Shown here piece by piece: positions 1 to 29,870 of a stretch of DNA of 29,870 bases (position 1 is the first letter of the stretch; every line of letters begins with the position of its first letter). Below the pieces are notes generated by a model, which saw nothing but the letters and a program-made list of their open reading frames with translations, was not told where the DNA came from and made no database searches. Source of the stretch: a virus. Position numbers and translations under genes: made by a program. The DNA lies in the IMG/VR virus record IMGVR_UViG_3300037485_000144, positions 1 to 29,870 of that record. One strand, 5' to 3'.

Positions 1-52
1 CTGCGCATATTAGTAGCGCTTTAAGTTCGTTTGTTTTAATAGTGAATTGCAT
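1..52 (-). CDS. Partial CDS, possible phage DNA sliding clamp (beta-clamp-like), N-terminus only
   Basis: Seventeen codons read leftward from an ATG at 52 and run off the window. The start is supported by an AGGGA Shine-Dalgarno sequence about 6 bases upstream (plus-strand tccct near 58-62). The peptide begins MQFTIKTNELKALLICA, which resembles the first strand and helix of phage-encoded DnaN/beta-clamp-like proteins (M-x-F-T-I-x-T-x-x-L followed by a small-residue helix). This is a resemblance over very few residues, so function is tentative. A clamp would fit a leftward early replication operon together with the small genes immediately upstream. Confidence 0.4.
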   Translation of the reverse strand, partial: MQFTIKTNELKALLICA

Positions 53-89
53 TTGGATCCCTTTACTATCAACGGCCAAAATTAGCCGC

Positions 90-115
90 TATGCGCACGG
101 GTAAGCATGCGCATA
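90..115. other. Inverted repeat TATGCGC / GCGCATA
   Basis: A perfect 7-bp inverted repeat (90-96 and 109-115) with a 12-nt loop lies in the gap between the 102-residue gene and the clamp-like partial gene. There is no T-run on either side, so it is not a classical intrinsic terminator; it could be an RNA processing or attenuation hairpin in the leftward transcript, or an operator. Confidence 0.4.
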
Positions 116-124
116 ACGAAAATT

Positions 125-433
125 CTAAGCTGCGATTTCTTCGTTTTCTGCTATGTGGTCGCGGATCATGTGGTCTGCTATTTCATACCAGTTAACGTCT
201 GATAGAAAAGCCAGCGCGTAATCAATAACAATGTTGCTAAAATCTTTTCTATCATGGCTTTCTGTAATGATATATTCAGCATATTCTTTGCATGCCTGGC
301 TAAAATCATATGTATCTATATCAGCATTATTTGGCTGATAAGTAACATCGCTTAATTGTAGGCCATCAAATAATTCTAAGTTGACGCGCCAAGTTGCGTA
401 ATTTGTCCATCCATTGTATTTAGTATCATTCAT
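125..433 (-). CDS. Conserved phage small protein with NGWTNYATW motif (resembles DUF7249)
   Basis: 102 residues. The start at 433 has a GGAGAA ribosome site 5-6 bases upstream. The N-terminus carries YNGWTNYATWRVNLEL, a motif I recognise from a widespread family of small phage proteins of unknown function (I recall it as DUF7249; not checked). The rest is acidic and tyrosine-rich (YDFSQACKEYAEYI) and predicted helical, with no signal peptide or membrane segment. It is the third-last gene of a leftward string of small genes, directly upstream of the possible clamp gene, so expression in the early phase is likely. No biochemical role can be deduced. Confidence 0.75.
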   Translation of the reverse strand: MNDTKYNGWTNYATWRVNLELFDGLQLSDVTYQPNNADIDTYDFSQACKEYAEYIITESHDRKDFSNIVIDYALAFLSDVNWYEIADHMIRDHIAENEEIAA

Positions 434-448
434 TTTTAATTCTCCAGT

Positions 449-622
449 TTAATTGGTGCGGATCATGCGAGCGCAAAAATCAGACTCGCATACAATCTTA
501 TAGGCCTGGGCCCATGTTAAGTTTACGCCAAGCATAGTATTGTCATCATGAACAACAATATATTGGCCGGCTGGCAATTCTGTTTTTCGCATAGTGTGGT
601 CTGCTTGTGCTAGATCAATCAT
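449..622 (-). CDS. Hypothetical protein, 57 residues
   Basis: Reads MIDLAQADHTMRKTELPAGQ at its start and ends CARMIRTN. A GGAGTG ribosome site sits 6 bases before the ATG at 622 (plus-strand cactcc, 629-634). The centre QYIVVHDDNTMLGVNLTWAQA looks like a short beta-hairpin followed by a helix. No membrane segment, no cysteine motif and no family I recognise. It is spaced 15 bases upstream of the NGWTNYATW gene and 3 bases downstream of a membrane peptide gene on the same strand, consistent with one leftward operon. Confidence 0.6.
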   Translation of the reverse strand: MIDLAQADHTMRKTELPAGQYIVVHDDNTMLGVNLTWAQAYKIVCESDFCARMIRTN

Positions 623-625
623 TTT

Positions 626-742
626 TTACACTCCAATAATTAATAAGATCATTATTAAAATAAAACATACAGCGCCAATAAGATCCCAGGCGCTTAACTT
701 TTCTGCTGCTGGTTTATGGTTTTTATAATCGTGCATGATCAT
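626..742 (-). CDS. Small single-pass membrane peptide, 38 residues
   Basis: Starts MIMHDYKNHKPAAEKLSAWD and then has one strongly hydrophobic segment, LIGAVCFILIMILLIIGV, running to the C-terminus. A GGAGTG ribosome site precedes the ATG at 742; a second in-frame ATG lies two codons in. The design (polar N-terminus, terminal membrane helix) is common among uncharacterised phage early peptides. It ends 3 bases before the next gene of the leftward operon. Function unknown; a membrane-directed host-takeover or superinfection role is only a guess. Confidence 0.55.
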   Translation of the reverse strand: MIMHDYKNHKPAAEKLSAWDLIGAVCFILIMILLIIGV

Positions 743-754
743 TTTTACACTCCA

Positions 755-853
755 TTAATTTGAAAAGATAATGCGAAAGAATGTGCTTAATGGCATGATT
801 AAAATCAAAGCCAAAAAAATATAGCTAAAGTATTTGTCGAAGAATTTGTCCAT
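755..853 (-). CDS. Small hydrophobic peptide, 32 residues
   Basis: Starts MDKFFDKYFSYIFLALILIM and ends FFRIIFSN, with a central hydrophobic stretch that could span the membrane. The ATG at 853 is preceded by an AGGGA ribosome site (plus-strand tccct, 860-864). It is the first gene downstream of the leftward promoter candidate at 902-930 and is followed by three more small genes on the same strand. No homologue recognised. Short length leaves some doubt, but promoter, ribosome site and membrane character together support it. Confidence 0.5.
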   Translation of the reverse strand: MDKFFDKYFSYIFLALILIMPLSTFFRIIFSN

Positions 854-901
854 TTTCAATCCCTTTTCACATAATCGCGCTAAATCCAGCGCATGGATAA
901 A

Positions 902-930
902 ACTATAAAACATTCTTTTACACTATGCAA
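902..930 (-). promoter_or_regulatory. Leftward sigma70-type promoter candidate
   Basis: On the minus strand, TTGCAT (925-930) is followed after 17 bases by TATAGT (902-907). The -10 matches the consensus at five of six positions; the -35 is weak. Predicted transcription start near 895, about 40 bases before the first leftward ATG at 853. The palindromic site cluster begins immediately upstream, as expected for an activator- or repressor-controlled promoter. Confidence 0.45.
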
Positions 931-950
931 GCATTATTTGCATATTGCCA

Positions 951-1345
951 AAATATTGTCACTTATTGCCATGTTATTGCCATGTTATTGCCATTGGCTT
1001 GAATGTTGCAATGCCACAAGGCGCGCAGGTTTTAAAGGTTTATTGGCAATATTGTCATTTATTTATGCTTATGAGTATAAAAGTATATATATAAGGCATG
1101 TAAAACCAAGGGCGCAACGGCGGTGCGATTAAATTGCCATGGCAATGTTGCCAATATGACCAATAAATTCTCGCCGCGTAAAATGCAGACAGCATAAAAA
1201 CATGGAATTAAAACTAAATGACAATATTGCCAATGATTTCCAAATGACAATATGACCAATGAATTCCAAATGACAATATTGCCAATGCAGACAGCAGACA
1301 GCAGCAAATAAAAAGCGCATGGCAATGTGGCAATAATGCCAATGC
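951..1345. promoter_or_regulatory. Cluster of palindromic TGRCAATATTGYCA-type sites
   Basis: At least seven variants of one near-palindrome occur in both orientations: around 955-961 (ATATTGTCA part), 1043-1056 (TGGCAATATTGTCA), 1139-1152 (TGGCAATGTTGCCA), 1150-1163 (degenerate), and three copies within the 26-bp repeats at 1219, 1245 and 1271, with further TTGCCA half-sites around 966-995 and 1321-1342. A 14-bp dyad repeated this way typically binds a dimeric protein cooperatively (replication initiator or regulator). Confidence 0.6.
1216..1287 (+). repeat. Tandem 26-bp iteron-like repeats, about 2.8 copies
   Basis: AAATGACAATATTGCCAATG begins at 1216, 1242 (with TATGACC in place of TATTGCC) and 1268, exactly 26 bases apart; the linkers are ATTTCC and AATTCC. 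A further degenerate copy (CCAATATGACCAATAAATTC) lies at 1151-1170. Regular spacing near 2.5 helical turns and a palindromic core are typical of iterons, but a regulator array would look the same. There are no unique spacers, so it is not CRISPR. Confidence 0.75.
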
Positions 1346-1364
1346 AGACAGCAGACAGCAGACA
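1287..1364 (+). repeat. GCAGACA heptamer repeats, two blocks
   Basis: GCAGACA occurs twice in tandem at 1287-1300 and three times at 1344-1364, each block directly following a CCAAT-ending palindromic site; a single GCAGACA is also at 1185-1191. Both blocks share the larger layout (palindrome variant, then heptamers), suggesting an older duplication of about 57 bases. Confidence 0.7.
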
Positions 1365-1371
1365 GCGATCC

Positions 1372-1406
1372 GCTGCGCTGCATGCTGCCGCCTGGCTGCG
1401 CTGCAT
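1372..1406 (+). repeat. Direct repeat GCTGCGCTGCAT
   Basis: Two exact 12-bp copies at 1372-1383 and 1395-1406, 23 bases apart, start a GC-rich island (about 1365-1435) in otherwise AT-rich non-coding DNA. The island continues with a 12-bp perfect palindrome (next entry). Confidence 0.65.
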
Positions 1407-1411
1407 AACGT

Positions 1412-1423
1412 GCGCGGCCGCGC
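1412..1423. repeat. Perfect 12-bp palindrome GCGCGGCCGCGC
   Basis: A fully self-complementary GC-only dodecamer, followed by CTGCTGCTAGCAG, which itself contains the inverted repeat CTGCT-AGCAG. Possible protein-binding or structured site; no function assigned. Confidence 0.5.
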
Positions 1424-1456
1424 TGCTGCTAGCAGGTAAACTGATTACATTTTGAT

Positions 1457-1484
1457 GGGGGGGGGTAGGGCCTTGGGGGAAGGG
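1457..1484 (+). other. G-quadruplex motif with G9 run
   Basis: Four G tracts (nine, three, five and three Gs) separated by loops TA, CCTT and AA satisfy the usual quadruplex pattern on the plus strand. It contains the direct repeat AGGGCCTT (1467-1474, 1481-1488). It is the longest homopolymeric G run in the window and lies between the repeats and the rightward genes. Confidence 0.6.
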
Positions 1485-1545
1485 CCTTCGTGGACGATGG
1501 TGTCAGAAGAAATTTTTATTTTTTAATGTAAATAACACAAAGCAT

Positions 1546-1562
1546 TTAACGTGACGCGTTAA
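1546..1562. promoter_or_regulatory. Inverted repeat TTAACG-5-CGTTAA upstream of pqqA
   Basis: A perfect 6-bp inverted repeat with a 5-base spacer, about 90 bases before the pqqA start. Possible operator. No strong sigma70 -35/-10 pair could be assigned nearby, so the pqqA promoter remains undefined. Confidence 0.35.
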
Positions 1563-1604
1563 TCATGGTTTTCTCTATGGCGTCATGTATAAAAAAGAGC
1601 AAAA

Positions 1605-1620
1605 TGTGTACATATACACA
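1605..1620. promoter_or_regulatory. Inverted repeat TGTGTA-CATA-TACACA, probable operator before pqqA
   Basis: A perfect 6-bp inverted repeat with a 4-base centre, ending 32 bases before the pqqA ATG; a further TGTGTATAAAAAA follows at 1625, echoing TGTATAAAAAA at 1586. The two TGTATAAA-type boxes could be -10 elements, with the dyad as a regulator site between them. Assignment as operator is inference. Confidence 0.4.
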
Positions 1621-1651
1621 CGATGTGTATAAAAAACAGGAGAATTTGAAC

Positions 1652-1723
1652 ATGTGGACTAAACCAGCAGCAACAGAGTTAAGATTTGGATTTGAAGTAA
1701 CTATGTACGTGATGAACAAGTAA
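1652..1723 (+). CDS. pqqA: PqqA, precursor peptide of the cofactor pyrroloquinoline quinone
   Basis: A 23-residue peptide beginning [11 protein letters not shown] and containing the diagnostic core [10 protein letters not shown], ending MNK. PqqA is the ribosomal substrate from which PQQ is made: PqqD binds it, the radical-SAM enzyme PqqE joins the side chains of one Glu and one Tyr, and later enzymes (protease, PqqB, PqqC) release and finish the cofactor. The reacting residues are present at the canonical spacing, Glu15 and Tyr19, and the length equals that of bacterial PqqA (22-29). A perfect AGGAG ribosome site (1638-1642) lies 9 bases before the ATG. It stands alone: no pqqBCDEF gene is in the window, so the product must use host enzymes. 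Inverted repeats flank it on both sides, suggesting its own transcription unit. Identification rests on sequence recognition and is strong; raising host PQQ supply is inferred. Confidence 0.92.
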
Positions 1724-1736
1724 TGTAAAATAGTCG

Positions 1737-1785
1737 CGACTTTTATTCAAAGTCGTTCAATAAAGTCGGGGGCGGTTAAGCCGAC
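1737..1785 (+). promoter_or_regulatory. Nested hairpins after pqqA (possible terminator or RNA switch)
   Basis: CGACTTT (1737-1743) can pair with AAAGTCG at 1749-1755 (5-nt loop) or with a second AAAGTCG at 1762-1768; the latter overlaps GTCGG (1765-1769), which can instead pair with CCGAC (1781-1785). These are mutually exclusive stems. The first follows the pqqA stop by 13 bases, so it may end the pqqA transcript, though no long U-run follows. Confidence 0.4.
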
Positions 1786-1802
1786 ACTAGAGGATGTAGT
1801 AA

Positions 1803-1838
1803 GTAACGCGTTTTTCGGCTTTCTGCGTTACATGTAAC
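1803..1838. promoter_or_regulatory. Inverted repeats GTAACGC/GCGTTAC and palindrome GTTACATGTAAC upstream of terS
   Basis: GTAACGC (1803-1809) and GCGTTAC (1825-1831) form a 7-bp stem with a T-rich 15-nt loop; the right arm overlaps the perfect 12-bp palindrome GTTACATGTAAC (1827-1838). They sit 20-55 bases upstream of the candidate late promoter, where an activator or late regulator could bind. Confidence 0.4.
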
Positions 1839-1858
1839 AACTACCCAATCTACGCCCC

Positions 1859-1887
1859 TTGACACCACGCATGTAAACCAATACCAT
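1859..1887 (+). promoter_or_regulatory. Candidate late promoter for the terminase/structural operon
   Basis: A consensus TTGACA (1859-1864) is followed after 17 bases by TACCAT (1882-1887; four of six matches). The predicted start of transcription, about 7 bases past the -10, coincides with the terS ATG at 1894, which would give a leaderless mRNA; this agrees with the absence of a ribosome site before terS. Confidence 0.45.
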
Positions 1888-1893
1888 GCGCTA

Positions 1894-2298
1894 ATGACAT
1901 TCCTATCGATACCTTTTACGCCACGCGAGGTAAAAGCCACCGAATCGCGTTTACAGAAAATATACGACGCAGCCAAGCTGGGTCTGAAGAACGACTCATT
2001 GGCGCTTGCCGCCGGGATGTTGCCGTCCGAGTACCGGCAACTGTGCCAGCTAGACCCCGTGGCGGAGATGGCAGCGCAAAAAGGTAAAGCAGACGGTGAG
2101 CTGGAGATGGCCCAGGTGTTAATCAAGTCAGCCAAGGACGGTGACGCTAAGTCGGCGCTGGCCGTGCTACAGCATGCACACGCGTGGACGGCCAAGACCG
2201 AGATCAGTGTGGATGTGTACCAAAAGATAAGTATTACTCAGGCATTAGCCGAGGCTCAATCGCGTATCATTGAAGGCACCGTCGTAGACAACCAATAA
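1894..2298 (+). CDS. terS: Terminase small subunit (DNA-packaging recognition protein)
   Basis: 134 residues. Terminase small subunits form a ring that recognises the phage DNA packaging site and hands it to the large subunit. Here the N-terminal half (FTPREVKATESRLQKIYDAA, then LGLKNDSLALAAGMLPSEYR) looks like a helix-turn-helix DNA-binding unit; the middle and C-terminal part is helical and acidic (KADGELEMAQVLIKSAKDGD), fitting the oligomerisation region. The main support is position: its stop overlaps the terL start by one base (TAATG). There is no Shine-Dalgarno sequence before the ATG at 1894 and no other in-frame start close by. Family placement is from context plus layout, not a unique motif. 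Confidence 0.8.
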   Translation: MTFLSIPFTPREVKATESRLQKIYDAAKLGLKNDSLALAAGMLPSEYRQLCQLDPVAEMAAQKGKADGELEMAQVLIKSAKDGDAKSALAVLQHAHAWTAKTEISVDVYQKISITQALAEAQSRIIEGTVVDNQ

Positions 2299-3824
2299 TG
2301 CAACTACCTATATATAGTTCGGACGAAGAACAACTCCTTATGTCAAGGCTGTGGGATCCGCGTGTTGCGGACGACCCTGAAGCGTTCGTGCTGTTCGCGT
2401 TCCCGTGGGGCCAACCTAACACGCCATTGGCTAAGTTCAAAGGGCCACGCACTTGGCAGCGCGAGGTGTTAAGGACAATCGCCAAGCACATTAAGGACAA
2501 CCGAGGCGAGGTCGACATGTCGACACTGCGTGAGGCTGTCAGCTCAGGTCGGGGTATCGGTAAATCGGCACTGGTTAGCTGGCTAATACTGTGGATGTTA
2601 TCGACACGCATCGGCAGCAGTGTCGTGGTGTCAGCCAACAGTGAGTCACAACTAAGGTCGGTCACTTGGGGTGAGTTGACTAAGTGGCAGGCCATGATAA
2701 TAAACTCACACTGGTGGGAGATCAGCGCAACCAAGCTGGTGCCAGCGAAATGGGTGTGCGAGCTAGTGGAGCGTGACTTGAAAAAGGGTACGCGGTACTG
2801 GGCGGCAGAAGGTAAACTGTGGTCGGAAGAAAATCCTGACTCGTACGCCGGTGTCCACAACCACGACGGGATGATGTTGATATTTGACGAGGCAAGCGGT
2901 ATACCTGACACGATATGGTCAGTGGGCGCGGGCTTCTTTACAGAGAACATATTAGATCGGTATTGGTTTGCGTTTAGCAACCCGCGTCGCAACCAAGGGT
3001 ATTTCTTTGAGTGCTTTAACTCTAAACGGGACTTTTGGCATGGCAGACAAATTGATGCGCGACAGGTCGAGGATACGGATAAAGCGGTATATGAACAGAT
3101 TATTGCCGAGTATGGCGAAGACTCTGCACAGGCGCGGGTCGAGGTATACGGTGAGTTTCCATCGGCAGGCGAAGACCAGTTTATCAGCCCGATGGTTGTT
3201 GAGGACGCTTTCAAACGTGAGAGATATAAGGATACGACTGCACCTATCGTTATCGGGGTTGATCCAGCACGTGGGGGCGCAGACAGCACGGTCATCGTCG
3301 TGCGTCAAGGGCGTGACATCGTTGCCATCAAGCGCTATCAAGGCGAGGACACAATGACTGTCGTTGGGCGAGTGATTGAGGCGATAGAAGAATACAAACC
3401 AGTGATGACCGTCATCGACGAGGGCGGCCTGGGGTACGGGATATTGGACAGGCTAACCGAGCAGCGGTACAAGGTGCGCGGTGTGAACTTCGGGTCACGG
3501 GCTAAGAACTCGATAATGTGGGGCAACAAGCGGGCCGAGATGTGGGGCGCAATGCGGGAGTGGCTACGCAGTGCCAGCATACCGGAGGATAGGAAGTTAA
3601 AGTCTGACTTGACAGGCCCAATGAAAAAGCCTAACAGTAGCGGGACGATATTCTTAGAAGGTAAGAAAGAGATGAAGGCCAGGGGCATGGCAAGTCCGGA
3701 CGCAGCAGACGCGTTATGCGTGACGTTTGCGTTCCCAGTAGCCCATCGTGAATATGTTGACAAATCTCCGCGTAAGTCGTATGCTTCTAGTAGCGGAGCA
3801 TCCAGCTCTTGGATGGGTAGCTAA
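2298..3824 (+). CDS. terL: Terminase large subunit (packaging ATPase and headful nuclease)
   Basis: 508 residues with both canonical domains. The ATPase part shows Walker A SGRGIGKS (residues 83-90) and Walker B MMLIFDE (192-198, catalytic Glu198). The RNase H-like nuclease part shows the first acidic residue in VIGVDPARGGADST (Asp322), the second in TVIDEGGLGYG (Asp374), and a third in SPDAADAL (Asp468/471). The enzyme pumps DNA into the prohead through the portal and cuts the concatemer. Translation is coupled to terS through TAATG. Its own stop overlaps the next ATG the same way. Length is normal for P22/T7-type TerL. The long minus-strand open frames opposite this gene are shadows. Confidence 0.96.
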   Translation: MQLPIYSSDEEQLLMSRLWDPRVADDPEAFVLFAFPWGQPNTPLAKFKGPRTWQREVLRTIAKHIKDNRGEVDMSTLREAVSSGRGIGKSALVSWLILWMLSTRIGSSVVVSANSESQLRSVTWGELTKWQAMIINSHWWEISATKLVPAKWVCELVERDLKKGTRYWAAEGKLWSEENPDSYAGVHNHDGMMLIFDEASGIPDTIWSVGAGFFTENILDRYWFAFSNPRRNQGYFFECFNSKRDFWHGRQIDARQVEDTDKAVYEQIIAEYGEDSAQARVEVYGEFPSAGEDQFISPMVVEDAFKRERYKDTTAPIVIGVDPARGGADSTVIVVRQGRDIVAIKRYQGEDTMTVVGRVIEAIEEYKPVMTVIDEGGLGYGILDRLTEQRYKVRGVNFGSRAKNSIMWGNKRAEMWGAMREWLRSASIPEDRKLKSDLTGPMKKPNSSGTIFLEGKKEMKARGMASPDAADALCVTFAFPVAHREYVDKSPRKSYASSSGASSSWMGS

Positions 3825-4009
3825 TGTACATAATCCTTAAAGTAGGCAAGCTAAAACTAGCAGGCGCAACTAAAGATGAGTATTGCATAGCTACTGATAC
3901 TCTATTGTGTAAAAAAGGGTTTAGACTACAAGCGGGCAATTTGTTGTGGAATAAAGGCCTTTTTAGATATAAAGACATTATAGAAGGATGGGTGCGAGTA
4001 TGCCGTTAA
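3824..4009 (+). CDS. Hypothetical protein, 61 residues
   Basis: Starts MYIILKVGKLKLAGATKDEY and ends IIEGWVRVCR. The ATG overlaps the terL stop (TAATG), and the 3' end overlaps the following small gene by ten bases, so it sits firmly in the late operon. It is a small basic, probably beta-rich protein without membrane segment or metal motif. No family recognised. Confidence 0.6.
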   Translation: MYIILKVGKLKLAGATKDEYCIATDTLLCKKGFRLQAGNLLWNKGLFRYKDIIEGWVRVCR

Positions 4010-4140
4010 AAAAATCATCTAGTAAAGAAGCCTTCCGTGCTAATGTTAAGGCTGAAATTGACGCTGGTAAGAAGCCAGCTCAAGCTGTCGCTATTGCGTA
4101 CTCTGTTAAACGTGAATCAACTAAAAAAGGCAAAAAATGA
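4000..4140 (+). CDS. Small lysine-rich phage protein (resembles DUF6496-type peptides)
   Basis: 46 residues starting MPLKKSSSKEAFRANVKAEI and ending RESTKKGKK. I recognise the pattern MPLKKGxSxxxxxxNxxxEMxAGKPxxQAVAIA as a common small protein encoded near terminase and portal genes in many podoviruses; here it reads AEIDAGKKPAQAVAIAYS. A GGATGGG ribosome site lies upstream within the previous gene. Its stop overlaps the groES start as ATGA. Highly basic, so nucleic-acid contact is possible, but function is unknown. Confidence 0.72.
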   Translation: MPLKKSSSKEAFRANVKAEIDAGKKPAQAVAIAYSVKRESTKKGKK

Positions 4141-4424
4141 AATTAAAACCTTTCGGTGAACGAATTGTAGTAAAGCAAAAAGAAGAAGAACTAACAACGG
4201 CCAGTGGCATTGTACTGGCCAAGCAAGCAGAGAAGAAGTTTGAAGGTGTGATTGTTGCAGCAGGCCAAGGCGCCATATTAGATAATGGCACGGTCAGAGC
4301 GATGACAGTTAAAGTAGGTGACACAATACTGTTCGGTGAGTATTCAGGACAGAAGTTTAAATACGAAGACGAAGACTATCTTCTTATGAACGAAAAAGAC
4401 GTGATCGGAATATTAAATGAATGA
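4137..4424 (+). CDS. groES: Co-chaperonin GroES (Cpn10), phage-encoded
   Basis: 95 residues, full length for GroES (about 97 in E. coli). GroES caps the GroEL ring during ATP-driven folding. Family marks are visible: the N-terminal strand KPFGERIVVKQ (residues 4-14), the mobile loop with the GroEL-binding tripeptide IVL in SGIVLAK (residues 23-29), the roof hairpin ILDNG (47-51), and the VKVGDTILFGEYSG block (58-71) followed by EDEDYLLMNEKDVIG. The intact loop implies it works with host GroEL; no groEL is in the window. It starts by ATGA overlap and ends overlapping the portal gene by 8 bases, so it is a late gene. P22 coat folding is known to involve GroEL/GroES in some mutants, which makes the phage coat protein the likely client (inference). 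Confidence 0.93.
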   Translation: MKLKPFGERIVVKQKEEELTTASGIVLAKQAEKKFEGVIVAAGQGAILDNGTVRAMTVKVGDTILFGEYSGQKFKYEDEDYLLMNEKDVIGILNE

Positions 4425-6627
4425 TGACATGACCACCGTTGGGGTTGTCGCTGAAGGTGCTAATAAGCCTAACGACAAAAAAGACATGCTTGCAACGATG
4501 CGAAGCCGCTTTACTATGGCGGTTTCTGCGTATTCAGAAAGCCGTGAAGACGAGCTAGATGACTTACGCTTCGAGGCAGGCTCACCGGACAACCAATGGC
4601 AATGGCCTGCGGACGTACTGGCTACCCGTGGTTCAGTTCAAGGTCAAACCATCAATGCAAGACCATGCTTAACAATCAATAAGTTACCGCAACATGTTCA
4701 TCAAGTTACTAATGAACAACGCCAAAATCGCCCTTCGGTGAAGGTAATTCCTGTAGATGATAACGCTGACGTAGAGGTCGCGGAGATATTTGAGGGTGTG
4801 ATAAGGCATATTGAGTATATTTCAGATGCAGATGTCGCATACGACACAGCATGTGAAAACCAAGTCACCTATGGTGAAGGCTACATCCGTGTACTCACTA
4901 AATATTGCGACGACAATTCATTTGACCAAGACCTATACATTGGCCGTATCCGCAATTCCTTTAGCGTTTATATGGATCCTACAATACAAGACCCATGCGG
5001 CAGCGATGCTGAGTGGTGTTTTGTCACAGAAGACATGACGAAGGCAGAATACGAGCGTCAGTTCCCTGATGCCGCGCCAATTTCGTCCATGATGCAACAA
5101 GGTGTGGGCGACTCCTCACTAAGTCAGTGGTTGACTGAGAACACAGTGCGTGTTGCCGAGTATTTTTACTACGAGCATACGCCAACCAAGCTAAACTTAT
5201 ACCAAGGCAACATGAGCGCCGTAGAAGGCAGCCGTGAAGACAAAGAATTGAAGGCTTTAGGCTTAAAACCGCTTAAATCACGCATGGCAGACGTTAAAAA
5301 AGTCAAATGGCTCAAAACTAACGGCTTTGAAGTGCTAGAAGAACAAGATTGGGCGGGTAAATTTATACCTGTTATCCGTGTTGTAGGTAACGAATACGAA
5401 GTTGATGGCCGTTTATACGTGTCAGGCTTGATCCGTAACGCAAAAGACGCACAACGTATGTACAACTATTGGGTTTCACAAGAAGCCGAGATGTTGGCAC
5501 TGGCACCAAAAGCGCCATTCATAGGTTACGGCGGTCAATTTGAGGGTTACGAGACACAATGGAAGACTGCAAATACGACAAATTGGCCGTATTTAGAGGT
5601 TAATCCTGATGTAACAGACGGTGCTGGTGCGGTATTGCCATTACCTCAACGCGCTCAACCGCCTATGGCGTCTAGCGGTCTATTACAGGCTAAAGCTGGT
5701 GCATCTGACGATATTAAGTCCTCAACTGGTCAATATGACTCCAGTTTAGGCGCGACAAGTAACGAACGCTCAGGCCGTGCCATCTTAGCGCGTGAAAAAC
5801 AAGGCGACACAGGCACATACCACTACGTTGACAACTTAGCCCGTGCTATACGTCACTGTGGACGTCAATTAGTGGACATGATACCTAAAATTTACGATAC
5901 AGAGCGTATTGCTCGTATTATTGGTGTAGATGGCGAAGTGAAACGGGCTAAAATTAACCCATCACAAGCCGAGCCAGTAAAGAAAATTGTTGATGAAACA
6001 GGCATTGTGATTGAAAAAATTTACAATCCTAGCGTTGGTAAGTACGATGTATGCGTATCGACTGGCCCAAGCTACATGACTAAACGTCAAGAGTCACTAG
6101 ACGCCATGAGCCAACTATTGCAAGGCAACCCACAATTGTGGCAAGTGGCTGGCGATTTATTCGTTAAAAACATGGACTGGCCTGGCGCACAAGAGATGGC
6201 TAAACGCTTTGCTAAGACCATTGACCCTAAACTACTAAGCGATGCCGACGAAGACCCAGCATTGCAAGCTGCACAACAACAACTTGAAGCAATGGGCCAA
6301 GAGTTAGACCAATTGCACGGCATGTTGCAAAACGTCAGCAAATCTATGGAAGCGCAAGACTTGGCAATCAAAGAACAAGAGGCTAACATTAAAGCATACG
6401 ACGCTGAAACTAAACGTATCAGCGCAGTGCAGGCAAGCATGTCACCTGAACAAATCCAAGACATCGTTATGGGTACAGTTCACGGCATGATGGACAGCGG
6501 TGACTTAATTGGCGAGATGCCTGGTAGAGAAATGCCAAACGAAGGGCTAGAACAGCCTGAAGGCATGATGCCTGAAGAACAAATGCAACCTGAACAACCA
6601 ATGATGCCACCCGAAGGACAAATATAA
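4417..6627 (+). CDS. Portal protein, P22 gp1-like
   Basis: 736 residues, close to P22 portal (725). The portal dodecamer forms the DNA entry channel at one capsid vertex and docks terminase and later the tail factors. Visible features: an N-terminal helical segment (MLATMRSRFTMAVSAYSESR), INARPCLTINKLPQHVHQVTNEQRQNRPSV, which is typical for P22-like portals, an aromatic-rich core with WAGKFIPVIRVVGNEYEVDG, the clip/stem segment GATSNERSGRAILAREKQGD, and a long helical C-terminus (residues about 610-700) that would form the barrel, then a Met/Pro/Gln/Glu-rich tail. It overlaps groES and is followed by a TAATG junction with the next gene. Confidence 0.93.
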   Translation: MNDDMTTVGVVAEGANKPNDKKDMLATMRSRFTMAVSAYSESREDELDDLRFEAGSPDNQWQWPADVLATRGSVQGQTINARPCLTINKLPQHVHQVTNEQRQNRPSVKVIPVDDNADVEVAEIFEGVIRHIEYISDADVAYDTACENQVTYGEGYIRVLTKYCDDNSFDQDLYIGRIRNSFSVYMDPTIQDPCGSDAEWCFVTEDMTKAEYERQFPDAAPISSMMQQGVGDSSLSQWLTENTVRVAEYFYYEHTPTKLNLYQGNMSAVEGSREDKELKALGLKPLKSRMADVKKVKWLKTNGFEVLEEQDWAGKFIPVIRVVGNEYEVDGRLYVSGLIRNAKDAQRMYNYWVSQEAEMLALAPKAPFIGYGGQFEGYETQWKTANTTNWPYLEVNPDVTDGAGAVLPLPQRAQPPMASSGLLQAKAGASDDIKSSTGQYDSSLGATSNERSGRAILAREKQGDTGTYHYVDNLARAIRHCGRQLVDMIPKIYDTERIARIIGVDGEVKRAKINPSQAEPVKKIVDETGIVIEKIYNPSVGKYDVCVSTGPSYMTKRQESLDAMSQLLQGNPQLWQVAGDLFVKNMDWPGAQEMAKRFAKTIDPKLLSDADEDPALQAAQQQLEAMGQELDQLHGMLQNVSKSMEAQDLAIKEQEANIKAYDAETKRISAVQASMSPEQIQDIVMGTVHGMMDSGDLIGEMPGREMPNEGLEQPEGMMPEEQMQPEQPMMPPEGQI

Positions 6628-6989
6628 TGAAAGCCTGTGACTTTGTAGGAATACTATTCTTAGCTAGAGACGTGACGCACTCCGTCCACCTAAATACTAG
6701 AAGCTACTCTAAGCATAAGGCTTTGCAGAAGTTTTATGAGAACATAATTGACTTAGCAGACGGTTTTGCTGAAGCCTATCAAGGCCGCCACGGTTTGATG
6801 GGGCCTATTTCGCTTCAGTCAGCTAAGAAAACTACAAACGTGATTGATTTTCTACAAAATCAACTAGAAGAAATTGAAGCGAATCGCTATAAAATTTGCG
6901 ACGAAACAGATTCCGCAATACAGAATTTGATTGACGAAGTAATAGCCCTTTACCTATCAACCTTGTATAAATTGAGGTTCTTAGCATGA
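6627..6989 (+). CDS. Helical phage protein resembling DUF5856
   Basis: 120 residues. FLARDVTHSVHLNTRSYSKHKAL followed by FYENIIDLADGFAEAYQGRHGLMG resembles a conserved phage family that I recall as DUF5856 (ferritin-like, His/Asp/Glu-rich helices). Histidines and acids at regular helix spacing (H17, H21, H30, E39, D43, E49) hint at a four-helix fold, possibly metal-binding, but this is a reading of pattern only. Coupled to the portal by TAATG and to the next gene by an ATGA-type overlap. Function in phage unknown. Confidence 0.65.
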   Translation: MKACDFVGILFLARDVTHSVHLNTRSYSKHKALQKFYENIIDLADGFAEAYQGRHGLMGPISLQSAKKTTNVIDFLQNQLEEIEANRYKICDETDSAIQNLIDEVIALYLSTLYKLRFLA

Positions 6990-7765
6990 ACGTCTTTACC
7001 TCACAAACTCAATTTGGCAAAAATGAAGATTTTGCACTCCAAGTAGCTAGGGGGCAAATTCCAGGGCATTCCGCAATATCCGTATTTGGGTACAATCCTG
7101 ACGTAGATACGGCTGAAGAATCAATTTGGCCTGATGGCGGCACAGTGCCTCACCCAACCGTGGCTTCCGTGCTTAAAATAAGCTCGTCTAGTACGGACGA
7201 TACTTCAGCAGGCACTGGAGCAAGAACTGTCATTATAGTAGGGCTTGATGGAAGCTATAATCAAGTTAGCGAAAGCATAACTTTAAATGGGCAAACAGCA
7301 GTTAACACAACGAACAGTTATCTTTATGTAAATGGATTTTATGTAGCTTCAACTGGATCAGGCGGTGCAAACGCGGGTAATATTAATGCAGGCACAGGTG
7401 TAGTAACTGCGGGCGTCCCTGCTGTATTATATGACATTATCGCAACAGGGTATAATAACCGCACTACCGCACATTATTGCGTTCCAGCGGGTTACACAGG
7501 CTACTTAACTACAGGTGTTATTACTACAGGGCAAGCCTCCGGGTCAACTTCTGTAACGGCGTTTTTAAAACAACACGGCCAAGATGGAATTGTTCGCGTG
7601 GGTGCGGTATCTACGCTTAACAACGGGTCAGTGCAGTATGATTTTTCATACCCGTATATAATTTCAGAAAAAAACTGTGTAGGCGCCTCTGCAATAGGTT
7701 CTGCGGCAAATAACTCAGCAAGTGCATTTTTTAATATTGTTTTAATTAAAAATTATCAGGATTAA
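6986..7765 (+). CDS. Probable virion structural protein (head fibre or decoration type)
   Basis: 259 residues, rich in Gly, Ser, Thr and Asn, predicted almost all beta. The N-terminal segment GHSAISVFGYNPDVDTAEES then IWPDGGTVPHPTVASVLKIS is a pattern seen in structural proteins of aquatic podoviruses lying between portal and coat genes. No enzymatic motif, no signal peptide. Position between portal and scaffold suggests a head surface component, with the next small beta protein as partner. Exact place in the particle unknown. Confidence 0.65.
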   Translation: MNVFTSQTQFGKNEDFALQVARGQIPGHSAISVFGYNPDVDTAEESIWPDGGTVPHPTVASVLKISSSSTDDTSAGTGARTVIIVGLDGSYNQVSESITLNGQTAVNTTNSYLYVNGFYVASTGSGGANAGNINAGTGVVTAGVPAVLYDIIATGYNNRTTAHYCVPAGYTGYLTTGVITTGQASGSTSVTAFLKQHGQDGIVRVGAVSTLNNGSVQYDFSYPYIISEKNCVGASAIGSAANNSASAFFNIVLIKNYQD

Positions 7766-7767
7766 TC

Positions 7768-8034
7768 ATGGCAAACTATAAATATTTAGCTGCAACAGAC
7801 CAAACTAAAGTCGGTGCAGGCAAACTATACGGCATTTTTGTGTCAACAACATCAAGCGGTACTATTACTGTATACGATAGCGCTACATCAAGCACTAGCG
7901 ACGGTAAAATTGCTAACACTATTACAGTAGCTGCAGGTACTCAGTATCTTAGCTTTCCATCAGGTATTTGGTTTAGCAAAGGCTTATATGTAGTATTAGC
8001 TAACACCGCCACCTTTACAGTTGTCTACGAATAG
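7768..8034 (+). CDS. Small beta-rich virion protein, 88 residues
   Basis: Starts MANYKYLAATDQTKVGAGKL, then alternates short hydrophobic strands and Ser/Thr/Gly turns (GIFVSTTSSGTITVYDSATS), ending LYVVLANTATFTVVYE. Such compact beta sandwiches are typical of decoration or fibre-attachment proteins. Starts 3 bases after the previous stop; the ribosome site is inside that gene (caggatt). No named family recognised. Confidence 0.6.
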   Translation: MANYKYLAATDQTKVGAGKLYGIFVSTTSSGTITVYDSATSSTSDGKIANTITVAAGTQYLSFPSGIWFSKGLYVVLANTATFTVVYE

Positions 8035-8051
8035 AATATATTAAAAATGTA

Positions 8052-8068
8052 CTGGTGCATTTCACCAG
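8052..8068 (+). other. Hairpin CTGGTG-CATTT-CACCAG before the scaffold gene
   Basis: Perfect 6-bp stem with 5-nt loop, followed by GGTTTCT rather than a real U-run. A weak terminator or an mRNA-processing stem separating the decoration genes from scaffold and coat. Confidence 0.4.
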
Positions 8069-8086
8069 GGTTTCTAAGGAAACAAA

Positions 8087-8872
8087 ATGAGTGAAAACCA
8101 AGAAGTAGAAGTAATAGCGGAAGTACCCGCGCCAGTAGAAGAAGTTACGACAGCTCCTGAAACTGTAGCAAATGAAGTAGAAGTGTCGGAAGAAAAGCCA
8201 GCAGAAGCAAGCAAGACATTCTCGCAAGAGGAACTTGATGCTGCGATTGGCAAACGCTTGGCAAGAGAACAGCGTAAATGGGAAAGAGAACGTGCTGCAC
8301 AGGCTTCAACCCCTGCGACGCCTAGAGACCTCCCTGCGCCTGAGCAATTTGAGTCAGTAGAAGCATACGCCGAAGCATTGGCCGTGCAAAAAGCTGAACA
8401 ACTGCTTGAGCAAAGAGAGCAACAAAGGCAACAACACGAAATCTTAGAGACGTATCACGATAGGGAAGAAGAAGCCCGTGCTAAGTATGATGACTTCGAG
8501 CAAGTTGCATACAACCCCAGTGTTCCTATTACTAATGTGATGGCTCAATCTATTCAGGCATCTGATGTTGGCCCCGAACTGGCTTATTACCTAGGGACTA
8601 ATATTAAGGAAGCTGAACGGATCTCTCGATTAGCGCCAATCTTACAAGCTAAAGAAATTGGCCGACTTGAAGCTAAAATTGCTAACGAGCCGGTAATTAA
8701 GAAAACAACTAGCGCACCTGCGCCTATTTCGCCTGTCACGGCTAAAGGTAACGGTTCACCAGCGTACGACACGACTGACCCTAGGTCAATGAAGTCAATG
8801 TCTACGTCTGATTGGATTGCTGCTGAAAGAGCTAGACAAGCTAAGGCATGGGAAGCGAAAAGAAACCGCTAA
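8087..8872 (+). CDS. Capsid scaffolding protein
   Basis: 261 residues, highly charged and helical. The N-terminus is acidic and Glu/Val/Pro-rich; then a long heptad-like region (EELDAAIGKRLAREQRKWER, and KAEQLLEQREQQRQQHEILE) is typical for scaffolds; the C-terminus is basic (ERARQAKAWEAKRNR), matching the coat-binding tail of P22-type scaffolds. It lies directly before the coat gene, the usual place, and has an AAGGAAA ribosome site after a small hairpin. The protein would guide prohead assembly and then leave the shell. Confidence 0.85.
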   Translation: MSENQEVEVIAEVPAPVEEVTTAPETVANEVEVSEEKPAEASKTFSQEELDAAIGKRLAREQRKWERERAAQASTPATPRDLPAPEQFESVEAYAEALAVQKAEQLLEQREQQRQQHEILETYHDREEEARAKYDDFEQVAYNPSVPITNVMAQSIQASDVGPELAYYLGTNIKEAERISRLAPILQAKEIGRLEAKIANEPVIKKTTSAPAPISPVTAKGNGSPAYDTTDPRSMKSMSTSDWIAAERARQAKAWEAKRNR

Positions 8873-8892
8873 CTTTTATATAAGGAAACATC

Positions 8893-10107
8893 ATGTCAAA
8901 CTCAATCTTAACCATTGATATGATCACTCGTAAAGCCCTAGAAATCCTAGAGAATAACCTTGTGATCACACGTAACGTAAATCGTCAATACGACGATTCT
9001 TTTGCCGTTGAAGGCGCTAAAATTGGTTCTACTTTGCGTATCCGTTTACCGGATCGTGCTTTAGTAACTGACGGCGCGGCTTTACAAGTGCAAGATGACA
9101 ACGAACAATACACAACATTGTCTGTTGCTTCACAAAAACACATTGGCGTTAACTTCACATCAGCTGAGTTAACAATGCAATTAGACGATTTTGCAGAACG
9201 TGTATTGAAACCACGTATCTCACAATTGGCTTCTAGCGTTGATGCTGACGTTGCTAATGCTTACAAATCAATCTACAACTCAGTAGGTACTCCAGGCACT
9301 ACACCTTCAACTTCATTAGTATTGTTGCAAGCTCAACAAAAACTAAACGAAGGCGCAGCTGTTATGTCTCCACGTTATGCAACTGTTAACCCAGCTGCCA
9401 ACGCGGGCCTAGTTGAAGGTATGAAAGGTTTGTTCAACCCAACTGACACTGTTTCACGTCAATTCCGTAACGGTATGATGGGTATGGGCGTTCTTGGCTT
9501 CGAAGAAGTTAACATGTCTCAATCTATCAAACAACACACCACTGGTACACGTTCTACTAGCGATACTATCTTAGTTAACGGCACTGTTACTACAGAAGGC
9601 CAAGCTACTATCAGCATCGATGGCGGTACAGGTTCAGCTACAGTTACTGTAGGCGACGTGTTTACTGTTGCTGGCGTTTACGCTGTCAACCCACAAACTC
9701 GTGAGTCAACTGGTTCATTGCAACAATTCACTGTGACTGCGGCTAACACTGCTTCAGGCGGCGCTTGGACTAACATCGCTGTTTCACCAGCTATGTACAC
9801 TCCAAACAACGCTTTGGCAACTATCAGTGCCTTCCCACAAGACGGCGCAGCTATTACCTTTGTTGGTGCAGCTTCTACTCAATACGCTCAAAACTTGGTA
9901 TACCACAAAGATGCAATCACTTTTGCGACTGCTGACTTGTTATTACCACAAGGCGTAGACATGGCTTCACGTCAAGTACACAACGGTATCTCTCTACGTG
10001 TTGTCCGTCAATATGACATCAACAATGACCGCTTACCTTGCCGTATTGACGTTCTATATGGCTATAGCGCTGTTCGTCCACAAATGGCGGCCCGTATTTG
10101 GGGTTAG
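8893..10107 (+). CDS. Major capsid protein, P22 coat (gp5)-like, HK97 fold
   Basis: 404 residues (P22 coat is 430). Recognisable family stretches include the N-terminal helix ILTIDMITRKALEILENN, the E-loop/P-domain region GSTLRIRLPDRALVTDG, and FTSAELTMQLDDFAERVLKP, equivalent to the coat segment where P22 has DDxRDET. A central beta-rich insertion (about residues 220-320, TVTVGDVFTVAGVYAVNPQT) corresponds to the I-domain position. Codons differ from neighbours: strong preference for GCT, GTT, ACT and CGT, as expected of a very highly expressed gene. Strong AAGGAAA ribosome site upstream, and a terminator right after the stop. Confidence 0.93.
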   Translation: MSNSILTIDMITRKALEILENNLVITRNVNRQYDDSFAVEGAKIGSTLRIRLPDRALVTDGAALQVQDDNEQYTTLSVASQKHIGVNFTSAELTMQLDDFAERVLKPRISQLASSVDADVANAYKSIYNSVGTPGTTPSTSLVLLQAQQKLNEGAAVMSPRYATVNPAANAGLVEGMKGLFNPTDTVSRQFRNGMMGMGVLGFEEVNMSQSIKQHTTGTRSTSDTILVNGTVTTEGQATISIDGGTGSATVTVGDVFTVAGVYAVNPQTRESTGSLQQFTVTAANTASGGAWTNIAVSPAMYTPNNALATISAFPQDGAAITFVGAASTQYAQNLVYHKDAITFATADLLLPQGVDMASRQVHNGISLRVVRQYDINNDRLPCRIDVLYGYSAVRPQMAARIWG

Positions 10108-10117
10108 TCTAAGTAAT

Positions 10118-10137
10118 CCCCACTTCGGTGGGGGTTT
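10118..10137 (+). terminator. Intrinsic terminator after the coat gene
   Basis: CCCCAC-TTCG-GTGGGG, an extra-stable tetraloop hairpin, followed by GTTTC. It starts 11 bases after the coat stop and probably stops a share of late transcription, keeping coat mRNA abundant. Confidence 0.85.
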
Positions 10138-10165
10138 CAAAATTTATTAAGAAAAGGAAAATATC

Positions 10166-10561
10166 ATGGCAATTCCAAATGGCGCAGGTGGATACCAATT
10201 AGGTGACGGTAATCTAACCGAAGTAAACATCGTAACGCAACCAACCCCAACCGCTAAAGTAGCCGCAGCCACTTTGACTGCTGCTGAATTAGCAACTGGC
10301 ATCATCACTTACTCTGGTGCAGCCGTAGCTTTAACAGTACCTTTAGGTACCGCTTTAGACACCGCTTTTCCTAGTATGAAGGTTGATAGCTGTTTTGACT
10401 TTGTAATTATCAATATAGGCGCAGCTAACGCTGCTACTGTAACGGCTAACACCGGTTGTACTTTAGTTGGTGTTGCGGCTGTTGCAGCGGTAACTTCTTG
10501 CACATGGCGTGTTCGCAAAACTGCTGACGCAACTTATGTGTTTTACCGCGTTGCTGGTTAA
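10166..10561 (+). CDS. Virion protein sharing a 106-residue domain with the tail fibre
   Basis: 131 residues starting MAIPNGAGGYQLGDGNLTEV. Residues 26-131 form a beta domain that repeats, collinearly, at the C-terminus of the 838-residue fibre protein: shared landmarks are ATLTAAE..TGI, GTALDTAF, FDF/FDW and the ending R-R/K-TA-x-TYV-YR. It sits between two strong terminators, directly after coat, with an AAGGAAAA ribosome site. Likely a decoration or fibre-related surface protein; which one is not decidable here. Confidence 0.75.
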   Translation: MAIPNGAGGYQLGDGNLTEVNIVTQPTPTAKVAAATLTAAELATGIITYSGAAVALTVPLGTALDTAFPSMKVDSCFDFVIINIGAANAATVTANTGCTLVGVAAVAAVTSCTWRVRKTADATYVFYRVAG

Positions 10562-10569
10562 TGTAATTC

Positions 10570-10594
10570 CCCGCCCTTCGGGGCGGGACTTTTA
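10570..10594 (+). terminator. Intrinsic terminator
   Basis: CCCGCCC-TTCG-GGGCGGG, a 7-bp GC stem with UUCG tetraloop, followed by ACTTTT. Second of three terminators in 860 bases. Confidence 0.85.
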
Positions 10595-10607
10595 AAAGGA
10601 ACATATC

Positions 10608-10949
10608 ATGCCTAATACCAAAGCTGTCGGCGTTGCATACGCTGACCCACAATTTGACAATGTTACAGTAACCGGCGCTTCAGCTTTTGCTGCCGTAACT
10701 GCTACAACGGTAACCGCTTCTGGCGTTCTTATAGCGGCCGCTGTAGGCGCGGGTAGTTTTACTTCTAGTGGCGTAAACGTCATTAGTAATGCCGTTGCAG
10801 GTTTGTACTTTGTAACTGACGCTATTACTGCTAACTCAACAGTAACTACCGCCCCCGCAGGTTCATTGGCTACTACTAGCAATGCAACAGGCTTAGGTAA
10901 GTTGTTTATTTCTGATGGTAGCAAATGGCAATTCCCTGTTGTAGCTTAA
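10608..10949 (+). CDS. Small structural protein, 113 residues
   Basis: Starts MPNTKAVGVAYADPQFDNVT, a beginning I recognise from small structural proteins of podoviruses. The body is Ala/Thr/Val/Ser-rich and beta (TASGVLIAAAVGAGSFTSSG) and ends GKLFISDGSKWQFPVVA, a short phage structural ending in which a final strand displays GS-W. AAAGGA ribosome site. Bracketed by terminators on both sides, like the preceding gene. Confidence 0.65.
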   Translation: MPNTKAVGVAYADPQFDNVTVTGASAFAAVTATTVTASGVLIAAAVGAGSFTSSGVNVISNAVAGLYFVTDAITANSTVTTAPAGSLATTSNATGLGKLFISDGSKWQFPVVA

Positions 10950-10952
10950 AAA

Positions 10953-10984
10953 AAAGAGGGGGCCTTAAAACCTCCTCTTTATTT
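10953..10984 (+). terminator. Intrinsic terminator
   Basis: AAAGAGGGGG (10953-10962) pairs with CCTCCTCTTT (10971-10980), a 10-bp stem with one G-U pair and an 8-nt loop, then ATTTAT. The A-rich left flank and T-rich right flank mean it could also work on the opposite strand. Confidence 0.75.
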
Positions 10985-10996
10985 ATCGGATAAAAC

Positions 10997-11176
10997 ATGG
11001 CAACCATATATTTACGACACCCTGTTCATGGTACTAAAGTAGCTACTATGATGGAAGAAGCTGAAGCTGATGCACAAAACGGATGGATAGAGTATAATCC
11101 TGATACGCCAGCTAAAATTGTAGCTGAAGCGGCTCCCGTCAATACGCTGGATGTCAAACGACGTAGAAAAGAATAA
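10997..11176 (+). CDS. Hypothetical small phage protein, 59 residues
   Basis: Begins MATIYLRHPVHGTKVATMME, continues EAEADAQNGWIEYNPDTPAK and ends in a basic cluster VKRRRKE. The layout (short strand, helix rich in Glu/Ala, G-W-x-x-Y/F motif, charged tail) is common among small proteins encoded near podovirus capsid genes. The start is set by ATG at 10997 with a weak GGATAA upstream. Function unknown. Confidence 0.65.
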   Translation: MATIYLRHPVHGTKVATMMEEAEADAQNGWIEYNPDTPAKIVAEAAPVNTLDVKRRRKE

Positions 11177-11185
11177 GGAGCTACT

Positions 11186-11698
11186 GTGAATACAAGTGGA
11201 ATATACGCGATAACCAATACAGCTACAAATAGCATGTATATTGGCTCTGCCGTAAATATATCCCGCCGATGGAGAGTTCACAAACATCACCTTGAAAAAG
11301 GCACCCACCACAGTAAACACTTACAAAACTCGTATGTAAAGCATACATCAGCAATGTTTAGCTATGAAATTATTGAGTTTGTAGAAGATAAAAATAATCT
11401 TTTAAAGCGCGAACAAGTTTGGCTAGACTTTTTTAAGCCTGCTTATAATAAAAGAAAACTAGCAGATTCTTGTTTAGGACTTAAAAGATCGGATGAAGCT
11501 AAAGCAAAAATGTCTGCCGCTCAAAAAGGCAAAAAACAATCGCCAGAAACTATTGCTAAACGGGCCGCAGCGCTTAGAGGAAAACCAAGACCTGCGCATG
11601 TAAGGGCAAAAATTAGCGCATCGCACATAGGCATTAGACCTTCCGAAGAAAGTAGGGTTAAAATGTCGATAGCTAAGAAAAAAGGAACTTTAAAATGA
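11186..11698 (+). CDS. Free-standing GIY-YIG homing endonuclease with NUMOD3 motifs
   Basis: 170 residues, starting with GTG and an AAGGAG ribosome site. The catalytic fold is clear: GIY at residues 5-7, YIG at 18-20, the conserved Arg in NISRRWRVH (27/28), and the Glu in the KREQVWLDFFKPAYN block. The C-terminal half has repeated NUMOD3-like DNA-binding modules, GLKRSDEAKAKMSAAQKG, a middle copy around SPETIAKRAAALRGKPRP, and GIRPSEESRVKMSIAKKKG. Such enzymes cut a cognate intron-less or gene-less allele and spread by repair; they are selfish insertions. It lies between a small structural gene and gp4, overlapping the gp4 start by an ATGA, so it is co-translated with late genes. No intron is evident. 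Confidence 0.92.
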   Translation: MNTSGIYAITNTATNSMYIGSAVNISRRWRVHKHHLEKGTHHSKHLQNSYVKHTSAMFSYEIIEFVEDKNNLLKREQVWLDFFKPAYNKRKLADSCLGLKRSDEAKAKMSAAQKGKKQSPETIAKRAAALRGKPRPAHVRAKISASHIGIRPSEESRVKMSIAKKKGTLK

Positions 11699-12411
11699 CT
11701 ACTACTACCGCTGGCGATCAAATTAACGGCGCACTACGTTTGCTTGGAATTTTAGCGGAAGGTGAAACTCCTTCTGCATCTACATCCCAAGACGCTCTTT
11801 CTGCACTTCAACAAATGGTGGACTCATGGAATACTGAGCGTTTGTCTGTATATTCTACCCAAGACCAAGTGTTTAGCTGGCCACCTAACGTATTGTCAAG
11901 AACGCTAGGGCCATCAGGTGATTTTCAAGGCCTCCGCCCTATATTATTTGATGACTCCACGTATTTTAGGGATCCATCAAGCGGTATCTCTTTTGGTATT
12001 AAGTTTATTAACCAACAACAATACAACGGCATTGCGGTTAAAACAGTGACGTCTACCTACCCACAAGTGATATGGGTAAACATGACTTACCCTGACGTTG
12101 AAATGTATGTCTATCCTAAGCCTACAAAAGTCCTAGAGTGGCACTTTGTATCCGTAGAAGAACTAACCCAGCCTGCTACCTTGGCAACTAATTTGCATTT
12201 CCCTCCAGGCTATCTACGTGCGTTTAAATACAACTTAGCTTGCGAGATAGCACCTGAGTTTGGCGTAGAGCCGTCACCTACTGTGTCACGCATTGCGATG
12301 ACATCTAAACGTGACTTGAAACGCATCAACAATCCTGACGACATTATGTCCATGCCTTACAGCATTGTGGCTACACGTCAACGCTTTAACATTTTTGCCG
12401 GTAACTACTAA
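11695..12411 (+). CDS. Head-to-tail adaptor, P22 gp4-like tail accessory factor
   Basis: 238 residues. The N-terminal GDQINGALRLLGILAEGETP then SQDALSALQQMVDSWNTERL is the signature helical start of P22 gp4-type connector proteins, which bind below the portal after packaging. The middle (FINQQQYNGIAVKTVTSTYP, WVNMTYPDVEMYVYPKPTKV) is beta-rich, and the end PGYLRAFKYNLACEIAPEFG followed by a basic helix is also family-typical. P22 gp4 is shorter (166), but this longer form is common elsewhere. Start overlaps the endonuclease stop; its stop overlaps gp10-like start. Confidence 0.87.
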   Translation: MTTTTAGDQINGALRLLGILAEGETPSASTSQDALSALQQMVDSWNTERLSVYSTQDQVFSWPPNVLSRTLGPSGDFQGLRPILFDDSTYFRDPSSGISFGIKFINQQQYNGIAVKTVTSTYPQVIWVNMTYPDVEMYVYPKPTKVLEWHFVSVEELTQPATLATNLHFPPGYLRAFKYNLACEIAPEFGVEPSPTVSRIAMTSKRDLKRINNPDDIMSMPYSIVATRQRFNIFAGNY

Positions 12412-13850
12412 TGAAAACGCCAATCTTAGGTCAATCTTATGTAGCTCGTTCAATTAACGCTGCGGACAACCGCATGGTTAACTTGTTTCCTGAGCAGACG
12501 CCTGAGAACGGTCTTGAGATAGGCTACCTTAATCGTGCGCCTGGCTTAACCAAGCTAGTCACCATAGGCACAGGCCCTATCCGTGGGCTATGGGCGCACC
12601 AAACCAACGGCACCGATGCGTATTGCGTATCAGGCACAGGCTTTTACCGCATCAACACCGACTACACTTACGAGTACCTTGGTGAAGTAGACGGCACTGG
12701 GCCAGTCACGTTTGCCGATAACGGCATACAAATATTTATTGCAGCCAACCCTAGCGGTTACATCTACAATGAAGTGACAGACGTATTTGCTAAGATTACA
12801 GACCCTGACTTTACTGGCGCAGGCACTGTTACCTATCTTGATGGGTACTTTGTATACAATGAGCCTGACAGCCAAAAGATATGGATTACACAGCTATTAG
12901 ACGGTACATCCGTCGATCCACTAGACTTTGCTAGTGCTGAGGGTTCACCTGACGGCGTTGTAGCCGTTAACTCTATCCACCGTGAGCTATGGGTATTCGG
13001 TACTGACACGACAGAGGTTTGGTATGACTCCGGTGCTACCGACTTCCCGTTAATACCAATTCAAGGTGCGTTTAACGAGACAGGTTGTATCGCACCTTAT
13101 TCTGTAGCAAAGCTAGATAACTCATTGTTTTGGTTAGGCAACGACCCACGCGGGTTCGGTGTTATTTACAGGTCTAACGGTTACGCAGCACAACGCGTGT
13201 CAACACACGCTATAGAATACGCTGTACAAGGCTACACCGACATATCCGACGCTGTGGCTTACACATACCAACAAGAAGGTCATGCGTTCTACGTTATATC
13301 GTTCCCTACTGGCAATGCCACATGGGTATACGATGTCGCTACTGGCGCTTGGCATGAACGTGCTTACTTGACTAACGGTGAGTTCACACGCCATCGTTCA
13401 AATTGTCAGTGCAACTTCCAATCTACAACACTTGTTGGCGACTACGCCAACGGTAACATATATAAGTTTGATCTAGACGTGTATGCCGACAATGGCGCCA
13501 CACAGAAGTGGCTACGCTCATGGAGAGCATTGCCTAGCGGTCAGAACAACTTAAAACGCACGGCGCAACACAGTCTACAGTTAGAGTCTGAGTCAGGCGT
13601 GGGGCTTGTTGTTGGGCAAGGTAACGACCCACAGGCCATGTTACGTTGGTCTGACGATGGCGGTCATACTTGGTCTAATGAACATTGGAAATCTATGGGC
13701 GCGATAGGTCAATATGGCTATCGTACTATTTGGCGTCGTCTTGGCATGACACAAAAGCTACGTGACCGCGTGTATGAAGTGTCAGGCACTGACCCAGTTA
13801 AAATAGCCATTATGGGCGCTGAACTAATCCTCAGCGGCACTAATGCGTAA
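12411..13850 (+). CDS. Packaged DNA stabilisation protein, P22 gp10-like tail hub
   Basis: 479 residues (P22 gp10 is 472). The protein closes the portal vertex and connects gp4-like adaptor to the tail tip. Family signs are the opening PILGQSYVARSINAADNRMV then NLFPEQ, and the repeated beta-blade motifs with GxxVxxNxIHRELWVFGTDT and TTEVWYDSGATDFPL (residues about 180-210), typical of the gp10 propeller-like core, followed by NETGCIAPYSVAKLDNSLFW. TAATG coupling with the gp4-like gene and 8-base overlap with the fibre gene show a single tail operon. Confidence 0.92.
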   Translation: MKTPILGQSYVARSINAADNRMVNLFPEQTPENGLEIGYLNRAPGLTKLVTIGTGPIRGLWAHQTNGTDAYCVSGTGFYRINTDYTYEYLGEVDGTGPVTFADNGIQIFIAANPSGYIYNEVTDVFAKITDPDFTGAGTVTYLDGYFVYNEPDSQKIWITQLLDGTSVDPLDFASAEGSPDGVVAVNSIHRELWVFGTDTTEVWYDSGATDFPLIPIQGAFNETGCIAPYSVAKLDNSLFWLGNDPRGFGVIYRSNGYAAQRVSTHAIEYAVQGYTDISDAVAYTYQQEGHAFYVISFPTGNATWVYDVATGAWHERAYLTNGEFTRHRSNCQCNFQSTTLVGDYANGNIYKFDLDVYADNGATQKWLRSWRALPSGQNNLKRTAQHSLQLESESGVGLVVGQGNDPQAMLRWSDDGGHTWSNEHWKSMGAIGQYGYRTIWRRLGMTQKLRDRVYEVSGTDPVKIAIMGAELILSGTNA

Positions 13851-16359
13851 CTATACCCGCATCCCAGCCCCCCGCGTTACTTTAGTCAATACACAGACAG
13901 GTATTGTAGCGGACGAATGGTTTAGGTTCTTTAACAATCTATACACGATAGCATACGCAGCCACAGGGTCTGTTACGGCAGGTACTTACGGCTCTGCAAC
14001 CGCAGTGCCACAGATTACAGTAGACGATTTTGGCAGTATAACGGCGGTAACAAATGTACCCATAGCCATTGATGCCAGTCAGATTGTCAGTGGCACCATA
14101 GCGTCAGCGCGTATATCAGGGTCATATACGGGCATTACAGGCGTCGGTACACTGACTGTAGGCACATGGAACGCAACGGCAATCACTACGCCTTATGGCG
14201 GCACAGGCTTAACAAGCTACACGGCTGGCGATACTCTTTACTATGCGTCAGGCACCGCGTTAACCAAACTAGCCATAGGTGCCAGCACATACATTAATAC
14301 ATCTAGTGGTACAGCACCGCAATGGACTGATCCTACGACAATAACAATAGGTAAGGCGACTAACCTTGTAGGCGGTGCGGCTAATCGCATAGCGTATCAA
14401 ACAGCGGCAGACACGACAGGCTTTATTGTAGCGCCTACGGTATCTAATACTTACTTAGAATGGTCAGGCACTGCGTTCCAATGGTCTAGTAACCCACTAG
14501 GCACGGTCACAAGCGTATCTGTCGTCTCTGCTAACGGTCTTGCTGGCACTGTGGCCACAGCCACAACAACGCCAGCCATTACGTTGTCTACGACAGTCAC
14601 AGGGCTATTGAAAGGTAACGGCACGGCTATCAGTGCCGCAAGCTCAGGTACAGACTACGCACCTGCCACATCAGGCACGTCTATCCTTTATGGTAACGGC
14701 GCAGGCGGGTTTAGCAATGTTACGATAGGCACTGGCGTATCTTTTGCAGCTGGTACGCTGTCTGCTACAGGTTCAGGCGGTACAGTCACAAGCGTTGCGG
14801 CCCTAACACTAGGCACGACAGGCACTGACTTAAGTTCAACCGTTGCCAATAGCACCACAACGCCTGTTATCACATTGAACGTGCCAACAGCGTCTGCCGC
14901 TAACCGTGGGGCATTAAGTGCTGCGGATTGGACAACATTTAACGATAAAGCGCCAGGCGTTACGTTTACTACTAACTACATTCCTTATGGCCAAGGTACG
15001 ACAACATTAAATCAGTCTGCTGGTTTGCAGTTTGATGGCACTAACTTTACGACTACAGGTTACGCAACGGCTACTAGCTTTATACCTTCATCATCTACTA
15101 TACCTACTAACGGGATGTATCTGCCTGCGGCTAATAGTGTAGGCTTTGCTACTAATAGTACAAATGCTATTTATATTACAGCAACGCAGCTAGTTGGTAT
15201 AGGCACATCAGATCCTACAGGTGGATTTACAGGATATGGCGCCGCAGCTAAAATTTTAGGTATTACTGGTACTGGCGCGGCTCTTATAGGGTCTTATGGA
15301 GCCGTTCATTTATATAATAATAGGGCTACGCCTGCAGCTACAGATATATTTGGCATAGTAGCTTTTGCATCATCTAATAGCGTATCAGGCCAATCTTTAA
15401 AAGCATATATTGCAGGATACGCTGACGGTGCTGGCGGCGTAACTGGTGGTTTTGGAGGCGCATTACGCTTATACACAAAGCCTGATAACTCTGCTACAGG
15501 GGCTACAGAGCGTATGCGCATATTCTCAACTGGCGGTGTATCAATAGGTAATACCGCAGACCCAGGTGCTACTAATTTAAGCGTGACTGGGTTTGCAAGC
15601 GCCGCATCGTTTAGGCCTACAAGCGCTACAATACCTACTAACGGGATGTATCTGCCCGCTGCTAATAGCGTGGGTATTGCGACAAATAGCGCAGAACGTA
15701 TGCGTATTACCAGCACAGGTGCACTGTTAGTAGGTGCTACAAGTGCGATTAGTTCTGAGCAGGTGCAGATTCAAAAAACAGCTGCAGGAAGTGTTGCAAA
15801 TAACCTAAGATTAACTAATACAGGATCAACAGTTGGTTCTGGCTCTGGTATTATATTCGGTGCAAATACCAACTCTGGAGCACATATTGATTTAGCTGGT
15901 ATTCAGGTAGGTTCTTCTGCCGCTACATCAGGCTACATGGCTTTAGCTACTACTAATAGTGGCGTTTACACAGAGCGCATGCGTATTGATTCTGCGGGTA
16001 ATACGTATGTAGAAACAGGTACTTTATGGCAATATGCGCCAGCGCCTACATCAAAAGCCGCCGTAGCAACTTTAACTGCTGCCGAAGTTCAAACAGGAAT
16101 ACTTAATACTACTGGTACAACATACACAGTTACTTTACCTACAGGCACTGCACTTGATACAGCTTTTGCAGGGGTTCCCGCTACAAATATTGGGTTTGAT
16201 TGGTTTGTAGTTAACACCGCTTCAGGTACAATAACGATAGCTGTAGGGGCTTCAGGTATGACCTCAGTAGGAACTCTAACCATTGCAACTGGTGTATCTG
16301 CTCAATTTAGACTTCGCAGAACAGCGGCAAATACTTACGTGCTTTACAGATTAGGCTAA
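13843..16359 (+). CDS. Long tail fibre / structural protein with internal repeats
   Basis: 838 residues. N-terminal part (residues 1-45, TLVNTQTGIVADEWFRFFNN) is the phage-attachment end; then come many Thr/Gly/Ser-rich strands such as VTSVSVVSANGLAG and VTSVAALTLGTTGTDLS, seen in phage fibres. Two copies of a segment with IPTNGMYLPAANSVG occur about 177 residues apart, encoded by DNA sharing 26 identical bases (15100-15125 and 15631-15656), and three ERMRI-S-G units follow. Residues 733-838 duplicate the domain of the 131-residue virion protein. No autocleaving chaperone peptidase is seen. Role: host contact or a head/tail fibre shaft; repeats suggest recombination-driven length change. Confidence 0.8.
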   Translation: MRNYTRIPAPRVTLVNTQTGIVADEWFRFFNNLYTIAYAATGSVTAGTYGSATAVPQITVDDFGSITAVTNVPIAIDASQIVSGTIASARISGSYTGITGVGTLTVGTWNATAITTPYGGTGLTSYTAGDTLYYASGTALTKLAIGASTYINTSSGTAPQWTDPTTITIGKATNLVGGAANRIAYQTAADTTGFIVAPTVSNTYLEWSGTAFQWSSNPLGTVTSVSVVSANGLAGTVATATTTPAITLSTTVTGLLKGNGTAISAASSGTDYAPATSGTSILYGNGAGGFSNVTIGTGVSFAAGTLSATGSGGTVTSVAALTLGTTGTDLSSTVANSTTTPVITLNVPTASAANRGALSAADWTTFNDKAPGVTFTTNYIPYGQGTTTLNQSAGLQFDGTNFTTTGYATATSFIPSSSTIPTNGMYLPAANSVGFATNSTNAIYITATQLVGIGTSDPTGGFTGYGAAAKILGITGTGAALIGSYGAVHLYNNRATPAATDIFGIVAFASSNSVSGQSLKAYIAGYADGAGGVTGGFGGALRLYTKPDNSATGATERMRIFSTGGVSIGNTADPGATNLSVTGFASAASFRPTSATIPTNGMYLPAANSVGIATNSAERMRITSTGALLVGATSAISSEQVQIQKTAAGSVANNLRLTNTGSTVGSGSGIIFGANTNSGAHIDLAGIQVGSSAATSGYMALATTNSGVYTERMRIDSAGNTYVETGTLWQYAPAPTSKAAVATLTAAEVQTGILNTTGTTYTVTLPTGTALDTAFAGVPATNIGFDWFVVNTASGTITIAVGASGMTSVGTLTIATGVSAQFRLRRTAANTYVLYRLG
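15100..15656 (+). repeat. Intragenic direct repeat inside the fibre gene
   Basis: A 26-base stretch starting ATACCTACTAACGGGATGTA is identical at 15100-15125 and 15631-15656, embedded in a longer imperfect repeat. Synonymous differences outside the core show it is not an assembly duplicate. Confidence 0.8.
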
Positions 16360-16372
16360 TAAAGGATACATC

Positions 16373-17854
16373 ATGGCAACTTTAATTCCAAAATATACTC
16401 AGGTCAACACGGCTAACAGATCTATTGCGCAAAAATTTGCTGAATCTATATCTGTTATGGATTTTGGCGCAACGGGGGATGGCGTTACGGACGATACTGC
16501 GGCTATTCAAGCTACTATTAATTATGCTGCGCCATTAGGAAAAATTGTATTTGCACCCGCTGGAACTTATGTTATATCAACCTTAACTTTGCCTTTACAG
16601 CATGGCGGGATATATATCGTAGGGGAGGCATATAATTCTCTATACAATCTTTCAATTAATCTTTATCGCGGGACAAACTTTGTCAGTACCACTACTACAG
16701 GCAACGTTATTTCGTGCGACGGCGGTGTTTTTTACGGAAACCGCGGTATTAAAATTGAAAATTTATCTATTGTTGCTTCAACTTCTGGAAATTTAATACA
16801 TCTTGTTGGTTCGCCAGACAATACTCAAATTAATAACGTAACTGCGTACCAAAACGGCGCAGGTGGCGGTTTTTACTTTTATAATTGTTGGTCTGGGTTG
16901 TCAATCAGTGGTTGCGCAATTGAGGGCGGATTGACTAGTGGCACAGGCATTACTTTGATTAATAATATTTCTGCGGGTCAATATTACATTGGCAACGGTA
17001 CTCAAATAAACAAATTTAACTACGGCGTTGATATTGGCACGTCAGGAACAACAATCTACAACATTTTAATTGAAAACTCAGCTATTCAGGGACAGAGAAC
17101 AAACGCTATTAGGCTTGGATCAGCTACAGGCGTAACAATTACAAATACGCATTTTGAGTTTGTTGTCGGGGCCGCTATCTCAAAAACTTCTTTCGGATCG
17201 GCCACGACGGTAAACATCAAAGAGAACACCTTTTACCGTAACGGCACTACCGCTGAGATTAGTCTAAATGGGGGGACAGAATATTCATTGGGTTGGAATA
17301 TTGTAGGCAATATGTTTCAAGGGATCGACGATGGCGTAACAGCCATCAAGGGTAGCAATGCTGCATTCACTGGCGGTAGAGTTGCAGATAACTATTTTAT
17401 TGGATTTTCTGGTACAACCACAGGTATCAACTTAGGAACAATATCAGCGCCTAATTGGACTGTTGCTAACAATCAATTTAGCAGTGTGACAACGTTTGTT
17501 GCCAACAGCACTTTAATTGGTAGCTACATACAAAATGGAGGCGTGTATTCAGCAATAACAGCTACGCAAGCCAAAACTGCGTCTGGCACATTGACCAGTT
17601 TGGCTAGTGGTACTCCTACGACTATTTTTTCTGCACTCAGTGCGGGTATGTATCAGGTGATGACTTACCAGTTCGGGGGGTCTGCTGCGGCCTTTACAGC
17701 CTCTGCGGTAGTACTTAGTACGGGGGCAAGCGCAAAAATCACTTCAACAAACGGCTCGGACATGACGCTTACCTTATCAGGAACTAATGTTCAAGTAACT
17801 CAAACACTTGGATCAGCTATTAATGTAAATTGGGTTTATTTAAAGATAGCTTAA
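16373..17854 (+). CDS. Tailspike with pectate-lyase-superfamily beta-helix (probable depolymerase)
   Basis: 493 residues. After a short N-terminal anchor (KYTQVNTANRSIAQKFAESI), the segment VMDFGATGDGVTDDTAAIQA (residues 29-48) is the hallmark start of Pectate_lyase_3-type right-handed beta-helices, which form trimeric spikes binding or cutting surface polysaccharide. The middle has the expected ladder of N-rich turns (IKENTFYRN, GNMFQGIDDG, ADNYFIGFSG). The C-terminal 100 residues form a separate beta domain (GTLTSLASGTPTTIFSALSA), probably for trimerisation or glycan contact. Catalytic residues cannot be named from sequence. ATAAAGGA ribosome site 10 bases after the fibre stop. Confidence 0.87.
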   Translation: MATLIPKYTQVNTANRSIAQKFAESISVMDFGATGDGVTDDTAAIQATINYAAPLGKIVFAPAGTYVISTLTLPLQHGGIYIVGEAYNSLYNLSINLYRGTNFVSTTTTGNVISCDGGVFYGNRGIKIENLSIVASTSGNLIHLVGSPDNTQINNVTAYQNGAGGGFYFYNCWSGLSISGCAIEGGLTSGTGITLINNISAGQYYIGNGTQINKFNYGVDIGTSGTTIYNILIENSAIQGQRTNAIRLGSATGVTITNTHFEFVVGAAISKTSFGSATTVNIKENTFYRNGTTAEISLNGGTEYSLGWNIVGNMFQGIDDGVTAIKGSNAAFTGGRVADNYFIGFSGTTTGINLGTISAPNWTVANNQFSSVTTFVANSTLIGSYIQNGGVYSAITATQAKTASGTLTSLASGTPTTIFSALSAGMYQVMTYQFGGSAAAFTASAVVLSTGASAKITSTNGSDMTLTLSGTNVQVTQTLGSAINVNWVYLKIA

Positions 17855-17880
17855 ATATATAATTTTTGAAAGATACGATA

Positions 17881-18150
17881 ATGGAAAAACTATTCTCACT
17901 GTTTATGAAGCTGTCTAGCCCACGTATCCCTGTGGCGCTGGATAAGCAAGCGCATTTTAGCTCAGGCGCAATCCTAGCCTTTGTAGCATATTATGTTATA
18001 GGCTACTGGGCCTTATTACTTGTAGCTATAGTAGCTGGCGCAAAAGAGTGGTATGATTACAAGCATCCTAATCATACCGCAGATTTTTATGATTGGTTAG
18101 CCACGACACTAGGGGCTATTGTTACATTAGGAGTTATATATGTCTGTTAA
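17881..18150 (+). CDS. Small integral membrane protein with DKxxHF motif
   Basis: 89 residues. I take ATG 17881 (MEKLFSLFMKLSSPRIPVAL) rather than a TTG five codons earlier. DKQAHFSSGAILAF and the second DYKHPNHTADFYDWLATTLG are typical of a family of small phage and bacterial membrane proteins related to YfiM/VanZ-type sequences (DK-x-x-HF-x-x-G). Two to three membrane helices are visible (residues about 30-60 and 72-89). It lies between tailspike and a tail-fibre gene, overlapping the latter by 11 bases. Possibly a lysis- or envelope-related accessory protein; function not known. Confidence 0.75.
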   Translation: MEKLFSLFMKLSSPRIPVALDKQAHFSSGAILAFVAYYVIGYWALLLVAIVAGAKEWYDYKHPNHTADFYDWLATTLGAIVTLGVIYVC

Positions 18151-18637
18151 CTTATCCCCTTTAGGCGGCGCTGGCTGGCAATTCTTTGATAATAACGGTG
18201 TGCCTTTAGCTGGCGGTCTATTATATTCTTACGCTGCCGGTACAACTACCCCCCTTGCAACTTACACTACTAGCTCAGGCGTAACGCCTAATACAAACCC
18301 CATCATATTAGACGCCGCAGGTAGACCAGCGGGTGAGATATGGCTATCGGCTGTTGCGTATAAACTTGTGTTGAAAACATTTACCGGTGTGCAACTATGG
18401 TCAATGGATGGTATTACGGGCTTACCTTCAGCAGGTAGCCAAGATGACCAAGTAGCGACAGCAGGTCAGACTGCGTTTACTGTGGGCTTTCCCTATACTG
18501 TAGGCAATAATAGCTTAAGCGTGTTGGTGAATGGATCTAAACAAATTGTTACTTTGAACTATGTCGAAACATCATCAACGGTAGTTACGTTTGTAGATGG
18601 ACTAAATGTAGGCGACGTTGTGGAGTTTGTACAGTAA
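18140..18637 (+). CDS. Short tail fibre protein
   Basis: 165 residues. The N-terminal block LSPLGGAGWQFFDNNGVPLA, then GGLLYSYAAGTTTPLATYTT and NPIILDAAGRPAGEIWLSAV, is a very common podovirus fibre module (a small beta domain that docks fibres or spikes to the tail). The C-terminus GFPYTVGNNSLSVLVNGSKQ to VEFVQ resembles the terminal strand-rich unit of such proteins. Short size suggests an adaptor fibre working with the tailspike rather than a full-length receptor binder. Next gene starts with TAATG overlap. Confidence 0.82.
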   Translation: MSVNLSPLGGAGWQFFDNNGVPLAGGLLYSYAAGTTTPLATYTTSSGVTPNTNPIILDAAGRPAGEIWLSAVAYKLVLKTFTGVQLWSMDGITGLPSAGSQDDQVATAGQTAFTVGFPYTVGNNSLSVLVNGSKQIVTLNYVETSSTVVTFVDGLNVGDVVEFVQ

Positions 18638-19107
18638 TGCCAACCATGTCTCAAGAATGGCAAGACCAAAGAGATGCGAATAAACAACGCTGGTTCTTAG
18701 GTCATGCGGAAGCGATAGACTTTATCGGTAACATTATGTCAGCGTTTGAGTTTTGGGATGACTTGATTGATAAAGACGTAGAGTTAGAAGACGATTACAT
18801 TAGTAAAGTAATGGTAAACCTTTTGTTTGTACTACCGCAAAACAGATGGTTTGTAACAAACACGGCATATTACATGCCTTTATTTATGATGTGCTTTAGC
18901 GCATTTTTCGATTCAAACGAAATGTGCAAAAGCGATAAGAAACATATCCGCAACTTGGCTTTTCATATCCGCAATTTAGGGATAGAATTGTATGTAGCAA
19001 CAGCCTTCTTAGTAGGCGGGTATAAACACATGCGTGAAGTTTCACGCGAGATACGCGAGTTTTTTGCGTTCGAAACTTTTGAAGAATGGGAGTTTTATCA
19101 TGCCTGA
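18637..19107 (+). CDS. Hypothetical helical protein, 156 residues
   Basis: Begins MPTMSQEWQDQRDANKQRWF and is rich in aromatic residues, Asp and Glu, with helices throughout (FIGNIMSAFEFWDDLIDKDV; HIRNLAFHIRNLGIELYVAT). Related proteins occur between tail fibre and ejection genes in other podoviruses, but I know of no assigned role. No signal peptide; hydrophobic stretch YYMPLFMMCFSAFF might contact membrane. It overlaps the ejection gene by 8 bases. Likely a virion or assembly accessory protein. Confidence 0.65.
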   Translation: MPTMSQEWQDQRDANKQRWFLGHAEAIDFIGNIMSAFEFWDDLIDKDVELEDDYISKVMVNLLFVLPQNRWFVTNTAYYMPLFMMCFSAFFDSNEMCKSDKKHIRNLAFHIRNLGIELYVATAFLVGGYKHMREVSREIREFFAFETFEEWEFYHA

Positions 19108-19831
19108 TTTTGGTACAGCAGCAGTAGTAGGGGGTAACATACTTGGCGGTGTAATTGGCGGTAAAGCCTCTAAGAAAGCAGCAGGTATTCAAGCTGATGC
19201 CGCCACGTATGCGGCGGACTTACAAAAAGAACAATTTGAAAAGCAGGTTGAACTAAACGCACCGTTTCGTGAGGCGGGTCTAACTAGCCAAAACAAATTG
19301 CTAGACTTGATGGGCTTATCCCCTGGTGCTGGCGGTAAGTACGCTAAAGACTTTAGCATGGCGGACTTTCAAGCTGATCCAGGCTATGCGTTCCGTATGT
19401 CAGAAGGACTTAAAGCGCTAGATCGTACGGCAGCGTCTAGGGGCGGGTTGTTGTCAGGTGCTGCATTGCGTGGCGCTACACGTTACGGTCAAGACATGGC
19501 GTCACAAGAGTACACCAACGCGTTCAACCGTTACCAAACCAATCGCGCTAACCAACTTAACCCGCTACAAAGTCTAATGGGCGCAGGTCAGACTGCCGCA
19601 GGTCAAGTAGGCGCGGCAGGGCAAGCGTATGCCACTAACGCTGGTAATGCTTACATGAACGCTGCTGACGCTAGGGCGTCAGGCTACATGGGTAGTGCTA
19701 ATGCGTGGCAAAACGCATTAGGTGGCGTAGGCAGCGCAATCAATAAGTATTCAGCTAATCAAATGGCTAATCAAGGTGGGTCTGACGGACAATGGTCTGG
19801 CAACTCATACGATCCTTTAGGGAGATATTAA
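19100..19831 (+). CDS. DNA ejection (internal virion) protein, P22 gp7-like / 'DNA transfer protein'
   Basis: 243 residues from ATG 19100; an upstream in-frame ATG at 19034 would only add codons lying inside the previous gene. The N-terminus GTAAVVGGNILGGVIGGKAS is a Gly/Ala-rich amphipathic stretch suited to membrane insertion. FNAPFREAGLTSQNKLLDLM-type text appears here as VELNAPFREAGLTSQNKLLD, followed by ADPGYAFRMSEGLKALDRTA, LLSGAALRGATRYGQDMASQ and repeated Ala/Asn/Gln-rich helices: the standard pattern of podovirus DNA transfer proteins. Such proteins leave the head before DNA and form a conduit across the envelope. First of three likely ejection proteins. Confidence 0.85.
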   Translation: MPDFGTAAVVGGNILGGVIGGKASKKAAGIQADAATYAADLQKEQFEKQVELNAPFREAGLTSQNKLLDLMGLSPGAGGKYAKDFSMADFQADPGYAFRMSEGLKALDRTAASRGGLLSGAALRGATRYGQDMASQEYTNAFNRYQTNRANQLNPLQSLMGAGQTAAGQVGAAGQAYATNAGNAYMNAADARASGYMGSANAWQNALGGVGSAINKYSANQMANQGGSDGQWSGNSYDPLGRY

Positions 19832-19833
19832 TT

Positions 19834-21162
19834 ATGGCTGACTACTCAATAGCCCTTCAAGGTAAACCAATGCAGATAACTTCGCAAGAAGATTATCTTA
19901 AAGACATATACGCAATACAAAATGCACAACAAGCCAATCAACTTAACAAGATGGTGTTAGGCGAAAAACAACGCGGTATAGCGGAAGACTTAGAGTTTAA
20001 AAATGCGTTTGCGCGGTTAAACAAAACGTCTCCTACATACGCGCAAGATGAAGAGGCAGTTTACGCTATTAAAGGTACAGAAGGACTAAAAGCACTTGAA
20101 ACGCAAAGAAAAGAAAGAGCGTTAGCTGACGCATCTAAATTTGAACTTGCCAATAAAAATTTTAACGCTTACCGTAGCGCTTTAGCAGGTTTGTCTACCG
20201 ACCCTAACTTAACTAAAGCCATGGCCGTATCCACAGCGCAACAATTAGTCGCTGCTGGCGTAGTACCTGCTAATTTTGCAACAATGGCTGAACAACTGCC
20301 TGACGACCCTACTGCACTTAGAGCAGCGCTAAAAAATGGCGCTAGAGCGCAATTAGCGCCTAAAGATATATTTACTACCTTTGCTCCTGAGATAACTGAA
20401 ACTGATACAGGAAAAGCAAAAGTATTTATTGATAAAAACCCTAATAGTCCTACTTACGGTCAAACAATAAAAACACTTGCTAAAACTGCAACACCAGGCG
20501 AAATATTATCCGCATCTAACCAACGCGCAACGCAAGCAGAAACAGCAAGGCATAATGTTGTAATGGAAGGACAAGGCAAAATACCAGCAGGGTATAGATT
20601 GCTATCCGATGGATCATTAGAGACTATTCCTGGTGGCCCTGCGGACGCTAAAACTAAAGTTGCCGAAGCTGGGCAATCAACAGTAGATAGTTTAGCGGCT
20701 ACTTTAAATGGTTACTACGATAAATTAAGTCAAGGCGGCGGGATAGTTTCATCTAACAAAAGAATTGGCACTAACTTAGGTAGCTCAGTTCAATCGTCTG
20801 GCCTAGGCCAATTCGTAGGCGGTGCAGTAGGAACTGAAAATCAAACTACTAGACAAAATATTCTTAACGCGCGGCCATTATTACTTCAAGCTATTATGAA
20901 GGCTACAGGTATGTCAGCTAAACAAATGGATTCTAACCAAGAGTTGAAACTGTATCTATCCGCAGCTACAGATCCTTCAAAATCATTAGAATCTAATAAA
21001 GAGGCTTTAGATAACTTAGTGCGTTTGTATGGTGTTGGTGGCGAAGCCACGCCAGGCGGCGCTAAAACTAAACCAATAATGCCTAGAAATGAAAAAATGC
21101 CTTCGTCTAACCCTCATGCAAATAAATCAGACGCGCAAATTAAAAAAGAATTGGGGATATAA
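19834..21162 (+). CDS. Probable ejection/internal virion protein
   Basis: 442 residues from ATG 19834, chosen because GGAGA lies 8-12 bases upstream; the longer frame from 19792 reads through the previous gene. N-terminus MADYSIALQGKPMQITSQED, then a long Gln/Glu/Lys helix (IQNAQQANQLNKMVLGEKQR) and many polar helices; C-terminus with GAKTKPIMPRNEKMPSSNPH. No enzyme motif visible. Its position between the gp7-like and the large ejection gene, and the helical, low-complexity nature, match P22 gp20-like internal proteins; sequence similarity to gp20 itself is not claimed. Confidence 0.7.
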   Translation: MADYSIALQGKPMQITSQEDYLKDIYAIQNAQQANQLNKMVLGEKQRGIAEDLEFKNAFARLNKTSPTYAQDEEAVYAIKGTEGLKALETQRKERALADASKFELANKNFNAYRSALAGLSTDPNLTKAMAVSTAQQLVAAGVVPANFATMAEQLPDDPTALRAALKNGARAQLAPKDIFTTFAPEITETDTGKAKVFIDKNPNSPTYGQTIKTLAKTATPGEILSASNQRATQAETARHNVVMEGQGKIPAGYRLLSDGSLETIPGGPADAKTKVAEAGQSTVDSLAATLNGYYDKLSQGGGIVSSNKRIGTNLGSSVQSSGLGQFVGGAVGTENQTTRQNILNARPLLLQAIMKATGMSAKQMDSNQELKLYLSAATDPSKSLESNKEALDNLVRLYGVGGEATPGGAKTKPIMPRNEKMPSSNPHANKSDAQIKKELGI

Positions 21163-23118
21163 ATGGCAGACCTTCAACTACTTTTAGAAGCGGAGCGTAG
21201 AGGGCTATTGCCTGCGGATAAACAAGCCCTACTTACTGAAGCTAGAAGTAGAGGGCTAGTGGAAGCTCCTACTATTATTGAATCAACGCTTAAACCAATC
21301 GAAGTTGCACCAGCAACAATGGCAGAAAAAGTAGTTGGTTCGCCTGTAGGTAGGTTTGCATTAGGCGCTGCTGAGTTACCTGTGGGCGTAGGTAGATTTG
21401 GTGAAAATGTTGCAATGGCAGCGGGCGTACCTGGTATTGGCGGCGTTGGTCAAACATGGGATAAATTACAAGCCATGAAGACTAAAGGCATGAACGCACC
21501 GACTGAACTATCTAGCTATGATCCTTTAGGAATTGTAGCCCGCGCAGGCAAAGAAATGCTATATAAAGGTGGCGAAGCTATTGGATTAGACCCTCGTTCA
21601 TGGGACATTATGGGCGGAATGGGTTCAACCGTTGCGGCAGGCGGTATATTAAATAAACTTGCGCCTGCGGCTACATTTGGTAAACAAGTGCTTCAAAGCG
21701 CTGGCGTTAATGCTGGTTTAGGCTTAGTAAATCCTAACGCAAAAGACTTAGGTTCTAACGTAGAAAATGCAGCCTTGGGCGCAGCTTTAGGTACAATTAT
21801 TCCGGTTAGCACCGTTGCCGCAGCTAAGGCTTTAGGCTGGGGTTATGACATAGCAACAGGTAAACTTTTTCAAAAACAAGCCGGTAAAATACTCCGTGAA
21901 ATAGCAGGTGAAGATGTTAACGCATTGGCAGCGGCAGGTAGAGCTGCGGCGCCTGAATTAACTGGCGCACAAGCCGCTGCGGGTATTCACAATACGCAAT
22001 TACAAGCGCTTGGACAAGTTGCAAAAGATAAAAATACTGCTAATTTCTTTAGTAAAAAAGCGGAACTAGCTACAGAAGATGCACAAACCGTACTTGATAG
22101 TTTAGCTAGTGGAACTACGCAAGTTGAATCTAATTTAGCAAGGAAAGCAGCTAAACAAGCGCTTAATCTTAAGACTACGCCTATGCGTGAAGCTGAACTT
22201 GCCGCTGCCGCGCCTTCAATAGACACTTCAACTATAACATCATCTATTGACACTAAATTAATAGACCCTGCTATAGGGGTAAGTGATATTAATAGACGCG
22301 TTTTAACCGCTGTTAAAAGAAAAATTGAAGAATGGACTGCTAAAAATGGCGGTGTTATAGATCCAGTAGCGTTATACGGAGTGCGTAAAAATACAGTTAA
22401 TGAAGTAATTGATCGGTTAATTAATAAAGCTGATCCAAAAGCCTCAGCTAAATACGGCGCAAAATTATTAGCTGAAGTTAACCCTATGATAGATGACGCA
22501 ATTGAAGCGGCTGGCGGAAAAGGCTGGCGTCAATATTTAGCTACACATTCCGAAGGTTTAAAAGATATTGAACGTCAAGAAATGGCTTCCGTATTAAGCG
22601 AATTATACCGTAATAAATCATACGATAAGTTCCAAAAAATTGTTACCGGCGGCGATGCTAAAACAGTAGCTAACATATTTGGCCCAGGCAATGAAGACAT
22701 TAAAGAATTAATGGGTACTAGAATGGTACCTTTAAATAAAATTGCGGCGGATTTAAAACGAACAGACGTTATGCTTGATCGAGCAAAACAAGGCGCAGTA
22801 GGGCTACAAGACATACTTAGCAAAGACGCTACAAAATTGCGTCTACCTGCGTTGTTTAGCCGTGTAGCTACTATATCTAATATGGTATTAGATAATTTAC
22901 AATTTAAAGTTAACCGTGCTACATTTGCTGCACTTGAAAAAGGTATGCAATCAGGTAAAAACATGGCTGAATTAATTGAAGCGTTACCTGCATCTCAACG
23001 TAATGACGCATTACGCGCATTAGCAGACCCTAAAGTAGCAAGACAGATTACAATGCAAACATCACGTAATGCCCTTGCGCCAAACGAACAACAAAATCAA
23101 AACGCATTAGCCCAATAA
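21163..23118 (+). CDS. Large ejection/internal virion protein, 651 residues
   Basis: Starts MADLQLLLEAERRGLLPADK, and a second similar unit (ALLTEARSRGLV) follows at once. Residues about 45-220 hold several Gly/Ala-rich hydrophobic stretches (SPVGRFALGAAELPVGVGRF; LGAALGTIIPVSTVAAAKAL) able to enter membranes; the rest is long polar helix, including ITSSIDTKLIDPAIGVSDIN. This architecture, last and largest of three consecutive genes before lysis, fits a P22 gp16-like ejection protein. No lytic transglycosylase motif is evident. No gap to the preceding gene; ends 9 bases before the next. Confidence 0.72.
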   Translation: MADLQLLLEAERRGLLPADKQALLTEARSRGLVEAPTIIESTLKPIEVAPATMAEKVVGSPVGRFALGAAELPVGVGRFGENVAMAAGVPGIGGVGQTWDKLQAMKTKGMNAPTELSSYDPLGIVARAGKEMLYKGGEAIGLDPRSWDIMGGMGSTVAAGGILNKLAPAATFGKQVLQSAGVNAGLGLVNPNAKDLGSNVENAALGAALGTIIPVSTVAAAKALGWGYDIATGKLFQKQAGKILREIAGEDVNALAAAGRAAAPELTGAQAAAGIHNTQLQALGQVAKDKNTANFFSKKAELATEDAQTVLDSLASGTTQVESNLARKAAKQALNLKTTPMREAELAAAAPSIDTSTITSSIDTKLIDPAIGVSDINRRVLTAVKRKIEEWTAKNGGVIDPVALYGVRKNTVNEVIDRLINKADPKASAKYGAKLLAEVNPMIDDAIEAAGGKGWRQYLATHSEGLKDIERQEMASVLSELYRNKSYDKFQKIVTGGDAKTVANIFGPGNEDIKELMGTRMVPLNKIAADLKRTDVMLDRAKQGAVGLQDILSKDATKLRLPALFSRVATISNMVLDNLQFKVNRATFAALEKGMQSGKNMAELIEALPASQRNDALRALADPKVARQITMQTSRNALAPNEQQNQNALAQ

Positions 23119-23127
23119 GGATTTAGT

Positions 23128-23388
23128 ATGGACGATCAAACAACACGCCTTAACCGTATAGAAGAAAAGCTGGACAAAGTGTCTGAAGCGATTGTTTCAT
23201 TGGCCCGCATGGAAGAACGCATGATCACGTTATTCAAGCGCATGGACAGCTACGACGACCATCACCACGCCTTAGAAGGCCGCGTGACCAAGGTTGAAGT
23301 GTCGCATGCGTCAGGCGCATGGGTTGAGCGCGTGGTGTGGTTCATAGTCTGTGGCATCATAATGGGGACTTTATACCTTGGTAAATAG
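23128..23388 (+). CDS. Coiled-coil protein with C-terminal membrane anchor (holin-like, XhlA-type layout)
   Basis: 86 residues: MDDQTTRLNRIEEKLDKVSE begins a heptad coiled coil (to about residue 55, with KRMDSYDDHHHALEGRVTKV) and VVWFIVCGIIMGTLYLG is a terminal membrane helix. This layout is like haemolysin XhlA/holin accessory proteins found before endolysins. It overlaps the endolysin start by 11 bases. A role as holin, antiholin or pinholin-like regulator is inferred from position; a second holin candidate follows the endolysin. Start has a GGATTTAGT ribosome site. Confidence 0.65.
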   Translation: MDDQTTRLNRIEEKLDKVSEAIVSLARMEERMITLFKRMDSYDDHHHALEGRVTKVEVSHASGAWVERVVWFIVCGIIMGTLYLGK

Positions 23389-23794
23389 CCGTAATTTGTC
23401 CGATTTACATCCTAAAGTCGCTGCCATGTGCAAGGCTTTTATTGAAGAATGTGATAAAAAAGGCATTGACGTACTGATTACATCCACGTATCGTGATGCA
23501 GCAAGTCAAACGGCGCTCTACAATCAAGGCCGCACGACACCAGGTAACATAGTGACTAACGCTAAGGCAGGTCAGTCATTTCATAACTGGAAAGTAGCGT
23601 TTGACTTCTGCCCCATCGTTAACGGCAAATGCCAATGGAACGATAAGGCACTGTTTGCAACCTGCGGTAATATCGCAGAAAGCGTAGGTCTTGAATGGGC
23701 TGGCCGATGGGCTGGCAAGTTTAAGGAGACGGCACATTGCCAGTATACTGGCGGTCTGTCATTACTCGATTTTCAAAAAGGGAAAACATTATGA
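23378..23794 (+). CDS. Endolysin, M15 (VanY/T5-type) L-alanyl-D-glutamate peptidase
   Basis: 138 residues. Zinc ligands of the LAS/M15 peptidases are present: His69 and Asp76 in QSFHNWKVAFDF (S-x-H-x6-x-D form) and His120 in KETAHCQY; ITSTYRDAASQTALYNQGRT is the other family mark. The enzyme cuts the peptide cross-links of peptidoglycan. Start is TTG at 23378 inside the preceding gene, with GGGGACTT upstream, since no ATG/GTG is available before conserved sequence. No signal peptide, so it needs a holin. Stop overlaps the next ATG (ATGA). Confidence 0.9.
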   Translation: MVNSRNLSDLHPKVAAMCKAFIEECDKKGIDVLITSTYRDAASQTALYNQGRTTPGNIVTNAKAGQSFHNWKVAFDFCPIVNGKCQWNDKALFATCGNIAESVGLEWAGRWAGKFKETAHCQYTGGLSLLDFQKGKTL

Positions 23795-23961
23795 AAGCAT
23801 ATTTACTTGAACGTCTTAAAGAAGCATCAACATGGCGCGGTATCGTAGCACTGCTAACCGCCATTGGCGTGACGCTATCACCCGAGCAAGGCGAAGCAAT
23901 TATAGCCTTGGGTCTAGCCGCCATCGGTACGCTAGGCGTATTTACTGCGGACAAAAAGTAA
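23791..23961 (+). CDS. Holin candidate, 56 residues
   Basis: Starts MKAYLLERLKEASTWRGIVA with an AGGGAAAA ribosome site. It has a short amphipathic N-terminus, then two hydrophobic segments, IVALLTAIGVTL and EAIIALGLAAIGTLGVF, split by SPEQGEAI, and ends ADKK. The pattern S-TWRG-VALLTA-G-LSPEQ-EAII is a common small phage membrane protein next to endolysins. Two-helix holins with positive C-termini make the inner-membrane hole that releases endolysin. Overlaps endolysin (ATGA) and i-spanin (TAATG). Confidence 0.78.
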   Translation: MKAYLLERLKEASTWRGIVALLTAIGVTLSPEQGEAIIALGLAAIGTLGVFTADKK

Positions 23962-24167
23962 TGTCCTCACTCTTTGCTATCATAGACCGCCTGCTACTAT
24001 TAGTAGTTAGGTGGGCTGTGGCAAGAGAACAGGCGAAAGCCCAAAGGTTGCGCGATGCACTTGAAGAAAACCCTGCTGATTGGTACGCTGCTCATTTTGA
24101 CAGCGTGTCAAACCCAGCAAACACTCCAGCCGACAAAACCAACACTGACGATACAAAAGCAAGCTGA
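23961..24167 (+). CDS. Inner-membrane spanin (Rz-like)
   Basis: 68 residues. An N-terminal membrane helix SLFAIIDRLLLLVVRWAVAR is followed by a charged helix (EQAKAQRLRDALEENPADWY) and a polar tail. This is the Rz arrangement: a signal-anchor in the inner membrane and a periplasmic coiled coil. It is short for an i-spanin (often 90-150), but the overlapping lipoprotein frame in +1 confirms the pair. Together with the o-spanin it fuses the two membranes in the last lysis step. Confidence 0.78.
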   Translation: MSSLFAIIDRLLLLVVRWAVAREQAKAQRLRDALEENPADWYAAHFDSVSNPANTPADKTNTDDTKAS

Positions 24168-24240
24168 CGGTGGCATTTGCTTAGATAGGGACAACGCTGC
24201 TAAGTTGGGCGTTTACATCCTTGAACTGGAACGCAAATGA
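24055..24240 (+). CDS. Outer-membrane spanin lipoprotein (Rz1-like), overlapping the i-spanin gene
   Basis: 61 residues, starting inside the i-spanin gene in the +1 frame and running 73 bases past its stop. MHLKKTLLIGTLLILTAC is a lipoprotein signal with lipobox LTAC; Cys18 would be lipidated. The mature part is short, Pro/Gln/Thr-rich at first (QTQQTLQPTKPTLTIQ) and ends AAKLGVYILELERK. Presence of spanins implies a Gram-negative host. The start codon ATG 24055 lies in CGATGCACTTG with no strong ribosome site, so translation is probably coupled. Confidence 0.85.
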   Translation: MHLKKTLLIGTLLILTACQTQQTLQPTKPTLTIQKQADGGICLDRDNAAKLGVYILELERK

Positions 24241-24288
24241 TTAGCGAAACCGACAAATTTGACGGGTAAAGCTAAAAAACGACCTCAC

Positions 24289-24312
24289 CAATCGCTGTAT
24301 AACAGACGATTG
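24289..24312. other. Hairpin between convergent operons
   Basis: CAATCG-CTGT-ATA-ACAG-(A)-CGATTG forms a ten-base-pair stem with one bulged A and a 3-nt loop. It lies between the rightward lysis genes and the leftward operon (24241-24388), where a two-way terminator is expected, although neither side has a real T-run. The rest of this gap shows nothing recognisable. Confidence 0.45.
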
Positions 24313-24388
24313 ATAAGGCGGTAATGCACTGATAGCCACGCATGTACAAAAACCTGTCAAAAACGCAGGAAAGTAGCAAATCACGTAT

Positions 24389-24553
24389 TCAAGTATGTTC
24401 AATTCGTAATTCATGTATTTCTATCTCTATTTTTTTGTCGGACGGCAATTTTACCATAGCCGTGGTCGGAAAATGACCGCGAGATAGTATTTCGACAACA
24501 CATTCACCTTTGTTCCACCATAACCATTTTGGTAATGTCATTTTTTCAGTCAT
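24389..24553 (-). CDS. Hypothetical protein, 54 residues
   Basis: Begins MTEKMTLPKWLWWNKGECVV and ends EIHELRIEHT. ATG at 24553 has an ideal GGAG ribosome site 8 bases upstream (plus-strand ctcc, 24560-24563). It is the last gene of the leftward operon, 15 bases after the HNH stop. The sequence looks like a small beta-barrel-type unit (GHFPTTAMVKLPSDKKIEIE), without cysteine pairs or membrane helices. No family recognised; small start-dependent uncertainty. Confidence 0.6.
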   Translation of the reverse strand: MTEKMTLPKWLWWNKGECVVEILSRGHFPTTAMVKLPSDKKIEIEIHELRIEHT

Positions 24554-24568
24554 GTTATTCTCCGTATT

Positions 24569-25210
24569 TTAAGTGTTACTAATAAATTCATTTAACTCCA
24601 CTTGCCCATGAGTTGACTTACCATAAATTAAATGAAATCTATTATGGCAAGTTTGACACAATGTAACCCCATTAGCTGGGTCGTTCCGCATACTAGGGTT
24701 AGTACTATATGGCTTTACATGATGTGCGTTTAGCTTAACAGTCGAACTACATTTGATACAGTAAGGCGTTTTTTGCTTAACCTCTCTTGCCCAAGCCGCA
24801 GTGGCGTTAGGGTTTTTAGGAATGTGTAGTTTACGCCTCATTTCATACTGCAAGCATCCGCACGATTTTGTATGATCTCGGCTTAACCTTAAATATGAAA
24901 CTTCGGTTTCTTTCCCGCAATCGCAACGACAATTCCATACTGCTTTACCTTTTTTTGTTCCCGCGTAATTAATAACCAGTAATCTGCCAAATCGTTTACC
25001 CTGTAAATCTATACGCCGGTAAGGATTATGTTTTAGGCACCCACATGATTTTGTTGTACCCATTAGCACATTATTTAGCGAGGCTTCAGTTTCATTTCCA
25101 CATGCGCATTTAAAAAGCCATTTATTTCTACCATAATTATCTTTACCCGATATTTTAATAGCTGTTAATTTTCCAAATACCTCACCTGTTACGTCTTTCG
25201 CTTTCACCAT
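24569..25210 (-). CDS. HNH endonuclease with two N-terminal zinc modules (homing type)
   Basis: 213 residues from ATG 25210, which has GGAG seven bases upstream; an ATG eight codons earlier lies further inside the DUF3310 gene. Two tandem zinc modules are seen: C35-x-C37 with SCGC (56-58), and C94-x-C96-x-C98 with SCGC (117-119), each preceded by a G-x-x-FGxL-type strand. The C-terminal HNH nuclease has C151-x2-C154, His163-His164, Asn180, C185-x2-C188-H189 and His193. This domain set is typical of mobile phage endonucleases that bind DNA by the zinc modules. It overlaps the 3' end of the DUF3310 gene by 29 bases, as if inserted at that gene's end. Confidence 0.9.
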   Translation of the reverse strand: MVKAKDVTGEVFGKLTAIKISGKDNYGRNKWLFKCACGNETEASLNNVLMGTTKSCGCLKHNPYRRIDLQGKRFGRLLVINYAGTKKGKAVWNCRCDCGKETEVSYLRLSRDHTKSCGCLQYEMRRKLHIPKNPNATAAWAREVKQKTPYCIKCSSTVKLNAHHVKPYSTNPSMRNDPANGVTLCQTCHNRFHLIYGKSTHGQVELNEFISNT

Positions 25211-25445
25211 ACTCAAACTCCATAAGCATTTCAATACAATGTATTGCTTTTTTTAAGTCTTCAATCCCGTTTTTATTACGAAACCTACTTACATACTTTA
25301 CTATAGTATGCTGACATGCGTCAAGATTATTTGCCATGCTATATTCCATTGGTTGTATAGCCATGTCAACGTAATGTGACCCATTCACTTGTTTTTGTAG
25401 CGCAGTCGCTTCTTCCATGTACATCTCTGTCATTCCGTCACTCAT
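25182..25445 (-). CDS. DUF3310 protein (phage nucleotide-kinase-like family)
   Basis: 87 residues. The family signature is complete: NGSHYVDMAIQPMEYSMANN, then DACQHTIVKYVSRFRNKNGI and EDLKKAIHCIEMLMEFEYGE (H-Y-x5-QP-x-E, then IVKYVSR-x-R-x-K-NG-x-EDL-KA-H). DUF3310 proteins are widespread in phage early regions; some databases call them nucleotide kinase-like, but activity is not established. Its start overlaps the upstream gene by 8 bases (ATGAGTGA). The 3' end is overlapped by the HNH gene. Confidence 0.9.
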   Translation of the reverse strand: MSDGMTEMYMEEATALQKQVNGSHYVDMAIQPMEYSMANNLDACQHTIVKYVSRFRNKNGIEDLKKAIHCIEMLMEFEYGESERRNR

Positions 25446-25659
25446 TGTTTGCTGCCTCCAATACTAAGTCTTCGACGCGGATCATCGTGTCGTCTGATAA
25501 TAGGTTTGATAAGTCTTGCGTAGAGTCTGGCAGTTCTATTGACAGTATCTCTACATCGACGTCGTCAGGGCTGTCACCAGTACCAAAACCGTCTGAGTAA
25601 CGCGTAATGTCTGCGTACACATCTAGCTCGATGCCGTATAGATTAATTGTATATATCAT
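25438..25659 (-). CDS. Hypothetical acidic protein, 73 residues
   Basis: Start chosen at 25659 because it forms an ATGA overlap with the preceding gene's stop, as do most joints in this operon; six more codons upstream are open. Begins MIYTINLYGIELDVYADITR and continues with a very acidic stretch (SDGFGTGDSPDDVDVEILSI; ELPDSTQDLSNLLSDDTMIR). Beta hairpin at the start and Asp-rich tail; similar small phage proteins exist with no known function. DNA mimicry is conceivable from charge, but there is no direct support. Confidence 0.68.
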   Translation of the reverse strand: MIYTINLYGIELDVYADITRYSDGFGTGDSPDDVDVEILSIELPDSTQDLSNLLSDDTMIRVEDLVLEAANNE

Positions 25660-25790
25660 TTTGTCACCCACATCCAAACTCTAGTCCAAAAGCCGACTGG
25701 CTCGTATTCCTCAATCGGTAGCCAAGGTGTTGCGTCTACGTTAGTAAACTTGTAATTTTGCCTATCCCAAACTTCACGATAGTTGTTCAT
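25656..25790 (-). CDS. Hypothetical Trp-rich protein, 44 residues
   Basis: Begins MNNYREVWDRQNYKFTNVDA and ends GFWTRVWMWVTK; five tryptophans in 44 residues. Both ends use ATGA overlaps (start with the 64-residue gene's stop at 25787, stop with the start at 25659). GGAGGCAG ribosome site upstream. Aromatic C-terminus could bind membrane or a protein partner. Not recognised. Confidence 0.62.
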   Translation of the reverse strand: MNNYREVWDRQNYKFTNVDATPWLPIEEYEPVGFWTRVWMWVTK

Positions 25791-25981
25791 GGTCGTACTG
25801 CCTCCTTAATTATTTCCACACGCTCACGCGCAGCGCGTAAGATGGTGTAGCGTTGATGTAATCGTTGTAACATTGAAATACGGCGCTCGGTTTGTCGCTC
25901 ATGGTTTAGCAACTCCAGCACTTCTTCCTCTGTCTTGTCGTTAATGATAGCGTTCAGTGAACGCCAGTTTAGTCTTTCCAT
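25787..25981 (-). CDS. Hypothetical basic helical protein, 64 residues
   Basis: Begins MERLNWRSLNAIINDKTEEE and continues as one or two charged helices (VLELLNHERQTERRISMLQR; LHQRYTILRAARERVEIIKE). AGGAGAG ribosome site 5 bases before the ATG at 25981; stop overlaps the next start (ATGA). Arg-rich coiled coil, possibly nucleic-acid binding or a dimeric regulator. No known family. Confidence 0.68.
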   Translation of the reverse strand: MERLNWRSLNAIINDKTEEEVLELLNHERQTERRISMLQRLHQRYTILRAARERVEIIKEAVRP

Positions 25982-25982
25982 C

Positions 25983-26222
25983 CTACTCTCCTTTGTAATG
26001 CAGGCCGTCGTTGCCGTTGGCTGCGATAATGTCTATACGTGACTCGTCCCAGTTAAGTGGGCATCCCGTAAATGCACATTCTTTTGTGGAAGCTAACCCT
26101 TTACCGCAGATGTTGCAGACAGGGTCTTTACTTCTAAAGATTAAGTCAAAGTTATCCTCAAACTGCTTGTTGTTTACGCGGCTCTGTATCAAGTCGCCTG
26201 TGATGTCGTTATGTGCCGCCAT
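25983..26222 (-). CDS. Conserved phage protein with four-cysteine zinc motif, 79 residues
   Basis: Start at 26222 is set by AGGGAGAA 5 bases upstream; eight more codons are open before it. N-terminus AAHNDITGDLIQSRVNNKQF then EDNFDLIFRSK is a phrase I recognise from small proteins of many phages. The C-terminal part contains CNICGKGLASTKECAFTGCP, a C-x2-C ... C-x4-C arrangement likely to bind one zinc. Role unknown; zinc-finger-like proteins in early operons often interact with DNA or host RNA polymerase, but that is speculation. Confidence 0.75.
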   Translation of the reverse strand: MAAHNDITGDLIQSRVNNKQFEDNFDLIFRSKDPVCNICGKGLASTKECAFTGCPLNWDESRIDIIAANGNDGLHYKGE

Positions 26223-26258
26223 CTTGTTCTCCCTAATTAAATGCAAAAAAGTGATACA

Positions 26259-26342
26259 TTACTTGGCCAGCTTCTCGGCGTTTTCTTTCATCTTGCTAAG
26301 AATTAATAAGAAGCGTAGTTCTTCCATCTCGGCTTGGGTCAT
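26259..26342 (-). CDS. Hypothetical peptide, 27 residues
   Basis: MTQAEMEELRFLLILSKMKE then NAEKLAK: one amphipathic helix. The ATG at 26342 overlaps the stop of the previous gene (ATGA), and a GAGGAGG ribosome site lies upstream within that gene. The stop is followed by 36 bases to the next start. Such short coupled ORFs may only relay translation, but the match to the operon's pattern supports it. Confidence 0.5.
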   Translation of the reverse strand: MTQAEMEELRFLLILSKMKENAEKLAK

Positions 26343-26527
26343 TGTGGTCTGTCCTCCTCATCAAACGTCATGTCACCATGGGGTATGTCATCATGCACAA
26401 TCAACCCATCCTCATCTGCCTCAATAAATCGTTGGCATATTACGCACCAGTAGCCTTCATCTTTAGCCATATTATTATCCGCCCATTTAGCTATCCATTT
26501 ACCACGGTCAAAAAACTCTTTAGTCAT
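26339..26527 (-). CDS. Hypothetical protein with CxxC motif, 62 residues
   Basis: Begins MTKEFFDRGKWIAKWADNNM; the centre YWCVICQRFIEADEDGLIVH holds one C-x2-C pair and a following His (VHDDIPHGDMTF), which together could bind zinc in a small treble-clef-like unit. The C-terminus is acidic. Both joints are ATGA overlaps. GGGAAG ribosome site upstream. Family not recognised. Confidence 0.68.
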   Translation of the reverse strand: MTKEFFDRGKWIAKWADNNMAKDEGYWCVICQRFIEADEDGLIVHDDIPHGDMTFDEEDRPQ

Positions 26528-26748
26528 ACAGTCTTCCCGATGTACGTCGCCTTAACATTGTTATTAAATTGCAATGTCACAGCGCACTCCTGACCTTTGT
26601 TTCTATTCATTAGCTTGTATAAGCCAAATCCAATGGAAACAATACAGATAAGTAGCAGTGTTGCTATCACTACGGCTGCGCGATCTATGCTTGCATCTTT
26701 ATTACAGTCGCACTTACGTCCTTGCTGGCAGTCTCGATTACATGTCAT
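26524..26748 (-). CDS. Cys-rich N-terminus plus membrane helix, 74 residues
   Basis: MTCNRDCQQGRKCDCNKDAS holds four cysteines in the first 15 residues (C3, C7, C13, C15), followed by one membrane helix AAVVIATLLLICIVSIGFGL and a beta-like C-terminus (ECAVTLQFNNNVKATYIGKT). The M-x-C-N-x-x-C-x-QGRxCDC start is a recurring phage small-protein pattern. AGGAC ribosome site. The Cys cluster probably binds metal on the cytoplasmic side; function unknown. Confidence 0.7.
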   Translation of the reverse strand: MTCNRDCQQGRKCDCNKDASIDRAAVVIATLLLICIVSIGFGLYKLMNRNKGQECAVTLQFNNNVKATYIGKTV

Positions 26749-26867
26749 TTTGTCCTCTCTTTCGCTATCGCTGCACAGGGCGCACAGCGTTTAGATAGTT
26801 TATACACTACTTGTGTGTCTCTATAGGCTTTACAATACTTGCAGTAATACTTTTTTGTTTCAGTCAT
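26745..26867 (-). CDS. Small zinc-ribbon-like protein, 40 residues
   Basis: MTETKKYYCKYCKAYRDTQV, then RCAPCAAIAKERTK: two C-x2-C knuckles 18 residues apart, the layout of a minimal zinc ribbon. ATGA overlaps on both sides (start with the 28-residue gene, stop with the Cys-rich membrane protein). An AAGGAAA site lies 11 bases before the start. Basic and compact; may bind DNA, RNA or RNA polymerase. Confidence 0.65.
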   Translation of the reverse strand: MTETKKYYCKYCKAYRDTQVVYKLSKRCAPCAAIAKERTK

Positions 26868-26950
26868 ATATTCGTTTCCTTAAATGCTTGTTCCCATAAT
26901 TTCTTTACTATTTCACGCCATTCTTTTGGGGTAATTGGGGTACTGGCCAT
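26864..26950 (-). CDS. Hypothetical peptide, 28 residues
   Basis: MASTPITPKEWREIVKKLWE then QAFKETNI, a single amphipathic helix with a Pro/Thr cap. Excellent AAAGGAG ribosome site 6 bases before ATG 26950, and ATGA overlap with the zinc-ribbon gene. It lies 16 bases after the helicase stop. Too short for assignment. Confidence 0.55.
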   Translation of the reverse strand: MASTPITPKEWREIVKKLWEQAFKETNI

Positions 26951-26966
26951 CGTTCTTCTCCTTTAA

Positions 26967-28274
26967 TCATTTCAACTCCTCCATTGCAATATCAGAAATA
27001 GCCCGCTTGTCATGCAAGGCCGCCCAAATACGTTCGTCTACTGTTTTGTTAGCTAACAGTATGTAGCACCACACGTCATGCGCTTGGCCACTGCGATGCA
27101 GACGGCCTATGGTTTGTTCATACAACTCTAAGCTCCACGGCAGTGAAAAGAACACAATCTTACAGCCGCCGTGTTGTAAGTTCAGGCCGTGGCCTGCTGA
27201 CTTAGGGTGTATCAATAGCAGTTCAATCTCACCGTTGTTCCAACGCTTGATGGCGTCAGGCTCGTCTATCGTCACGGCTTTAGGGAAGCGCTGCTTTAGC
27301 TTTTGCAGTTCCGCCTGGAAGTTGTACACCACGATAGTGTTGTCGTGTTGGTTTTCGTCCAGCAAGTCCTCTAGCATGTCGAACTTATGGAAGCTCAACC
27401 ACTTTGTTTCGCTGCTGTCTTCTGTGTCGTAGATAAAGCCGGACGACAACTGCTGTAGCTTAGACGTCAGCACGGCAGCGTTAACGGCGGTCAATGTTTT
27501 GCCGTCCAGCTCCATCACAAACGTCTTCTTAAAGTGTTCGTACTCTTGTCGGTTAGGCAACTCACATCGCACCTCTACCGTATGACATGGCGGCAGTTTG
27601 TCGCTGTATTCGCCAGCCTCTAGCACATACGTGGCAGGCTTAATAATCTGCATCACGTTCTTAAGCGCATCAGGGCGGGGCTTCCAGTCGTTAAAGTCTT
27701 TGTTCAGTAGCACAAAGTGTTGTTGTAAGAACGCGCCTTTGCTACGGCCTAACAAGGTCTGATCGACTATCTTGCACTGGCCAAACACATCCTCTAGGCC
27801 GTTGCTGGTGAACGATCCAGTCAAGCCCCAGCGTATTGTTATCTTGTCCATCAGCTTGGCGATGGCCTTAAAGCGTTTGCCAGTAGGATTTTTTAGCCTG
27901 GTTAGTTCGTCAAACACCACGGCATCAAATCCTTTTAATGTCTCTAGCGATTGCAGGCTGTCGTAGTTCGTCACCACTACATTAGCGTCAGTCTTGAACG
28001 CATCCTGGCGCTGCTTTTGTGTGCCTACTGCCACAACAAGTGACAGACGTGGCGCCCACTTAGGCTGCTCAACGGGCCACACGTCAGTGCAGACACGCTT
28101 AGGCGCAACGACTAGGAAGCGCTTAACAAGCCCCGCCTCGATAGCGTCCTGCATAGCAGTGAGCGTGATGGCCGTCTTACCTGCACCCACAGGCGCAAGG
28201 ATCATGGCACGGTCATGCTCAAATATAAAGTCAGCCGCGACTTCTTGGTAGGGTCGTAGCTTTAGCCCAGTCAT
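26967..28274 (-). CDS. SNF2/SF2-family DNA helicase
   Basis: 435 residues from ATG 28274 (a TTG codon just before it is also open); AAGGA lies upstream inside the VRR-NUC gene. Motifs: Q-like LRPYQ near the N-terminus, Walker A LAPVGAGKTA (motif I, about residues 27-35), motif II as DELT (about 122-125, a DEAx variant), motif III LTGSFTSN, and motif VI QTIGRLHRSGQ (about 387-397), whose GRxHRxGQ form marks SNF2-type translocases. The N-lobe is complete but the inter-lobe insertion is short. With VRR-NUC it recurs as a phage replication/repair pair, probably acting on forked or recombining phage DNA. Overlaps VRR-NUC by 44 bases. Confidence 0.92.
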   Translation of the reverse strand: MTGLKLRPYQEVAADFIFEHDRAMILAPVGAGKTAITLTAMQDAIEAGLVKRFLVVAPKRVCTDVWPVEQPKWAPRLSLVVAVGTQKQRQDAFKTDANVVVTNYDSLQSLETLKGFDAVVFDELTRLKNPTGKRFKAIAKLMDKITIRWGLTGSFTSNGLEDVFGQCKIVDQTLLGRSKGAFLQQHFVLLNKDFNDWKPRPDALKNVMQIIKPATYVLEAGEYSDKLPPCHTVEVRCELPNRQEYEHFKKTFVMELDGKTLTAVNAAVLTSKLQQLSSGFIYDTEDSSETKWLSFHKFDMLEDLLDENQHDNTIVVYNFQAELQKLKQRFPKAVTIDEPDAIKRWNNGEIELLLIHPKSAGHGLNLQHGGCKIVFFSLPWSLELYEQTIGRLHRSGQAHDVWCYILLANKTVDERIWAALHDKRAISDIAMEELK

Positions 28275-28524
28275 CAATATCTTCCTTATTCCATAAACAT
28301 GCGTATTTTTGATTTAGTCGTGTCACCTCTATGGCAAACACCTTTTGTAACTCAGATAGCTTACCGCCGTCAGTCTTTATCTCTACAAACCACGTATCAC
28401 CGTTAGGCAAACACGCCACCCGATCCGCCACACCCCGATGTGCTGGGCTTGTGAACTTGTAACTCTTACCGCCTAACTGCTCTACTACCTTCTTAAAATA
28501 TGCTTCAACTTGTTTTTCTAACAT
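28231..28524 (-). CDS. VRR-NUC domain nuclease
   Basis: 97 residues; start at 28524 with GGGAGAC ribosome site (an upstream in-frame ATG adds a hydrophobic stretch that overlaps the promoter and is rejected). The whole protein is one VRR-NUC (PD-(D/E)xK) unit: MLEKQVEAYFKKVVEQ helix with the conserved Glu, HRGVADRVACLPNGDTWFVE with Asp, and VEIKTDGGKLSELQK, the E-x-K catalytic pair, followed by a Q-K-helix. Such stand-alone viral forms cut branched DNA such as Holliday junctions. First gene of the leftward operon, upstream of and overlapping the helicase. Confidence 0.9.
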   Translation of the reverse strand: MLEKQVEAYFKKVVEQLGGKSYKFTSPAHRGVADRVACLPNGDTWFVEIKTDGGKLSELQKVFAIEVTRLNQKYACLWNKEDIDDWAKATTLPRSRG

Positions 28525-28548
28525 GCTTGTCTCCCGTTGATGAATTAA

Positions 28549-28578
28549 ATAATAACACAATAAAAAATATATTGACAA
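28549..28578 (-). promoter_or_regulatory. Leftward promoter candidate of the early operon
   Basis: On the minus strand TTGTCA (28573-28578) precedes TATTAT (28549-28554) with 18 bases between. Its -35 shares bases with the -35 of the rightward promoter, giving a back-to-back arrangement. Start of transcription would fall about 17 bases before the VRR-NUC ATG. Confidence 0.55.
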
Positions 28579-28601
28579 CATTTATTTTTAATTGCTATAC
28601 T
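28572..28601 (+). promoter_or_regulatory. Strong rightward sigma70 promoter
   Basis: Consensus TTGACA (28572-28577), 18-base spacer, TATACT (28596-28601) with an extended -10 TG at 28593-28594. Predicted start near 28608, 26 bases before the DUF2800 ATG. It is the best sigma70 match in the window and should be read by host RNA polymerase at once after entry. Confidence 0.8.
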
Positions 28602-28633
28602 GCAATCTCAATAGGTAATCTAAAGGACATTAA

Positions 28634-29758
28634 ATGAAACATTCTTCTGTAGTTGGCGGCTCAACCGCTAAACGTGTTATTGCTTGCCCTGGCTCAGTCG
28701 CACTCTGCGACAAGATGCCTCCACGCCCTTCTAGTAAATACGCCGATGTAGGCACGTTGCTACATAATGTGATTGCAGACGTATTAGACAAAGGCTTTGC
28801 GCCTGAGCATTACCTTGGCACCACGTACGAAGACCAAGTGCTGACGCAAGAGCTAATAGACGACAAGATTAAACCTGCCTTGGCTGCGCTTGATGCCATT
28901 GATCCCCTCAAGATAATGGAGTATGCCGTAGAGACACGCGTAGGCTTTGGTGACTTCCTGCCTGACGTGTTCGGATCGACTGACTTCTTAGGCCGCATCG
29001 GTAACACTGCTTATGTATTAGACTGGAAGTTTGGCGATGGTGTAGCCGTTGAGGTAGAAGAAAACCCGCAGTTGTTGTTCTATGCGGCTGCGGCCATGCG
29101 AACTAAAGACGTGGCATGGGTGTTTGAGAACGTCGATACTATTGAGATGGTAATCGTGCAACCGCCTATGGTTAAACGCTGGCAAACGACGCCTGAGCGC
29201 GTCAAACAGTTTGAGAGTGAACTAGCCTTAGCTGTGCGCCTAGCGCAGTCAGAGGACGCTAAACTTACGGCTGGCGACCATTGCCGTTGGTGTGCGGCCA
29301 AGCCTATCTGCCCACAGATGACCGGTGCAGTGGATCGTGTGTTGCACTCCAAACTTGATGCGTTGCCTGTGGCACAAATCGGTGTATACTTACAGAACGC
29401 TGACGTGCTAGAACAGTGGATAACTGATTTACGTGCGCTTGCGTTCCAATTATTAGAGACTGGTAAACCAGTCCCAGGTTACAAGCTAGTTGCCAAACGT
29501 GCGACTAGACAATGGGTGAATGAGACGGATGCTAAGGTAGCCCTGCTCAAGAGCCTACCCGAAACTGAAGTGATGGAGTCCTCACTAATCTCTCCAGCTA
29601 AAGCCGAGAAGGTGCTTAAAAAGCACGGTCTTACTTTACCGGAAGGAACTGTCGTCGCCATCTCCTCAGGTAGTACGCTGGCAAACGAGGATGACCCTCG
29701 CCCAGCATTGTTGCAAATTGGTCAGCAATTAACCGCTGCCCTTAATAAAATAATCTAA
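28634..29758 (+). CDS. DUF2800 protein: Cas4/RecB-like PD-(D/E)xK nuclease with Fe-S cysteines
   Basis: 374 residues, AAAGGA ribosome site. Nuclease motifs in order: GTLLHNVIADVL (His44), FGSTDFLG (Asp117), YVLDWKFGDG (Asp130, Lys132) and NPQLLFYAAA (Gln146, Tyr150). C-terminal cysteines C217-x2-C220-x5-C226 (HCRWCAAKPICP), plus Cys18 or Cys25 at the N-terminus, match the 4Fe-4S cluster site of Cas4/AddB-type nucleases. DUF2800 proteins typically lead phage replication operons with a DUF2815 single-strand-binding partner. Probable 5'-3' exonuclease in recombination or replication; no experiment known to me for this one. Confidence 0.9.
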   Translation: MKHSSVVGGSTAKRVIACPGSVALCDKMPPRPSSKYADVGTLLHNVIADVLDKGFAPEHYLGTTYEDQVLTQELIDDKIKPALAALDAIDPLKIMEYAVETRVGFGDFLPDVFGSTDFLGRIGNTAYVLDWKFGDGVAVEVEENPQLLFYAAAAMRTKDVAWVFENVDTIEMVIVQPPMVKRWQTTPERVKQFESELALAVRLAQSEDAKLTAGDHCRWCAAKPICPQMTGAVDRVLHSKLDALPVAQIGVYLQNADVLEQWITDLRALAFQLLETGKPVPGYKLVAKRATRQWVNETDAKVALLKSLPETEVMESSLISPAKAEKVLKKHGLTLPEGTVVAISSGSTLANEDDPRPALLQIGQQLTAALNKII

Positions 29759-29769
29759 AGGAAATTAAT

Positions 29770-29870
29770 ATGTCAAACGTAACAACTTTTTCACAAGCAA
29801 ACCTTCCAGCCGTAGCCTCACTAAGCACAGCCCTTCGTTCATTAGAGAATGACGTTACGCCAGCAGGCGT
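29770..29870 (+). CDS. Partial CDS, start of the second gene of the replication operon
   Basis: Thirty-three codons from ATG 29770 to the window end, 11 bases after the DUF2800 stop, with a ribosome site AAAGGAAA. It begins MSNVTTFSQANLPAVASLST and then ALRSLENDVTPAG. The place after DUF2800 is often held by a DUF2815-type single-stranded-DNA-binding protein, and I have seen similar N-termini in phage proteins of unknown function there; the fragment is too short to decide. Confidence 0.7.
   Translation, partial: MSNVTTFSQANLPAVASLSTALRSLENDVTPAG

Follow-up and report, generated by a model that had tools for sequence, protein, structure and literature searches.

The cofactor PQQ is built from a precursor peptide, PqqA, in which PqqE, with PqqD as peptide chaperone, makes a Glu-Tyr crosslink, and PqqB and PqqC act later in the pathway (PMC9851590 and references therein). 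The family Methylophilaceae possesses pqq genes and carries 3-12 copies of pqqA, with the other pqq genes typically present as one set (PMC4109929). Viral pqqA has been described before. In 2020 a PqqA was reported from VP_266, a population of methylotroph phages in Lake Baikal that encodes a methanol dehydrogenase as well (PMC7678222), and pqqA is among the viral genes of reservoir sediments (PMC13188868, 2026). The first-pass annotation of the locus studied here knew of no established description of pqqA as a viral auxiliary metabolic gene, but these two reports show that the idea is not new. Phages of methanotrophs are known to carry pmoC (PMC7674155).

The window, the whole stretch of DNA analysed here, is a linear virus record of 29,870 bp and is a fragment. 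Its PqqA has the same length, core, Glu15/Tyr19 pair and ribosome site as the bacterial PqqA of the Methylophilaceae type. In contrast to the bacterial gene, the window copy is phage-encoded and stands alone just upstream of the terminase genes, without pqqBCDE.

The pqqA gene and its viral setting

Matches to PHROGs on the window contig include the portal, scaffold, major head protein, head closure, terminase, helicase and exonuclease, and these genes bear out the earlier reading that the contig is viral. The window is a real podovirus-like contig. The gene that follows pqqA (Table 1) had no family match, and in the related phage DSL-LC05 the ORF before the terminase large subunit is annotated as terminase small subunit.

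Table 1. Coordinates of pqqA and of the features next to it in the window.
Feature	Position	Strand	Basis
Ribosome-binding site AGGAGA, 8 nt 5' of the pqqA ATG	1638..1643	+	sequence
pqqA coding sequence, 23 aa	1652..1723	+	PF08042, TIGR02107, relatives, pN/pS
Stem-loop CGACTTT-TATTC-AAAGTCG, 3' of pqqA	1737..1755	+	sequence; kept in relatives L002 and L007, lost in L005
Probable terminase small subunit, next gene 3' of pqqA	1894..2298	+	directly before the large subunit; DSL-LC05 counterpart
Terminase large subunit	2298..3824	+	phrog_2, E 4.6e-45

The full-length gene of 23 codons called in the first pass is present exactly where it had been placed, opening with ATG at 1652 and closing with TAA at 1721-1723. 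The peptide scores about twice the curated cut-off in both PqqA models, with 43.1 bits against a cut-off of 21.1 (E 3.9e-11) in Pfam PF08042, a search that had been proposed as a check, and 39.4 bits against 20 in TIGR02107, the NCBIfam equivalog model for the PQQ precursor. An alternative in-frame ATG at 1565 would give 52 amino acids, but 1652 is preferred because the ribosome site and the relatives favour it. A sequence-based search returned no solved structure for the peptide. No convincing sigma-70 promoter was found at the window pqqA, and other viral copies are without a recognisable promoter, as are the host copies. The stem-loop downstream has an uncertain role as a terminator because the run of Ts belongs to the opposite strand.

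Several conserved or repeated elements lie around the gene. Tandem repeats occupy 943-1366, 5' of the terminase genes, with units of 26 bp (AAATGACAATATTGCCAATGAATTCC), 7 bp (GCAGACA) and 11 bp (TTATTGCCATG), and some relatives have different repeats at this position. A conserved element at 1458-1522, containing GGGTAGGGCCTTGG and then an A/T run, lies ahead of the terminase genes in almost every relative, those without pqqA included, and is a candidate cos or pac site for packaging; pqqA is located between this element and the terminase genes in the window branch. The sequence at 1774-1835, between pqqA and the terminase small subunit gene, is conserved, with alternative stems possible (AAGCCGA/TCGGCTT and GTAACGC/GCGTTAC), and occurs in most close relatives, even those that have lost pqqA. 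Elsewhere in the window, 4137-4424 encodes a co-chaperonin GroES (PF00166, 98 bits), which is annotated in DSL-LC05 too, and the GIY-YIG/NUMOD3 and HNH endonucleases at 11186-11698 and 24569-25234 are probably homing endonucleases.

Conservation and loss in related phages

Relatives were chosen by the terminase large subunit and not by the pqqA motif, which gave 80 related viral contigs. Seventeen of these have at least 94% identity, and 14 of the 17 extend upstream of the terminase genes. The same pqqA ORF sits at the same position in 12 of the 14, from other metagenomes, which excludes a chance ORF and answers the short-ORF comparison among related phages proposed in the first pass. The ribosome site and the Glu15/Tyr19 pair singled out there are likewise preserved among related phages, and the two crosslinked residues, three residues apart (E-x-x-x-Y), are identical in the window and the 12 relatives.

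Loss of the gene takes two forms. In L005, the upstream region and ribosome site are kept and the ATG is directly followed by TAA; the remaining codons and the downstream stem-loop are gone, a clean loss of the coding region. In L017, the entire pqqA segment is missing. No PqqA was found among 25 lower-identity relatives (about 80-85%) searched over their whole records, many of which are fragments; as a positive control, the same search found PqqA in 30 of 30 pqqA-bearing records. By this distribution, pqqA is an accessory unit of one branch of the window phage group.

For the window and its 12 terminase-selected relatives (11 distinct sequences), pS was 0.41 and pN 0.019, giving a pN/pS of 0.045 for pqqA. 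In the same alignment, DNA identity collapses outside the interval from ATG to stop, both flanks having diverged, and the peptide is near-constant. By these measures pqqA is under strong purifying selection in the window branch, and since the peptide is almost frozen while its flanks diverge, it is neither a chimera nor a remnant.

Occurrence in other phages and in Methylophilaceae

When the window peptide was compared by tblastn with 50,697 phage records (E up to 10), 12 records matched. Nine are Methylophilales phage isolates (P19250A, Venkman, MEP301, MEP401, MEP402 and four Melnitz phages), one comes from an uncultured Manatee Spring podovirus, and two are Acinetobacter contigs. One of the latter, CAKLQF020000010.1 ('Acinetobacter phage MD-2021a'), has consecutive genes for pqqA, pqqB, pqqC, pqqD, a radical-SAM protein and ppk, and was set aside as bacterial chromosome DNA filed as phage, given pqqB, pqqC and pqqD beside pqqA; the second has the same record name. 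The real phages with PqqA in this collection are thus the nine isolates and the one uncultured phage. Other methylophages listed in the taxonomy (MEP431-434, HIM624-A and Venkman EXVC038S) gave no match and are perhaps not in the collection, and for this reason it is not claimed that all methylophages have pqqA. In the phage records inspected, pqqA was either unannotated or lay beneath a hypothetical protein on the opposite strand, and it is not mentioned in the main texts of the papers on Venkman, MEP301, MEP401/402 and Melnitz. Gene callers can miss a gene of this length, and so it has stayed unseen even in published cultured phages. With the Pfam and NCBIfam cut-offs passed, a fixed position in independent assemblies, purifying selection and homologues in cultured phages, the proposal that the peptide is PqqA holds, and 1652-1723 is, on sequence grounds, a full-length PqqA encoded by a phage.

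Scans of IMG/VR with DNA patterns returned at least 120 stretches, then 42 and 28 more; the patterns fix core residues, core conservation in the matches is not counted as evidence, and the counts are not a measure of prevalence. At least 207 viral loci with a PqqA ORF were found in 18 gene-content groups, an approximate number that comes from partial contigs and depends on clustering settings, and the group of the window has 15 members. This spread suggests that pqqA may have been repeatedly taken up and retained. Among the matches listed, Trp2 and Pro5, which lie outside the search patterns, are invariant in 208 of 208 viral copies, and a Shine-Dalgarno-like motif is found 5' of 207 of the 208. 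Between a viral copy and its best host counterpart the median DNA difference is 8%, three viral copies being identical in DNA to a host copy, and each of 30 viral records has exactly one pqqA. The gene often stands alone, and in almost all members of the Venkman group it is oriented against both neighbouring genes. A terminator-like hairpin follows 40% of the viral copies (2% when shuffled) and 87% of the host copies (3% when shuffled). Neighbouring pqqB-E genes are absent from the viral loci except for the bacterial contig filed as phage, and a complete phage pqq pathway was rejected as no pqqE scored over its cut-off in 50 pqqA phage records.

A second viral PqqA type, (W)(T/S)KPTY...RLGFEVTMYF, is represented by about 38 copies among the matches listed, some of them on contigs of 217 and 340 kb. 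Its pattern had no match in 369 genomes sampled from the class to which Methylophilus belongs. On a 72-kb viral contig (L119/L400, G019), pqqA lies about 6 kb from a quinoprotein dehydrogenase of the methanol/ethanol family (TIGR03075, 608 bits). Its immediate neighbour is a quinoprotein-associated SoxYZ-like carrier, and the surroundings include phage exonuclease and tail genes. This trio is a possible viral methanol-oxidation set.

For the host, a DNA pattern for the window-type core, in which position x admits any residue whose codon has T as its middle base (Leu, Met, Ile, Val or another), was scanned against 84,980 species with one genome each. It returned at least 119 loci, with Methylophilaceae names or in unnamed beta-, Nitrosomonadales or proteobacterial bins, and window-type pqqA was confined to Methylophilaceae or unnamed relatives among the cellular matches listed. 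The common host peptide is one conservative residue away from that of the window. Because this peptide type belongs to Methylophilaceae, the window phage very probably infects methanol-oxidising members of that family, a host assignment made from the gene type alone. The pmoC gene of methanotroph phages had suggested a methanotroph as the host, a reading dropped for the same reason. Ten Methylophilaceae genomes have 3-12 dispersed pqqA copies each, mostly with a terminator-like hairpin 3' of the gene, and these copies perhaps originate from exchange with phages. The PQQ enzyme of relevance is almost certainly the methanol dehydrogenase of the host. Of the methanol, alcohol and glucose dehydrogenases named in the first pass, the first is kept, and a generic alcohol or glucose dehydrogenase is almost certainly not the enzyme concerned.

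Proposed role and known systems

Our reading is that pqqA is probably a selected auxiliary metabolic gene of this podovirus-like phage, which would feed PQQ synthesis and sustain the methanol dehydrogenase of Methylophilaceae in infection. It has two of the marks of such a gene, being located in a viral genome and, as the alignments indicate, maintained by selection. One PqqA is spent per PQQ made, and extra precursor could, as the first pass suggested, raise the dehydrogenase capacity of the host. Multiplied by genome replication, the phage gene would be transcribed and translated during infection, host PqqD would bind the phage PqqA, and PqqE would crosslink Glu15 and Tyr19; host proteases, PqqB and PqqC would then complete PQQ from it. 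Among the pathway components, the phage would supply the only one that is spent, and the PQQ made from it would keep the periplasmic methanol dehydrogenase working for the length of a long infection in a host that is mainly methanol-fed. Continued dehydrogenase activity is a plausible need because the latent period is 17-20 h in the OM43 phages MEP401 and MEP402 (PMC10580990). The host lineage multiplies pqqA specifically, and the phages carry one pqqA and not the rest of the pathway. Together with the dehydrogenase and carrier on the 72-kb contig, these observations favour a supply role in methanol oxidation.

Some points weigh the other way. The gene is dispensable, as L005 and L017 are without it, and it has no recognisable promoter. 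Since the host has 3-12 copies, an extra one from the phage makes no difference unless phage copy number or host shut-off comes into play. Nor is PqqA necessarily limiting, because overexpression of pqqA and pqqB alone raises PQQ modestly, by 29% in Acetobacter (PMC7936290).

Loss in two relatives, the multi-copy state of the host gene and the three viral copies identical to a host copy are also what would be expected of a neutral passenger, with phages often recombining in one of the many dispersed host copies to no benefit. This is unlikely given the low pN/pS despite diverged flanks, the invariance of Trp2 and Pro5 among the listed copies although no pattern fixed them, retention in 18 gene-content groups and the single copy in each of 30 records. 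Small phage proteins are often inhibitors, and the peptide could in principle occupy PqqD/PqqE or act as a regulator, lowering host PQQ or serving another non-PQQ end. We consider such interference quite improbable, as a peptide that keeps both crosslinked residues and is one conservative residue from the common host peptide looks like a normal substrate and not a decoy, and as one phage contig adds a PQQ-using dehydrogenase itself. Short conserved host genes are frequent targets of phage integration, and a multi-copy gene such as pqqA could mark an attachment site; this very improbable reading was rejected because tyrosine integrase (PF00589) was found in none of 50 pqqA phage records and in 14 of 14 control genomes, and the median DNA difference from the best host copy is above what an att core tolerates. 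Fusion of host DNA at 1500-1900 to a phage contig, which the first pass had named as the finding that would undo its claim and which a single linear fragment might invite, is barely conceivable, being ruled out by 12 independent contigs with the same arrangement and homology on both sides, and the viral loci lack pqqB-E neighbours, apart from the misfiled bacterial contig.

With supply of the precursor as the preferred reading, the presence of pqqA in many unrelated phages suggests that phages may keep host methanol oxidation running during infection. On balance, we lean towards pqqA as a hallmark gene of methanol-oxidiser phages, taken up many times by unrelated phages, strongly selected, almost never annotated and acting as a psbA-like booster through a consumed substrate, with the RLGFEVTMYF type extending to another host group. 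In seas and lakes, methanol is consumed by abundant Methylophilaceae, OM43 and Methylopumilus among them. If carriage of the PQQ precursor is common in methylophages, infection may change methanol turnover; if the proposal is true, a phage supplies a cofactor's substrate peptide and not an enzyme. Cultured methylophage-host pairs make the function of pqqA directly testable.

Relative to earlier reports, the new elements are the phage lineage with pqqA, the extent of the gene (18 groups, cultured phages, mostly unannotated) and the evidence of selection. Also new are the confinement of pqqA, within the annotated collection, to phages of methylotrophs and the rejection of the chimera and attachment-site readings. 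The PqqA of VP_266, likened here by its description, was similarly put forward as an auxiliary metabolic gene in phages of methylotrophs, but VP_266 encodes a methanol dehydrogenase and the window does not. A stand-alone gene for a peptide 73-91% identical to that of the window is present in cultured methylophages with Methylophilales hosts (P19250A, Venkman, MEP301, MEP401/402 and Melnitz), which belong to other phage lineages and carry pqqA at other genomic positions. The pmoC of methanotroph phages is a work-alike without common ancestry, a phage copy of one part of host energy metabolism, and psbA of cyanophages is another work-alike, replacing a consumed part of the host energy machinery. 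Both of these encode an enzyme subunit, whereas pqqA encodes a cofactor precursor that is itself consumed.

Follow-up and report, generated by a model that had tools for sequence, protein, structure and literature searches.

The window analysed here covers the whole of a 29,870-base virus record, which is classed as linear and may therefore be a fragment. On its minus strand, an ORF that we take to be VRR-NUC-like precedes an SNF2-type helicase, behind which nine small ORFs and K87, a gene of the DUF3310 family, are packed with almost no spacing. The row of small genes together with K87 spans positions 26950 to 25182 on the 3' side of the helicase (Table 1). A preliminary description of this DNA had placed a set of mini-genes directly behind a helicase, and the chain indeed begins at 26950, right after this gene, whose phage matches are annotated as DNA helicase. 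K87 matches Pfam PF11753 (DUF3310; E 1.4e-7, 31.9 bits, above the gathering cut-off of 24) and phrog_236, nucleotide kinase (E 3.7e-17), and the PF11753 profile finds no match in the other nine chain products, including G79 and the other cysteine proteins. DUF3310 is a family of phage nucleotide kinase-like proteins that is presumably linked to the nucleotide kinase proteins of the T7 gp1.7 type. Among close relatives (helicase 97-99%), the genes between the helicase and G79 vary by phage while H64, I44 and J73 stay constant, so that the operon is conserved but contains a variable stretch here. D74, F27, G79 and K87 also co-occur, in other orders, in phages with a distant helicase located elsewhere.

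Table 1. Features of the small-gene row and the preceding helicase, in window coordinates.
Feature	Positions	Strand	Remarks
SNF2/DEAD-type helicase	26967..28265	-	first of the operon's large genes; viral contigs contain relatives at 66-99%
B28, 28-residue ORF	26864..26950	-	ATGA joint to C40; unproven as a gene
C40	26745..26867	-	CxxC...CxxC ribbon-like product; module also fused behind the TGD module in loci L263/L211
D74	26524..26748	-	N-terminal C-x3-C-x-Q-G-R-x-C-x-C module, hydrophobic stretch, conserved C-terminal module
E62	26339..26527	-	FFxRGKxIAxWAD module and CxxC...VHDDIxH module
F27, 27-residue product	26259..26342	-	usually ATGA-coupled behind D74 in other phages; 26 loci
G79	25983..26222	-	three modules: TGD (N-terminal), four-Cys, NGNDG peptide (C-terminal)
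NGNDG portable peptide	25986..26039	-	C-terminus of G79, residues 62-79
H64	25787..25981	-	no cysteine; kept behind the helicase in 90 loci
I44	25656..25790	-	ATGA-coupled to H64
J73	25438..25659	-	ATGA-coupled to I44
K87, DUF3310 protein	25182..25445	-	Pfam PF11753 and phrog_236 matches

Six joints of the chain are 4-base ATGA overlaps (B28/C40, C40/D74, D74/E62, E62/F27, H64/I44 and I44/J73), in line with the at least five reported previously for this 1.5-kb stretch, and J73 and K87 overlap by 8 bases. These six joints, four of them in a run, all lie on the minus strand and have no counterpart on the opposite strand of the stretch; 1000 dinucleotide shuffles gave a mean of 0.24 and a maximum of 3 such joints, none with a run of four or more. 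ATGA overlaps are common in phages, and elsewhere in the window there are seven on the plus strand, none of them in a run. Counted over loci rather than phages, with several loci sharing one contig, the 4-base overlap is kept in 43 of 43 loci for H64/I44 and in 34 of 43 for I44/J73, it joins D74 to F27 in 21 of 26 loci and D74 to E62 in only 2 of 13, and the 8-base overlap of J73/K87 is kept in 33 of 40. The conserved 4-base joints support the idea that the chain is co-translated.

All chain genes with relatives are under purifying selection. Pooled against the window, pN/pS is 0.11 for F27, 0.27 for G79, 0.29 for J73, 0.31 for both D74 and I44, 0.33 for K87 and 0.42 for H64, next to 0.32 for the helicase; the values for C40 (0.25) and E62 (0.08) come from one distinct partner each. 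B28 has no relative among the collected loci and is not confirmed as a gene. With this exception, the locus is confirmed as a packed row of very small phage genes, and both the reading frames and the cysteines of its products are conserved in related phages.

Four neighbouring products of 79, 62, 74 and 40 residues had been described as carrying cysteine pairs likely to bind zinc. The pairs are present, and they are mostly conserved in the 74-, 62- and 79-residue proteins. D74 has the pattern C-x3-C-x5-C-x-C next to its hydrophobic stretch, and this motif recurs in 54 of 58 distinct complete relatives; across 40 aligned sequences of at least 66 residues, C3, C7, Q9, G10, R11, C13 and C15 are invariant. 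The G79 pattern, C-x2-C-x9-C-x4-C, is found in 55 of 68 distinct relatives. For E62 (C-x2-C-x14-H-x4-H), the C-terminal module (CxxC...VHDDIxH...PQ) occurs in 87 loci and 50 distinct ORFs and the N-terminal module in 23 loci, the window's own copy (L001) being counted in both cases, and C40 (C-x2-C-x15-C-x2-C) has few close relatives and one fused relative. Four conserved Cys/His ligands are thus found in D74 and G79 and also in the relatives of C40 and of the C-terminal module of E62. The patterns are zinc-like, and their spacing makes zinc binding by the cysteine mini-proteins plausible. No family of Pfam, PHROG or NCBIfam gives a function for C40, D74, E62 or G79, the match of C40 to the U1-type zinc finger PF06220 (17.8 bits) lies below the cut-off of 22, and no solved structure matches G79. 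Structure prediction, which the preliminary description had proposed, was run on G79 and yielded an AlphaFold model with one helix at residues 19-29 whose quality (pLDDT 56, pTM 0.20) was insufficient for searching by fold. D74 has the look of a membrane protein rather than of a soluble inhibitor. J73 would also measure 79 residues if read from a TTG codon but has no cysteine, and the cysteine-bearing product of this length is G79.

The mini-proteins are strings of detachable peptides of 12-40 residues that occur in other orders, with other partners or alone elsewhere. Alignments revealed relatives of G79 without the cysteine part, others without the N-terminal TGD part and still others without the tail. 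A census of architectures by pattern search over all collected loci (counts given as ORFs/distinct ORFs) found TGD-Zn-NGNDG (87/36), TGD-Zn-GELP (18/6), TGD-Zn-NGxIGY (11/4), TGD-NGNDG (5/4), TGD-NGNDG-KSTGEV (6/5), NGNDG-DUF3310 (7/6) and TGD-C40 (2/1), and two modules were seen in both orders as KSTGEV-NGNDG (5/5) and NGNDG-KSTGEV (4/4). The window's E62 represents the arrangement WAD-E62C (13/6), of which E62C also stands alone (72/44), and the C-terminal module of D74 appears as WAD-QGR-D74C (8/5) as well as without QGR (9/7). The same modules can be coupled ORFs of their own or parts of one fused reading frame, as illustrated by loci L040-L043, L052, L054 and L068, where the WAD peptide known from E62 continues in frame into the beginning of D74. 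In addition, the QGR module and the hydrophobic stretch behind it are found in two chromosomal proteins with other C-termini. Matches of a TGD query to T4 sliding-clamp genes were discarded, since the one inspected was antisense to the clamp gene and was judged a chance match, and the rest were assumed to be alike.

One of these modules is the C-terminal peptide of G79, with the consensus R-[MI]-[DN]-[IV]-I-G-Q-N-G-N-D-G-x-H-Y. A tblastn search with the G79 tail matched annotated phage proteins that are otherwise unrelated and carry the peptide N-terminally (Vibrio phage PS25B.1 p0045, 1.185.O_38 and the ribonucleotide reductase-like 1.021.A_42), C-terminally (the PspYZU01 nucleotide kinase and P19250A_29) or internally (Itty13, ZP9_39 and Touem01_89). 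In PS-1 it precedes an annotated gene start, and in ctXG6705 it lies within an unannotated ORF. Phages with the peptide include those of Vibrio, Pseudomonas, Shewanella and Methylophilaceae, with a weak indication for Halomonas. A codon pattern for NGNDGxHY, scanned over 2.9 million viral contigs, found at least 120 stretches, compared to 5 in all for an order-reversed control. Upstream residues were readable in 120 of the 121 listed matches and, though not required by the pattern, proved to be conserved as well, with Arg at -7 in 119, Met or Ile at -6 in 106, Asp or Asn at -5 in 108 and Ile or Val at -3 in 118; the full upstream context fits 115 of the listed matches. All synonymous codons occur among these, each conserved position being encoded by a mixture of them, with no change of reading frame.

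Once the peptide is masked, BLAST (E 1e-3, no composition correction) sorts the 119 carrier ORFs among the listed matches into 47 clusters, of which one with 37 members may be chained and some singletons are possibly remote relatives. The peptide is N-terminal in 14, in the middle in 16 and C-terminal in 16 of the 47 listed cluster representatives, with one short ORF, and aligning one carrier per cluster left the NGNDG stretch alone in common. A conserved short peptide thus sits at varied positions on non-homologous carriers, as would be expected of a short linear motif. A relaxed pattern matched 45 of 46 records, 44 of them once and one twice (in the tandem genes of L353), in a sample that was selected for the peptide or the TGD module, includes fragments and is read with an exact pattern that misses diverged copies; the single record without a match, pf16, had been selected for TGD only, and the reversed pattern matched one record. 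Apart from L353, this sample does not show the multiple copies that would be expected of a hub motif. Of 30 further records with the G79 family, 8 match once and 22 do not, so that the peptide appears dispensable or replaced in the latter, all of which have a different G79 tail or none. Compensation by a copy elsewhere in the genome was rejected (0 of 22). Altogether, NGNDG is a portable peptide under protein-level constraint, usually in single copy, on unrelated carriers. It has no match in the Protein Data Bank, its exact strings were found in one unrelated paper only among PMC open-access texts, and from literature searches including these texts it appears to be undescribed.

Named Pfam domains among the 47 listed representatives are dGTP_diPhyd_N (twice), RecA, P450, DUF3310, RNR, PRA-PH, DnaA_C, 5'-3' exonuclease, MazG, DUF6378 and DUF1599 as well as, weakly, DUF7326 and GP67, while most listed carrier clusters lack a named domain. 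PRA-PH and MazG probably share an origin with each other and with further pyrophosphohydrolase families. As a control, 47 length-matched ORFs of these loci gave a mixed set of families, in which ERF, Pyr_excise, VRR_NUC, MazG/PRA-PH and DUF3310 stood beside HSP20, lysozyme, baseplate, Lar, DksA, glycosyltransferase and others. DNA or nucleotide proteins account for 11 of 14 annotated listed carriers versus about 5 of 20 annotated control ORFs (Fisher p 0.004) and dNTP-related ones for 8 of 14 versus 3 of 20 (p 0.02), values that are rough because the tables list families, not members, and the grouping was made by hand. Some DUF3310 proteins carry the peptide, which does not form part of the domain itself, and they are a minority of the carriers; DUF3310 as an obligatory neighbour was dropped, with 10 of 52 cases within 2 kb versus 12% for random positions. 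In an AlphaFold model of one DUF3310 carrier (L343), the peptide at residues 46-61 is the only segment with pLDDT below 50, compared to mostly 87-93 for the blocks of the DUF3310 domain, which is suggestive of disorder in this single carrier, modelled from a shallow alignment (24 sequences).

We propose that the chain forms the distal end of a replication or early operon, translated by start-stop coupling, and that neighbouring micro-ORFs are probably joined and separated again as phages recombine. G79 would then be an adaptor composed of the TGD module, a four-cysteine knob that probably holds zinc, and the NGNDG peptide. The latter may be a portable short linear motif that normally occurs once per genome on whichever protein of DNA or nucleotide metabolism is available, and it would most likely serve to dock the carrier to a single shared partner within the replication or dNTP machinery of the phage. 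This explanation as a whole is tentative, and we hold it with somewhat less than even confidence. The single copy in 44 of the 45 matching records does not fit a hub like that of clamp motifs with several docked proteins per genome, a P450 is among the listed carriers and a named domain is missing from most clusters, and the weak DUF3310 neighbourhood and the absence of the peptide from 22 of 30 further G79-family records likewise speak against docking.

The single copy on arbitrary carriers would be accounted for if the peptide, perhaps together with the cysteine mini-proteins, were a host-directed effector that binds and inhibits a host protein or defence, since one copy per genome would be enough for a carrier that is merely an early-expressed vehicle. 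Carriers indeed tend toward early-type genes, and small coupled early genes are a classic site of takeover genes. Host mimicry was rejected after a search of 369 genomes of one bacterial class gave one match with an in-frame stop and the reversed pattern also gave one, and the lack of an intact host copy there is compatible with an effector. The host-takeover kit of the preliminary description survives in this form, partly supported. What counts against it is that carriers are enriched for DNA and nucleotide enzymes even relative to other ORFs of the same loci, that the G79 tail itself recurs on such phage proteins, that D74 resembles a membrane protein, that the cysteine products have no assigned function in Pfam, PHROG or NCBIfam, and that no match to a known anti-host family was found. 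The target would also have to be widely conserved given the range of hosts from Vibrio to Methylophilaceae. We regard such an effector as possible rather than probable and nearly as likely as docking, which the bias of the carriers puts slightly ahead. It is improbable that these are ordinary small phage genes with ATGA overlaps from tight packing, cysteines that hold small folds and shared peptides as functionless fusion leftovers. The overlaps elsewhere in the window and in phages generally would fit, but purifying selection acts within the chain, and near letter-for-letter conservation with mixed codons on unrelated proteins argues that the peptide is no neutral leftover. Documented mosaicism of phage proteins, as reported in PMC10684548, would also agree with ordinary genes. 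A nascent-chain signal, that is, an arrest or folding peptide in coupled translation, seems very unlikely: the conservation at the protein level irrespective of position and the vicinity of coupled start-stop joints in Vibrio phages would suit it, but no common downstream feature was seen and the peptide is also found internally and at extreme C-termini. We give next to no weight to a DNA or RNA element such as an origin, promoter or recombination site that is translated incidentally; its presence in many different genes could be read this way, but mixed synonymous codons in a preserved frame disfavour it.

Beyond the docking explanation, there is a nearly even chance in our view that portable peptides, each about 12-40 residues long, form a vocabulary common to phages, with the 16-residue NGNDG as the clearest case of a self-sufficient functional unit that moves among unrelated early proteins, from RecA, ribonucleotide reductase, exonuclease and pyrophosphohydrolases to mini-proteins, and acts through one conserved partner, and with rows of tiny coupled genes as the place where such peptides live alone and join. 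Tiny phage genes mostly lack an assigned function and count as orphans without relation to one another; should they turn out to be built from a small repertoire of portable peptides, the peptides rather than the single genes could serve as units for grouping and testing. The conservation of one peptide on RecA, ribonucleotide reductase, exonuclease and pyrophosphohydrolases from different phages points to either one partner in phage DNA metabolism or one host target, and NGNDG is a ready bait for finding it.

The small host-takeover proteins of T4 and T7 resemble those of the chain in that their genes are small, coupled and located in the early region, and in that some have zinc-like sites, but no homology between the two was found. 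Unrelated phage proteins are known to share fragments, with the replication proteins belonging to the classes of highest mosaicism (Smug et al. 2023, PMC10684548); the sequence-based measure of that study required shared fragments of at least 50 residues. The modules described here differ in having 12-40 residues and in composing whole mini-proteins, and, if our view is correct, family libraries and this 50-residue limit would have missed modularity at the level of peptides. The closest likeness of NGNDG itself is to clamp-binding (PIP-type) and SSB-tail motifs, which are short, flexible and position-independent peptides on unrelated proteins of DNA metabolism; NGNDG shares its shortness, position independence and kind of carriers with them and differs in being longer (about 16 residues), phage-specific within the searched data and usually present in one copy per genome.

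In the window, the gene of the DUF3310 protein K87 at the end of the small-gene chain lies next to an HNH open reading frame, and L089 is the only close relative that carries both a window-type K87 (95%) and the neighboring HNH gene (96%); in the other close relatives, K87 stands at 43% to 69% and the HNH gene is absent. The HNH gene appears to move together with a DUF3310 allele of its own.

The 79-residue protein G79 has counterparts in which the N-terminal TGD module is replaced by a GKGS-type module followed by an FDxIF/WDxIW-like end (L182, L170, L171, L175, L332, and L283). An alternative G79 tail, IDxNxGEL(P/L), is found in phages without the C-terminal NGNDG peptide (most of L056-L072, plus L160). 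The CxxxCxQGRxCxC start of the window's D74 protein, followed by a hydrophobic stretch, recurs in two chromosomal proteins, from a beta-proteobacterial MAG and from Paucibacter.

Carriers of the portable NGNDG peptide include a cytochrome P450, bearing it near the N-terminus, on viral contig L402, which could be misclassified as viral; the P450 cluster has a second member, probably L340. Of the matching records, only L353 holds two copies, one in each of two nearby genes that have the same N-terminal leader, and two NGNDG-bearing open reading frames lack annotation in their records (ctXG6705 and PS-1). A second portable peptide, Y-E-L-N-K-S-T-G-E-V, precedes or follows the NGNDG peptide depending on the protein (L195, L333, L368, L308, L076, L078, and L344).

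Coordinates of the features, by locus
Feature	Locus	Position
HNH open reading frame and K87	window	24569-25445
Chromosomal CxxxCxQGRxCxC proteins	L197; L198	5001-5579; 4890-5189
P450 with NGNDG peptide	L402	1358-2758
Unannotated NGNDG carrier, ctXG6705	L195	~5001-5207
Unannotated NGNDG carrier, PS-1	L286	~1001-1048
Two genes with common NGNDG leader	L353	5262-6171
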